Shown one piece after another: positions 1-64,000 of a stretch of 64,000 bases of DNA. The notes under the pieces are model-generated. The model had not been told where the DNA came from. It did not search any database and saw nothing but the letters and a program-made list of their open reading frames with translations. Position 1 is the first letter of the stretch. Every line of letters starts with the position of its first letter. The position numbers were made by a program, and so were the translations under genes. This stretch comes from an uncultured SAR116 cluster alpha proteobacterium (GTDB lineage: Bacteria; Pseudomonadota; Alphaproteobacteria; Puniceispirillales; Marisalimonadaceae), in the NCBI GenBank assembly GCA_902615025.1, contig CACMNV010000005.1, forward strand, positions 34,283 to 98,282, given 5' to 3'.

Positions 1-725
1 GAAAAAGTTGACATAAAAATAGCTCTCTCTGCTCTTAGACCTTCATTTAAAGTTGTTTCATAGCTTACATTTACGGTTTCTTTAGCTAGTCTTGCTAACG
101 CCGTGGACTTGCTTGCTACTTTATGTGCAACTTTTAAAACTTCTTCCTTGAAGTTTTCTTTACTAAATACTTTAGCTACTAAACCACATTTTTCAGCTTC
201 GTTCGCATCTATCATATCTCCAGTTAAGATAGCATACATAGCTTTTGATTTGCCTATGAACCTTGGCATTCTTTGACTTCCACCAGCTCCTGGTATTGCG
301 CCTACATTGATTTCTGGTTGTCCAAACTTTGCATCATCTGAGGCTAATATAAAATCACATGCCATTGCAAGCTCACAACCTCCACCCAAAGCAAATCCTT
401 GAACAGCAGCTATTAATGGTTTTTGAATATATGAAAAATAAGACCAATTTTTTTCAATATATTTAGTTTTAGAAATTTCGGCAAATGATAGCGGTAACAT
501 TTCTTTTAAATCTGCGCCTGCTGCGAAAGCTTTATTAGAACCTGTCAAAACAATACAATTTATATCTTCGTCTTCATCTAACTTTTTACATGAAAGATAA
601 ATAGCCTCTACAAAACCTGCAGAAAGAGGATTCAAAGAATTTTCATTATTTAGGGTAACTAACCCAACTTTGTCAATTTTTTCTGATTTTACCCAATTAA
701 ACTTTACTTCATAATTTTTTTTCAT
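1..725 (-). CDS. enoyl-CoA hydratase/isomerase family protein, 3' end truncated by window edge
   Basis: Open reading frame on the minus strand from ATG at 725 to the window edge; translation includes ...[12 protein letters not shown]... and ...[49 protein letters not shown]..., the crotonase signature. Overlaps the pnp stop (ATGA). Not in the supplied ORF track because it has no stop in the window. Confidence 0.93.
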
Positions 726-2815
726 TGCAAACTCTCACCCGTTTCTTGATCCACTCTTTTCATTGATAATTTTACTTTTCCTCTATCATCAAACCCAATT
801 ACCATAACTTTAACTTCATCGCCTTCTTTACATACATCGGTTGTTTTATTTGTTCTCTGCTCTTGCAGTTCGGAAATATGAACTAATCCATCTTTTGAAC
901 CCAAAAAATTAACAAAAGCTCCAAAATCAACTGTCTTAACTACTTTTCCATTATATATTACACCTTTTTCGGGTTCTACTATTATATCATTAATTCTTTC
1001 CAATGCAATTGCCAGACTTTCATCATTTGGCGATGCTATTTTCAATACCCCGTTATCATCAATATCAATCTTTGAAGAAGAGGATTCGCATATGTCCTTA
1101 ATAACTTTTCCAGATGGTCCAATAATCTCTTTAATTTTATCAACTTTAATTTTAAGAATCTTTATTTTAGGTGCATTTTCTGCCAATGTTGTTCTCGGTT
1201 TTGAAATTGCTTTTTTCATCTCTTTAAGAATATGTTTTCTTCCATCTAAAGCCTGATCAAGCGCAACTTTCATTATTTTACTAGTTATAGATGTGATTTT
1301 AATATCCATCTGTAAGCTTGTGATACCTTCATCTGTTCCGGCAACTTTAAAGTCCATATCACCTAAATGGTCTTCATCTCCTAAAATATCTGAAAGTACT
1401 ACAAAATCTTTATCTTCCTTGATTAAACCCATGGCTATTCCGGCTACTGGTTTTTTTAATGGAACACCGGCATCCATTAATGCCAACGAAGTACCACAAA
1501 CTGTAGCCATAGAAGAAGATCCATTTGACTCAGTAATGTCAGAAACTACTCTCATTGTATATGGGAATTCTTCTGTTGAGGGTAGTAAGGGATTGATTGC
1601 TCTCCAAGCGAGTTTACCATGCCCAATTTCTCTTCTTCCAGGAGAACCGGTTCTTCCAACCTCACCTACAGAAAAAGGAGGGAAGTTATAATGTAACATA
1701 AATTGTTCTTTATGATCTCCATCTAGTCCATCAATTATTTGAGCGTCCTGTGAAGAACCTAGAGTTGTAACAACAAGTGCTTGAGTTTCTCCTCTGGTAA
1801 ATAAAGACGATCCGTGTGTTCTTGGAAGTGTGCCAACTTCAGCAATAATCTTTCTAACAGTTTTATTATCTCTTCCATCAATTCTTTTTTTTGTTTTTAA
1901 AATAGAAGTTCTTACAACATCGGCTTCTACTTTTTTAAAAACATCGGAAAGTAAGTTTAGGTTTATTTCATCGCCATAATCTTGTTTTATTTTTTCTTTA
2001 ATATTATCTAATTCATCATACCTTGACGATTTTTCTTGAATTTTATAAGCTTTTTCAATTTCTTTTTTAAACCCCTTAACTAATTTAAGATAATCTTTTT
2101 CTTCTGGGATATCTTCATCAATTGATATTGGTTCTTTTGCAGCAACTTCAGCTAATTCGATAATACCTTTAATCACATTCTTTAATTCTTTGTGTCCAAA
2201 ATCAACAGCACCAAGCATAATTTTTTCATTTAATTCACTTGCCTCTGATTCAACCATTAATACGCCATCATTAGTTCCAGCAACTACTAAATCAAGTAAA
2301 CCTTTATTTTCCATATTAATCTTTGGATTTAATATATAATTTTTCCCATCCCAACCAACTCTGCATGCTCCAATAGGTCCCATAAATGGCAGACCAGATA
2401 AGGTTAATGCCGCAGATGCTGCAATAATTGCTACTATATCAGGGTCATTTTTAAAATCATACTCAAGTACTGTTACAATAATTTGTGTTTCACGTTTGAA
2501 ATTTTTGTGAAATAGTGGTCTTATTGGTCTATCAATTAACCTTGAAGTTAATGTTTCCTTTTCGGATGGACGACCCTCTCTCTTAAAAAAACCTCCTGGT
2601 ATCTTACCTGCTGAAAAAGCTTTTTCTTGATAATTAACTGTGAGAGGAAAAAAATCAGCATCAGAATTTTTTTTTGCAGCCGTTGCTGTACATAAAACTG
2701 TTGTACCTCCGTAAGTTACAACCACAGCACCATCAGCTTGCCTTGCAACTTTTCCAGTTTCAAAAGTTAATTTTTCTCCACCAAATTTTACTTCTTTTCG
2801 ATAAACTTCAAACAT
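722..2815 (-). CDS. pnp: polyribonucleotide nucleotidyltransferase
   Basis: 697 aa with RNase PH repeats plus C-terminal KH ([15 protein letters not shown]) and S1 domains; adjacent to rpsO. Confidence 0.98.
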
Positions 2816-2869
2816 ATCTTTACCTATTTTTAGATTTAATTAGATTATTTTATTGGATTGAATAAATTA

Positions 2870-3139
2870 CTACCTTCTTAATCCAAGTGATTTAATTAAA
2901 TCACTATATCTAGTTTCACTTTTGCTTTTTATATAAGAAAGTAGATTTCTTCTTTTACCAACCATACTTAATAATCCTCGTCTAGATATGAAATCTTTAT
3001 GATGCTCTTTTAAATGCTCTGTAAGTGATTTAATTTTTTCAGATAGAATAGCAACTTGAACATCAGCTGATCCTGTATCCTTTTCATTTATTTTAAATTC
3101 TTTTATTAATTTTGATTTTTTTTCTTTTGTGATCGACAT
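2870..3139 (-). CDS. rpsO: 30S ribosomal protein S15
   Basis: 89 aa, typical S15 ([37 protein letters not shown]). Confidence 0.98.
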
Positions 3140-3150
3140 ACTTTCCTCTT

Positions 3151-4068
3151 TTACAAATTAAAAACTCTAGTTGGTTTAATAAAATTATTCTCTATTTTAA
3201 AAAAACATATAAGTCTATTCTCATTTTTACATATCATCAAACTATCATTACTTTTAAACAATAAAGATTTTTTGATCTTATCATCTTCATTTAATTCATC
3301 TAAACAAATCTTCTTCCCATTTCTTATGGCAATCTCTTGCTTTTTTGTAAGATTTATAAAAGGTAAACTTTCTAAAACTTTCTCAATAGGCAAAATGTTT
3401 TTTAAAATTGCTGAACTATGTATTAATTTTTCTGATAAATCCAGTAAAATCGAACATTTAGTTGAAAAATTTCCAATATGCGTTCGTCTTAATTGATATA
3501 AATGACCAAAACAATTCATCACCGCACCTAAATCTCTTCCTAATGCTCTAATATAAGTGCCTTTTGAACAAACGCATACAAAAGAACAATGATCCTTATC
3601 GATATATTCATTAATTTTAAAAGTTTCAACAAAAACAGTTCTTGCATTCAATAAAAAGTCTTCATTATTTCTAGCTAACATGTAAGCTCTTTTACCATTC
3701 ACTTTTATGGCAGAAAAATTTGGTGGTATTTGTTTAATTTCACCTATAAATTTTTTTATATTTTTATTTATATCCTGTATATTGGGCCTAATACTACTAC
3801 TTGAAATTATAGAACCCATTTTATCGTCGGTAGATGTTTTTTCTCCCCATTTTATAATAAACTTATAGCGTTTTTTAAATTTTTGAATTGCTGCAATACT
3901 CTTAGTCGCCTCTCCTATTGCTATAGGCAATAAACCTGAAGCCATTGGATCTAAAGTTCCAGCATGACCAACTTTTTTTATGGAAAGAGAATTTGAGATT
4001 AAATCAACTACTTTTCTTGAAGATATTCCTTCAGGTTTATCAACAAACAGCCAACCATTAATTTTCAT
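3151..4068 (-). CDS. truB: tRNA pseudouridine(55) synthase
   Basis: [13 protein letters not shown]...[23 protein letters not shown] motif; synteny with rpsO/rbfA. Confidence 0.97.
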
Positions 4069-4071
4069 TAC

Positions 4072-4434
4072 TTACCTGTTTATGATTTCTAGTATATTAT
4101 TAATCTTGTGTGAATATTCAAAAGAATTATCTATAAAGAATTTTAATTTTGGAGTAAATTTTGAAGTCAAATTTAATGCTATTTGTTTTTGTATCAATTT
4201 AGACTTTTTATTTAATTCGTCAATAAACAACTTATTTTTATCAACAGAATTAATTATCACAAATATTTTTGCATTTTTTAAATCAGCACTTAATACAACA
4301 TCCACAATAGTCAAATTCTTACTATCAAAATTCTCGAAGATAAAATCTTCTTTAATAAAAAAGTTCGAAACTAAGAATCTTATTTGTTGTGCAACTTTTA
4401 ATTGTCTATTAGAAGGTTGTTTTTTTTCATTCAT
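4072..4434 (-). CDS. rbfA: 30S ribosome-binding factor A
   Basis: 120 aa RbfA-like protein between truB and infB. Confidence 0.92.
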   Translation of the reverse strand: MNEKKQPSNRQLKVAQQIRFLVSNFFIKEDFIFENFDSKNLTIVDVVLSADLKNAKIFVIINSVDKNKLFIDELNKKSKLIQKQIALNLTSKFTPKLKFFIDNSFEYSHKINNILEIINR

Positions 4435-4441
4435 AGATTAA

Positions 4442-6847
4442 TTATAATGTTTTTTTTATTTCTTTTACTTCAAAACATTCCATAATATCACCAACCTTAA
4501 TCTCATTATAATTTTCTAAACCCATTCCACACTCAAGTCCAAATTTAACCTCTTTGACTTCATCTTTAAATCTTTGCAATGTTTTAAGTTTTCCTTCATG
4601 AACAACTACGTTTTCTCTTAAAAGCCTAAAACTACAACCTCTTTTAATAATTCCTTCTGTTACGGAACAACCAGCAATTTTTCCGTGATTAGTAATGTTA
4701 AAAACTTGTTTAATCTCAGCATAACCAATAAATTCCTCTTGAAGATCAGGGTCTAACATTCCTGCAAGACCATTTTTAGCGTCCTCTATAAGTTCATAAA
4801 TTATTGAGTGGTATCTAATTTCAACCAGATCTCTTTTAGCAATCTCCCTAGCTTTAGGAATTGCTCTTACATTAAAACCAAAAACGAGAGCTGAAGATGC
4901 AACGGCTAAAGAGATATCAGATTCATTAATTGGACCAACAGAACCAGATAAAATTTTAACTTTGATTTTTTCGTCGCCTAATTTTGATAATGCCACTTTA
5001 ATAGCTTCTAAAGATCCATGAACATCAGTTTTAATAACAACAGGTAATTCCGTAATATCACCTAACTGAATATTCGCTAACATTTGTTCAACTGACCCTC
5101 TGGATGAAAGTGCTGCTTCTTTTTCTTTAAGTTTTCTAGATCTATATTCCGCAACCTCTCTTGCTTTAGATTCACTATCAACTACATTAGCTGTGTCACC
5201 AGCCATTGGAGCTCCTGACAGTCCTAAAACTTCAATAGGAGTTGAAGGCATTGCTTCACTAACCCTATCACCTAAATCATTTATTAACGCTCTGACTTTT
5301 CCATTTTCATTCCCAACAACAATAATATCACCTACTCTAATTGTTCCTGAATTCACAAGTAAAGTAATTACTGAACCTTTACCTTTTTCTATTTTTGACT
5401 CAATAACAGTTCCGGTTGCTGGACAATCTGGATCACTTTTTAATTCTAGGATTTCTGCTTGTAATTCAATAGCTTCAATTAAATGATCAAGTCCAGTTTT
5501 CTTCAAAGCTGAGACATTTATACATTGTATATCACCACCCATATCTTCTGGAATTAAATCATGTTGAAGTAATTCATTTTTAACCTTCTGAGGATCAAAA
5601 TCTGGTTTATCACATTTATTAACAGCTACAATAATTGGGACTTTTGCAGACTTAGCATGATTAATTGCTTCTATAGTTTGTTGTTTAATTCCATCATCAG
5701 CTGCCACCACTAAAATTACAATGTCTGTAATATTTGCACCTCTTGCTCTCATTTCTGAAAAAGCCTCATGTCCAGGCGTGTCTATAAATGATATAAGATT
5801 ACCATTCTTAGTTTTAATTTGATAAGCTCCAATATGTTGTGTGATTCCACCTGCTTCACTTTTTACAACATTTGTTTTTCTTAAAGAATCTAATAAGGAT
5901 GTTTTACCATGATCTACATGACCCATAATAGTTACAACTGGGGGTCTCGAAACAAGATTTTGAGAAGATTTATTATTAACTAAGTCTAGTTCTATGTCAG
6001 AGTCTGAAACACGCTTAACTTTATGGCCAAATTCATTTGTTATTAATTCTGCAGTATCTGCGTCTATAACTTGTGTAGCCGTAGCCATTATACCATTTTT
6101 CATAAGCTCTCTAACAACATCAGCTGTTTTTTCAGACATTCTGTTCGCTAGTTCAGAAACTACTATTGTATCTGGGATTATAACATCTCTAATTTGCTTG
6201 ACTGAGGGTGTAACAACTTCTGATTGTAATTTAACTTTTTCTCTTCTACGTTTAATGGAGGCAAGTGAACGAAATCTAATGTTTTCACTATCTAAAGCTC
6301 TTGCAATAGTAAGTTTGCCTTCTCTTTTTTTCTCATAACCCTTAGGTGTTACTTTTTTAGTATTGTCTTTAAAAGTATCTTTATTTGTAGCTTTTTTTGT
6401 AAATTTAATATCATCAGATTTTTTTTCTTCTTGAAACTTATTTTTAGGATTCAATGATGTAATATTGGTATTATCTAATTTTTCATTACTTTTGATTTCG
6501 TCTTTTTTAAAAGAATTCTTAAATTCTAAATTATTTTTTGTCTTAAATACTTCATTCTCAGCTAAAGCAGCAGTTCTAGCAAGACCATCTTTAAGTTCTT
6601 TACTTCTTTTTGCAATTTGCTCAGCACTTAATGTACTATTAATACCATTTCGATCATTTTGTGATATAAATTTGTTTTCGAAATTTCTCTTTGATCTTTT
6701 AACCTCAACTTGAACAGTGTTTCGACCAGATCTTGAATTAGTTGTAACACTTGAAGGTGACTTATTAGAATATATATTCGACTTTAATGTTAATTTACCG
6801 TTAGATAAACTTAATTTTTTTCGTTCTTTTGAGTTATTTTCTGTCAT
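4442..6847 (-). CDS. infB: translation initiation factor IF-2
   Basis: 801 aa; GTPase motifs GHVDHGKTSLLD, DTPGHEAF, NKCD; basic N-terminal extension. Confidence 0.98.
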   Translation of the reverse strand: MTENNSKERKKLSLSNGKLTLKSNIYSNKSPSSVTTNSRSGRNTVQVEVKRSKRNFENKFISQNDRNGINSTLSAEQIAKRSKELKDGLARTAALAENEVFKTKNNLEFKNSFKKDEIKSNEKLDNTNITSLNPKNKFQEEKKSDDIKFTKKATNKDTFKDNTKKVTPKGYEKKREGKLTIARALDSENIRFRSLASIKRRREKVKLQSEVVTPSVKQIRDVIIPDTIVVSELANRMSEKTADVVRELMKNGIMATATQVIDADTAELITNEFGHKVKRVSDSDIELDLVNNKSSQNLVSRPPVVTIMGHVDHGKTSLLDSLRKTNVVKSEAGGITQHIGAYQIKTKNGNLISFIDTPGHEAFSEMRARGANITDIVILVVAADDGIKQQTIEAINHAKSAKVPIIVAVNKCDKPDFDPQKVKNELLQHDLIPEDMGGDIQCINVSALKKTGLDHLIEAIELQAEILELKSDPDCPATGTVIESKIEKGKGSVITLLVNSGTIRVGDIIVVGNENGKVRALINDLGDRVSEAMPSTPIEVLGLSGAPMAGDTANVVDSESKAREVAEYRSRKLKEKEAALSSRGSVEQMLANIQLGDITELPVVIKTDVHGSLEAIKVALSKLGDEKIKVKILSGSVGPINESDISLAVASSALVFGFNVRAIPKAREIAKRDLVEIRYHSIIYELIEDAKNGLAGMLDPDLQEEFIGYAEIKQVFNITNHGKIAGCSVTEGIIKRGCSFRLLRENVVVHEGKLKTLQRFKDEVKEVKFGLECGMGLENYNEIKVGDIMECFEVKEIKKTL

Positions 6848-6855
6848 TTTAATTT

Positions 6856-8367
6856 TTATTTCTTATGATCTTCATCAAACCAATGCTTTCGAGCCTCCAT
6901 TATAATCTCACCAGCTTCATTTTCATTGTTAAAAACTTTTTTCCCCAATAATGTGAATAATTCTTCACTATCTAAGTCTGCAAGATCATCTAAGGTTTTT
7001 ATATCATTTTCTACCAAAGTCAAAATGTCAGATTTGGAAAGATGATTAAACTCATATAACTTGCTATCAATTCCACTTGATTTAAGTTTTTTTTCTACAT
7101 TTTCATTTTGGAGCTTAACATAATTTTGTGCTCTTTCTTTTAACTCTACTGATAGTTCTTCTTCAAAACCTTCTATATTATTTAATTCATCTATTTCAGT
7201 ATTTGCAATGTCATTGATTGATGAGTAACCTTCTGCAACTATCAAATGAGCTATTACGTCATCAACATCCAATGCTTCAATAAAGATTTTTGTACTTTCA
7301 TTTATTTCTTCCTGTCTCCTATCAGATTCATCACTTTCAGATATTACATCTATGTACCATTTACTTAGATCAGAGGCTAATCTTACATTTTGACCTCTTC
7401 TCCCTATTGCAAGAGACAATTGATCATTAGGAACTATTACCTCCATTCTGCCTGCCTCTTCATCCATGATTACCTTAGATGGTACAGCAGGTGCCAAAGA
7501 ATTAATTACAAAAGTAACTGGATCCTCTGACCAAGGTATTATCTCAATTTTTTCACCTTGTAATTCACTCACAACTGCTTGAACTCTTGATCCTCTCATT
7601 CCAACACAAGCTCCAACAGGGTCGATTGTATTATCTTTAGAATAAACACTAATTTTAGCTCTACTTCCAGGTTCTCGAGCAACACTTTTAACTTCAATTA
7701 TACCGTCATATATCTCGGGCACTTCTTGAGTAAATAATAAGCTTAAAAATTCATTGCATGATCGTGAAAGAAAAATTTGAGGTCCTCTTGTTTCTTCACT
7801 TACATTTAAAATGTAAGTTCTTACTCTATCACCTGGCTTTAGTTGTTCTCTGGGAATCATTTCCTCTTTTCTGATCACACCTTCAGCTTTACCAATGTCA
7901 AGTGTCACTGAAAAATTATCAAACCTTTTTACAGTACCAAGTATTATTTCACCAATCCTATCTTTAAATTGGTTATATTGACGTAATCTTTCTGCATCCC
8001 TTACTTTTTGAGAAATGACCTGTTTAGCACTTTGTGCAGCTATTCTTCCAAAATCAAAAGGGGGTAATTCTTTTTTGTGAAAGTCACCAATTTTTAGTGT
8101 TTCATCTCTTCTAAGAGCTTCTTCAAGTGACATTTGTGTTGATTCATCTTCAACTACCTGAACAACTTGAGTATATTGTTCAATAGAAATTGCTCCATTA
8201 TTTCTATTTACAGAAGCTCTTATATCTCTCTCTAAACCGTATTTGGATCTCGCAGCCCTTTGAATAGCATCTTCCATAGCTAAAATAACGTCTTCTTTAT
8301 CAATTAACTTTTCTCTAGCTACGGCTTCAGCTACCTGAATAAGTTCAATTCTTGGAATATTTTCCAT
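6856..8367 (-). CDS. nusA: transcription termination/antitermination factor NusA
   Basis: 503 aa; S1 and KH domains (VGACVGMRGSRVQAVVSEL, IGRRGQNVRLAS). Confidence 0.97.
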   Translation of the reverse strand: MENIPRIELIQVAEAVAREKLIDKEDVILAMEDAIQRAARSKYGLERDIRASVNRNNGAISIEQYTQVVQVVEDESTQMSLEEALRRDETLKIGDFHKKELPPFDFGRIAAQSAKQVISQKVRDAERLRQYNQFKDRIGEIILGTVKRFDNFSVTLDIGKAEGVIRKEEMIPREQLKPGDRVRTYILNVSEETRGPQIFLSRSCNEFLSLLFTQEVPEIYDGIIEVKSVAREPGSRAKISVYSKDNTIDPVGACVGMRGSRVQAVVSELQGEKIEIIPWSEDPVTFVINSLAPAVPSKVIMDEEAGRMEVIVPNDQLSLAIGRRGQNVRLASDLSKWYIDVISESDESDRRQEEINESTKIFIEALDVDDVIAHLIVAEGYSSINDIANTEIDELNNIEGFEEELSVELKERAQNYVKLQNENVEKKLKSSGIDSKLYEFNHLSKSDILTLVENDIKTLDDLADLDSEELFTLLGKKVFNNENEAGEIIMEARKHWFDEDHKK

Positions 8368-8446
8368 TTAAAAAAACCCCTTTTCATAATCTAAACCTAA
8401 AATTTCCCTAGTAATAACTTATAAGAGTATAATTTGAAATAAAAAT

Positions 8447-9118
8447 TTATTTTTTTTTAAAAAAAAACCAATTTACTACTTTGTTATTTTCAAATGCCTT
8501 ATTAAAATATTTTGTATTAATTATCCATTTTGGTTTTACATTTGTATATGAATATCCATCTTTAATCCATAAAAAATCGTTCCTAACATGGAGGTGTTCA
8601 AGCACCCAACTTTTCATAACGTTATGATCAGTCGATATAATAAGTATACCTTCATGTTTCAAAACTTGATTGAGATCATCAAGAAATTTTTGTTGGATTA
8701 ATCTTCTTTTTTTATGTTTTTTCTTTGGCCACGGATCAGGCTGTAAAATTAAAATTAAATCAAAGAAATTCTTTTCAAATTTTTTTATTATTAAATGAAT
8801 ATCATCAGGCCAAATTTTAATATTTTTAATATTTTTATTTTCAATTTGTTTAAGTAATTTTGCACATCCTTTATAGTAGGCGTCACACCCAATAAATAAA
8901 TCACTTGGTTTATTTAAAGACATATTGACTAAATTGTCACCATTTCCAAACCCTATTTCTAAAATATTTTTGTTATATTCATGAACTGATAACTTGCAAA
9001 TCTGATCTTCCTTTAAAAAAAATTTATTACTAGAATCCTCTAATAATTTTAAACTCATAGAAGAAATGCGTCTACCTTTACGACGACCATAGAATTTTTT
9101 TTGATTTTTTAAAAACAA
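8447..9118 (-). CDS. trmB: tRNA (guanine-N7-)-methyltransferase
   Basis: FYGRRKGR N-terminus, LEIGFGNGDNL SAM motif, LQPDPWPKKKHKKRRL motif. Confidence 0.95.
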   Translation of the reverse strand: MFLKNQKKFYGRRKGRRISSMSLKLLEDSSNKFFLKEDQICKLSVHEYNKNILEIGFGNGDNLVNMSLNKPSDLFIGCDAYYKGCAKLLKQIENKNIKNIKIWPDDIHLIIKKFEKNFFDLILILQPDPWPKKKHKKRRLIQQKFLDDLNQVLKHEGILIISTDHNVMKSWVLEHLHVRNDFLWIKDGYSYTNVKPKWIINTKYFNKAFENNKVVNWFFFKKK

Positions 9119-9124
9119 TCTTTC

Positions 9125-10297
9125 TTATAATTCCTTTTTCAACGTATCTACAAGATCAGTTTTCTCCCACGTAAATGACCCTTTTACTAATTCGTCAGGA
9201 TTTCTACCAAAATGACCATATGCTGAAGTTGGAACATAAATTGGATTATTTAATTTAAGAATATTTCTAATGCCTTTAGGTGATAAATCTACAATTTTTT
9301 TTATACATTCTTCAATGATATAATCATCTACTTTTCCTGTGCCAAAGGTATTAACGTATAGAGACATAGGCTCTGATACACCTATTGCATAAGCTATTTG
9401 TATACTACATTTAGAAGCTAAATTAGAAGCAACAACATTTTTAGCTAGATATCTTGTCATGTATGCAGCAGATCGATCAACTTTAGTTGGATCTTTTCCT
9501 GAAAATGCTCCACCTCCATGTTGAGCTGACCCACCGTAGGTATCAACTATAATTTTTCTACCTGTTAGTCCAGTATCTCCATCAGGACCACCAATTACAA
9601 ACCTACCAGTTGGGTTAACTAAAATATCATCACTATTATAAGACCATTCTTTAGGAAGAACTTTTTTAACCACTTCAACTATAAATTCTTTTAAATCTTT
9701 TTGATTATAATTTTCTTTGTGCTGTGTAGACACTACAATTTTTTTTGCACCAATTGGTTTAGATCCATCATATTTCACAGATAGTTGAGACTTACTATCT
9801 GGCCCTAAAAAACTATCCTTTTTAGAATGTCGTATGTCAGATAATTCCTTTAAAATTAAATGCGAGTAATATATTGGTGCCGGCATATAAGTTTCGGTTT
9901 CATCAACAGCATAACCAAACATTAAACCTTGATCACCTGCCCCTTCTTGTTTATTTTCATTTTGGTCAACGCCTAAAGCAATATCGCTTGACTGATTATG
10001 TAGGTAATTTTCAATTTTAATTTTTTTCCAATGGAATCCCGATTGTTCATATCCTATTTTTTTTATAGCTAATCTTATTTTCTCCTCAATCTCTTGAAAT
10101 AAGTTTGTTTTATCTGCATCTAGTCTGTATTCACCAGCGATAATAACTTTATTTGTTGTTACAAGAGTTTCACATGCAACTCGACTATAAGGATCTTTAC
10201 TAATCATTAAATCAACTACAGTGTCTGATATAAGATCACTAATTTTATCTGGGTGACCTTCAGAAACAGATTCAGATGTAAATATATAATTTCTCAT
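9125..10297 (-). CDS. metK: S-adenosylmethionine synthetase
   Basis: [51 protein letters not shown] motifs. Confidence 0.98.
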
Positions 10298-11823
10298 TTA
10301 TACTCCAATCTTGAAAAAAGAAATTTTAGTAGTAAATTAATAATCAAAACTAATATAATAATTATTATAAAAATACTAACTCCGTATTTTTTGAACATAG
10401 TGTCTTTTATTTTATTAATCAATTTAAAAGATAAAAGCCCCTCTTCGTTATAGTTTAATTTTTTTAAAACTTCTCCATAAGGATCGATTAAACCAGAATA
10501 GCCTGTATTTGCAACTCTAATCACAGGAATTCCAAACTCTACTGCTCTTATTTTGGCATACTGAAAATGTTGAATAGGACCGATAGTATTTCCAAACCAA
10601 GCATCATTTGTAATATTAATAATTACTGATGTATCTTGGTCCAAAGATTTAAAAATCAGATTACTAAAAAGAATCTCATAACATATTAAAGGAACAAATT
10701 TGTAATATTTATTAATAGATATAGTGTTAATTTGATAGCTGCTCGAAAAATCTATCTTATTTTCAAAAAAATTAAATCTTGGTAATATCTTTCTGAATGG
10801 TACGAATTCTCCAAAGGGGACAAGAATATTTTTACTGTAAATGTTTTTCACTTCCTTTTTCGAATTTAATAATAAAGCAGAGTTGTAATAATTATTTTCA
10901 TAATTGGATATTGTGCCGGTGAATAAAAATTCGTTTTTTTTTGGGTTTAAAAATCTTTGGGATAAGTCCTGAATTAAACTTTTGTCTCTGGGATACAAAC
11001 CCAAAAAAGCCGTTTCTGGCCAAATATTTAATATTGAAAGAAAATTATCATAATTATGTTTTGATTTTGATAAATTAGTCAATTTTAGATGGTGATCTAA
11101 TTTCAAATTTTTTTTCCATTTAATCTCCTGTTTTATATTTGGTTGAATAACATTTATCAAATGATTTTCGTTATAGGAGGGAATGGATTTAGTTGAATAT
11201 CTATCATATGATTTTATAAATAAAAATACTGTTGGAGTTAAAAGAAGAAATATTGGAAATATTGATAATTTCTTATATTTAATAATTAATATCGGTAAGA
11301 TAGTAATAATAAGAAATACAAGATTCATAGAATAGGAACCTATATATGAAAATCCTTGTATTAAAACTTCATCAGATGCAAAAAAACTCCCTGGCATTAG
11401 CCAAGGAAAATTTAACAATTTACCTCTTAAATACTCAAAAATAGATAATAGTATTATAATATTTATATGAATTTCTCCGATTTTTAGTGAAATTAATTTT
11501 GCAAAGAGAAAAGCTATGCACCAGGTTAATGATAAAAATAATGGAAGTAATGCTGCAGCAAGAGGCATTAAAAAAATATAAAAACCTGATTTAACCAAAA
11601 ATGCGTTTGCTATCCAATACAAACCTGAAAAAAACCAACCAAAAGCGAATGAAAATGATAAGTAAAATGCGTCTTTTAAATTACTAACTTTGCAAATTCC
11701 ATATATTGCGAATGAGAAACAAAAAATTAAAGGATAAATTTTATAAGGCTCTAAAGAAAAAGTTGCCAATGCTCCTAAAATAAAAAACAAAGGAGTCTGA
11801 ATTAATAATTTATTAACTCTCAT
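10294..11823 (-). CDS. lnt: apolipoprotein N-acyltransferase
   Basis: 509 aa membrane protein with C-terminal nitrilase-like domain ([31 protein letters not shown]). Confidence 0.95.
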
Positions 11824-12673
11824 TTAATAATTTTAAGCCTTTAATTTTAACCTTAATAATTTTTCTTTTGTCTGAATTTATTATTTCAAATTCTATTTTG
11901 TTCTTAACATCTCTAATGACTTCACCTTTTATTGGGACTCTCCCTGACAAGCTTATTATATATCCTCCAAGTGTTTCAATTTCTTCATTTTTAAATTTAG
12001 ATAAATCCAAACTTAATTTATCTTTTAGAAAATCAAGAGTTGCTCTAGCCTCTACGATTATTGTATTAAAATTTAATTTTTCTATTTTAATTTCAGATGT
12101 TTCATCATGTTCATCTTCAATTTCTCCCACAAGTTCTTCAACTAGATCTTCAATGGTCACTAGGCCATCAATACCTCCATATTCATCCACGACTAGTGCC
12201 ATATGTCTTTTTTTAAGTCTCATCTCATGCAATAAATCTAATAAGCTTATTGAAGGCGCTATAAAAATTGGCTCTTTAAGAATATATTTTATCCTATTTT
12301 GTTTTTTTGAATTTATATTTGCTAAAACATCTTTTATGTGAATGATCCCTACTATATCATCTTTTGTTTCTCCAGTTACAGGTACTCTACTATGATTAGC
12401 CTTTGTTAATTGATTAACAATATCATTAAAATTGTCTGACATTGAGACAGTCACTATATCTACCCTTGGAACCATTACATCAATGGCGGTAATACCTCTT
12501 AGTCCAGCTAAATTTTTTAATAATTCATTTTCATGTTTTTGGGTTTTGTTAACCTCAAGTCTTGAATTAATTCGGCGTGACACAAATTGTTCAAGGTCAT
12601 CGTCTGAATTATAAGATTTAACAATTGTTTTTTCTTTAAAAATGAACTTTAGAATATTAAAAAATTTAAGCAT
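11813..12673 (-). CDS. corC: hemolysin-family CBS domain protein (CorC/TlyC-like)
   Basis: CBS pair (GITAIDVMVPRVDIVTV; VDEYGGIDGLVTIEDLVEELVGEIEDEHD) and transporter-associated C-terminal domain; between ybeY and lnt. Confidence 0.94.
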   Translation of the reverse strand: MLKFFNILKFIFKEKTIVKSYNSDDDLEQFVSRRINSRLEVNKTQKHENELLKNLAGLRGITAIDVMVPRVDIVTVSMSDNFNDIVNQLTKANHSRVPVTGETKDDIVGIIHIKDVLANINSKKQNRIKYILKEPIFIAPSISLLDLLHEMRLKKRHMALVVDEYGGIDGLVTIEDLVEELVGEIEDEHDETSEIKIEKLNFNTIIVEARATLDFLKDKLSLDLSKFKNEEIETLGGYIISLSGRVPIKGEVIRDVKNKIEFEIINSDKRKIIKVKIKGLKLLNES

Positions 12674-13229
12674 AAGGATTTTTAATTCCTAAATTCTTTA
12701 ATATTGAAATTTCAATTTTTTCCATCTTTATTCTTTCACTATCTATTTCGTGATCATATCCTAAGATATGTAAAATAGCGTGTAAAAAGATATGCATAAA
12801 ATGATCTTTAAATAAAACATTATTTATCCTTGATTCACAAAAAATTCTTTCCATAGATATTATTATTTCACCTAAATGTATTTCTTGTTCAGTATTTTTA
12901 AAATAATTATTTTTGTCTATCATTGACTGAAAGGATAACACGTTTGTAGGCTTATTAAGGTTTCTGTATTTAAAGTTGATTTCTTTAATCTCTTCATCAT
13001 TAGTAAGAAGGATAGAGAAATTTATTTTTTTTTTTTTTAAAAATGCACTTGTATATTTTTTAACATTCGAAAACAACAGATCAAATTTTTTAATTTTACG
13101 CAAATAATAAATTTCATTATAAAAATCTAGGTGTTTAAATTTAAACTCTAAGGTAAATTTATTTTTTTTATATAAACTTGCCTTTTCTGAAGACATTCTT
13201 TTACTTAACAAAAAATTATCACTTTTCAT
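12666..13229 (-). CDS. ybeY: endoribonuclease YbeY
   Basis: HAILHILGYDHEID zinc motif; position between phoH and corC. Confidence 0.94.
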   Translation of the reverse strand: MKSDNFLLSKRMSSEKASLYKKNKFTLEFKFKHLDFYNEIYYLRKIKKFDLLFSNVKKYTSAFLKKKKINFSILLTNDEEIKEINFKYRNLNKPTNVLSFQSMIDKNNYFKNTEQEIHLGEIIISMERIFCESRINNVLFKDHFMHIFLHAILHILGYDHEIDSERIKMEKIEISILKNLGIKNPYA

Positions 13230-14214
13230 AAGCGCTTATAATTTCTGAAACTATTTTATGACGCACCACATCTTTTTTATTTAAATTAACAAATTTAATT
13301 GTTTTTAGATTAGAAAGTTTTTTTTTGGCTGTACTTAATCCTGAATCATTAATGTATTTTATATCAATCTGTGTAAGGTCTCCATTAATGATCATTTTTG
13401 ATCCATTACCTAAACGAGTTAGAATCATTTTCATTTGAATTGATGATGTGTTTTGAGCTTCATCTATAATAATAAATGAATTTTTAAAAGTTCTACCTCT
13501 CATAAAAGCGACAGGAGCAATTTCAATTATTCCTTCTTGTATTTTTTTTTCAACTATTTCGAAAGGCATCATCTCGTATAAAGCATCGTAAATTGGTCTA
13601 AGATATGGGTCAACTTTGTCTTTCATATCACCAGGTAAAAAACCTAAATTCTCTCCTGCTTCTACAGCGGGTCTAGATAAAATTATTTTATCAATATGAC
13701 CTTTTTTTAAAAACTGTACTGCTTTTGCAACCGCTAAATAAGACTTGCCTGTACCAGCAGGACCAAGACCGAATATTACATCATACTCATTGACAGCTTG
13801 TATATATTTATTTTGACCATCACTTTTAGGGTAAATAGTTTTTTTCCATGTATCTATTGAGTTTAATACTTTTGACGATGTATCAACAGAATTTTTATTT
13901 TTTAACATTTTATACTCAGATTCAAAAATTGAAAAATCTATACTTTGAACATTTTTTTTATTTAATAATAATATATCATAAACTCTATTTATCAAATCTT
14001 CAGCTAATTCCACATTATGTTTTTTTCCAACAATAAGTAACTTATTTCCAAAAAAAGTAATCTCTACATCTATAATCTCATTAAGTTTATCTATGTTTTT
14101 AGAATTTTCGCCAAGTAATGTATTTAAGTCATCATTAGAATTAAAAATTAATTCAACTTGCGAAAGGTTTCTATGACTTAATGATTTAAAATTTTGGGTC
14201 TTAGTTTTAAGCAT
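13219..14214 (-). CDS. phoH: PhoH-like ATPase
   Basis: FGLGPAGTGKSYLAVAKAV Walker A; FIIIDEAQNTS Walker B; LSRPAVEAGE. Confidence 0.95.
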   Translation of the reverse strand: MLKTKTQNFKSLSHRNLSQVELIFNSNDDLNTLLGENSKNIDKLNEIIDVEITFFGNKLLIVGKKHNVELAEDLINRVYDILLLNKKNVQSIDFSIFESEYKMLKNKNSVDTSSKVLNSIDTWKKTIYPKSDGQNKYIQAVNEYDVIFGLGPAGTGKSYLAVAKAVQFLKKGHIDKIILSRPAVEAGENLGFLPGDMKDKVDPYLRPIYDALYEMMPFEIVEKKIQEGIIEIAPVAFMRGRTFKNSFIIIDEAQNTSSIQMKMILTRLGNGSKMIINGDLTQIDIKYINDSGLSTAKKKLSNLKTIKFVNLNKKDVVRHKIVSEIISAYEK

Positions 14215-15562
14215 TTTTTGTAAAAGAACCTAATAGACTGTTCTGATTTGATTTAATAATTTTAACATCTAACATAGATCCAATTAATTTTTCATGATGT
14301 TTTTTAAATGGCAAGTTTTCTTCATCAATATAAACAGTTTGGTTATAAGGAGACCTCCCCAACAACTGATTATTTTTGTTTTTATCTGTAATTAAAATAG
14401 GAAATTCTAAACCCTCCATATTTTTATTAAAAGCTAATTGATAATGGTTAAGTTTACTTTGAATTTGATGAAGCCTAATTTTCTTAATATTTTCGTCAAC
14501 GATTTCTCCAAACTCTGATGATTTTGTCCCTGGTCTTTCTGAGTACATAAAAGAATATGAACTTGCAAACTGAACTTCATTTATAATATCTAATGTTTTT
14601 TTATGATCCTCATTAGTTTCGCCTGGATGACCTACAATAAAGTCTGATGAAATCGCAATATCCTCACAGTATTTTCTTACTAATTCAATTATTTTCAAAT
14701 ATTCTCTAGCAGTATGTCTTCTATTCATTTTTTTTAAAATATTATCTGACCCTGATTGTATCGGCAGATGTAAATAAGGCATAAGTTTATCAATATTTTT
14801 GTGTGCTTTTATCAATTCTAGATCCATATCAAGAGGATGAGATGTAGTGTAACGTATAGATAAAATTTCATCGATTTTTGCAATATCTTCTATCAAGTGT
14901 CCTAAGGTATAAGCTTTACTTTCATTTGTGTTGTCTCTCCAAGCATTTACATTTTGACCAAGTAATATAATTTCTTTAACTCCATTTTGAGCCATTATTT
15001 TTATTTCATCCAATATAGATTTTCTTGACCTTGAATATTCTGGACCCCTTGTAAAAGGAACAACACAAAAAGAACAAAATTTATCACAACCTTCTTGTAT
15101 TGTTACAAAATCTGACACTTTTCCTATTTTTTTATCAAAATTAAGATGATCAAATTTTGGAATTTCAGGAAATTTTAAATTTATTTCTTTTTTCTTTGAA
15201 TCTTCGTTTATCTTTTTAAGCAATTTGGGGAGTTCTGTGTAAGCCTGTGGGCCAACCACTAAATCCACCCAAGGTGATCTTTTAGTGATCTCTTTTCCTT
15301 CTGCTTGTGCGACACAGCCAGCAACAGCAATAATTGGTTTAATTAAATTATTATTTTCATAAATTTTTTTTATTCTTCCTAAATCAGAATACATTTTCTC
15401 AGCTGCTTTATCTCTAATATGACATGTATTTAATATTACTAAATCAGCTTCTTTAATATTTTCAGATGTTTCATAACCATGCCCATTTAACAAATTAGAC
15501 ATATGATCGCTATCATAGAAGTTCATTTGACAACCATATGTTTTAATAAATAATTTTTTCAT
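14207..15562 (-). CDS. miaB: tRNA-2-methylthio-N6-dimethylallyladenosine synthase
   Basis: FIKTYGCQMNFYDSD, GCDKFCSFCVVPFTRG radical SAM motif, TRAM C-terminus. Confidence 0.97.
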   Translation of the reverse strand: MKKLFIKTYGCQMNFYDSDHMSNLLNGHGYETSENIKEADLVILNTCHIRDKAAEKMYSDLGRIKKIYENNNLIKPIIAVAGCVAQAEGKEITKRSPWVDLVVGPQAYTELPKLLKKINEDSKKKEINLKFPEIPKFDHLNFDKKIGKVSDFVTIQEGCDKFCSFCVVPFTRGPEYSRSRKSILDEIKIMAQNGVKEIILLGQNVNAWRDNTNESKAYTLGHLIEDIAKIDEILSIRYTTSHPLDMDLELIKAHKNIDKLMPYLHLPIQSGSDNILKKMNRRHTAREYLKIIELVRKYCEDIAISSDFIVGHPGETNEDHKKTLDIINEVQFASSYSFMYSERPGTKSSEFGEIVDENIKKIRLHQIQSKLNHYQLAFNKNMEGLEFPILITDKNKNNQLLGRSPYNQTVYIDEENLPFKKHHEKLIGSMLDVKIIKSNQNSLLGSFTKNA

Positions 15563-15600
15563 AATATAAAATAATTTGACAAACTTTTTTTAAACCTAGT

Positions 15601-16377
15601 TTAATAAAAATTATCAATAGCATGATGTAAGGTATAAGTCATATCTTTTCTATTTGTAAAATCTTTTCCATTAAGAGGTGGTAAAAATGTTATTTTAGCT
15701 TTAATTGAAAATAATTTTAAGACATTAATTAAATGAGGTTTTAAATCCATATCACCATACCAAGCAATAATAGGTTTTAACCATCTATTTAAAGGCATTC
15801 CATTTATACTTGTATAATTAATTACAATTGGTTGAATCAAAATATTTTTTTGTTCCAAAGAAGTTAGTAAACTTGACTTGAATTTAAGAACTCTTATTCC
15901 GTCAGATGTAGTCCCTTCTGGAAATAAAATAATACTGTCTCCTTTAGAGATAAAATCATAAATTATTGATTTATTTCTTTTCAAAAATCTTAAATTTCTA
16001 TTAATAAAAATCGTATTACCTACCTTAGATAAATAACCAAAAATTGGCCAATTAGAAATCTCATTTTTTGCAATAAATCTTCCATTTAGTGTAGATCCTA
16101 AGACAGGAATATCCAGATATGAAAGATGATTTGATACATAGAGTTTTGGTACATTATTTAGATTACTTTTCCCTACGACCTCAACATTTATATTTATTAG
16201 CCACAAAAGTAATTTATGGAAAATTTGAACTATTTTTTGACTTGCTCTTTTTGAAACAAATTGTAATAAAGTTTTTAAAAAAATTAGAAATATAGTTAAA
16301 AAAACAAAAATAAAAAATTTAAGATAAAAAGTTCCTTTATCAACAAAATTTATTTTTACGAAATTTAGTTTAGACAA
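15601..16377 (-). CDS. 1-acyl-sn-glycerol-3-phosphate acyltransferase (PlsC/OlsA family)
   Basis: SNHLSYLD (NHX4D) and LFPEGTTSDG motifs of the PlsC family. Confidence 0.92.
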   Translation of the reverse strand: MSKLNFVKINFVDKGTFYLKFFIFVFLTIFLIFLKTLLQFVSKRASQKIVQIFHKLLLWLININVEVVGKSNLNNVPKLYVSNHLSYLDIPVLGSTLNGRFIAKNEISNWPIFGYLSKVGNTIFINRNLRFLKRNKSIIYDFISKGDSIILFPEGTTSDGIRVLKFKSSLLTSLEQKNILIQPIVINYTSINGMPLNRWLKPIIAWYGDMDLKPHLINVLKLFSIKAKITFLPPLNGKDFTNRKDMTYTLHHAIDNFY

Positions 16378-16389
16378 TTATCACTCATG

Positions 16390-17265
16390 TTAATTTAAAA
16401 ATTTATTCTGGTAACGACTAACGATTTTTTCAGTTAACATTATTACACAATAATCAATTGTTTCAAATTCCCTATCTATATAAAAATTTTCACTAACCAT
16501 TCCACCCGCTCTTAAATAACCTTTTATTAATGGAGGTAGCTTATTTAATGTAGTCGAGTCGTTAATGTTTTTATTAAATGAAATTTCGTTGCTTTGAAGT
16601 GATTTAACATCATAATCTTCTGGCAACCTATAACTTTCATATAATAAAGAAAATTCGTCCTTAAATTTACTTGGGTTAGTCCCATGAAAACTAGCACATC
16701 CCATTAAAATTTTAATTTTATACATCTTAATGTAATTTGATATTCCTTGCCATAGTAATTTTAGTATAATACCAGATCGATATTGAGGGTGAACGCATGA
16801 ACGACCAAGCTCTAAAATGTCTTTACTAGAAAAATTCTTCTTTAAATTTGATATATCAAATTCTTGTTCTGTATAAAATCCTCTATATAACTTTGCACAA
16901 TTTCCTCTTAATAATCTGTAGGTTCCTATTACATTATCTCTAATTTCTCGATTATTATCGATTATTATTAAATGATCAGATATTTTATCATAAAAATCGT
17001 AGTCTCTTTGTAATAAGAATTTAAAACTTTTTTTCTTAATTTTTTTTTCTTTAAAAAAGATTTTGTATCTTAATGATTGAGCTTTTTTAATTTCAAAATT
17101 AGATTCTGCAATTTTGATTGTAAAATTTTTAAAAATTATTGGTTCAAATTCACTTTTAATTTTTTTAATTATTCTTTTTTTTCTAATTATAGAAGATATC
17201 GTTTTCTTTGTCTTAACAAATAGATTTGTATTAACAATTTGATTTAATAAGGCTAAATTTTGCAT
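16390..17265 (-). CDS. GNAT-type N-acyltransferase, OlsB-like (ornithine lipid synthesis)
   Basis: 291 aa; ILELGRSCVHPQYRSG motif and LMGCASFHG, typical of OlsB/hemolysin-like acyltransferases; directly upstream of a PlsC-family gene. Confidence 0.82.
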   Translation of the reverse strand: MQNLALLNQIVNTNLFVKTKKTISSIIRKKRIIKKIKSEFEPIIFKNFTIKIAESNFEIKKAQSLRYKIFFKEKKIKKKSFKFLLQRDYDFYDKISDHLIIIDNNREIRDNVIGTYRLLRGNCAKLYRGFYTEQEFDISNLKKNFSSKDILELGRSCVHPQYRSGIILKLLWQGISNYIKMYKIKILMGCASFHGTNPSKFKDEFSLLYESYRLPEDYDVKSLQSNEISFNKNINDSTTLNKLPPLIKGYLRAGGMVSENFYIDREFETIDYCVIMLTEKIVSRYQNKFLN

Positions 17266-17315
17266 ATGATATATTTGATTATCAATTTTACAGTTTTATT
17301 AAATGTAAGTTACAA

Positions 17316-17747
17316 TTAATTGACATTTTCTAGTTTTAATAGAATTGCATCAGACTTTTGCTTCTTATAATAATTTTTTCTTAAACCAATTTTTAAGAAA
17401 TTTAACCTATGATAAAACATTATCCCATTTATATTATTTGAAGAAACTTCTACAAAAATGTTTTTTAAATTTAAACTTATCAGATATTCCACTAATATTT
17501 TACCATAACCCATATTTTGAAATTTTTGAAGAACACCAATTGAAATTATATCACAGTCACTTTTATTCAAAGAGAATTGTAAAAAACCTATAATTTGCTT
17601 TTTTAAAACTAATTTAATAAATCTAAAATTTTCATTTGATAATGTTTGATTAAAAAAATTTAATTTAGTTTTATTTAAATTTAACTGATTTTCTAATTCA
17701 TTTATTTTAGGTAAATCTTTTAATATAACTTCAGATATTTTAAACAT
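17316..17747 (-). CDS. rimI: ribosomal-protein-alanine N-acetyltransferase-like GNAT protein
   Basis: GNAT motif (ISIGVLQKFQNMGYGKILVEYLI ... FVEVSSNNINGIMFYHRLNF); follows tsaB. The ORF track starts at 17786, but the internal MFKISEV start at 17747 fits the tsaB stop better. Confidence 0.85.
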   Translation of the reverse strand: MFKISEVILKDLPKINELENQLNLNKTKLNFFNQTLSNENFRFIKLVLKKQIIGFLQFSLNKSDCDIISIGVLQKFQNMGYGKILVEYLISLNLKNIFVEVSSNNINGIMFYHRLNFLKIGLRKNYYKKQKSDAILLKLENVN

Positions 17748-17748
17748 A

Positions 17749-18465
17749 TTAGTTTGTTGATGGTGACTTTCCATAAAGAGGATCAAATTTTTTTTCTAAA
17801 AAATTTATATAATTAGTATGACTTATTTTATTATTATCAATCAAATCCAATAAATTGATGATAATTTCAAGTATATTGGATCTATCAACTATTTGAATAT
17901 TTTTAAAAAATGATACTTCATTAGGATTTGCACCTAAATAAACAGAATAAACATTTTGAATAGATAAATTTAAAGTTTCTAAATAGGTACCAATATGATC
18001 TAAGTCGATATTTTTAATATCTGACAAACATTTAAGAGAGAATAAGAAGTTTTTTTTCTTTTGATATATTTGGACAAAGTGATCTTTAGAATAATTTAAA
18101 ATTGACAGGATGTATGTATTATCATTTATTTTAGCTTTAAGATTTAAATAAGAAGCAATAACGAATAAGTTATTTAAACCGATAAATTTTGTCCTTGTAT
18201 ATTTATTGAATTTTAAAGCCTTAACATAAGATATGATTCTCCTAATGATTGAAAAACCTCCAGGGCCACAACTATAAAATACATTGTTAAAACATACTTT
18301 ATTTGAAATAAAATTGGAAACTACCTTAAAAAATTTATCCTCATTATCATCTTCTATAATATTAAATTCCTTGACTTTGTCTAATTTTGAATTAACAACT
18401 AATGCTAATGTCAATATTTCAGAATAGCCAAATATAATTAAAGAATTTTTATTAATATTTTTCAT
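17749..18465 (-). CDS. tsaB: tRNA threonylcarbamoyladenosine biosynthesis protein TsaB (divergent)
   Basis: YSCGPGGFSIIRRIISYVKAL resembles the TsaB GPGSFTGLR motif; position next to rimI. ATG start at 18465 chosen over the TTG at 18471. Confidence 0.75.
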   Translation of the reverse strand: MKNINKNSLIIFGYSEILTLALVVNSKLDKVKEFNIIEDDNEDKFFKVVSNFISNKVCFNNVFYSCGPGGFSIIRRIISYVKALKFNKYTRTKFIGLNNLFVIASYLNLKAKINDNTYILSILNYSKDHFVQIYQKKKNFLFSLKCLSDIKNIDLDHIGTYLETLNLSIQNVYSVYLGANPNEVSFFKNIQIVDRSNILEIIINLLDLIDNNKISHTNYINFLEKKFDPLYGKSPSTN

Positions 18466-19513
18466 GATCAATTCTAAACTTAATTTTAAAATTTTATTAA
18501 TATTTAATTTTATTTTTATTTATTTATTTACTCCAAATATATCTTTTTCTGAAGATAAATTTATAAATAAAATTAATCATGCAAATATTTTGATGTATCA
18601 TAGATTTGACGAAAATAAATATCCAACTACAAATACTACAATTGAACAATTTATTACACATACAAATGAATTAGTTAAAGACAAATACGACGTAATTAGG
18701 CTTGATAAAGTTATTATGGGATTACAGGGAGAAATTAGTTTAAAAGATAGGACTGTTTCTATTACTATAGATGACGCATATTTATCTGTATATACCAAAG
18801 CTTGGCCAATCTTAAAAAAATTAAATCTACCTTTTACATTGTTTATTTCAACTGATGTTATTGATAATAATTTTTCAAACTATATGAATTGGGATCAAAT
18901 CAGAGAACTAGTTGACAATGGTGTTTTAGTTGGAAGTCAAACAAAATCACATCCTCATTTGCATAGATTAAGTAGTAAACAAATATTAAATGAGATTGAG
19001 TATTCTAACAAGCGCTTCATAAAAGAGTTAGGATTTAAGCCTAAATTATTTGCCTATCCTTATGGAGAATATGATAACAAAACTATAGAAATTGTTAAAG
19101 GTTCTGGATTTGAAGCAGCCTTTGGGCAACATTCAGGAGTTGCGCATATATCTTCAGGAATTTTTGAACTACCAAGATTTGCTATGAATGAAAATTATGG
19201 GGATTTAACAAGATTAAAACTTGCTACGAATGCACTACCTATCATTATTCAAGACATAAGCCCTGAGAATAATTTTCTTAAAGTAAATCCTCCAGATTTT
19301 GGCTTTACTCTTAGTCCAAAAATCAAACCAATGAGAGCCGTTAGATGTTTTGCAAGTAATGGTATTGTTACAAATACTAGAAGAATTGGTAAATTAAGAA
19401 TAGAAGTAAGATTAGAAGAAAAATTCCCTAATGCTAGAGGAAGAATAAATTGTACAATGGCAGCTGAAGACGGCAGATGGAGATGGTTTGGAAAACAATT
19501 CGTAACAAAGTAG
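18464..19513 (+). CDS. secreted polysaccharide deacetylase family protein
   Basis: Signal peptide; NodB-like motifs (ILMYHRFDE, VSITIDDAY, SQTKSHPHLHRLS, FAYPYGEYD) and an additional C-terminal domain. Confidence 0.9.
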   Translation: MINSKLNFKILLIFNFIFIYLFTPNISFSEDKFINKINHANILMYHRFDENKYPTTNTTIEQFITHTNELVKDKYDVIRLDKVIMGLQGEISLKDRTVSITIDDAYLSVYTKAWPILKKLNLPFTLFISTDVIDNNFSNYMNWDQIRELVDNGVLVGSQTKSHPHLHRLSSKQILNEIEYSNKRFIKELGFKPKLFAYPYGEYDNKTIEIVKGSGFEAAFGQHSGVAHISSGIFELPRFAMNENYGDLTRLKLATNALPIIIQDISPENNFLKVNPPDFGFTLSPKIKPMRAVRCFASNGIVTNTRRIGKLRIEVRLEEKFPNARGRINCTMAAEDGRWRWFGKQFVTK

Positions 19514-19530
19514 AAAATTATTAATTTTCT
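19512..19530. terminator. possible bidirectional AT-only hairpin between convergent genes
   Basis: AGAAAATTA-T-TAATTTTCT perfect 9-bp inverted repeat overlapping the deacetylase and Bax-like stop codons; weak AT-rich stem. Confidence 0.3.
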
Positions 19531-20501
19531 AATTTAAACCTTAATGAATTAAACTTTTCTAAATTATTTTTTTTAATCATCAAATTAATTTTCTTTACAT
19601 ACTCAAAGCCAATTATTGCATACTTATCTAGATATCTTGAAAATTTATACCCTTTAAAATTTGGAGGATTGCGAATGAGTTCTCTATAATTTCTTAATTT
19701 AATGTATGCAGGATGTGTGTTTAAATTTAAAATATAAGCATCAACAGAATCTTGCAAGTTTTTGAAACTTTTTACAGCAAAACTTGGTTTATGAATACCG
19801 GTTGGAGAAATTCCCTTTTTTTTATCCCATGTCCATTGCCCAAAAAGGGCGTTACCTTTTTGGGCAAATCTTGATCCTCCCCAACCACTTTCAACAATAG
19901 CTTGAGCTAACATCATGGATATTGGTAAAACGTTTACTCTGTTTAATAAAATTTTTTGTAAAGTTTTAAACTTAGCGTTATTTAAAGAATTTATATTATT
20001 ACAATCAATAGTTTTAATTTTATATTTTTTGCAAAACAATTTTAATTTCTTAAAATTCCCTTTTTTAAAAAACATAATTAAATTTGATCTTTCAATAGAA
20101 ACTTTTTCGTTTCCTTTTAATAATAAAGGCAGCATAATACTAATAAAAATTTTTTTCTTATCACTTACTTGATATGTATTTAAATCACTTGGCAACTGAG
20201 TAAAATATATTCTTGGAATTTTTGGTTCGGCTTTTATCTGATCAATAAAATTTTTAGACCATGCAATTGCAATTTCTTTTCCAAAAAAATTTTTAGATGA
20301 TATTTTTGAATTTTTAAATTTATTATCTAAATCTATATCATTAGGATTAAACCTTAAACCTAATGAAGCTCTCGTTAAATGATCATTTTCATATTTAATT
20401 GGGTTTGGAGATTTAATATCCCAAAAACCAGGGCCTATCAAACCTAATATTGATAAAAGAAAAGCTAAAAATGTTAATAGAGTATTATTTTTAAATCTCA
20501 C
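19521..20501 (-). CDS. glucosaminidase/Bax-like protein
   Basis: MMLAQAIVESGWGGSRFAQKGNALFGQWTW motif of the Bax/glucosaminidase family; N-terminal hydrophobic segment. Confidence 0.87.
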   Translation of the reverse strand: MRFKNNTLLTFLAFLLSILGLIGPGFWDIKSPNPIKYENDHLTRASLGLRFNPNDIDLDNKFKNSKISSKNFFGKEIAIAWSKNFIDQIKAEPKIPRIYFTQLPSDLNTYQVSDKKKIFISIMLPLLLKGNEKVSIERSNLIMFFKKGNFKKLKLFCKKYKIKTIDCNNINSLNNAKFKTLQKILLNRVNVLPISMMLAQAIVESGWGGSRFAQKGNALFGQWTWDKKKGISPTGIHKPSFAVKSFKNLQDSVDAYILNLNTHPAYIKLRNYRELIRNPPNFKGYKFSRYLDKYAIIGFEYVKKINLMIKKNNLEKFNSLRFKLEN

Positions 20502-21055
20502 AGCTCTGCAGCTTTAACTTCTACAACCTCTGGTATATAATGTCTCAACATATTTTCAATACCCATCTTTAAAGTAGCTGTACTTGAAGGACATCCAGCG
20601 CAAGCGCCTTTCATTTGAAGTGTAACTACACCATCCTCGAAAGAACAGAAAGATATATCCCCTCCATCCATAGCAACTGCAGGCCTAACTCTTTGATCAA
20701 TGAGTTCCTTAATTTGTTTAACAACTTCAGTATCTTCTTCCTTAGAGTGATCAGTATTATTATTATGATTTTTCTCAATAACTTCTTTTCCACTGGCATA
20801 ATGATCCATGATTGCTGTTAATATTAATGGCTTTAAGATTTCCCAGTTATGTTCATTGCTTTTTGTAACAGATACAAACTCTGTAGCTAGAAAAACTCTA
20901 TCTACGCCATTGATACTAAATATTAAACTTGCCAAATTTGAAGAACGAGCTGAAACATTGTCTTTAAATTCAACTGTACCCTCTTTTAAAACCTGTACAC
21001 CAGGGATAAACTTTAAAGTACTTGGATTAGGTGTTTCTTCAGTTTGTATAAACAT
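20498..21055 (-). CDS. NifU-like Fe-S scaffold protein (Nfu family)
   Basis: N-terminal Nfu domain (QTEETPNPSTLKFIPG) and C-terminal GACAGCPSSTATLK CxxC motif. Confidence 0.95.
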   Translation of the reverse strand: MFIQTEETPNPSTLKFIPGVQVLKEGTVEFKDNVSARSSNLASLIFSINGVDRVFLATEFVSVTKSNEHNWEILKPLILTAIMDHYASGKEVIEKNHNNNTDHSKEEDTEVVKQIKELIDQRVRPAVAMDGGDISFCSFEDGVVTLQMKGACAGCPSSTATLKMGIENMLRHYIPEVVEVKAAEL

Positions 21056-21087
21056 ACTAATAGATATATATGTTCAAAGCTGATTTT

Positions 21088-22122
21088 TCAATCTTTAAAG
21101 TTAATGCCAATAATTTTTTTTATATCAATTAATACTTCATTTGCTATTTCTCGAGCTTTACTTGATCCATCAATAAGTATTTTTATAATTTCATCTTTGT
21201 TGTTCATTAAATGCTTCATTTCTTCAGTAATTGGACTTATGTCGTTTATAATCAAATCTGATAAGGATTCCTTAAATTGAGCAAAACCTTTTCCTGAAAA
21301 TTGTTGAAGTATTTCTGTCACACTTTTGTTTGAGAAAGAAGCATATATGTTAATTAAATTAAGTGCTTCTGGTCTATAATCTAAACCACCAATATTGTCA
21401 GGAATAGGATATTGATCTGTTTTAGCTTTTTTAATTTTTAAATGAATTTGATCTTTATTATCCATCAAATTAATTCTTGAACCATCAGAAATATCCGATT
21501 TGCTCATCTTACTTTTACCATCTCTCAAACTCATAATTCGTTTTGCAGGCCCTAGAATGATGGGTTCTGGCAAACGAAAAAAATCTTTATCAAGAGACTT
21601 ATTAAATATTGTATTAAAAGAACTCGCTATATCACGTGTTAACTCCAAATGTTGTTTTTGATCTTCACCAACTGGAACATGTGTAGCTTTATACAATAAT
21701 ATATCTGCTGCCATAAGTACTGGATAACTAAATAAACCAACAGTAGCATTATCTTTTTTTTTGCCCGCTTTTTCTTTAAATTGTGTCATTCTATTAAGCC
21801 ATCCTATTCTGGCAATGCAATTAAAAATCCATGCTAACTCAGTATGTTGAGGAACGTTAGATTGATTAAAAAGAATAGATTTTTTTGGGTCAATTCCAGA
21901 AGCAATAACTGCAGCTGCTACTTCTAATGTTGAATTTTTAATATCCAATAAATTGTTTGGAACTGTCATTGCATGCAGATCAACGATTGAATAAATACAA
22001 TCATCTTCTTCTTGAAGATTAATCCAATTTTTAATTGCTCCTAAATAATTCCCTATATGAAGGTTACCAGTAGGTTGAATTCCTGAGAAAATTCTTTTTG
22101 AAGGTTGTTTAGATTTTAACAT
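21088..22122 (-). CDS. trpS: tryptophanyl-tRNA synthetase
   Basis: FSGIQPTGNLHIGNYLGAI and MSKS class I motifs. Confidence 0.98.
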   Translation of the reverse strand: MLKSKQPSKRIFSGIQPTGNLHIGNYLGAIKNWINLQEEDDCIYSIVDLHAMTVPNNLLDIKNSTLEVAAAVIASGIDPKKSILFNQSNVPQHTELAWIFNCIARIGWLNRMTQFKEKAGKKKDNATVGLFSYPVLMAADILLYKATHVPVGEDQKQHLELTRDIASSFNTIFNKSLDKDFFRLPEPIILGPAKRIMSLRDGKSKMSKSDISDGSRINLMDNKDQIHLKIKKAKTDQYPIPDNIGGLDYRPEALNLINIYASFSNKSVTEILQQFSGKGFAQFKESLSDLIINDISPITEEMKHLMNNKDEIIKILIDGSSKAREIANEVLIDIKKIIGINFKD

Positions 22123-22128
22123 AATTTT

Positions 22129-23715
22129 TCATAATTTTAATTTTGAAAATAACTCATTTGGAATTTGTTTAGTTATATAAGTTATAAATGTATAAAATAA
22201 AATGCCTATACTTGTAAAGATTGATAGATAAATTATGCCAGAATTATAATCTGTCATAGTTTGAAATAAGTACAAAACAAAAATCATTATAAATGATAAA
22301 AGAGATATTTTTACAAAATAAAATAATACATTCTTTGAACTTATGTAATTTTTTGAATTAACTGATAAAAGAATTAACTTTTTATTTTTTAATATATAAA
22401 ATAAATAAATCATAAATGATAATATTGTTGAAATTGAAGTTGCTAAGGCAATACCTCCGTGTAATAAATATTTCATTAAAATAATTGATAATATGAAATT
22501 TGTAATTAATTGCAAAACTGAAATATATAAAATTTTCTTCATTTCACCAGTTGCTATAAAAACTGATTGAAAACATTTTATAATCATAACAAATGGCAAT
22601 CCAAAAGAATACATTGTTAATGCTAATGCAACTGATTTGCTGGATGCTTGATCAAAACTTCCTCTTTCAAACAAACTGCTAATTATAAACTCCGAAAAGA
22701 AAAGTAGAGTTACCATTGATGGAATTCCAAAATATAATGAAATTTTAATTGCTATAATTAATTGATCAGAAATTTTTTTGTTATCGTTAACTACTTTGGG
22801 ATGAGAAATTGATGATAATAAAACAGTTCCTAGAGATACACCAATAATTCCTAAAGGTAATTGAATGATCCTATCTGAATAATATAAAAAAGAAACAGCA
22901 CCAAAACCAACAATCGTAGCCAGTATTGTATCAACTAAAATATTAATTTGAAACACACCACCTGAAAGTACTGCTGGAAAAAATCTTTTGAGAGTATCAG
23001 AAGTATTATTTTTAAATTTATTAAAATTATTTTGTTTTAAATTAGATATTTTATAAAAAACTTTTGTGATTAAATTAAATTTTTTAACAAAATAATAAAT
23101 AAAACATAGTTGAATAAAACCAGATATTGGCATTGCTATAGCAAGTGGTAGAGCTTTTATTTTCAACCCATCATTTATATAAAAGCAGGAAACAATAATA
23201 CATAAATTAAAAATAATTGGTGTAAAAGCAAAATAAAAAAACCTACCAGATGCATTGAGCATTGCTCCAAAAAAGGCAGTCATAGAAATAAATGGTAAAA
23301 AAATAATTGTGAATCTTGATAACATTACAATATCATCAAAAAAATTTTTATAATTTATAATACCAGGTGCAATTATTTTTATAAAAAAAGGCATGAAAAT
23401 TTCAAAAAGAATTACAAGAATTGATAAAAAGATAATTAAAAAGAAACAGATTATTGCAGAAAACTTTTGTGCATTGTCTGATTTATCCTGATGTAATAGT
23501 TTAGAATATATGGGTAAAAATGAAGAGGTCATTGCACCTTCTGCTGTAATTCTTCTAAACAAGTTTGGTAATTTAGATGAAATAAAAAAGATATCAGATG
23601 CTATTCCAGCTCCCAAAAAAAACGCTAAAACAATATCTCTTATAAATCCTGTTATTCTACTTAAAATTGTTAATAAAGCATTAACTCTAAAACCTTTTAT
23701 AAAAAATTTTATCAT
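22129..23715 (-). CDS. murJ: lipid II flippase MurJ/MviN
   Basis: 528 aa polytopic protein; TILSRITGFIRDIVLAFFLGAG, RRITAEGAMTSSFLPIY. Confidence 0.97.
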   Translation of the reverse strand: MIKFFIKGFRVNALLTILSRITGFIRDIVLAFFLGAGIASDIFFISSKLPNLFRRITAEGAMTSSFLPIYSKLLHQDKSDNAQKFSAIICFFLIIFLSILVILFEIFMPFFIKIIAPGIINYKNFFDDIVMLSRFTIIFLPFISMTAFFGAMLNASGRFFYFAFTPIIFNLCIIVSCFYINDGLKIKALPLAIAMPISGFIQLCFIYYFVKKFNLITKVFYKISNLKQNNFNKFKNNTSDTLKRFFPAVLSGGVFQINILVDTILATIVGFGAVSFLYYSDRIIQLPLGIIGVSLGTVLLSSISHPKVVNDNKKISDQLIIAIKISLYFGIPSMVTLLFFSEFIISSLFERGSFDQASSKSVALALTMYSFGLPFVMIIKCFQSVFIATGEMKKILYISVLQLITNFILSIILMKYLLHGGIALATSISTILSFMIYLFYILKNKKLILLSVNSKNYISSKNVLFYFVKISLLSFIMIFVLYLFQTMTDYNSGIIYLSIFTSIGILFYTFITYITKQIPNELFSKLKL

Positions 23716-23737
23716 CTTTTATTATTTTTTTTATTCA

Positions 23738-26515
23738 TTAATTTTTGTTTAGCACTTCTAATAGATTGTTTTTAATTTGTTTCATTTTTATTTCATCAAT
23801 AATTTTTTGACCAAACAAATCTTTGACATAAAAAATATCTGTAACTCTTGTTCCATAGGTTGAAATAGAAGCATTGTATATCTGTAAATTTAACTTCGAT
23901 ATGCTTTGAGTAATTTTAAATAAAACTCCTGGTGCATTCTTACAATTTACTTCTAAAATAGTAAAATCATCACTTGTATCGTTGTCTATATAAACTCTAA
24001 TGGGAGCCTTTATTTTTTTTATTTTTGAAGGAGATTCATTAAACCTCTTTTCTAACTCAATTTCAAAATCATAAACTCCCTCCAGACCATCCTTAAGTTT
24101 TTTAAAAATTTTTTGCTGAATATTCTTTTCTGAAATTGCCTTGTCCATTTTGTTATTTATTACAAAATAATCAATTGCAAAACCATCAGATCTTGTAATT
24201 ATTTTAGCAGATATTATGTTGACATTACTTGATGATAATATGCCTGATATCTTAGAAAATAGTCCAAAATTATCGGGGGCAATTACAATCAATCCTGATA
24301 CGTTTGAATTTAAATGATTGTAAATCTCAAAAATAAATTTTGCTTTTGAAGCTAGCATTTTTTTAAATAATCTTACTTGATCTAACATTTGTTTTAAATC
24401 ATACATTTGCCAATAATTATCTGGAAAATTAATTATATAATTTTGAGCTTCATCATTTTTTAAAATATTCAAATTTTGTATCTCATTAAATAAATAATCT
24501 GATTTTTTTTCTTTTTTTAAAGGTATTTTTTTTACTTCTTTAGAAACTAAATTAAACTTAATTTTATTATATAATTCGATAAGAAGACTACTTTTCCAAT
24601 CAGTCCAAACTCCAGGTCCAACAGCTTTTATATCGCACACAGTCAGAACAAAAAGTAAATTTAATTTTTCAATTGTATTAATTTTTTTTATACTTTTTTC
24701 GACTATTTTTTTATCCTTTAAATCATATCTAAATGCTGTTTCACTTAGATAAAGATGATTAAGCACGCACCATGAGACAATTTCAGTTTCATCATTAGTC
24801 AGACCCAATCTAGGACATAAACTTTTTGCAATTTTAGAACCATTTATAGAATGATCTCCTGTTAAGCCTTTTGCTATATCATGAAGAAATAGAGAAACAG
24901 TTAGTAATCCAAATCTATCTATTTCAAATATTAATTTACTTGCTAATTCTGTTCCAGAGTTTAAACCCTCATTTTTTAATTCATAAGCATTACTAATTGC
25001 AAAAAAGGTATGTTCATCAACTGTGTAATGATGATACATATCATGTTGTATTAAACCAATTATTTTCTTGAATTCAGGTATAAAATTTCCTAATACATTT
25101 GTGTCATTCATTAATCGTAAAATTTGTCTAGGATTTTTCTCACTAGAAATTATTTCTAAAAATAACTTATTACTTCTTTTTGATATAACTTGTTTTTTTC
25201 TTATTAATTTGCTGCAATCTGACAGTAACCTTAGAGTTTCTGGATGTATTTCTAAATTTTTAAAATGTGATATGTGAAAAATTTCAATTAAAATTTCAGG
25301 CTTATTCAAAATAAAAGATTTTTCCTCTATTGCTACTTTTTTTCTTTTAAAAATAAATGGCTTCTCTAAATTAATGCTTTTACGTAAAAAAAAATTAAAT
25401 CTTATTGATTTTTTAAAATTATCTTCAATTACTGAAAAAAAGATTCTTGTTAAACTACCAATATTTTTGGCTGCTATGTAATACCTCTTCATAAATCTTT
25501 CTACTGGTCTTTGAAATTCTTTTTGTCTAAATCGAATAAGCTTAGATATTTCAATTTGTGATTCGATATCTAAATTGTCATTCTCTCTTTTAGACAAAAG
25601 ATGTAAATAGCACCTAGTAGAAAGTAAAAACTTATAAGAATTAGATAATATATAGAGTTCTTTTTTTAGAAAAACTCCACTTTCAAGCAAGTGAAAAATA
25701 TTTTTTGAATTATAAGCAAATTTTGATATCCAAATTAAAGTTTGAATATCCCTAATTCCACCTTTTCCCTCTTTAACGTTTGGTTCAATTACAAATCTAG
25801 ATGAACCAAATTTTTTATGTCTTTGATCTGCCTCAATTAATTTTTTTTTGATAAATTCAAAAGTATTATAATTTTTTGTGAAAGTTTGATAAGTTTTTTG
25901 AAAACTTTCGAACAATTCCTTGTTTCCAATCAGAAATCTATGATCTATTAAACTGGTCAAAAAAGTAATATCTTCCTTTGCATAATCAAATATTTGATTA
26001 ACTGTTCTAGTTGAGTGACCAACTAAAAAACCTAGATCCCATAAAAAATAAAGAATTTCCTGAATTAATTTTTCTGAATCATTTGATTTAATTTTACTTA
26101 AGTTTTTATCCTTTACTATAAAAAGTAAGTCAATATCAGATTTTGGGGCTAATTCGCCTCTGCCATAACCTCCTAACGTCAAGATTAATACATCGTTAAG
26201 ATTTTTATTATCATTAGTATTTTTTAAATAGTTAAACAGACTTATTATCAAATTATCTGTGAGCGTTGTATTTAAGCCAACATAATTTATACCGTTTGAA
26301 TCTTTTTCAAAAATTTCTTTTAAAAACTCTCTTTTACTAAATAATTGAGAAGATAAATTTTTTATAATTTTGTCTCGAGTTATATTTAATTTAATTTTAT
26401 CAAATCCTATTTCTTCAAAAACTTTTTGATCGAAATTTTGATTTACTTGCGTTAAAGGATCTAACCAATTAACCCATGATAAATTTTTTAAATCTGAATG
26501 GCTTAAGTTTAACAT
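23738..26515 (-). CDS. glnD: [protein-PII] uridylyltransferase
   Basis: 925 aa; LGGYGRGELAPKSDIDLLF nucleotidyltransferase motif, HD domain, tandem C-terminal ACT domains. Confidence 0.97.
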   Translation of the reverse strand: MLNLSHSDLKNLSWVNWLDPLTQVNQNFDQKVFEEIGFDKIKLNITRDKIIKNLSSQLFSKREFLKEIFEKDSNGINYVGLNTTLTDNLIISLFNYLKNTNDNKNLNDVLILTLGGYGRGELAPKSDIDLLFIVKDKNLSKIKSNDSEKLIQEILYFLWDLGFLVGHSTRTVNQIFDYAKEDITFLTSLIDHRFLIGNKELFESFQKTYQTFTKNYNTFEFIKKKLIEADQRHKKFGSSRFVIEPNVKEGKGGIRDIQTLIWISKFAYNSKNIFHLLESGVFLKKELYILSNSYKFLLSTRCYLHLLSKRENDNLDIESQIEISKLIRFRQKEFQRPVERFMKRYYIAAKNIGSLTRIFFSVIEDNFKKSIRFNFFLRKSINLEKPFIFKRKKVAIEEKSFILNKPEILIEIFHISHFKNLEIHPETLRLLSDCSKLIRKKQVISKRSNKLFLEIISSEKNPRQILRLMNDTNVLGNFIPEFKKIIGLIQHDMYHHYTVDEHTFFAISNAYELKNEGLNSGTELASKLIFEIDRFGLLTVSLFLHDIAKGLTGDHSINGSKIAKSLCPRLGLTNDETEIVSWCVLNHLYLSETAFRYDLKDKKIVEKSIKKINTIEKLNLLFVLTVCDIKAVGPGVWTDWKSSLLIELYNKIKFNLVSKEVKKIPLKKEKKSDYLFNEIQNLNILKNDEAQNYIINFPDNYWQMYDLKQMLDQVRLFKKMLASKAKFIFEIYNHLNSNVSGLIVIAPDNFGLFSKISGILSSSNVNIISAKIITRSDGFAIDYFVINNKMDKAISEKNIQQKIFKKLKDGLEGVYDFEIELEKRFNESPSKIKKIKAPIRVYIDNDTSDDFTILEVNCKNAPGVLFKITQSISKLNLQIYNASISTYGTRVTDIFYVKDLFGQKIIDEIKMKQIKNNLLEVLNKN

Positions 26516-29130
26516 TTATTATTAATTTTTGATTTTGATAATTTTTGCATATCAAATAACGTTTCTAAAGCATTTAAGGGTGTCATTTTATTCAAATCTA
26601 AATTGTTTATATAACTTTCAAGTAAAACTTCATTTTTTTCTTTGTTTGTACTGTTTGAATTTTTTAGATCTTTTGAGTATCTTTTTTGTTCAAAACTATT
26701 TAAGATTTCATTTGCTTTTAATATTAAATCATCTGGTAATCCTGCTAATTTTGCCACTTCTAAACCATAAGACTTGTTAGCTTCGCCTTGTACAATTTTA
26801 TATAAAAAAATTATTTCATTATTCCATTCTTTGATCTCCATTTTATAATTTTTAATTTGTCTTGATTTTTTGTTTAACGACGTCAACTCATGGTAATGAG
26901 TTGCAAATAGAACCTTAGCTTTTAACTTCTCAAGCAAATACTCAAGAATAGACCAAGCAATAGCTAATCCATCATAGGTTGATGTTCCTCTACCAACTTC
27001 ATCAAAAATAATAAAAGATTTCTCAGTAGCTCTATTCAATATTGAAGCTGTTTCTATCATCTCGACCATAAATGTTGATTGTCCTTGGCTAAGATTATCG
27101 GACGCACCAACTCTTGAAAAAATTTTATCTACTAATCCTATTTCAGCTTTTTCGGCTGGTACAAATAAACCGGTTTGTGCCAATATTATAATTATTGCAT
27201 TTTGTCTTAAAAATGTTGATTTTCCTGCCATATTTGGACCTGTGATTAACCAAATATTACCATCATCTAATTGACAATCATTTGGAGTATAATCTGATAC
27301 CAATGGTAATGTTTCTTCTACAACTGGATGTCTTCCATTTTTTATAAATAATTTCCTTCCATCTATAATTTTAGGAATACTATAATTATTAAACAATTTC
27401 TGGTCCGCTGTCATATTAGCAATATCTAATTGGGCTATAAAATCTGACATTTGAAATATATTTTGCTTTTCTTCTAAAATCCGCTTTTTAAGAATTAAAT
27501 AAAAATCTATTTCTAACTCATGAATTAGTTTATTAGCTTGATTAATCTTTATTTCTAGATCTAACAATTCCTTAGTAGTATACCTAACTGTTTGAGCAGT
27601 TGTTTGCCTATGAATGAATTGATCAAATAAATTAATTTTATCTAAATGATTTGTTCTTATCTCTATATGATATCCCAATACTTTATTATACTTTATTTTT
27701 AACGAGTTAATTTTAGTTAATGTTATATATTTCAATTGAAATTCAATTATTTTATCTCCAGACGAGTTTTGAATATCTTTAACTTTATCTAACTCATTAC
27801 TATATCCTCTATTAATAAAATCATTGTCTTTGTCTTCGTGTAAGACAGATTTTTTAATAGCTTTTAAAATTTCAAAAACAAGATCTTCATTTATTTTAAT
27901 TTTTTCTGAGAGGAATTTAATAAACTTATCACAATTTTTAAAATTATTTATCTCAGATTTAATCTCTAATGTTGTTTTTAAATTTTCAGCTAATATTAAT
28001 AATTCTTTAGCATTAATAGTATTAAGAGAAATTCTTGATAAAGATCGCTCAAAGTCATTAATTTTGTTTAAATAATTTTTTATTTTTTCTTTAAAAGTTT
28101 TGTTTATATATAAAAATTCAGCAATTTTTTGCCTTCTTATAATTTCATCTTTATTGTTAGAAGGTGCTAACAACCTCTCTTTAATGAGTCTTGATCCTGA
28201 TGCTGTCAATGATTTATTAATTACGTTTAATAAGCTATTATTTTTTTCACCATTGATTGTGAATATGATCTCTAAAGAAGACATGGTTGATTTATCAATT
28301 TCTAAAAAAGGTATATCTTCTTCAGTTTTAATATCTCTTAACTGAGGCAAATCTTGTTTGAAAGTATGTCTTAAATAATATAATAAAACTCCACATGCAA
28401 TTATTTGTATTTTTTCAATTTTTTCATTGAAGTTCTTATCTCCAAAATGATCCTTCAATCTTTTAACATTCTCATTGAAAGTAAAATGAATATCACTTAT
28501 CTTTTTAATTTTTACATTTAAATAATCTAGACTTCGAATTTCTTTATCAGATATTAATAACTCAGAAATTGAAATCTTATTTAGAACATTTTCGATTTTA
28601 TAGCTTAACTCTTGCTCAGTTTTATATTTAAAAGTATTAGATGTAAAAGATCCAGTTGATACATCAAGCCATGATATAGAAAAAATTAATTTATCTATAA
28701 AAATACAACCCAAAAAATTATATTGTTCACTTTCTAAGTGATTTTCTTCAATTAATGTCCCTGGTGTAATAATTCTTGTCACTTCTCTAGTTAAAGGTCC
28801 TTTAATACCTTTTAAAGACATTTCTTCTGGAGAGCTTGTTTGCTCACAAATTGCTATCTCAAAACCTTTTTTTACTAATTTTGGAACATAATTATTTGCA
28901 GCATGAAATGGTATTCCACACATTGGAATACTATCATTCAAAACCTTTCCTCTTTTTGTGAGGGTTATATTTAATTCTTTTGCTGTAATAATTGCATCGT
29001 CAAAAAATAATTCATAAAAATCTCCCATTCTAAAAAAAAGCAGAGAACTCTCATTATTTTTTTTTAAATTTGCATATTGTTGCATTGCAGGTGTTAACTT
29101 ACTAACATCCTCAACGTCTCTTAATCTCAC
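26509..29130 (-). CDS. mutS: DNA mismatch repair protein MutS
   Basis: FFRMGDFYELF, ITGPNMAGKSTFLRQ, FIIFDEVGRGTSTYDGLAIAW. Confidence 0.99.
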   Translation of the reverse strand: MRLRDVEDVSKLTPAMQQYANLKKNNESSLLFFRMGDFYELFFDDAIITAKELNITLTKRGKVLNDSIPMCGIPFHAANNYVPKLVKKGFEIAICEQTSSPEEMSLKGIKGPLTREVTRIITPGTLIEENHLESEQYNFLGCIFIDKLIFSISWLDVSTGSFTSNTFKYKTEQELSYKIENVLNKISISELLISDKEIRSLDYLNVKIKKISDIHFTFNENVKRLKDHFGDKNFNEKIEKIQIIACGVLLYYLRHTFKQDLPQLRDIKTEEDIPFLEIDKSTMSSLEIIFTINGEKNNSLLNVINKSLTASGSRLIKERLLAPSNNKDEIIRRQKIAEFLYINKTFKEKIKNYLNKINDFERSLSRISLNTINAKELLILAENLKTTLEIKSEINNFKNCDKFIKFLSEKIKINEDLVFEILKAIKKSVLHEDKDNDFINRGYSNELDKVKDIQNSSGDKIIEFQLKYITLTKINSLKIKYNKVLGYHIEIRTNHLDKINLFDQFIHRQTTAQTVRYTTKELLDLEIKINQANKLIHELEIDFYLILKKRILEEKQNIFQMSDFIAQLDIANMTADQKLFNNYSIPKIIDGRKLFIKNGRHPVVEETLPLVSDYTPNDCQLDDGNIWLITGPNMAGKSTFLRQNAIIIILAQTGLFVPAEKAEIGLVDKIFSRVGASDNLSQGQSTFMVEMIETASILNRATEKSFIIFDEVGRGTSTYDGLAIAWSILEYLLEKLKAKVLFATHYHELTSLNKKSRQIKNYKMEIKEWNNEIIFLYKIVQGEANKSYGLEVAKLAGLPDDLILKANEILNSFEQKRYSKDLKNSNSTNKEKNEVLLESYINNLDLNKMTPLNALETLFDMQKLSKSKINNKC

Positions 29131-29237
29131 AACTAACCCTATTCAAAACGTACTAAAAACAATTTATTTGTATGATTTTTAACTAAATCATATTAAGATT
29201 TTATTTTATTTTTTATATTAATTAAAGGAGATCTTTT

Positions 29238-31499
29238 ATGTCAGGCGAAAATATAAATCAAAAAAAGGATGCCTTAGATTATCATAAAAATGGAAAGCCT
29301 GGTAAATTAGAGATTATTCCTTCAACACAATTAAATAGCGCTCAAGATCTATCATTAGCATACTCTCCAGGTGTTGCTATACCTTGTTTAGAAATAGAGA
29401 AGAATCCTGAAACGGCATATGATTATACCACAAAAGGAAATTTAGTTGCTGTAATATCTAACGGCACTGCAGTTTTAGGACTTGGTAATATCGGAGCCTT
29501 GGCTTCCAAACCAGTAATGGAAGGTAAATCTGTTTTATTCAAAAAATTCGCAGATGTAGATTCAATTGATCTTGAGGTGAACACAGATGATATAGATAAA
29601 TTTGTAGAAACTGTGGCAAATCTAGAACCTAGTTTTGGAGGAATAAATCTAGAAGATATTAAAGCCCCGGATTGTTTTATTATAGAAGAAAAACTAAAAG
29701 AAAAATTAAATATCCCAGTTTTCCATGATGATCAACATGGAACTGCAATAATAACAGCTGCAGGGATAATTAATGCATTAGATCTCACCCAAAGAAAAAT
29801 ACAAGACACCAAATTTGTTGTAAATGGTGCTGGTGCAGCTTCGATAGCATGCGTTGAATTGATTAAAGCAATGGGCGCAAGAAATGACAATGTAATTTTG
29901 GTTGATAGACAAGGTGTAATATATCAAGGACGTGATTCAAACATGAATCAATGGAAATCTGGTCACGCAGTTAAAACAAAAGCTCGTTCCCTTGCAGATG
30001 CATTAATAAATGCAGATGCATTTTTAGGTTTATCAGTAGAGGGAGCCGTTAACAAAAAAATGGTTAAATCAATGGCTAAAAATCCTATAATATTTGCAAT
30101 GGCAAATCCAACTCCAGAAATTATGCCCGAAGAAATCAAAGAAGTAAGAGATGATGCTATAATTGCAACAGGAAGATCTGACTATCCTAATCAAGTAAAT
30201 AATGTTCTTGGTTTTCCCTATATATTTAGAGGTGCTTTGGACGTCCGAGCATTAAAAATAAATGAAGAAATGAAAATTGCTGCAGCAGATGCTATTGCAA
30301 AATTAGCTAGAGAGGATGTTCCTGATGAGGTAAACAAAGCTTATAGTGGTCAGAATCTTCATTATGGAAAAGATTATATAATTCCTGCACCTTTTGACCC
30401 TAGGCTTATATCAAGAGTTTCTTTTGCAGTTGCAAAAGCTGCATTAGATAGTGGTGTTGCTCAAAAAAAAATAGAGTCTTTTGATAAATACAAAAGCGAA
30501 TTAACTGAAAGAATTAATCCTATAGCATCAATTTTAGAGCCAATTAAACGAGCTATTACTAATAAAAAGAAGAAAATTGTATTTGCTGAGGGAGAATCTG
30601 AAAATGTAATTCGGGCTGCTCTTACATTTTACAATTCAGGTTTTGGGCTTCCAATATTAATTGGCAGAGAAACAATCATTAAAGAGAATATGAAAAAATT
30701 AAATTTAGATGGTGTTGAAAATCTTGAAATTTTTAATGCAAGAATAAGCAATAAAAATGAACAATACATCGATACCTTATATTCACTTCTTCATAGAAAA
30801 GGTCATCTTAGAAGGGATTGTCAAAAATTAGTTAATCAAGACAGAAATGTTTTTGCAGCATCTATGGTTGCTTCAAAAGATGCAGACGCGATGGTAACAG
30901 GTTTCACAAGACCTTTTAACAGATGTTTTGATGATATCACAAAAGTAATAGAATCTTTGGAAAAAAGTGAGTATTTGTCAATGTCAATTGTTGTCTCTAA
31001 ACAAAAAACAATTTTTATTGGTGATGTAAACATTCATCAAAAACCATCTAGTACTGAATTAGCTAACATTGCGATTGGCGTCGCACAAAATGCAAAAAAA
31101 TTAGGCTTTATTCCTAAGGTTGCTATTTTATCATACTCTAATTTTGGAAATCCTTCTGGATCAAACACTAAAACTATTAATGAATGTCTTAAAATATTAG
31201 AAGACAAGAAAGTTTCGTTTGAATTTGATGGTGAAATGACAGCTGAAGTGGCGCTTGATTACAATTTGATAAAAGAAAATTACCCCTTTTGTAAATTGTC
31301 TAGTCCAGCAAATGTATTAATTATGCCTGATCTTTACTCGGCAAATATTTCATTTAAACTATTACAAAAAATGGAAAATTTATCTGTAATTGGACCAATA
31401 ATGATTGGAGGGAATAATCCTTTTCAAATTATACAAATGGGCTCTTCTGTCTCAGATATCGTTAATTCAGCGTGTATTTCAACATATAATTCACTTTAA
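29238..31499 (+). CDS. maeB: NADP-dependent malic enzyme with C-terminal phosphotransacetylase-like domain
   Basis: 753 aa; SPGVAIPCLEI, FHDDQHGTAII, plus C-terminal PTA-like domain; divergent from mutS. Confidence 0.96.
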   Translation: MSGENINQKKDALDYHKNGKPGKLEIIPSTQLNSAQDLSLAYSPGVAIPCLEIEKNPETAYDYTTKGNLVAVISNGTAVLGLGNIGALASKPVMEGKSVLFKKFADVDSIDLEVNTDDIDKFVETVANLEPSFGGINLEDIKAPDCFIIEEKLKEKLNIPVFHDDQHGTAIITAAGIINALDLTQRKIQDTKFVVNGAGAASIACVELIKAMGARNDNVILVDRQGVIYQGRDSNMNQWKSGHAVKTKARSLADALINADAFLGLSVEGAVNKKMVKSMAKNPIIFAMANPTPEIMPEEIKEVRDDAIIATGRSDYPNQVNNVLGFPYIFRGALDVRALKINEEMKIAAADAIAKLAREDVPDEVNKAYSGQNLHYGKDYIIPAPFDPRLISRVSFAVAKAALDSGVAQKKIESFDKYKSELTERINPIASILEPIKRAITNKKKKIVFAEGESENVIRAALTFYNSGFGLPILIGRETIIKENMKKLNLDGVENLEIFNARISNKNEQYIDTLYSLLHRKGHLRRDCQKLVNQDRNVFAASMVASKDADAMVTGFTRPFNRCFDDITKVIESLEKSEYLSMSIVVSKQKTIFIGDVNIHQKPSSTELANIAIGVAQNAKKLGFIPKVAILSYSNFGNPSGSNTKTINECLKILEDKKVSFEFDGEMTAEVALDYNLIKENYPFCKLSSPANVLIMPDLYSANISFKLLQKMENLSVIGPIMIGGNNPFQIIQMGSSVSDIVNSACISTYNSL

Positions 31500-32464
31500 G
31501 TAATTAACAACTTTGATAAATTTTCTACTGGCCTTGCGCCATATTGCTGTATTATGCGTGAAGCGCTTTTAGTGGCCAGTTTTCCACAGTCATCTAATTT
31601 TAATTTTTTTGAAAATCCAAACAAAAATCCTGCGGCAAATAAGTCACCTGCTCCAGTTGTGTCAAGGACATCTAATCCATCTATAGGAGGAATAAATATT
31701 GAATTATTTGCTTTGAATATATTTGCTCCTTTTGCGCCATTAGTAACTACAGCAATTTCCACTATAGAACTTATTTTTTCTTTTGCTTGTCCATTTAAAA
31801 GAGCTTCTATCTCTTGATCATTACCAAATAAGATATTCACATAATTTTTTATTAATGAAATAAATTCATCTTTATGTCTTTCTACACAAAAGCTGTCTGA
31901 TAAAGACAAACATATAAGAGAGTTTTTTTTCTGCGCAATTTTACAAAGATCAATCATTGCTTGTTTAGTTTGAATTTTGTCAAATAAATAACCTTCGAGA
32001 TATAAAAAATTATTATTTTTAAATATAGATTGGTTAAAATTTTTTAACGACAATGAAGTACTTGCATCTAAGAATGTACACATTGTTCTTTCACCATCTG
32101 GTGAAATTAATACTAAACTTTTTGATGTTTTTGCATTTAATAAATTATCTTCACACGATAAAAATTGTATTCCTATATCATTAAGGTCCTTTTGAAAACT
32201 TAACCCAAAATTATCTTTACCTATAGAACCAAAAAAGATTGAGTTTCCACCAAAAGACGAGTATCCAACAGCTGTATTTGCAGCACTTCCTCCAGATTCT
32301 ATTTTATACTCACTTATTTTTGAAAATATATTATCGAATTCTTCATTGTTAACTAAAGACATTGAGCCTTTAATTAAATCATTTGATTTTAAGAAAGAAT
32401 CTTCTACTTTTACAAGAACATCTACAATAGCATTACCGACGCATATTAAAAATGGGGCTGTCAT
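31496..32464 (-). CDS. PfkB-family sugar/adenosine kinase
   Basis: GGSAANTAVGYSSFGG and DTTGAGDLFAAGFLFG signatures. Confidence 0.93.
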   Translation of the reverse strand: MTAPFLICVGNAIVDVLVKVEDSFLKSNDLIKGSMSLVNNEEFDNIFSKISEYKIESGGSAANTAVGYSSFGGNSIFFGSIGKDNFGLSFQKDLNDIGIQFLSCEDNLLNAKTSKSLVLISPDGERTMCTFLDASTSLSLKNFNQSIFKNNNFLYLEGYLFDKIQTKQAMIDLCKIAQKKNSLICLSLSDSFCVERHKDEFISLIKNYVNILFGNDQEIEALLNGQAKEKISSIVEIAVVTNGAKGANIFKANNSIFIPPIDGLDVLDTTGAGDLFAAGFLFGFSKKLKLDDCGKLATKSASRIIQQYGARPVENLSKLLIT

Positions 32465-32510
32465 AAAATTAAATTAGTGGACTATTTCTTATACTGCAAC
32501 TATTAATCTA

Positions 32511-33068
32511 ATGATGAAAATGTATTTTTTATTAACTTTATTATTTTCAATATTCCTGAATGGGTGTGCTAGGCATACTCAAATAGATTTTTCATCAAGC
32601 GAAACTTTCTTCTCTTCGTTAAACGAAACAAAAATAATACAAAAGGGAAATAAAAAAAGTACTTCTGTGTTAAATAGTTTAAAAAAAGAAAATAAAAAAA
32701 GTACTTCTGTGTTAAATAGTTTAAAAAAGAGTGAGATTAATAATAAAGATGAGGGTATAATTACAAAATCTTCATTGTTAAATCTATCTTCCTATAAACA
32801 ACTACTAGAACAAAAAATTGGATTTGAAGAATATAACATTTTAAAAATTTTTAATAATGCAAACTTAATAATAAAACATGGTAAAATTAAAAACTTTCAA
32901 TTCCACCTAAAAGCTTGCCATTTAGATTTGTTTTTTTTAAATGAAAATAAAAATTATATATTTAAACACTTCGATATTAGACCTTCAGCTATCCTATCCA
33001 AGCTAGATAAAAAGAAATGTGTTGAAGAATTAAATAATAAATTTACTTTATTACGTGATCCAAAGTAA
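32511..33068 (+). CDS. hypothetical lipoprotein with internal 14-aa tandem repeat
   Basis: N-terminal hydrophobic segment and lipobox-like LNGC; repeat NKKSTSVLNSLKK(E/S) x2; no recognised domain. Confidence 0.7.
   Translation: MMKMYFLLTLLFSIFLNGCARHTQIDFSSSETFFSSLNETKIIQKGNKKSTSVLNSLKKENKKSTSVLNSLKKSEINNKDEGIITKSSLLNLSSYKQLLEQKIGFEEYNILKIFNNANLIIKHGKIKNFQFHLKACHLDLFFLNENKNYIFKHFDIRPSAILSKLDKKKCVEELNNKFTLLRDPK
32648..32729 (+). repeat. in-frame tandem repeat, 42-bp period, about 2 copies
   Basis: AATAAAAAAAGTACTTCTGTGTTAAATAGTTTAAAAAA present twice; GTACTTCTG begins at 32659 and 32701. Confidence 0.92.
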
Positions 33069-33843
33069 AAAACCCTGGTTTATGATTTAATGTCCATATT
33101 GCAGATCTAATTGCACCTTTTGCAAAAATTGATCTATCATTAGCTATATGATTAATTTCTAATCTTTCATCCCCATTAAAATATTTTATTGAATGTTCTC
33201 CAACAACGTTGCCTCCACGTACAACAGAGAAACCTATTTCATCTTTTTTTCTTTTTCCAATTATGCCTTCACGAGACAATTGTTTTATATCATCTAAATT
33301 TTTGCCTCTAGCTGTAGCTGCTGCTGAACCTAAAAGAAGCGCAGTACCTGATGGTGAGTCTACTTTTTTATTATGGTGGGCTTCAAAAATTTCAATTTCC
33401 CAATCAGGCCCTAAATTTTTAGTTGTATCATTTATTAGCTTTTTCATTATTGTTATTCCAACTGAAAAATTTGCCGAATATACTATTGGTATTTTATTAG
33501 AAAATGATTTAATTTTATCGAATTGCTCATTACTAAATCCTGTTGTCCCGATAACAATTGGAATTCCATAAGTTGCTGCTTTTTCAACATGCAAAATAGA
33601 GGCTTCTGGGACAGTAAAATCAATTATTACATCAGTGTCTTCAAAAATACTCGAAAGATTATCAGTCAATATTTTATCTATAGGATTATGTCCTACTAAT
33701 GTACCTAAATCTAACCCTTTTTCTTTTTCATTTGGAAGACAATAAGAATTAGCCAACTCTAAGTTTTCATTTTCAATAATCTCTTTTATAAGAGTTTTAC
33801 CCATTCTGCCATTTCCACCTGGTATTGAGATTTTTGCAGACAT
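33043..33843 (-). CDS. dapB: 4-hydroxy-tetrahydrodipicolinate reductase
   Basis: IPGGNGRMGKTLIKEI, EAHHNKKVDSPSGTAL motifs. Confidence 0.97.
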   Translation of the reverse strand: MSAKISIPGGNGRMGKTLIKEIIENENLELANSYCLPNEKEKGLDLGTLVGHNPIDKILTDNLSSIFEDTDVIIDFTVPEASILHVEKAATYGIPIVIGTTGFSNEQFDKIKSFSNKIPIVYSANFSVGITIMKKLINDTTKNLGPDWEIEIFEAHHNKKVDSPSGTALLLGSAAATARGKNLDDIKQLSREGIIGKRKKDEIGFSVVRGGNVVGEHSIKYFNGDERLEINHIANDRSIFAKGAIRSAIWTLNHKPGFFTLDHVIK

Positions 33844-33853
33844 AAATTCCCTT

Positions 33854-34954
33854 TTAAAATGTAATTCTATTAAATTTAGTGGTTTTTGGTATATTTTTCT
33901 CAGATCCTAAATTTATAAATTCTTTTATTAAATCTTGTTGTTTTTTTGATATATTTACGGGAGTTTCTAATACAATTTCTACATATTGGTCACCATTAGA
34001 GCCACCTCTTAACGAAGGCATTCCTTTACCTTTCATTCTTAATCTAGTCCCAGTTTGAGTGCCAGAAGCAATTGATAGCTTAGCTTTTTTTCCATCTATG
34101 CATGGTACAAAAATTTCACATCCTAAAATTGCATCTAATGTTGAAACTGGAACTTGTATAAAAATATCTCTACCATCTCTCTCAAAAAATTTATGTGTTT
34201 TGACATCTATAAATATATACAAATCACCTGGATCAGCACCTCTTTGTCCAGCTTCACCCTCACCTGCTAATCTTATTCTTGTTCCATTGTCAACTCCAGA
34301 TGGAACATTCACTGATAATTTTTTGTTTTTATTTATTCTTCCTTGACCTCTACATCTTGAACAGGGGTTGCTAATAATTTCTCCAACACCTGAGCATTTT
34401 GGACAAGTTCTTTCTATAGTAAAAAAACCTTGTTGAGCCCTAACTTTCCCATATCCACCACATTGATTACATGTTTCAGGCCTAGAACCTTTGCTAGCTC
34501 CAGAACCATCACAAGCGTCACATTGAGCAGGTAAATTTAATGAAATCTCAACTTGGTCACCTTTAAAAGCTTGTTCAAGTGATACAGAAAGATCATATCT
34601 GAGATCAGATCCAGAAGAAGGTCCTTGTTTATTTTGCTCCCTTCCCATTCCAAACATGTCTTCAAAAATATCAGAAAAGCCGCCTGAAAAGCCGCCGAAA
34701 CCTTGACTTTGACCTTGGCCAGCATTTGAACTAGTAAATGCAGAATGTCCAAATTGGTCATAAGCAGATCTTTTTTGACTATCTTTTAAAACATCGTAAG
34801 CTTCACTGACTTCCTTAAATTTATTTTCAGCTGCTTTATCATCTGGATTTCTATCAGGATGATATTTCATAGCTAGTTTTCTATAAGCTGATTTTATTTC
34901 TGAGTCAGATGCACTTTTAGAAACATTTAGAATATCATAATAATCTTTTGACAT
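33854..34954 (-). CDS. dnaJ: chaperone DnaJ
   Basis: J domain (YYDILNVSKSASDSEIKSAYRKLAMKYHPDRNP), four CxxCxGxG-type repeats. Confidence 0.98.
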   Translation of the reverse strand: MSKDYYDILNVSKSASDSEIKSAYRKLAMKYHPDRNPDDKAAENKFKEVSEAYDVLKDSQKRSAYDQFGHSAFTSSNAGQGQSQGFGGFSGGFSDIFEDMFGMGREQNKQGPSSGSDLRYDLSVSLEQAFKGDQVEISLNLPAQCDACDGSGASKGSRPETCNQCGGYGKVRAQQGFFTIERTCPKCSGVGEIISNPCSRCRGQGRINKNKKLSVNVPSGVDNGTRIRLAGEGEAGQRGADPGDLYIFIDVKTHKFFERDGRDIFIQVPVSTLDAILGCEIFVPCIDGKKAKLSIASGTQTGTRLRMKGKGMPSLRGGSNGDQYVEIVLETPVNISKKQQDLIKEFINLGSEKNIPKTTKFNRITF

Positions 34955-34968
34955 TATTTAATATAAGT

Positions 34969-36900
34969 CTAAGAAGCGTTTTTCTTATCGTCTTCAGGTT
35001 TTATCTCTTCAAAATCTGCATCAACAACGTCTTCATTTTTTTTGTCATCTTTATTAACTTCTTCACTTGAATTAGAAACATCTTTCTCAGGAGTATTTTC
35101 ACTATTTTTATAAGCAACTTCCCCTAATTTCATCAGTGCATTCGATAAATCGGATGTCTTCGTTTTAATGTCTTCAACATTTTCACCCTCTAATGCTGAC
35201 TTAAGTTCTGCTAAAGAGTCTTCCACATCTTTTTTCATTTTTTCATCAGCTTTATCACCTAGATCAGTTAAAGTTTTTTCTGCACTATGTATTAAAGATT
35301 CAGCTTGATTTTTAGCTTCAACAGCTTCTTTTTTTAATTTATCTTGTTCAGAATTATCTTCACCTTCCTTGACCATTCTTTCAATTTCAGAATCGTCCAA
35401 TCCACCTGAAGCTTGTATAGTAATATTATGAACTTTACCCGTGGCTTTATCTTGTGCACTTACGTTTACTATTCCATTAGCATCGATATCAAAAGTTACT
35501 TCAATTTGAGGAACTCCTCTAGGTGCCGGAGCTATACCTTCTAAGTTAAATTCTCCAAGAAGTTTATTATCAACAGCCATTTGTCTTTCACCTTGAGACA
35601 CTTTTATAGTAACAGCAGACTGATTATCATCAGCAGTAGAGAAAGTTTGTGACTTTTTTGTAGGTATAGTTGTGTTTCTTTCAATTAATTTTGTAAAGAC
35701 ACCGCCTAAAGTTTCAATTCCAAGAGAAAGAGGGGTTACATCTAAAAGTAAAACATCTTTAACATCACCTGTTAATACACCACCTTGAATTGCCGCTCCA
35801 GAAGCAACAACTTCATCTGGATTGACTCCTCGATGAGGTTCAGCTTTAAAGAAATCAGTAACTGTTTTTATGATTTTTGGCATTCTAGTCATCCCACCAA
35901 CAAGAATTACTTCGTCTATGTCACCTGCATTTAAACCCGCATCTTTAAGAGCTTCTTTACAAGGATTTATACTTTTTGTTACTAAATCGTCCACTAAATT
36001 TTCTAATTGAGATCTTGTTATTTTTAAATTTAAGTGTTTCGGGCCTGAAGCATCTGCAGTAATAAATGGTAAATTGACTTCAGTTTGAGCCGAGCTAGAT
36101 AATTCAATTTTTGCCTTTTCTGCAGCCTCTTTCATTCTTTGAAGAGCTAATTTATCATCACGAAGATCTATACCTGCATCTTTTTTAAATTCATCTGCTA
36201 AATAATCAATTATTCTCTGGTCAAAGTCTTCACCACCCAAAAATGTATCACCATTTGTCGACTTTACTTCAAAAACACCGTCACCAACTTCTAGGATGGA
36301 GACATCAAAAGTTCCTCCACCTAGGTCATAAACTGCTATAGTACCACTTTCTTTTTTATCCAGTCCATAAGCTAATGCTGCGGCTGTTGGTTCATTTATG
36401 ATTCTAAGAACTTCTAACCCAGCTATTTTACCAGCATCTTTAGTAGCTTGCCTTTGAGCATCATTAAAGTAAGCTGGCACAGTAATTACAGCCTTATCAA
36501 CAGTTTCTCCCAAATACGCTTCAGCATCTTCTTTTAATTTGCGAAGTATAAAACTAGATATCTCTGATGGAGCATACTCTTGCCCTTTTACATTTACCCA
36601 AGCATCGCCGTTTTTTGCGGATACAATCTTGTAAGGTACTAATTTTGAAAACTTTTTTGAAGCTTCGCCATCAAATCTTCTACCTATGAGCCTTTTAATT
36701 GCAAAAAGCGTATTTTCAGGGTTTGTTACAGCTTGCCTTTTTGCAGATTGCCCAACTAATTTTTCATCTTCAGTAAATGCTACCATCGATGGTGTGGTTC
36801 TAGCACCTTCACTATTTTCAATAATTTTTGGATTTTTTCCATCCATGACTGAAACACATGAATTTGTAGTACCTAAGTCAATGCCAATAACCTTAGACAT
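34969..36900 (-). CDS. dnaK: chaperone DnaK (Hsp70)
   Basis: [43 protein letters not shown]. Confidence 0.99.
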
Positions 36901-36990
36901 AAATGATTCCCCCTGAACTTTATAAAATAAATTTAATTACTAATCAGATATATGGGTTAAGTAACTGAATATACAAGATTAAAATATAAT

Positions 36991-37659
36991 TTATTCATCT
37001 TTTTCTTCTTTTTTTTCTTTTTTTTCATTTTCATCCATTTCACCTTTTGACACACCCACCATTGCAGGCCTAATAAGACGATCATGCAAGACATAACCAG
37101 GTTGGATCACCTCTATGATTGATCCTTCTTCATAATCAACAGATGGTGCTTCAAACATCGCTTGATGAAAATTATAATCAAATTTTTCGTGAAGTGGTTC
37201 TATTTTTTTAATTTGATTTTTGTCTAATAAAGATTTCATTTCTTTTAGTACTATTTCAATACCATCAATCAAATTTTTGACGCCTGTTTCAGACTGGTTT
37301 TCAGATGTAGATGATTTAACAGCACGTTCCATATTATCAACAACGTTAAGAAAATCCCTTAATAGGCTGATATGGCCGTATTTTTTTATCTGTTCAATTT
37401 CTTTGTTAGTTCTTTTTCGAAGATTTTCATTCTCAGCAAGTGAACGTAATAATTGATCTTTTAAATCTTTGATTTTATCTTGAGAATCACTTTCATCATT
37501 ATCTAAATTTTCTTTATTATTTAAACTATCTTTCTCGTCAATAGAATTACTATCATTACTTTGACTATCATCATTATTAAGTGAATTGATACTTTTATCT
37601 TCCTCTTGATTATTAACATTCTCATTTTTATCTGTATGTTTGTTCTTGTTCATATTCAT
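36991..37659 (-). CDS. grpE: nucleotide exchange factor GrpE
   Basis: 222 aa; acidic N-terminus, HEKFDYNFHQAMFE..., VIQPGYVLHDRLIRPAMVGVSKG. Confidence 0.96.
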   Translation of the reverse strand: MNMNKNKHTDKNENVNNQEEDKSINSLNNDDSQSNDSNSIDEKDSLNNKENLDNDESDSQDKIKDLKDQLLRSLAENENLRKRTNKEIEQIKKYGHISLLRDFLNVVDNMERAVKSSTSENQSETGVKNLIDGIEIVLKEMKSLLDKNQIKKIEPLHEKFDYNFHQAMFEAPSVDYEEGSIIEVIQPGYVLHDRLIRPAMVGVSKGEMDENEKKEKKEEKDE

Positions 37660-37741
37660 ACATCACCTCTTGCTTAATGATATTTATTTAGTAATGTTGT
37701 ATAAATATTCAACAAAAAACTTTTATATTAAAAATTATTTT

Positions 37742-38464
37742 ATGAATTTAAAAAGAATATCTAGAAAAAGAACTGAGTTAAGGGAAATTCATTTTGAAAA
37801 TAAATTTCTAGCTTATGCCGAGGGATCTTGTTTAGTTAAGTTTGGAAATACTCACGTAATTTGTACAGCTTCTATTGAAGAGAGAGTTCCGATATGGCTT
37901 AGAGGAAAACAAAAAGGATGGATCACGGCAGAATATGGAATGATACCTAGAGCAACACATTCTAGAGTCGATCGTGATATTTCCAAAGGGAAAATCTCTG
38001 GAAGAAGTCAAGAAATTCAGAGATTAATTGGAAGATCTCTCAGATCTGCAATTAACTTAAACGAATTAGGGGAAAGACAAATAAAGATTGATTGTGATGT
38101 AATTCAAGCTGATGGAGGCACACGAACTGCTTCAATTTCAGGTTCTTGGATAGCTTTACATGATGCAATTAAATACTTAATGTCTGAAGGAAAAATAACG
38201 AAAAACCCTATTAAAAATCAAATTGCTGCTATTTCATGTGGAATTATTAATGAAGAGATATTTATAGACTTAGATTATAATGAAGATTCAAATGCTACTG
38301 TTGATGCAAATTTTGTACTTACAGACAATAAAGAAATTATAGAAATTCAATCTAGCTCTGAACAAAAACCTATATCAAAATCTAGTTTTTTAAACATGTA
38401 TGAATTGGTTGAAAATAATATTGATATAGTTTTTAAAAAACAAAGGGATATTCTATCTTTATGA
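37742..38464 (+). CDS. rph: ribonuclease PH
   Basis: KRISRKRTELREIHFE..., GWITAEYGMIPRATHSR, RQIKIDCDVIQADGGTRTASI; the ATG at 37742 is preferred over the track start at 37640. Confidence 0.97.
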   Translation: MNLKRISRKRTELREIHFENKFLAYAEGSCLVKFGNTHVICTASIEERVPIWLRGKQKGWITAEYGMIPRATHSRVDRDISKGKISGRSQEIQRLIGRSLRSAINLNELGERQIKIDCDVIQADGGTRTASISGSWIALHDAIKYLMSEGKITKNPIKNQIAAISCGIINEEIFIDLDYNEDSNATVDANFVLTDNKEIIEIQSSSEQKPISKSSFLNMYELVENNIDIVFKKQRDILSL

Positions 38465-39066
38465 GAGAATTTATCGATAATAAATTAGTTATAGCCTCAA
38501 ATAACGATGGAAAAATCTTAGAACTTCAAGAAATATTGAAAGTATTTGATATTCATATTTTATCTAATAGAGATTTTAATATTACTGAACCAGTTGAAGA
38601 TGGTAAAACATTTAAAGAAAATGCTTATATAAAATCCTTTAATACAGCTTCAAAAACTAAATTAGTCTCTTTGTCAGATGATAGTGGAATAAGTTTTAGA
38701 GCGTTAAATAATAGGCCAGGTGTACACTCAGCTAGATACGCAGGTGAAAAAAAAGACTTTGCTTTAGCAATGAAAAAATTGAATAAAGAACTCGAATTTA
38801 AAAATGATAAATCTTGTAAATTTACTTGTGCACTAAGTTTATGTTGGCCTGATGGCTATAATATAACAGTTCAAGGAGAAATATGTGGTGAATTTTCATG
38901 GCCTCCGAGTGGTAAAAATGGATTTGGGTATGACCCAGTTTTTTATTATCCCAAGTTGAAACAAACTTTTGGTGAATTAGATCCAACTATAAAACATGAA
39001 ATAAGTCATAGAAATTTAGCTTTTAAAAAACTTAAAACTGAAATTAAAAAAATTGTCCATGAATAA
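38461..39066 (+). CDS. rdgB: XTP/dITP diphosphatase (RdgB/HAM1)
   Basis: VIASNNDGKILELQEIL, LSDDSGISF, NGFGYDPVFYYP. Confidence 0.96.
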   Translation: MREFIDNKLVIASNNDGKILELQEILKVFDIHILSNRDFNITEPVEDGKTFKENAYIKSFNTASKTKLVSLSDDSGISFRALNNRPGVHSARYAGEKKDFALAMKKLNKELEFKNDKSCKFTCALSLCWPDGYNITVQGEICGEFSWPPSGKNGFGYDPVFYYPKLKQTFGELDPTIKHEISHRNLAFKKLKTEIKKIVHE

Positions 39067-40225
39067 ACTGGGCATTTATATTCATTGGCCTTATTGTATT
39101 TCAAAATGTCCATACTGTGATTTCAATTCTCATAAAATAAAAAATTACGATCAGAATGATTGGTTATCAGCTTATGAAAATCAAATTAAATATTTTAAAA
39201 AGTATTTAGTATCTCAGAACTTTAAAAAAGTTAAATTAAGTTCAATTTTTTTTGGTGGAGGAACACCCTCTTTAATGCCTCCAAAACTAGTGGAAAAAAT
39301 TTTATTATTTATAAATAAACTTTTTAATTTTGATAAAAATATTGAAATAACATTAGAATCGAATCCAACAAACTTAGAATTAAACAAAATTAGTGATTTT
39401 AAATCAGCCGGAGTTAATAGAGTCTCTTTAGGAATTCAAGGTTTAAATGATACTGATTTAAAATATTTAGGTCGTCTACATAATGCTTCAGAAACATTTG
39501 TTGTTCTCGATCTGATGCAAAAAATAATAGACAATATATCTGTAGATTTGATTTATGCTCTTTCTTGTCAAAATTTAGAAATATGGAACCATGAATTACA
39601 AAATTTTTTAAAAAACTTTTCTATTAAACATTTATCTGCATATCAACTTGTTATAGAAAAAGGTACTAAATTTTATCATTTATTTAATAAAGGACAACTT
39701 AAAACAGTTTCAGATGATCTTTATAAAGAATTTTATTTTAGTACAAAAAATATCTTAAAAGATAACAAATTTGATCAATATGAAATTTCAAATTTTTCAA
39801 AACCTAATTTTTTTTCTAAACACAACATAATTTATTGGAAATCATATAATTGGATTGGGGTCGGTCCTGGTGCCATTAGTAGAATTTGGAATAACAAAAA
39901 AGAAAGAATAGAATTTGAAAATTTTAAAAAACCTGAAACCTGGTTAAAAAATTGCTTACAAAAAAAAATAAATTTAAAAAACATTTTAACAATTAACTTT
40001 GACTCTTCTGAACAAGAAATTCTGATGATGGGATTAAGACTTAATGAGGGTGTTGATCTAAATAAGCTTAAAAACAGAACATTTTTAAATAATACTGAAT
40101 TATTACACCTCCAAAAACAACGTATTCTAAATATTAGAGAAAATAAATTAATGATAAATGAAAACTATTTTAATGTTCATGACTATATCGTTAGAAAAAT
40201 CATAGACAACTATTTATCTTCTTAA
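39053..40225 (+). CDS. hemW: radical SAM HemW family (coproporphyrinogen III oxidase-like)
   Basis: YIHWPYCISKCPYCDFNSH, FFGGGTPSLMPP; synteny rph-rdgB-hemW. A likely start is the ATG at 39059. Confidence 0.94.
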   Translation: MSMNKLGIYIHWPYCISKCPYCDFNSHKIKNYDQNDWLSAYENQIKYFKKYLVSQNFKKVKLSSIFFGGGTPSLMPPKLVEKILLFINKLFNFDKNIEITLESNPTNLELNKISDFKSAGVNRVSLGIQGLNDTDLKYLGRLHNASETFVVLDLMQKIIDNISVDLIYALSCQNLEIWNHELQNFLKNFSIKHLSAYQLVIEKGTKFYHLFNKGQLKTVSDDLYKEFYFSTKNILKDNKFDQYEISNFSKPNFFSKHNIIYWKSYNWIGVGPGAISRIWNNKKERIEFENFKKPETWLKNCLQKKINLKNILTINFDSSEQEILMMGLRLNEGVDLNKLKNRTFLNNTELLHLQKQRILNIRENKLMINENYFNVHDYIVRKIIDNYLSS

Positions 40226-41657
40226 TCGTCCCACTTTTATTAATTTTGTAAATATTTACAGGTCTTAAAACATTTCCATTAGCTTTAAATATAAACTTAT
40301 TACCTAAAATAGAAAATTTATTTCTTCCATTTTCTAATTGATCCTCAAATTTGGTATTTTGAGATGCAACCCAAATACTTATTTTTGAAATATAATATCC
40401 TAATCTCATTAAATAGTCAGTTTCAGATTTTGACCATACTAATTTCCATAACTTATTAAATTCTTTTATATTTGTTTCTGATATAAAAGGGAATTTTGCA
40501 TTTATAAGAGAATGTTCTTTTAATAATGTTTTATCATTCAATACTGATGTAGTAAATAATTCCGTTTTTAATAAATCAACATCATAATATGTTAAAATAG
40601 GAGCTAACCCTAAAATAAAATTTCTATTTCCAATCAAAATTATAAAATCATATTCGTTATTAGATAATAAATCTTTATTGTTACTTTCATCATAATTTAA
40701 AAAAATACTAATCTTATTTCTAAGATTTTCTTTATTTTTAAAAGTTTGAGAATTAATGAAAATTTTATTTTTTATTAAATTTTTTATTTCTGAATTCTCA
40801 ACTTTGTTATAAATTTTACGTCCATAATCATTATCTACACTAATAAAACCAATTTTTTCTTTTTTACATTTAATTGCAAAATCAATTATTTTATTTATTT
40901 GATCAAAAGGTGAAAAACCTGATACCCAAATGCCCTTTTCAGATAGAGAACTGTCATTCGTAAAACTAAACACGGGTATTTTAAACTTATTTATAACTGA
41001 TTTTATTTTGATTAAATTTTCCCTTAACAAAGGTCCAATAAGTAGTCTTGGATTTAATTTTTCTATTACTAATTCAAGATCTTTAGAATTAAAGTCTTCC
41101 CCCGTATTATAATATACAAATTTTATACTATTATTTTTACTTTGAAGTACTGCAAGATCTACAGCTTGTCTAATTTTTTCTCCAATGGATCTAAATTTGT
41201 TTGAAAAGGGTAATAAAACTAAAATATTAATTTCTTCATTAATTTTATTTGAATCACTAGTTGAGTTATAAAAGTTTTCAAAATTATATTTTATTTTATG
41301 AGATGAATTTTTTATCTTTAAATGTTCCATTCCTGTTTTTGGGGCCTTGGATAACATTTTAAATGTTGCTTGAAGAGCTTTTTGTGCATAGTCAATTTTA
41401 TTTTCAACTTCTTTTCTTTGAATTCCCTCAAGATATCTTTCTTTTCTAAATTCAAAGACAACACTTTCACTAGGGTTACTTGCCATATACAAGTTTTCTA
41501 GTTTTTTCTTATTAATTTTATTTTCATTAAACTTTAATTCGTTGCTTTTAATTTCTGTAGAAGTACTATTATCTGAAAATTCATTTGAAATGTGAGATGA
41601 GCATGAAGATAACAATACAAAAGTATAAATTAAGATTTTAAAATTCATAAATATCAC
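40200..41657 (-). CDS. LppC/LpoA-like periplasmic-binding lipoprotein (penicillin-binding protein activator family)
   Basis: Lipobox (LLSSCSS), ABC periplasmic-binding-like fold (LVLLPFSNKFRSIGEKIRQAVDLAV); divergent from rsmI. Confidence 0.82.
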   Translation of the reverse strand: MIFMNFKILIYTFVLLSSCSSHISNEFSDNSTSTEIKSNELKFNENKINKKKLENLYMASNPSESVVFEFRKERYLEGIQRKEVENKIDYAQKALQATFKMLSKAPKTGMEHLKIKNSSHKIKYNFENFYNSTSDSNKINEEINILVLLPFSNKFRSIGEKIRQAVDLAVLQSKNNSIKFVYYNTGEDFNSKDLELVIEKLNPRLLIGPLLRENLIKIKSVINKFKIPVFSFTNDSSLSEKGIWVSGFSPFDQINKIIDFAIKCKKEKIGFISVDNDYGRKIYNKVENSEIKNLIKNKIFINSQTFKNKENLRNKISIFLNYDESNNKDLLSNNEYDFIILIGNRNFILGLAPILTYYDVDLLKTELFTTSVLNDKTLLKEHSLINAKFPFISETNIKEFNKLWKLVWSKSETDYLMRLGYYISKISIWVASQNTKFEDQLENGRNKFSILGNKFIFKANGNVLRPVNIYKINKSGTIKKINSCL

Positions 41658-41696
41658 AATAATTAGTACATTAGTTTAGTTAAAAAATAATACAAA

Positions 41697-42566
41697 GTGG
41701 AACAAATTTCAAAAACATTAAATAAAATTAAAGCTGAAAATAATATTTTATATATAATTGCAACACCTATTGGTAATTTAGGTGACATTTCCTTAAGAGC
41801 TCTAAAAATATTATCATCTTTGGATATTATATTTTGTGAAGATACAAGAGTAACCGGAAAACTTTTAAAAAATTACGGCATAAAGCCTGCCAAATTAGAA
41901 GTTTATAATGATCACAGTAACCAAAAACATAGGAAAACAATTATTAATAAAATTAAAAATTTAAACATTAAGTTGGGATTAGTAAGTGATGCTGGAACAC
42001 CACTTATATCAGATCCTGGTTATAAATTAGTAAAAGAATGTATAAAAAATTCAATAAAGATTACACATGTACCAGGAGCTTCTTCTATTACTACTTCTTT
42101 GGTATTATCAGGATTACCTTCTCATAACTTTTTTTTTGGAGGATTTTTAGAGAAGAGTAAAATACAAAGAAAAAAACAACTTAAAAACGCATTAAATTTT
42201 AAATTTACCTCCTTATGGTTTGAAAGTCCAAATAGATTAATTGAAACTTTAAAATTAATGATCGAGCTCAATAATGAATCATCAATTTCCGTTTTGAGAG
42301 AATTAACTAAATTGAATGAAGAAATTATAAGTGGATCCCCATCCTTCGTATATGATCAAATAACTAAAAAAACAAAATTAAAAGGAGAAACCGTATTAGT
42401 TATAAATAACAACTATCAATCCCAATACTCAAATGATATGATTTTAGACTTAATTAAACAAGATTACTCTAGATTTTCAACAAAAGAATTAGCATTATAT
42501 ATTTCAAAAAAAACTGGATTGCCAAAAAAAACTATTTACAATAAAATTATTGAGTTAAAATCATAA
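41697..42566 (+). CDS. rsmI: 16S rRNA (cytidine(1402)-2'-O)-methyltransferase
   Basis: YIIATPIGNLGDISLRAL, CEDTRVTGKLL, SDAGTPLISDPGYKLV; GTG start. Confidence 0.97.
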   Translation: MEQISKTLNKIKAENNILYIIATPIGNLGDISLRALKILSSLDIIFCEDTRVTGKLLKNYGIKPAKLEVYNDHSNQKHRKTIINKIKNLNIKLGLVSDAGTPLISDPGYKLVKECIKNSIKITHVPGASSITTSLVLSGLPSHNFFFGGFLEKSKIQRKKQLKNALNFKFTSLWFESPNRLIETLKLMIELNNESSISVLRELTKLNEEIISGSPSFVYDQITKKTKLKGETVLVINNNYQSQYSNDMILDLIKQDYSRFSTKELALYISKKTGLPKKTIYNKIIELKS

Positions 42567-42576
42567 TATATACCTT

Positions 42577-43152
42577 ATGCGCTTATTTTTTTTGTTAATA
42601 ATTATTTTAAGTTTGCAATCATGTGCTGCACCTATAATTGGTGGGGTAAGTGCAATTGCATTTAGCTCTTCTGCTCAAGAAAAAGGTCTTGGTACCTCAA
42701 TAAAAGATAAGGTAATTTATGTTAAATTGAGAAATGCTATCTATGACTGGAATCCATCTGTTTCCGAAAATATATCCTTAAGTGTAGATAATGGTTCAAT
42801 TTTAGTAACAGGAAAAATAATAAATATTGATACGAAAGTTCAATTAACCAAAATTATCTGGGATATTAATGGCGTTAAGGAAGTTAATAATAAAGTTCAA
42901 ATTTCTGAAACAACTAATTTTAAAAATATAGCAAAAGATCTAGCGTCATTAGGGGAAATTAAAGCAAGACTAATGGCATCGACAAAGCTAAATAGTCTAA
43001 ATTTTTCAATTGATGTAGTTAACAACATTGCATACATTAGTGGTGTTGCATCTAGTGAAGAAGAGGTCTCTATTTTAACTCAAATTGCGCAAGAAGCTAG
43101 ATTTATTAAAGAAGTCCAAAATTTTGTAAAAGTAAATAAAGACAAAAGATGA
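42577..43152 (+). CDS. BON-domain lipoprotein (OsmY/DolP-like)
   Basis: Lipobox (LQSCAAP), two BON-like domains; between rsmI and gshB. Confidence 0.87.
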   Translation: MRLFFLLIIILSLQSCAAPIIGGVSAIAFSSSAQEKGLGTSIKDKVIYVKLRNAIYDWNPSVSENISLSVDNGSILVTGKIINIDTKVQLTKIIWDINGVKEVNNKVQISETTNFKNIAKDLASLGEIKARLMASTKLNSLNFSIDVVNNIAYISGVASSEEEVSILTQIAQEARFIKEVQNFVKVNKDKR

Positions 43153-44096
43153 GACAAAAGCTTAAGATTGCGCTTCAAATGGATCCTTTAGAAAAGCTTG
43201 ATCTAAAAGGAGATACAACTTTTATACTTGGGCTTGAAGCTATCAAAAGAGGCTTTGAATTATATTTTTATTCGCCATTTGACTTAATATACAAAAATGA
43301 CAAAGTTTATGCAAAAGCTAAATTTTTAGACCTTGCATTAAAAAATGGAAAAGAAACATTTAACTATGGTAAGGTAAAAATTCTGAAATTGTCTTCATTA
43401 GATGTTATTCTAATGAGACAAGACCCTCCATTTAATATGTCTTATATAACAGCAACTCACATATTAGAAAAAATTGCTTCACAAACTTTAATACTAAATA
43501 ATCCATTTCATGTTAGAAATGCCCCTGAGAAAATCTTTGTCACTGAGTTTTCAAAGTTTATGCCTGAAACACTTATTACACGAGAACCCTATGAAATAAT
43601 AAAATTTAAGAATAAAAATAAAAATATTATTATCAAACCACTTTACGGAAATGGTGGAGAAAGAGTATTTTATATTACAGAAAATGATACAAATTTTAAC
43701 GTAATAATAGAAAATTTTTTAAATTCGAATGAAGAACAATTTATTATACAAAGTTATATTCCAGAAGTTAAAAAAGGTGATAAGCGAATTATACTTATTG
43801 ATGGAGAGGTTGTAGGTGCAATAAATAGAATACCCGCAAAAAATGAAAATCGCTCAAATATGCATGTCGGAGGAAAACCAATTAAAACTTCATTAAACAA
43901 AAATGATAAATTAATTTGTGAAACAATTTCTCCTCATCTAAAGTCTAAAGGATTGTTTTTTGTTGGAATAGATGTAATAGGCAATTTTTTAACTGAAATT
44001 AATGTTACTTCACCTACTGGAATAAGGGAAATAAATCGGTTAAATAAAACCAATATTGAAAAAATTTTTTGGGATAAAGCTTTAAAAAAATTATAA
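43149..44096 (+). CDS. gshB: glutathione synthetase
   Basis: ALQMDPLEKLDLKGDTTFILGLEA, RQDPPFNMSYITATHIL, IIKPLYGNGGERVF. Confidence 0.97.
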   Translation: MRQKLKIALQMDPLEKLDLKGDTTFILGLEAIKRGFELYFYSPFDLIYKNDKVYAKAKFLDLALKNGKETFNYGKVKILKLSSLDVILMRQDPPFNMSYITATHILEKIASQTLILNNPFHVRNAPEKIFVTEFSKFMPETLITREPYEIIKFKNKNKNIIIKPLYGNGGERVFYITENDTNFNVIIENFLNSNEEQFIIQSYIPEVKKGDKRIILIDGEVVGAINRIPAKNENRSNMHVGGKPIKTSLNKNDKLICETISPHLKSKGLFFVGIDVIGNFLTEINVTSPTGIREINRLNKTNIEKIFWDKALKKL

Positions 44097-44110
44097 ATTA
44101 CAATTATTTA

Positions 44111-44461
44111 TTACATTTTTCCTAAATTTTTACCTGCTAACAAATGAAAATGTAAATGTGGAACTTCTTGATTTGCGTTTTTACCTGCATTAGATATCAA
44201 TCTATAGCCTGTATTTTCAAGATCATAATCTTTAACTAACTGATTAATTAACTTAAAGAAATAATAAATTTCATCTTTTGAAGCTCTGTTGAGAAAGTCA
44301 TCATATTTTACGTATTTACCTTTAGGAATAATCAATATATGAATTGGAGCTTGTGGCGCTATATCATGAAAAGCAATTGCATATTCGTTCTCCAAAATAA
44401 TATCCGTAGACATCTTTTTATTAAGTATTTTAGCAAATATATTATCGTCATTATACGCCAT
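44111..44461 (-). CDS. HIT family (HinT-like) protein
   Basis: VPHLHFHLLAG HIT motif; FAKIL N-terminus. Confidence 0.96.
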   Translation of the reverse strand: MAYNDDNIFAKILNKKMSTDIILENEYAIAFHDIAPQAPIHILIIPKGKYVKYDDFLNRASKDEIYYFFKLINQLVKDYDLENTGYRLISNAGKNANQEVPHLHFHLLAGKNLGKM

Positions 44462-44778
44462 TAACTTAACCTACTTTTTTTTTCATCTAAGCCTGATATT
44501 CCTCTTCTTCTATGAAGTTCTCTCCACACATCATCAGGCTTAACATCTACAGAAATCCACATTACACATAAGTGATATAATAAATCCGCCGATTCATTTA
44601 TAATTTTCATTTTATTATTATCAAGGTATTCTAAAATAACCTCAAATGATTCTTCACCTATTTTTTTTGCTAACAAATTTTTGTTAGTCAGAAGGGAAGA
44701 TGTATATGATTTTTCTTTATCAAATTTTTTTTTCTTTAATAAATCATCAAATAATTTTTCAAGATTATAATCAGTCAA
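44461..44778 (-). CDS. hisE: phosphoribosyl-ATP pyrophosphatase
   Basis: KKIGEESFEVILEYL... ESADLLYHLCVMW; adjacent to hisF. Confidence 0.95.
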   Translation of the reverse strand: MTDYNLEKLFDDLLKKKKFDKEKSYTSSLLTNKNLLAKKIGEESFEVILEYLDNNKMKIINESADLLYHLCVMWISVDVKPDDVWRELHRRRGISGLDEKKSRLS

Positions 44779-44782
44779 ATTC

Positions 44783-45556
44783 TTACCATGTATTTCTTAC
44801 AGGAATTCTGTATTTTAACATCTCTTTTTTTACATTTTCAATAGAATAAATACCAAAATGGAAAATCGATGCTGCTAAAACTGCAGATGCATTTCCTTTG
44901 TTTAAAACATTAACCATGTCAATAGGTTTCCCTGCTCCACCGGAAGCAATTACAGGTATACTCACCTCCGTAGAAATTTTGCTAGTTAACTCAATATCAT
45001 ATCCAAGTTTTGTTCCATCAGCATTCATAGAAGTCAACAAAATTTCACCCGCACCATTTTTTTCACCTTCAATAGCCCATTCTAATGCATCTATGTCAGT
45101 TTTTGTTTTTCCTCCATGAGTTGAAACATTATAGCCAGATTTATGGTTACTTTGATCTTTATAAGCATCAATTGCTAAAACTATACATTGGCAACCAAAA
45201 CTGTCAGATGCTTCTTTAATTAAACTAGGTCTAAAAACTGCAGCTGAATTAATAGAAACTTTATCAGCTCCAGATTTTAATAAAATATTAATATCTACAT
45301 TGTTTTTTATACCACCACCAACTGTAAGAGGAATAAAACAACGTTCAGCAACTTTACTAACTATGTCAAAAAGGGTTTTTCTTCCTTCATTTGTTGCAGA
45401 AATATCTAAAAAACAAATTTCATCTGCTCCAAGATCGTTATATAACTTTGCTTGCTCTACTGGATCCCCAGCATCAATAAGATCTACAAAGTTTATACCT
45501 TTAACTGTTCGTCCATCATGAACATCTAAACATGGTATAACGCGCTTTGACAGCAT
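44783..45556 (-). CDS. hisF: imidazole glycerol phosphate synthase subunit HisF
   Basis: [41 protein letters not shown]. Confidence 0.98.
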
Positions 45557-45558
45557 TT

Positions 45559-46296
45559 TTAATTTCCTATTAACTTTATTAAATTATTTAAATCAAATTT
45601 TTTTTCATATATTGCTTTTCCTATAATAACCCCAGAAATACCAATATCTCTTAAATCATGTAAAGCTTTCACATTATTTATATTTGAAATTCCACCAGAC
45701 GCAATAATTGGAATTTCTATTGATTTCGCAAACTTTTTAGTCTGTGATATATTTACACCTTTTAAAGTGCCATCTTTGGATATGTCAGTATAGATAACTT
45801 TATCAAAATATTTTGCATCTATATGATTAACATATTTAATCGGATCAATTTCGAGTAATTTTGTCCATCCATTAACAGCTATTTTTTTATTTTTAATATC
45901 TAATCCTAAAGCTAATTTTTTACTAAAAAAGTTACTAAGATTATTTATTAAATCTGGATTTTTAAAAGCAAAAGTTCCTAAAACTATTCTTGAAACACCA
46001 GCGTCAATCCAAAATTTAATATCTTCTACAGATCTTATTCCTCCACCTAATTGAATCTTAATATTACTCTTGGTTTTCTTAAGAATTTTTAAAATAACTT
46101 GCTTGTTATCATATTTTCCAAATGCAGCGTTTAAATCAACTATATGAATCCATTTAAAACCATTATTTGAAAAAAATTTAACTTGCTTAATCGGATCATC
46201 TTCATAAATGGTCATTTTGTTTTCTTTACCATGAACTAACCTTACACAATTTCCATCTTTTAAATCCACAGCTGGATATATTTGAAAATTAGTCAT
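45559..46296 (-). CDS. hisA: ProFAR isomerase HisA
   Basis: IYPAVDLKDGNCVRLVHG, LGGGIRSVEDI, ASGGISN. Confidence 0.97.
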   Translation of the reverse strand: MTNFQIYPAVDLKDGNCVRLVHGKENKMTIYEDDPIKQVKFFSNNGFKWIHIVDLNAAFGKYDNKQVILKILKKTKSNIKIQLGGGIRSVEDIKFWIDAGVSRIVLGTFAFKNPDLINNLSNFFSKKLALGLDIKNKKIAVNGWTKLLEIDPIKYVNHIDAKYFDKVIYTDISKDGTLKGVNISQTKKFAKSIEIPIIASGGISNINNVKALHDLRDIGISGVIIGKAIYEKKFDLNNLIKLIGN

Positions 46297-46862
46297 TTTT
46301 TTAATAAGTCTTTATAAAAATAATACCCAGAATAATATTTATTACCAATTAATACAGATTTAGGGTTTTCACCACTTTTCTTAAAACCAGCTTGATAATA
46401 TATCTGTATAGCTCTTTTTTGTGTTTCTCTTACTTCTAAGGTGATTATTGTAAATTTATTTTTTTTTGCTTCTTTTTCTACTTCTTGAATTAGCATTCTT
46501 GCCAAACCATAACCTCTTGCCCAAGATGCTATAAAGAATGTAGTCAAGTTACATAAATGAGATTGGGCCTCATTACTACGTGCGGGCTTTATAAGTTGGA
46601 TGGAACCACATATAACATTATCAATTTTTCCAACTATTAGTAATCTCTCTGGTACTAACAATACACCTTTCCAATAATCAACCAATTTTTTTCTTTGAGG
46701 AGGATTTATCCATCCAAAACCTCCATCTACTAATATAGCATCTTCTGTAGCATCACATAACTCCTCAATATCTGCGTTATTAAGTGCAGAAATAAACTTT
46801 GCTTCTATCTTAGGTTTTGGTAATTTTAATTCAAAATCATTCATAAACTTAATTTTAACCAA
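46293..46862 (-). CDS. GNAT-family N-acetyltransferase inside the his operon
   Basis: LTTFFIASWARGYGLARMLIQEVEKEA GNAT acetyl-CoA motif; EVRETQKRAIQIYYQAGF; overlaps hisA and hisH ends. A likely start is the internal MNDFELKL. Confidence 0.88.
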   Translation of the reverse strand: MVKIKFMNDFELKLPKPKIEAKFISALNNADIEELCDATEDAILVDGGFGWINPPQRKKLVDYWKGVLLVPERLLIVGKIDNVICGSIQLIKPARSNEAQSHLCNLTTFFIASWARGYGLARMLIQEVEKEAKKNKFTIITLEVRETQKRAIQIYYQAGFKKSGENPKSVLIGNKYYSGYYFYKDLLKK

Positions 46863-47491
46863 TTATGTAAAATTTTTAATCCTGATCTTCCGCTTTTTTC
46901 AGGATGAAATTGAAACCCAAAAATATTATCTTGATTAACTATAGCAGGAATATTTATTCCATGTTGAGTATTACAAATTATATTTTTCTTATGTTTTATA
47001 TCAAAAAAATATGAATGTACAAAATAAAATTGATCATTTGCTGTTATATCATTAAATAAATTATTTCTTTTATAAATACTTAAACTATTCCAACCCATAT
47101 GAGGTATTTTTAAGTTTTGTGTACTATTTAAAAAGTTTTTTATCGGTTTTACATCCCCATTTATCCAAGATAATCCTCTAGTTTTTTGATTTTCATAGCC
47201 ATAATCTGCTAATATCTGCATGCCTACACATATACCTAAAAATGGTTTTTTTTTTGTAATTACTTGTTCCTTTAAAGTTTCTACAAGATCTTTAATTTTT
47301 CTAATTCTATTCATACATTGATCAAATGATCCAACACCTGGTAAAATTATTTTATCAGCTTTTTCAATTTCTGATAAATTTCTACTCACCTTCACTTCAG
47401 AAAATTTATTAATATTATGAAGAGTTCTCTTTATAGAATTATACACAGATTTTATGTTCCCGGAACCATAGTCGATGATAAGAACAAACAT
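46841..47491 (-). CDS. hisH: imidazole glycerol phosphate synthase subunit HisH
   Basis: IIDYGSGNIKSVYNS, FLGICVGMQIL nucleophile Cys motif, FQFHPEKSG. Confidence 0.98.
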   Translation of the reverse strand: MFVLIIDYGSGNIKSVYNSIKRTLHNINKFSEVKVSRNLSEIEKADKIILPGVGSFDQCMNRIRKIKDLVETLKEQVITKKKPFLGICVGMQILADYGYENQKTRGLSWINGDVKPIKNFLNSTQNLKIPHMGWNSLSIYKRNNLFNDITANDQFYFVHSYFFDIKHKKNIICNTQHGINIPAIVNQDNIFGFQFHPEKSGRSGLKILHNWLKLSL

Positions 47492-47499
47492 TAAATTTT

Positions 47500-48096
47500 T
47501 TAAATAACTCCCTTTGTTGAAGGAATAATATCACTGTTTCTATTCATTATAGTAAGGCTCTTTCTTAAACAAACCGACAAAACTTTAAAACACGATTCTA
47601 TAATATGATGAGCGTTACTTCCATAATTATTTTCAATATGGATTGTCATTTTGGCAGATTGAGCAAAAGCACGAAAAAATTCTTGAAAAATTTCTGAATC
47701 AACCCCTCCAATTTTTTCATTTGGTAAAATAACTCTCCACTCTAACCAAGGTCTACCAGAAACGTCAACGGAACAACTAGTTAAAGTTTCATCCATAGGT
47801 AATGATAATGAAGCAAAACGATTAATACCTGCTTTATTTAGTATTGCATTATTTACAGCTTCTCCAATACACCACCCTAAATCTTCGATGGTATGATGCG
47901 CATCTATCTCAACATCACCAGAACACTTAATAACTAAATCAATATAACTATGTTTTGAAATTTGTTCTAACATATGATTCATAAATGGAATTGGTGTACT
48001 AATGTTGCTTAGACCTTTTCCATCTATATTTACTTTACAAAAGATTTCAGTTTCAGAAGTTTTTCTAAAATTTTCAGATTTTCTTTCTTTTTTCAT
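47500..48096 (-). CDS. hisB: imidazoleglycerol-phosphate dehydratase
   Basis: GLSNISTPIPFMNHMLEQISKHS, DAHHTIEDLGWCIGEA, GSNAHHIIESCFK. Confidence 0.98.
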   Translation of the reverse strand: MKKERKSENFRKTSETEIFCKVNIDGKGLSNISTPIPFMNHMLEQISKHSYIDLVIKCSGDVEIDAHHTIEDLGWCIGEAVNNAILNKAGINRFASLSLPMDETLTSCSVDVSGRPWLEWRVILPNEKIGGVDSEIFQEFFRAFAQSAKMTIHIENNYGSNAHHIIESCFKVLSVCLRKSLTIMNRNSDIIPSTKGVI

Positions 48097-48581
48097 AATT
48101 TATATTTATATCTATTTTTTAATTGAACAAATAAAGCACCTTCTCCCCCTTTATTATGTGGCATAGTTTCAAAACCAACAACATATTTAGATAAATCTTC
48201 ACTTTTAAGCCACAATGGAGTTTTTAATTTTAATTTACCTTTACTATTTGGTCCCTTTCCTGTAACAATTATGATACTTTTAAAGTTACTGAAATAACAA
48301 TCCTTAATAAAATTTTTAATTATTTCATGCGCCTGAACTTCTGTTTTTCCATGAAGATCAATTATGGCATCAACAATTGATCTATTACTTTTAATCTGTT
48401 TTTTTATTTTACTATCTAATGTAAAAGTAACATTCGGTTTTAAAACTTTATTGATTCCTGAAATAGTACTTGAATTAATTTTTTTGTTTTTAGCAATTTT
48501 TTTTGTAGTATTTAAATTTGATGTGTAAAAGTTCCATATTTTTTTATCTTTATCTGATAAATTATGCATCACTAGTTTCAA
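48093..48581 (-). CDS. Smr-domain protein
   Basis: IDLHGKTEVQAHEIIKNFI ... IVTGKGPNSKGKLK Smr signature. Confidence 0.93.
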   Translation of the reverse strand: MKLVMHNLSDKDKKIWNFYTSNLNTTKKIAKNKKINSSTISGINKVLKPNVTFTLDSKIKKQIKSNRSIVDAIIDLHGKTEVQAHEIIKNFIKDCYFSNFKSIIIVTGKGPNSKGKLKLKTPLWLKSEDLSKYVVGFETMPHNKGGEGALFVQLKNRYKYKL

Positions 48582-49197
48582 CTAGTATCCAATTAACATC
48601 TTTAGATTGAATTTCTTTTTCAAATGTCCATAAATCTTTTACTAAAATGCTCTTGTTTTGATCACCATCAATAATCTTCCCTTTTTTATCTTCAAGAACC
48701 TTAATTTGCTCAGATTCAAATAGGACTGAGACCCTCAAAAAGTTTTTTAATTTTTTTACGTCTTCAATTTTAATAGAAACCATTTTTATTATGTCTATTT
48801 TTAAGATTTCTTCTTCAAGAAGACGTTCATCAATTACAACCTGAAAGTTTTTAATTAATTTATCATCAATATACATTTCTATGTTTTTCAAATCACCTCT
48901 TACAAAACAGTTTATAACCATTTCGAAAAAATTTTGCGCTCCTTTCAAAAATTCTTTCTCGTTGAAAGTTGGATCAGCTTCGTATATTGAATCTTTTTTA
49001 GATCTAATTTCATTAATATCTGATGTTTTGTTTTCTAATTTAACTACATTAGTAAAATTTTTTTTACCAATATCAATTTTATTATTTTGTTCATTGCCAT
49101 CAGAATTTTGGCCTAAAATACTTTTTAATCTGTAAACTAAAAATATAGCAATAATTGCAAATATTATTATATCTATAAATGGTAGAGAGAGTTGCAT
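48562..49197 (-). CDS. Tim44-like domain membrane-anchored protein
   Basis: Single N-terminal TM (FIDIIIFAIIAIFLVYRLKSILGQ) and Tim44-like region (FLKGAQNFFEMVINCFVRGDLKNIEMYI); adjacent to secB as in alphaproteobacteria. Confidence 0.9.
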   Translation of the reverse strand: MQLSLPFIDIIIFAIIAIFLVYRLKSILGQNSDGNEQNNKIDIGKKNFTNVVKLENKTSDINEIRSKKDSIYEADPTFNEKEFLKGAQNFFEMVINCFVRGDLKNIEMYIDDKLIKNFQVVIDERLLEEEILKIDIIKMVSIKIEDVKKLKNFLRVSVLFESEQIKVLEDKKGKIIDGDQNKSILVKDLWTFEKEIQSKDVNWILVETSDA

Positions 49198-49293
49198 ATT
49201 AAATACCTTGGGTGATTTTAAATTAATAATTGATATTTATCAATGTATATATGTATATTGAGATAATGTTCAATCATTTTAATAAAATTAATT

Positions 49294-49695
49294 ATGAAAA
49301 CCAGTGAAATATCTTTAATCGGCCAATACATTAAAGATTTATCTTTTGAAAATCCAATGGCTCCAAATTTACCTTCACAAAATAACAACCCAACTGTCAA
49401 TTTAGATGTAAATACTACCTATTTAGATTTAAAAAATAATACTCATGAAGTTAACTTAAAAATAAATTGCTCAGCTTCTATAGACAATGGCACATTATTC
49501 GCTATAGAACTTCAATACGCAGGATTAATTAAAACTATTATAAATAATGAAAAAGATAAAAAGAAATTAATAATTTCTGCAAGTTATCTGCTCTTTCCAT
49601 ATGCAAGAAGTATTATTAGTAATATCACTATGGAAGGTGGTTTTAAACCTTTGGTTATACAACCAATTGAATTTGAAAACATGTTTAAAAAGTAA
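49294..49695 (+). CDS. secB: protein-export chaperone SecB
   Basis: GQYIKDLSFENPMAPN, LLFPYARSIISNITMEGGFKPLVIQPIEFENMF. Confidence 0.97.
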   Translation: MKTSEISLIGQYIKDLSFENPMAPNLPSQNNNPTVNLDVNTTYLDLKNNTHEVNLKINCSASIDNGTLFAIELQYAGLIKTIINNEKDKKKLIISASYLLFPYARSIISNITMEGGFKPLVIQPIEFENMFKK

Positions 49696-50391
49696 TTATT
49701 GAATTTTTTTCCATAAAGGATCTGTCATTTGAGTTATAAAGCTTTCGTGTTGTTTTTTTTCTTGTTCAGATAGATTCATTAATTGTTCACGTGGTACAGA
49801 AAAACTTTCTTTAAAATATTTAATTTCTTTATTTTTATTAAGACCGATTAACTTATTGTCAATTAAGTTTAAGTCTTCTTGTTTTCCTGTTATTAACTTC
49901 AAATATACTTTAGATAATAGGATAGCATCTAACAAAGCTCCATGGAAATTTTGCCTAGTATTTTTTACATCCAATTTTTTGCATAAAGAATCTAAATTTA
50001 CTGTCTGTCCAGGAAATTCTTTCTTAGCTATATCTATTGTGTCAATAACAGAATTTTTAATATTGTTAAAACCGCAATCTTGTAATTCTTTATTAATAAA
50101 ATTTGTATCGAACTCTGCATTGTGAATTATTATCATATCGTCTTTAATAAAATCTAAAAATTTTTTTGCGATCTTGTTGAATGTAGGTTTTCCTATCAAA
50201 AAATCGCTAGATATTCCATGTACTTTTTGAGCAGAAATTTTTATGTTAATTTCTGGATTAATATATTCATGAAAATAGTTTTGAGTTAAAACATTATCTA
50301 TTAATTCAACAATGCCTATTTCTATTATTCTATCATAGTCAAAGTTTAAGCCTGTTGTTTCTGTATCAAGTACTAACTTTCTTTTTTTCAT
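49696..50391 (-). CDS. dnaQ: DNA polymerase III epsilon subunit
   Basis: LVLDTETTGLNFDYDRIIEIGIVEL, HNAEFDTNFI exonuclease motifs. Confidence 0.96.
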   Translation of the reverse strand: MKKRKLVLDTETTGLNFDYDRIIEIGIVELIDNVLTQNYFHEYINPEINIKISAQKVHGISSDFLIGKPTFNKIAKKFLDFIKDDMIIIHNAEFDTNFINKELQDCGFNNIKNSVIDTIDIAKKEFPGQTVNLDSLCKKLDVKNTRQNFHGALLDAILLSKVYLKLITGKQEDLNLIDNKLIGLNKNKEIKYFKESFSVPREQLMNLSEQEKKQHESFITQMTDPLWKKIQ

Positions 50392-50980
50392 TTCTTAATC
50401 TTAGTTTAAATAAAGTTTTTATTAATAGTAAAAAAACTTTTATTAGTATAATTGATCTGTTATTTGTATTAATTACATGTGGTTTATAATTCATTTTATC
50501 ACAAAAACTTAATTGCGACGCTACTATTTTTTCAAAAAGTAAATTTGAAATTTTATCTCTTTTCAAAACTCGTTCTTTTTGTGTTTTTACATTACAATGA
50601 GCTAATATAATTAAATCGTATTTTTTTTCCGATTTTGTTTCATATATCAAAGGCACATCATAAACCAATATTTTTCTATTATAATTAATGTGTTCAAATT
50701 TTTTTAATTCAATGTCCAAATAGGGATATAATAATTGTTCTAACTTTTTCTTTTCTTTTTTATTGGAGAATATAATTGTTCTTAATTTTAGCTTATCAAC
50801 ATGACTTTTTTTTACAACAGAGGGCCATATACTCTTTAATTGTTTTATAATTTCAGTTGTTCTTAAAATGTTTTTTATTTCTTTATCAGCATCAAATATT
50901 GGTACGTTAAAAAATGCAAATATATTTGCTATTGTTGTTTTTCCTGTGCCAATTGATCCTGTTATCCCTATTTTATACAT
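50366..50980 (-). CDS. coaE: dephospho-CoA kinase
   Basis: KIGITGSIGTGKTTIANIF, VPIFDADKEI, DVPLIYET. Confidence 0.95.
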   Translation of the reverse strand: MYKIGITGSIGTGKTTIANIFAFFNVPIFDADKEIKNILRTTEIIKQLKSIWPSVVKKSHVDKLKLRTIIFSNKKEKKKLEQLLYPYLDIELKKFEHINYNRKILVYDVPLIYETKSEKKYDLIILAHCNVKTQKERVLKRDKISNLLFEKIVASQLSFCDKMNYKPHVINTNNRSIILIKVFLLLIKTLFKLRLRNEKKKVST

Positions 50981-51200
50981 AATAAGCTGTGGATAGATAT
51001 ATCATTATTTAATAGTTCCCTTTTTAATTCACAACATATAAATTTTTTTTTCTGTTTATAACTTTTTCAACACATGTCTTTATTTACATTTTCTCATTCA
51101 AAACAGTTACTTGTAAAAATTATGTTTGTTGATAAATATTAATAACTATTTATAAACAAAATTATGAATACATTTACAACAAGTTTATTAATTAATAATT
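50981..51200. other. putative chromosomal replication origin (oriC)
   Basis: 220-bp AT-rich gap between divergent coaE and hemE (the hemE-linked oriC locus of alphaproteobacteria); DnaA-box-like 9-mers at 50988-50996 (TGTGGATAG), 51053-51061 (TGTTTATAA), 51064-51072 (TTTTCAACA), 51080-51088 (TTATTTACA), 51127-51135 (TGTTGATAA), 51150-51158 (TTATAAACA). Confidence 0.7.
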
Positions 51201-52214
51201 ATGATTAGTGAATTAATAAAATTAAAAAAAAGTCATATAAGACCCAAATGGTTTTTGAGACAGGCCGGGCGACATATTCCAGAGTATTTTTCTATACGAA
51301 ATAAACACAACAATTTTATTGATTTTTGTCTTAATGAAGATTCAATTGTTGATGCAACTATTCTACCTTTAAAATATTATAATATCGACGCGGCAATATT
51401 ATTTTCTGATATTTTATTATTACCTTACTTCTTAGGACAAAAAGTTACTTTTAAGGAAAATATAGGACCTGTATTAAGCAAAATAGATATAAATGAAGAG
51501 TTCATTAATAGAAAAATTGATTTAAATAACTTTATACCGATAAAAAACGCCATTTTAAAAATCAAAGAAGTGCTTCCTCCCACTAAAGATTTAATAGGGT
51601 TCTGTGGAGCACCTTGGACTTTAGCATGTTATATGTTAGATGGTGGCAGCTCAAAGGACTATGCTAAAACAAGAATTTTTTTATGGAACAATGAAGAAAT
51701 GTTTGACAAATTAATTAACAAGTTAACTAAAAGTTGTGCTGATTTTCTTGAATATCAGTATCTAGCAGGTTGTTCTGTTTTGATGATTTTCGATACATGG
51801 TCAAGTATGATTCCTGACACGTATTGGGTAAAATTTGGTATTGAACCTGTTAAATCAATAGTTGATATATTGAGAAAAAGAAATGTAAAATGTCCTATTA
51901 TTGGATTTCCATTTAAATCTGGTGAAATGCTGATCCAATATAGCTATGAGAGCCTAGTTGATGTAGTCTCAATTGATTGGAAAACAAATTTAGATTGGGC
52001 TATAAAAAATATCAATAATACTGTAATTACTCAAGGAAATTTAGATCCAGCAATACTTTCTTCTGATAATACATTAGCCATAAAAAAGGAAGTATATCGA
52101 ATATTAAGCCTGACTCAAAATAAATGTCATATTTTTAATGTTGGTCACGGTTTAACGCCTGAAGTCAAAATAAGAAATGTTAAATATGTAATTAAACTAA
52201 TAGAAGAGTATTAG
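51201..52214 (+). CDS. hemE: uroporphyrinogen decarboxylase
   Basis: RPKWFLRQAGRHIPEY, GFCGAPWTLACYMLDGGSSKDY. Confidence 0.98.
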   Translation: MISELIKLKKSHIRPKWFLRQAGRHIPEYFSIRNKHNNFIDFCLNEDSIVDATILPLKYYNIDAAILFSDILLLPYFLGQKVTFKENIGPVLSKIDINEEFINRKIDLNNFIPIKNAILKIKEVLPPTKDLIGFCGAPWTLACYMLDGGSSKDYAKTRIFLWNNEEMFDKLINKLTKSCADFLEYQYLAGCSVLMIFDTWSSMIPDTYWVKFGIEPVKSIVDILRKRNVKCPIIGFPFKSGEMLIQYSYESLVDVVSIDWKTNLDWAIKNINNTVITQGNLDPAILSSDNTLAIKKEVYRILSLTQNKCHIFNVGHGLTPEVKIRNVKYVIKLIEEY

Positions 52215-52649
52215 ATGTTGCATTTATATCTAAAGTCCTTTCATCTAATTTTCTTAATAGCATGGATGGTCTCGCTACTGTATTTACCAAGATTGTTTGT
52301 CTATCATTCAAATGTTTTCATAACAAGTTCCTCATATAACTTATTTTTATTGATGGAAAAGAGGCTGATAAAAATTATAGCGATACCTGCTATGAGTTTC
52401 ACAGCCCTTTCTGGTATTATGCTTTTAAATATTCAAGACGAATTGTTATATGAAAATTATTTTATAATAAAGATTCTAATTGTAGTATTTTGGATGATTT
52501 ATCAAGCATACTGGATCTATATCTATACAGTTCTCAAGGAAAAGAAAAACAAGAGATCACGAAATTATTATAAATTAATCAATGAAATACCAACATTTTT
52601 TATGATTATAATTATTTTACTTGTTGTGCTTAAACCTAATTTAGGTTAA
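52215..52649 (+). CDS. hemJ: protoporphyrinogen oxidase HemJ
   Basis: 144 aa, four [29 protein letters not shown] typical HemJ N-terminus; between hemE and rho. Confidence 0.93.
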
Positions 52650-52684
52650 AAAAGAATTCTCTCAAATATTTATTATCGAAATTT

Positions 52685-53944
52685 ATGCATTTAAATGAAT
52701 TGAAATCAAAAAATCCATCTGACTTGTTATTATATGCGGAAAGTTTAGAAGTAGAAAATGCAAGTAATCTCAGGAAACAAGACATGATGTTTGCCTGTTT
52801 AAAAAAGCTTGCTGATAACGACGTTCCAATATATGGAGAAGGCGTGTTAGAAGTTTTAGCTGATGGATTTGGCTTTTTAAGATCCGCTGATTCGAATTAT
52901 CTTGCAGGGCCAGATGATATATATGTATCGCCTAGTCAAGTGAAAAAATTTGGCTTAAGAACTGGAGATACTGTCGAAGGAGAAATTAGGTCGCCAAAAG
53001 AAGGCGAAAGATATTTTGCGTTATTAAAAACTGAATCAATAAATTTTGAAAAACCAGATAATATAAGGCAAAGAATAAATTTTGATAATTTAACACCATT
53101 ATATCCAAATGAAAAAATAAATTTTGAAACAGAGTTCAATCCAGAAAATAAAGATTATACACCACGAATTATAGACCTGATAGCACCTGTAGGTAAGGGA
53201 CAAAGAAGCCTGATTGTTGCACCACCACGAACAGGAAAAACTATGATGTTGCAATCGATTGCCAAAGCTATAACAACAAACCATCCTGAAATATATTTAT
53301 TAGTTTTATTAATAGATGAAAGACCTGAGGAAGTAACAGATATGCAAAGATCAGTCAAAGGTGAAGTTATAAGTTCAACTTTTGATGAACCAGCAACAAG
53401 ACATGTACAAGTTACTGACATGGTTATAGAAAAAGCAAAAAGGTTAGTTGAACACAAAAGAGATGTTGTGATCTTGTTAGATTCAATAACAAGGCTCGCT
53501 AGAGCATATAACACGGTCATACCGTCAAGTGGTAAAGTTTTGACTGGAGGCGTTGATGCTAATGCTCTGCAAAGACCAAAGAGATTTTTTGGGGCAGCAA
53601 GAAACATTGAAGAGGGTGGCTCTTTATCTATTATAGCAACAGCATTGGTAGAAACAGGGTCTAGAATGGATGAAGTTATTTTTGAAGAGTTTAAAGGGAC
53701 AGGTAACAGCGAGGTTATTTTAGACAGAAAGCTATCAGATAAAAGAGTTTTTCCTTCTATAGATGTAACTAAATCTGGCACTAGAAAAGAAGAATTGTTA
53801 GTTCAAAAGGATATACTATCAAAAATGTGGGTGTTGAGAAGAATTTTAATGCAGATGGGACCAGTAGATGCTATGGAATTCTTAGTAGATAAGTTGAAAC
53901 AAAGTAAATCAAACGAAGATTTCTTTAGAGCTATGAATAAATAG
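52685..53944 (+). CDS. rho: transcription termination factor Rho
   Basis: 419 aa; [48 protein letters not shown]. Confidence 0.99.
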
Positions 53945-53947
53945 TGT

Positions 53948-53963
53948 AGTTTCACGTGAAACA
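53948..53963. promoter_or_regulatory. putative parS site (AGTTTCACGTGAAACA)
   Basis: 15/16 match to the canonical ParB-binding site TGTTTCACGTGAAACA; 14-bp core is a perfect palindrome; near parAB. Confidence 0.9.
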
Positions 53964-55284
53964 AAATGAGTATGACACAATTTTCGCATCGGCCAGCCAA
54001 TTTAGATCAGCTATCAAAATTATCAGAATAAGTGGGAGAAATGCAAAAAAAATTCCAAATATATTTAATTTTAAAAGGCCGAGACCCAGAATATTTTCAT
54101 TAAGAAGGCTTACTCATAAAAATAATATAATTGATGTTGCTCCTGTTGTATGGTTGCCAAAAAGTAAGAGTTTCACTGGAGAAGACACTTATGAACTTTA
54201 TATTCATGGAAGTTTTGTAATAGAAAAATTAATTTTTAAAATTCTAACTTCCTATAAAAATTTTAGATTAGCAGAACCAGGAGAGTTTACTAAAAGAGCT
54301 ACTTTAAATGGCAATATTGACTTAATTCAAGCTGAAAGTATAAATGATATTGTTAATTCACAAACAGAAAAACAACTCTCAGTAGCTCAAACCCAACTCG
54401 ATGGTTCATTAAGCAATGTTGTTAAAAGCTGGAGAGAAGAAATTATTTACATATCTTCATTAATTGAATCCCTTATTGATTTTTCTGATGAAGATATTCC
54501 TGAAGAATTATCTAATCTATTCTTAAAAAACTTAAAGACTATACAAAAAAAGATCAAAGATACGTTAAAATCTGCTACGTTAGCGTCTTTTATTAAAGAG
54601 GGATTCATTGTTACGATAATAGGTAAGCCTAATGTAGGTAAAAGCAGTTTAATAAACGCATTAACAAAATTAAACATTTCAATTGTCACTGATTTTCCTG
54701 GAACAACAAGAGATTTAATACAACAAAAAATAGATGTAAAGGGTCTGCCTGTTATTTTATATGATACTGCAGGTATTAGAAAAACAAATAATATTATTGA
54801 AAAAAAAGGTATTGAGCTGGCAATAAATATTATGAAAAAGAGTAATTTAATATTGAATTTATGTGAAGACGGTAATTTTAATTATAAAACGTTACAAAAA
54901 GAATTTTTAGATGATAGTAAAATAAAGATTATCAATGTTAAAACAAAGGTTGACATAAAAAAAAATAGTAAGAAAAATGCAGATGTAGAAATTTCTTCAA
55001 AGACAAACTTTGGGATTAATATTCTATTAGAGAAAATTTATTCTTATTTATCTGGCTTAGAGCCAAAAGAGTCATCATTACTTACATCTGAAAGACAAAT
55101 TTCACATTCAAAGAAAGCACTTAGTGCTTTAAATAGAATTAATAAGTTATCAATTATTAAGGAAACTGAACTTATTGCTGAGGAATTAAGGCTTGCTTCT
55201 AAGCATATTAGTAATATAACTTCTTTTATAGATAATGAAGACGTTTTAGATAAAATATTTAGTAGTTTTTGTATAGGAAAATAA
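53956..55284 (+). CDS. mnmE: tRNA uridine-5-carboxymethylaminomethyl(34) synthesis GTPase MnmE
   Basis: IIGKPNVGKSSLINAL, DFPGTTRDLIQ, DTAGIR, C-terminal DKIFSSFCIGK; GTG start. Confidence 0.97.
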   Translation: MKQNEYDTIFASASQFRSAIKIIRISGRNAKKIPNIFNFKRPRPRIFSLRRLTHKNNIIDVAPVVWLPKSKSFTGEDTYELYIHGSFVIEKLIFKILTSYKNFRLAEPGEFTKRATLNGNIDLIQAESINDIVNSQTEKQLSVAQTQLDGSLSNVVKSWREEIIYISSLIESLIDFSDEDIPEELSNLFLKNLKTIQKKIKDTLKSATLASFIKEGFIVTIIGKPNVGKSSLINALTKLNISIVTDFPGTTRDLIQQKIDVKGLPVILYDTAGIRKTNNIIEKKGIELAINIMKKSNLILNLCEDGNFNYKTLQKEFLDDSKIKIINVKTKVDIKKNSKKNADVEISSKTNFGINILLEKIYSYLSGLEPKESSLLTSERQISHSKKALSALNRINKLSIIKETELIAEELRLASKHISNITSFIDNEDVLDKIFSSFCIGK

Positions 55285-57150
55285 ATGGAAAAGAATGTTG
55301 ATGTTATAGTAATTGGTGGCGGTCATGCAGGAATTGAGGCTTCAAGCGCTATATCAAGATTCGGTGGCAAGGTATTATTAATTACGTTAAAAAAAAATCA
55401 AATTGGTGAAATGTCCTGTAACCCAGCTATAGGTGGTTTAGGTAAAGGTCACTTAGTAAGAGAAATTGATGCACTAGATGGTGTTATGGGTAGAGCCATA
55501 GATCAATCCGGTATTCAGTTTAGAATGTTAAATAGATCAAAGGGGCCAGCGGTTCATGGGCCCAGATCTCAGGCTGATAGAAGGTTATACAAAAAGAGCG
55601 TTCAGGAAATACTGCTAAATCAACAAAAAATTAGCGTTATTGAAGGATTCGTCGATGATTTAATAATTGATAAAAAAAAAATTAAGGGTGTTGTTTTAGA
55701 TAATGGTAAAAACTTTTTTTGTAATTCATTAGTTATTACCACTGGCACATTTCTTGGTGGAAGGATATTTGTCGGCAATGAAACATTTGAAGCCGGACGC
55801 ATAGGCGACAAATCATCCTCTAAACTTTCTCAAAAGATAAGAAATCTTGGTTTTCCAGTAGGCCGTCTTAAAACTGGAACACCCCCAAGACTAGTAAAAA
55901 ATACAATTGATTGGAATTTAGTTGAATTGCAATCACCTGATGAAAATCCTGTCCCATTCTCTTATTTAAATTCTAAAATAGAAGTTTCTCAAATTAAATG
56001 TGGAATAACAAGAACAACTGAAAAAACACATAGCATTATTGAAGAAAATTTAAAAAAATCTCCTGTTTTTTCAGGTTCTATAAAAGGTTACGGACCTAGA
56101 TATTGTCCGAGTATAGAAGATAAGGTTAATAGATTTAAGGATAAAACGTCTCACCAGGTTTTTTTAGAGCCTGAGGGATTGGATAGCGACTTAGTATATC
56201 CTAATGGAATATCAACAAGTTTACCAAGAGAAATTCAAGATAAATTTATTAAAACTATACCAGGTTTAAAAAATGTAAAGATACAAGAGTATGGTTATGC
56301 TGTTGAATATGATTATATTGACCCCAGGTGCCTAAAATATACGTTAGAGTCAAAAAAGGTGAAAAATTTATTTTTCGCAGGACAAATAAATGGAACTACG
56401 GGTTATGAAGAAGCCGCTGCACAAGGCCTAGTTGCGGGTGTAAATAGTATGTTAAAAGCTAAAAATTCTAGTTTGAAATTTTTATTAAATAGAACCGAAA
56501 GCTATATTGGTGTCATGATAGATGATTTAGTTACTCGAGGCGCGCCTGAACCATACAGAATGTTTACTTCAAGAGCTGAATATAGATTATTATTAAGGTC
56601 AGATAATGCTGACCAAAGATTAACTGACAAAGCAATTAGCTTTGGAATAGTTAGTAATAAAAGAAAAAAATCGTGGCTAACTAAAAAGAAATCTTTAAAA
56701 GACTTGAAAAAATATTTAAAAAATTTGAAATTAAATAGTGAACAATTAAAAAAAATAGGTATTAAAACTTTAAAAAACGGTAACATACCCTCAGTTCATA
56801 ATTTAATTACTGGAAACAAAATCTCGTTAGAAAAAATAATTACAAATTTTGATCCAAAAAATGAATTCTCAATCGATTGCATAAATCAAATCGAAATAGA
56901 CATTAAATATGATATTTATATAAAACGTCAGCTTAATGATATTAAGCAATTTGAATCAGAACAACAAACATTAATACCTAAAAAAATAAATTATAGGAAA
57001 ATTAAAGGATTATCAAATGAATCTATTGATATTTTAAATCAACATAAGCCCGAAACTATTAGGCAAGCGTCACAATTGCCAGGTTTCACATCATCTGCCG
57101 TTTTTTTACTACTATATCACGTTAAAAATAAAAAAACCAAATTAGCTTAA
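55285..57150 (+). CDS. mnmG: tRNA uridine-5-carboxymethylaminomethyl(34) synthesis enzyme MnmG
   Basis: [40 protein letters not shown]. Confidence 0.99.
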
Positions 57151-57797
57151 TGAGGGAAGGATTTTCTAGATTTAAAAAACATATTCATGTTTCACATGAA
57201 ACATTAGAAAAGCTAGTTATATATTTTGAGCTTTTAAATGTCTGGCAAGAGAAAATGAATTTAGTCAGTAATAATTCATTGGAAAATGCAGAAATACGAC
57301 ACTTTTTAGACTCTGCTCAATTATACGTTTTCTGCAAAAATTTAAATGGTAATATAATTGATTTTGGCACTGGCGCGGGATTTCCAGGAGCTGTTCTATC
57401 AATTTTAGGAGCTTCAAATATTTTTTTAGTAGAATCAAATAAAAAAAAATGTAACTTTTTAACAAAACTAAAAAAAGAGACCAATAGTAATTTTAATATT
57501 GTCAATTCAAGAATTGAAAATTTAGAATTTTTAAACCCGTCTTTAATTGTATCAAGGGCTTTAACATCTACCAAAAATTTAATGCTCTTTTCCATTGATC
57601 ATATGCTTAAATCAAAAAAAATAAATTCCAAGAAGGAGGCCATCAAAAAACTACCTAACCTATTGTTTTTAAAGGGAAAAAATTTTAAAGAGGAGTTAAA
57701 TTATATACCTAAAAATTTAAAAATAAAATTTCAAACTTTTCCTTCTATTACAAGTGCAGAAAGTAGAATTTTGTTGTATAATAAAAATATTTCATGA
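57150..57797 (+). CDS. rsmG: 16S rRNA (guanine(527)-N(7))-methyltransferase
   Basis: HVSHETLEKLVIYFELLNVWQEKMNLVS, IIDFGTGAGFPGAVLSI. Confidence 0.95.
   Translation: MREGFSRFKKHIHVSHETLEKLVIYFELLNVWQEKMNLVSNNSLENAEIRHFLDSAQLYVFCKNLNGNIIDFGTGAGFPGAVLSILGASNIFLVESNKKKCNFLTKLKKETNSNFNIVNSRIENLEFLNPSLIVSRALTSTKNLMLFSIDHMLKSKKINSKKEAIKKLPNLLFLKGKNFKEELNYIPKNLKIKFQTFPSITSAESRILLYNKNIS
57188..57203. promoter_or_regulatory. putative parS site within rsmG (TGTTTCACATGAAACA)
   Basis: 15/16 match to TGTTTCACGTGAAACA; encodes the VSHET segment, the same place parS lies in rsmG of many bacteria. Confidence 0.85.
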
Positions 57798-58582
57798 CTT
57801 TAACTAATACTAATATTATTGCAATAGCTAATCAAAAAGGAGGTGTTGGAAAAACAACAACTGTTATTAACCTTGCTACTGCAATGGCAGCATGTAATAA
57901 AAAAGTCTTAATTATTGATTCAGATCCTCAGGGAAATGCCAGTACTGGTTTAGGTTTAGACAAAACAGTCCTAAAAAATAGTTTTTACGATTTAATTAGA
58001 GGTGATATTTCAATTAATAAAGTAATTGTTAAAACTCAAATTCCCAATTTATGTATAATTCCTACTTCTATGGATTTAGCTGTAGTAGAACAAGAATTTG
58101 TTAATAGAGAAAAAAGAGAGGAGAGATTAAAGAAAGAAATTGAACAAATCAATAGACCTTTTGATTATATTTTAATCGATTGTCCTCCTTCTTTAGGTCT
58201 TTTAACTCTAAATGCATTAGTAGCATGTAAAAATTTATTAGTGCCTTTGCAGGTTGAGTTTTATGCTTTAGAGGGTCTAACACAACTTATGGAAACAGTT
58301 AATCAAATTAAAAATAATTATAACAATTCATTAACTTTACAAGGTATAGTTTTAACAATGTATGATAAAAGAAATAAGATATCTGAATTGGTAGCATGTG
58401 ACGTAAAAAATTTTTTTAAAGAAAAGGTTTATAAAACTATTATTCCTAGAAATGTAAAAATATCTGAAGCTCCTAGCCATGGGATACCAATTTTAATGTA
58501 TGATATTTCATGTTCAGGTTCTCAAGCTTATGCATCGCTTGCAGCAGAAATAATTAATCAGGAGAACAAGTTAAATGGCTAA
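57794..58582 (+). CDS. parA: chromosome partitioning ATPase ParA
   Basis: IIAIANQKGGVGKTTTVINLATAMA deviant Walker A; DYILIDCPPSLGLLTLNAL. Confidence 0.98.
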   Translation: MTLTNTNIIAIANQKGGVGKTTTVINLATAMAACNKKVLIIDSDPQGNASTGLGLDKTVLKNSFYDLIRGDISINKVIVKTQIPNLCIIPTSMDLAVVEQEFVNREKREERLKKEIEQINRPFDYILIDCPPSLGLLTLNALVACKNLLVPLQVEFYALEGLTQLMETVNQIKNNYNNSLTLQGIVLTMYDKRNKISELVACDVKNFFKEKVYKTIIPRNVKISEAPSHGIPILMYDISCSGSQAYASLAAEIINQENKLNG

Positions 58583-59438
58583 AATTAGTAAAAAAGAACC
58601 ATTAGGAAGAGGATTATCAAGTTTACTGGGAGAAAATATAAACATTGATAATTTAACTAATTTAAATACAAAAAACAATTTGAGTGTTATACCAATTGAT
58701 TACTTGTCGGCAGGATCCTGGCAGGTCCGAAAAAATTTTGATGATATTGAACTACATAACCTTTCACAATCTATAAAAAATAATGGAATATTTCAACCTA
58801 TAGTTGTAGTTTCGGACAAAGAAGAGAACGGTAAATACAAAATTGTAGCTGGAGAACGTCGCTGGAGAGCTGCGCAATTAGCAAATATACATGAAGTACC
58901 GGTTATTTTAAGAGATGATTTGTCATCAGATAAAATTGTAGAAATATCTTTATTAGAAAATTTAGAGAGATCAGACTTAAATCCCATAGAAGAGGCAAAA
59001 GGTTATGAGGAACTAATTAATAAGTATAATTATACTCAAGAAAAAGTTGCTAAGATTTTCAGTAAGTCAAGACCTTACATAACTAATTTTTTAAGATTAC
59101 TTTCATTACCTGATGAAATAAAATCTTTTATTGTTGATGGAAAAATTTCTGTAGGCCATGCAAGAGCTATTATAAATAGTGATAATTCATTAGAACTAGC
59201 AAGAAATATAATTAAAAAAGGCTTATCAGTTAGAGAAGTTGAAAAACTAAATAAAAAGCCAAAGAAATCAGAAAATACTTCTGAACTTCACAAATATTTA
59301 GATATTGAAAATGAATTATCTAACAAAATTGGTTTAAAAACAAAGATTTTATTTAATAAAGAGAAAAAAAATGGATCATTAACTATTAAATTTAAAAATT
59401 TAGATCAATTAGAGTATATAATAAAAAAATTTAATTAG
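58575..59438 (+). CDS. parB: chromosome partitioning protein ParB
   Basis: LGRGLSSLLGE N-terminus, YKIVAGERRWRAAQLA, ENLERSDLNPIEEAKGYEELI. Confidence 0.98.
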   Translation: MAKISKKEPLGRGLSSLLGENINIDNLTNLNTKNNLSVIPIDYLSAGSWQVRKNFDDIELHNLSQSIKNNGIFQPIVVVSDKEENGKYKIVAGERRWRAAQLANIHEVPVILRDDLSSDKIVEISLLENLERSDLNPIEEAKGYEELINKYNYTQEKVAKIFSKSRPYITNFLRLLSLPDEIKSFIVDGKISVGHARAIINSDNSLELARNIIKKGLSVREVEKLNKKPKKSENTSELHKYLDIENELSNKIGLKTKILFNKEKKNGSLTIKFKNLDQLEYIIKKFN

Positions 59439-60468
59439 GTTTAATTTTTATTTTAAAATAGATATATAAAAATAATTGATTTAAAAAAATATACTCATTT
59501 TCTTTTTTCGATTTGCAGTTTAATTCTGTCTTAAACAAAAAATACAAACATTCATCAATATCACTTAAAGTCCACAAATCTAACATTTTAAAAAAAAGAG
59601 AATGTTCTTTATAAAAAATGTTTAAAGATTTGTTATTTACTATTTCACTTTTGGTCAGACTATTTTTTCTCATATTTATGCATTTTTGTAACAATTTAAA
59701 TTTGGATTTTATTAAATATATTATGGAGCTACTGGAAAAATTAATACGTTCAAAGTTTGTTAATAAATTTATAGATTCGTAGTATTTTCCTACCATTAAT
59801 TTATTAATCATTTCAAAAATGGTATCATCATTATTGTCATCAATAAGATGTAGTAATTTATCAAAATTCATATGTTCATCTTTATTTTGAAGTCTAATTT
59901 TCTCAAAAGTATTTTGAATTATTTTAGAGTCTTTAGGAAATTTATTTGTAAGTTCATGTATCTGTGATTCATCTAAGTTTAAGTTAATATTTACTAATTC
60001 TTTTCTTAAGTTATTTTTTACATCATCCTCATTTTCTTCATAACAAGTAAAACAAATCGCATTTTTGCTGTTAATTAGTTTTTGGGATAAAATATCAGAT
60101 TGTTTAAATAAATAACTTATAATTATTAATCGGACCTCCTTAATTTCTGAAAAATTAAACTCAGTAAATATTCTAGTAACGTCATTTTTCTTATCACCTT
60201 GTCTAATATCAACTATTATTGTTTTTTTTGAACCAAATAAAGAAATTGAATTTAATTCATCAAAAAATGCTTCAGTATTAGTTAATAATTTATTTTCATC
60301 AAAATAATTTGTAATGAAAGGATTATCCAAATCAACTTCTAAATTTTTTTTTAAATTAGAATAACAAATGTCAATCAAGCCAAGATTATTTCCAAAGATG
60401 TAAAAAATATTGAAAGTGTCATCAATCTTATTTGAAAATATGTTTTTATTTAATGGATTAATTTTCAC
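59431..60468 (-). CDS. holA: DNA polymerase III delta subunit
   Basis: HolA-like (NIFYIFGNNLGLIDICYSNLKK..., RLIIISYLFKQSD); lptE/leuS synteny. Confidence 0.85.
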   Translation of the reverse strand: MKINPLNKNIFSNKIDDTFNIFYIFGNNLGLIDICYSNLKKNLEVDLDNPFITNYFDENKLLTNTEAFFDELNSISLFGSKKTIIVDIRQGDKKNDVTRIFTEFNFSEIKEVRLIIISYLFKQSDILSQKLINSKNAICFTCYEENEDDVKNNLRKELVNINLNLDESQIHELTNKFPKDSKIIQNTFEKIRLQNKDEHMNFDKLLHLIDDNNDDTIFEMINKLMVGKYYESINLLTNFERINFSSSSIIYLIKSKFKLLQKCINMRKNSLTKSEIVNNKSLNIFYKEHSLFFKMLDLWTLSDIDECLYFLFKTELNCKSKKENEYIFLNQLFLYIYFKIKIKPN

Positions 60469-60922
60469 TAGTATAAGTATTCAATAAGATTTTTCTATAT
60501 AATTTAGAAGCTAAATACTTTGTTATTCTTTCTTTTGCAAAATTATTATTTTCATCAACACTATATAATGATGAAACATTACCAGTATTAATGGAACTTG
60601 AAATACTGCCTGTCTTAATAACTTTCGAATTTGTTTTATTAAATATTTTGAAATTAACAGTTCCTTTTATTATATTTAGTTGATTATTACCATTATCTGA
60701 AAGAGCATTACTTGTATTAAATGATAGATTTGTTTCTACGATAAACTTAGTTAAACTTTTATCATAAGTTTTAAAGTTATTATTAAATTCATTCTTAAAT
60801 ATTAATGAGTACTTATCCTGCTGAACAACAAGATCCACTAATGTATCATTTTTAGCTACGTTGTTTAAATTACTACATCCAAAGAATAACAAGACTATAG
60901 AAATTAAAAAAATAATTTTCAT
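60458..60922 (-). CDS. lptE: LPS-assembly lipoprotein LptE-like
   Basis: Lipobox (LLFFGCSN), size and location between leuS and holA. Confidence 0.7.
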
Positions 60923-63468
60923 ATAACTATATTAATAATTTTGTTTGGAATATAAATAATTTTTTTTGGAGTTACAGTTAAAAATTTAATTATTTTTTTA
61001 TGATTTAATGCCAAATTTTCAACTTCTTTATTACTTAAAGATTTAGATATTTTTATTTCAGCTCTTCTTTTACCGTTAATTTGAATTGGAAGTGTAATAT
61101 TGTTGTCATTTAAATATTCTAAATCAACTTTAGGCCAAGGTGAATCTGAAATAGATGTTTTATTTCCTAAAATTTCCCAAGCTTCTTCACATATATGAGG
61201 ACATATAGGATTTAAAATAATAAGGAAATTAGAAAAACAAAATTTAAAAATAATTTTGTTATTATTTGTTTGATTTTTATAAAAACTTAGTTCGTTGAAT
61301 AAAGTTCTAATATTTGCAATAGCTATGTTAAAATGAAAATCATCAATGGCTTGAGTTACGTTTTTAATAGTTTTATAGGTACACAAAAAAATATTAAAAT
61401 CGTTTTCATTATTGTGTTTTATTTTTTGATATGGAATATCTTTATAATCACCATCATTAATTAAGTGCCAAACTTTATTCAAAAATCTTGAAGCTCCTTC
61501 AACACCCTCATCTGTCCACTCCATATCCCTTTGTGGTGGAGAATCAGATAAGATAAAAAATCTAGCAGTGTCTGATCCAAACGTATCAACGATAGTGTTA
61601 GGATCAATAACGTTCTTTTTTGATTTACTCATTTTTTCAATTCTACCAGCTGTTACTTCATCTTTTTCATCAATTGAAAAAAATTTATCATTTATTTTTA
61701 TGACATCTTTTGGAAACATCCATTCATTACTGCCATTTTTATAAGTCTGGTGACAAACCATTCCCTGTGTTTGTAAAGATTTAAAAGGTTCTTTGAGATT
61801 AATTATACCTAACTTATTCATCGCTTTTATAAAAAACCTTGAATATAAAAGATGTAATACAGCATGTTCTACTCCACCAATATATTGATCAACAGGTAAC
61901 CAATAATCAGCATTAATTTTATTAATTGCATCATTACAATTAGGATCTGTAAATCTTGCAAAATACCAACTAGATTCAAAAAAAGTATCAAAAGTATCAG
62001 TTTCTCTTTTGGCACTTTGTAAACATTTAGGACATTTAACACTAATCCAATCAGAGTGACTTAAAAGAGGGTTTCCAGATTTTTGCAAATTAATTTTTTC
62101 TGGTAGTTTTACTGGTAGATCTTTTTCAGGTACAGTTTGTATTCCACATTTGTCACAGTAAATAATGGGTATTGGACAACCCCAATATCTTTGTCTAGAT
62201 ACTCCCCAGTCTTTTAATCTGTAATTAATAGTTCTTGAACCTAAGTTTAATTCTTCTAATTTTTTAATAGAAGCTTCTTTCGCTTCGTCAACAGTAAGGC
62301 CATTTAAAAAATCTGAATTTATTAAGTAACCATTATCAGTGTATGCTTTTTCTAATATAATTTCTTTTGTTTGTTTTTTTCCCTGACCAACAACTTCAAT
62401 AATGTCAAGGTCATATTTTTTGGCAAAATCAAAATCTCTTTGATCATGTGCTGGGCATCCAAAAACTGCCCCAGTTCCATAATCAATTAGAACAAAATTA
62501 GCAATAAAGATTGGAATAAGTTTATTGTCTAAAAACGGATGTGACGCTTGTAGCGGGATTTTAATACCAATTTTGTCAATTTTATCTATATTTCGTTCAT
62601 TAGTATTTTTTAAGTTTAGGTTATTAAGTTCCTTATTTAGATTAGGATAGCTTTTTTTTAATTCATCAACCAATTTATGATCAGGTGATAAGGCAATAAA
62701 GGACGCACCAAATAAAGTATCTGGTCTTGTCGAGAAAACAGTAATTTTATCATTTATTTCTTTTATATGAAAATCAATATACGCCCCAAAGCTTTTTCCT
62801 ATCCAGTGTTTTTGCATTAATTTTACTTTATCGGGCCAGCTTTTAAGGGAGTTTATATCTTCAAGGAGTTCTTCAGCGAAATCAGTAATTTTTAAAAACC
62901 ATCCTTTCATTTTCTTTTTTTCTACTATTGCATCTGAACGCCAACCTCTTCCATCAATTACTTGCTCGTTTGCAAGAACTGTTTGTTCCACGGGGTCCCA
63001 ATTTACGATTGTTTCTTTTTGATAAGCTAATCCTTTTTTAAAAAATTCAATAAAAATTTTTTGTTCATGTTTGTAGTATTCAGAATTGCATGTTGAGAGT
63101 TCTTTACTCCAATCATATGACAATCCCATTTTTTTTAGTTGAATTTTCATGTTTTGAATATTTTTTTCTGTCCAAGACTTAGGATGAACATTATTTGATA
63201 TTGCTGCATTTTCAGCAGGTAATCCAAAAGAATCCCAGCCCATTGGATGTAAAACATTGTATCCTTTTGCTCTTTTATATCGTGCTACAAGATCTCCAAG
63301 TGTATAATTTCTAACATGACCCATATGAATGTCACCAGAAGGATATGGAAACATTTCTAAAACATAATACTTTTTTAAATTTTTATCTATTTTAGAGACA
63401 AAAGTTTTACTATCTTCCCAAAATTTTTGCCATTTTTTTTCGATTTTTGATGGGTTATATTTTATCAC
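60919..63468 (-). CDS. leuS: leucyl-tRNA synthetase
   Basis: [34 protein letters not shown]. Confidence 0.99.
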
Positions 63469-63482
63469 AAAAAACTCAGAAA

Positions 63483-63944
63483 TTACTTTAATTTATTTTG
63501 TAATCTTAGTACTCTAGCCTTTGTAAGTATTAAATCTTCAATTTTTCGAGAAAGTGATGTATCTTCTGTAACTTCAGATTTTTTGTTTTTAATATACGCT
63601 TTTATATTAATTCCTTCTGACCTTAAATCTCTAGACTTTATTAAAGCAGTAAATTTTATTTGCTGATCATCTTTTTTAAACCATTCTGTTATTATAATTC
63701 CCCCAAAGGCGTCAGTGGATTGAAACGGAGCAAATGATAAAACATCTAAGGTAGCTCTCCATAAAAATGAATTTACATAAAATTTTTCTGATTGACTATC
63801 TTTACTTAAAAAATCTGTAATTGATACCCCTTTTGAAGCGTCTTTACTAAACAAACCTGGTTTTGGTTTTTCCTCAATATTTGCGTTATTCGATGTACAA
63901 GAGTAAAGAAAAATTATAGATATTATTATTATAATGTATTTCAT
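63483..63944 (-). CDS. DUF3576-type lipoprotein
   Basis: Lipobox (LYSCTS); [31 protein letters not shown] typical of DUF3576; upstream of leuS. Confidence 0.82.
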
Positions 63945-64000
63945 TTTTTCAAATATAGTATCATATTTATAAATGTAAAATAAAAAAAGGGGTAACTATA

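Follow-up and report, generated by a model that had tools for sequence, protein, structure and literature searches.

Is the long gap between coaE and hemE, at positions 50981–51200 of the window (the whole 64,000-nucleotide stretch of DNA that was analyzed), the chromosomal origin of replication (oriC)? Caulobacter has an experimentally established origin linked to hemE, and such an origin has been predicted also for Rickettsia and Wolbachia and their relatives (PMC1914354). In the open literature no described SAR116 origin was found; a prediction for closed SAR116 genomes may already exist in subscription papers or in the DoriC tables. The window (contig C5:34283–98282) is part of a 1.52-Mb assembly of 76 contigs that is 74% complete and falls into the low-GC SAR116 clade of the Puniceispirillales, apparently into the family AAA536-G10. 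The low-GC SAR116 subclade, with about 30% GC, is made up of the families AAA536-G10 and GCA-002684696 (PMC8547437).

The Gap and Its Gene Neighborhood

The gap separates two divergently oriented genes and is with 82% AT considerably richer in AT than the window as a whole (roughly 72%). Only two gaps longer than 150 bp are found in the window between open reading frames of at least 100 amino acids, and the coaE–hemE gap is one of them. The original prediction, which had spoken of a very AT-rich gap of 220 bp, unusually long for this window, flanked by coaE (minus strand) and hemE (plus strand), is exact, also with respect to the gene names, which were recovered with Pfam and NCBIfam. The region consists of:

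50981–51200, no strand: predicted chromosomal oriC, the whole coaE–hemE intergenic region (220 bp, 82% AT, densest DnaA-box cluster found)
50366–50980, minus strand: coaE, dephospho-CoA kinase, abutting the predicted origin (PF01121, TIGR00152)
49696–50391, minus strand: dnaQ-like 3′-5′ exonuclease (PF00929); the order dnaQ-coaE-gap-hemE is conserved in the family
51201–52214, plus strand: hemE, uroporphyrinogen decarboxylase, flanking the predicted origin (PF01208, TIGR01464)
52215–52649, plus strand: UPF0093 protein (HemJ-type), conserved after hemE (PF03653)

In other SAR116 families the gene order is dnaQ-coaE-maf-ppsR-[origin]-hemE, where maf was recognized by reading the open reading frames and ppsR by PF03618. 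A search for PF03618 (ppsR/DUF299) gave no match in any of the 49 genomes of the window's family (f1), several of which are at least 90% complete, as compared with matches in 29 of the 32 genomes from the other families of the order. The direct contact between coaE and the gap, which had been pointed out correctly, is therefore explained by the absence of ppsR from family f1. The parsimonious reading is that ppsR was lost, and maf lost or relocated, in the ancestor of this family. The second flank of the Caulobacter/Rickettsia style, the DUF299/COG1806 gene (ppsR), is thus not found at the window locus, where coaE stands instead. It should be noted, however, that the second flank varies in Wolbachia-type origins too and that a DUF299 flank does not define the hemE-linked kind (PMC1914354).

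Conservation of the Gap

Within the genus (ten species) the length of the gap varies only from 217 to 221 bp. Its identity to near congeners is 78%, as compared with about 50% at the fourfold-degenerate sites of hemE, and is 84% in the 80 bp adjoining hemE. A sequence-only profile of the right half of the gap has exactly one match in its own genome, at the gap (E 2e-18). In nine congeners hemE was found, and in all of them the profile has, at E below 1e-11, one match, which adjoins hemE. In the other genera of family f1 the gap is 241–287 bp long and its layout is similar to that in the window: several forward boxes are followed by TGTGGATAA, then after about 14–17 bp by TTATCCACA or TTATTCACA, after another 12–13 bp by a CTACTACTAC-like tract, and finally by an AT-rich stretch that leads up to hemE. 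At one locus, L015 (G004:C1:130725–133292), an inverted rho follows a truncated coaE close to the end of the contig; the arrangement is probably a chimera that arose in single-cell amplification.

DnaA Boxes

Boxes were scored as 9-mers with at most two mismatches to TGTGGATAA/TTATCCACA, and 1000 dinucleotide shuffles of the gap served as the null. Seven such boxes are present in the gap vs. 1.34 expected, a number reached in none of the 1000 shuffles, and two have at most one mismatch vs. 0.11 expected (p 0.006). A perfect consensus box is absent from the gap of the window species, in which only these two boxes come within one mismatch. The sites are:

50988–50996, plus strand: DnaA box 1, TGTGGATAG (genus consensus TGTGAATAA); 1 mismatch; T, G, T, and G invariant in 10 species
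51025–51033, minus strand: DnaA box 2, TAATTCACA (TTATTCACA in several congeners); 2 mismatches; position conserved
51053–51061, plus strand: DnaA box 3, TGTTTATAA (TGTGTATAA in several congeners); 2 mismatches; supported by the genus alignment
51064–51072, minus strand: weak DnaA-box-like site TTTTCAACA, conserved in part only; 2 mismatches
51080–51088, minus strand: weak DnaA-box-like site TTATTTACA, not conserved in congeners; 2 mismatches
51127–51135, plus strand: core DnaA box 4, TGTTGATAA; 1 mismatch; shared by all but one of 10 species, which has TGTTTATAA
51150–51158, minus strand: core DnaA box 5, TTATAAACA, facing the candidate unwinding element; 2 mismatches; most other members of the family have TTATCCACA or TTATTCACA here

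The six 9-mers named in the original prediction are all there, those at 50988 and 51127 with one mismatch and those at 51053, 51064, 51080, and 51150 with two. The list had overlooked the reverse box at 51025, and two of its entries, TTATTTACA at 51080 and TTTTCAACA at 51064, proved to be poorly conserved in the genus.

No other 220-bp stretch of equal box density was found in 498 kb of the window genome, which comprise all of contig C5 and 400 kb sampled from nine other contigs, in total about one third of the genome. In the assembly as a whole there are 17 copies of the perfect box TGTGGATAA, approximately as many as of its reversed control, and they are clustered nowhere. The gapped core TGTTGATAA-N(0–30)-TTATNNACA has a single occurrence in the assembly, and this is at the coaE–hemE gap. 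A better box cluster elsewhere, e.g., at dnaA, had been named as a finding that would speak against an origin at hemE; none is present upstream of dnaA (L041:2952–4328, equivalent to C5:22952–24328; TIGR00362), which is located 61 kb from the predicted origin, or in the 498 kb scanned. The dnaA-dnaN-recF cluster is transcribed away from the origin, and dnaA is about 60–63 kb distant from hemE in several relatives that have both genes on one contig.

The core boxes of the genus have a T at position 4, where those of others have a G. In the helix 5 motif of DnaA (GGKDHATVIHG) the equivalent of the base-contacting Thr435 of E. coli is Ala in all eight proteins of the genus and in that of G018, and it is Thr in the other SAR116 DnaA proteins that were read. 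Co-evolution of this Ala with the T at box position 4 was considered and rejected: in family f3 the boxes have the T, yet DnaA keeps the Thr. Since Thr is found there together with T-bearing, AT-drifted boxes, AT drift is sufficient as an explanation and co-evolution is not claimed.

A DnaA-Trio-Like Tract and the Candidate Unwinding Element

Between core box 5 and hemE two further elements can be distinguished:

51171–51182, plus strand: DnaA-trio-like tract CATTTACAACAA, a degenerate (CWW)n copy that begins 12 bp after core box 5; supported by the genus alignment and by tract and spacer in relatives
51183–51200, no strand: candidate DNA unwinding element, AT-rich (17 of 18 bases A/T), adjoining hemE; T/TA-rich at the equivalent place in the order's other families

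The tract is specific for one strand. CWWCWWC is found on the hemE strand of 35 of 43 origin flanks and on the opposite strand of only one (3.0 expected from shuffles), and the longer CWWCWWCWWC on the hemE strand of 29 and on the opposite strand of none (0.2 expected), counts that are not independent because the 43 flanks are related sequences, the pattern spanning four families. The spacer between box and tract is without exception 12 bp in the eight congeners whose tract is clear, and 12–13 bp in most of family f1; the published spacers of DnaA-trios peak at 10–13 bp (PMC8287927).

With the DnaA-trio/BUS (basal unwinding system) arrangement of Bacillus subtilis and numerous other bacteria the SAR116 origins share the box, the spacer of 12–13 bp, the trinucleotide-phased tract, its expected orientation, and the AT-rich neighbor (PMC8287927). 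They differ in that the tract is (CWW)n, i.e., 3′-GWW-5′, with the fixed central adenine of the rule often replaced by T, and in that the copy in the window is degenerate. The trinucleotides CTA, CAA, and CAT occur in comparable numbers in the tract, so that the opposite strand reads 3′-GWW-5′ and does not retain the central adenine that the published rule demands. In the window the tract is CAT TTA CAA CAA, one phased C being replaced by T. Box TTATAAACA (at most two mismatches) and the spacer of 12 bp are within the BUS rule, which allows up to 16 bp. At least three consecutive 3′-NAN-5′ trios are not found after core box 5 in the window gap; they are found after the homologous box in six other members of family f1. 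It should be noted that the published BUS search rule is passed somewhere by 46% of the gap shuffles; it is therefore uninformative for such an AT-rich gap and was left out of the evidence.

By the strict rule the tract in the window is no DnaA-trio; by position it is the same element as the tract of the relatives. The authors of the BUS survey anticipated deviant trios (PMC8287927). It is possible, and we offer it tentatively as a proposal with somewhat less than even chances, that the DnaA-trio of SAR116 origins is a relaxed one, with guanine alone fixed (3′-GWW-5′; (CWW)n on the hemE strand) and the central adenine free.

parS, parAB, and GC Skew

Downstream of hemE the window contains the partition genes and their putative sites:

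53948–53963, no strand: parS site AGTTTCACGTGAAACA, overlapping the mnmE/trmE start codon; 1 mismatch, one of the genome's best two
57188–57203, no strand: parS site TGTTTCACATGAAACA, inside rsmG; 1 mismatch, one of the genome's best two
57794–58582, plus strand: parA (PF13614)
58575–59438, plus strand: parB (PF02195, PF17762, TIGR00180)

The parS sites are 2.8 and 6.0 kb away from the gap, beside parA and parB, and are the only two good ones in the assembly. In most relatives the number of parS-like sites (at most one mismatch) is likewise exactly two. Such a pair is found again across the order, and in relatives with hemE and both sites on one contig the distances from hemE are similar. The closed 2.75-Mb genome of the relative G054 stands out with 18 parS-like sites (at most one mismatch); the other relatives have two, or up to four.

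It is the skew of closed relatives, not that of the window's own contig, that is decisive. In 240 contiguous kb of G054 the minimum of the cumulative GC skew is at 1,808,564, which is inside the ppsR–hemE gap (1,808,523–1,808,891), and for 250 kb of G055 its position is 873,944, which is 6.7 kb from hemE. The distance between dnaA and hemE is 87 kb in G054 and 126 kb in G055, and the minimum is at the hemE locus rather than at dnaA. GC skew sampled from the closed genomes G054 and G055, and less cleanly from G060, differs in sign between the two sides of the hemE locus (negative vs. positive), and in closed genomes of the order the samples reveal a second change of sign near the opposite side of the chromosome. 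In G060 a coarse step fit to the samples finds its best split elsewhere, owing to one sample.

The cumulative skew of the window's own 98-kb contig is lowest 231 bp past the gap (window position 51431). The skew at fourfold sites tracks the gene strand, however, and the left-right effect of side, although in the expected direction, is small and after correction for strand not significant by a rough estimate. The own-contig skew was for this reason not accepted as proof of an origin; its flip is largely an effect of gene orientation and is treated as consistent rather than decisive. Also discarded as skew evidence was a 727-kb contig of the family member G032, which is too noisy and has its regional minimum 33 kb from hemE.

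Comparison with Known hemE-Linked Origins

Cori of Caulobacter crescentus, between hemE and the DUF299/COG1806 gene, shares with the window the hemE flank, an AT-rich gap, a cluster of mostly imperfect DnaA boxes, a parS no more than 8 kb away, and linkage to parAB (PMC1914354; PMC4468827). It differs in that the other flank in the window is coaE, ppsR being absent, and that TTAA-N7-TTAA, the CtrA site, is not found in the window gap. This site is present in 9 of the 28 gaps of family f1. No CtrA-like regulator was found in the 74% complete assembly, in which the sole OmpR-type regulator scores below the cut-off of every named response-regulator family, and CtrA-type regulation of the origin is not supported. 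CtrA sites are lacking also in some accepted predictions of hemE-linked origins (PMC1914354). An exact match to the IHF site WATCAANNNNTTR is not found in the window gap and is present in 8 of the 28 family f1 gaps, and the CcrM methylation site GANTC is present neither in the window gap nor in any of the 28 coaE–hemE gaps of the family.

The predicted origins of Rickettsia, Wolbachia, Ehrlichia, and Anaplasma have in common with the window the hemE flank, AT richness, few DnaA boxes, and a reduced genome (PMC1914354). They are longer, with about 380–620 bp vs. 220 bp (PMC1914354), and their partner gene is COG1806 or COG1253 rather than coaE.

Is There an Alternative to an Origin in the Gap?

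One could argue that the gap is simply the divergent promoter region of coaE and hemE, origin-like through its AT richness, and that the true origin is elsewhere, e.g., at dnaA. Both genes are essential and need promoters in the gap, and in AT-rich DNA 9-mers resembling DnaA boxes arise by chance more often. The box cluster, however, exceeds what shuffles of the same composition yield. Promoter-like matches are at chance level (4 vs. 4.2 in shuffles), and neither an Rfam family match nor a terminator signal was found above chance in the gap. With parS sites near the hemE locus and the skew minimum there, and not at dnaA, in G054 and G055, we regard a mere promoter region as very improbable. 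Still a little less credible is an origin that in the low-GC genus has shifted by a few kb to another site in the mnmE–parB neighborhood, the hemE locus marking the ancestral one. The skew minimum of G055, several kb off hemE, and the weak skew in the low-GC clade would fit such a shift, but a second box cluster is absent from the contig, and motifs and length of the gap are strongly conserved in the genus.

The best explanation as a whole is that the gap at 50981–51200 is the chromosomal oriC with a DnaA-array/trio-like opening mechanism, to which we assign a probability of about 0.95. The original prediction of a probable oriC is thus supported by box density, conservation, linkage to parS and parAB, the skew minima of closed relatives, and the lack of a rival cluster at dnaA or in the 498 kb scanned. 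By position it is very probably an ordinary hemE-linked alphaproteobacterial oriC with a neighborhood shortened by two genes. What appears to be new is the strand-specific (CWW)n tract by the candidate unwinding element, which in most relatives resembles a DnaA-trio without the fixed central adenine.

From this anatomy we infer where DnaA binds, where the DNA melts, and what the trio-like tract does. DnaA, encoded 61 kb away, would bind to the array of moderate and weak boxes, with the boxes at 51127 and 51150, which are nearest to the unwinding element, as anchor. A DnaA filament could then grow out from the inward-facing box at 51150 onto the phased trio-like strand 12 bp further on (51171–51182), upon which the AT-rich element beside hemE would open and the helicase would be loaded there. 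Two forks would depart, one via coaE/dnaQ and the other via hemE/rho, and ParB on the parS sites at 53.9 and 57.2 kb would segregate the new origins.

Significance

An origin placed in an uncultured, streamlined ocean lineage can be used for coverage-based (peak-to-trough) estimates of growth rates and for the correct chromosome layout of single-cell genomes. The relaxed trio, if it exists, is directly testable with purified DnaA. The aligned SAR116 origins, from genomes with less than 30% to more than 50% GC, are a natural experiment on which parts of an origin are indispensable: the core box pair, the 12–13 bp spacer, and the phased tract are kept, whereas box sequence, flanking genes, and CtrA sites vary.
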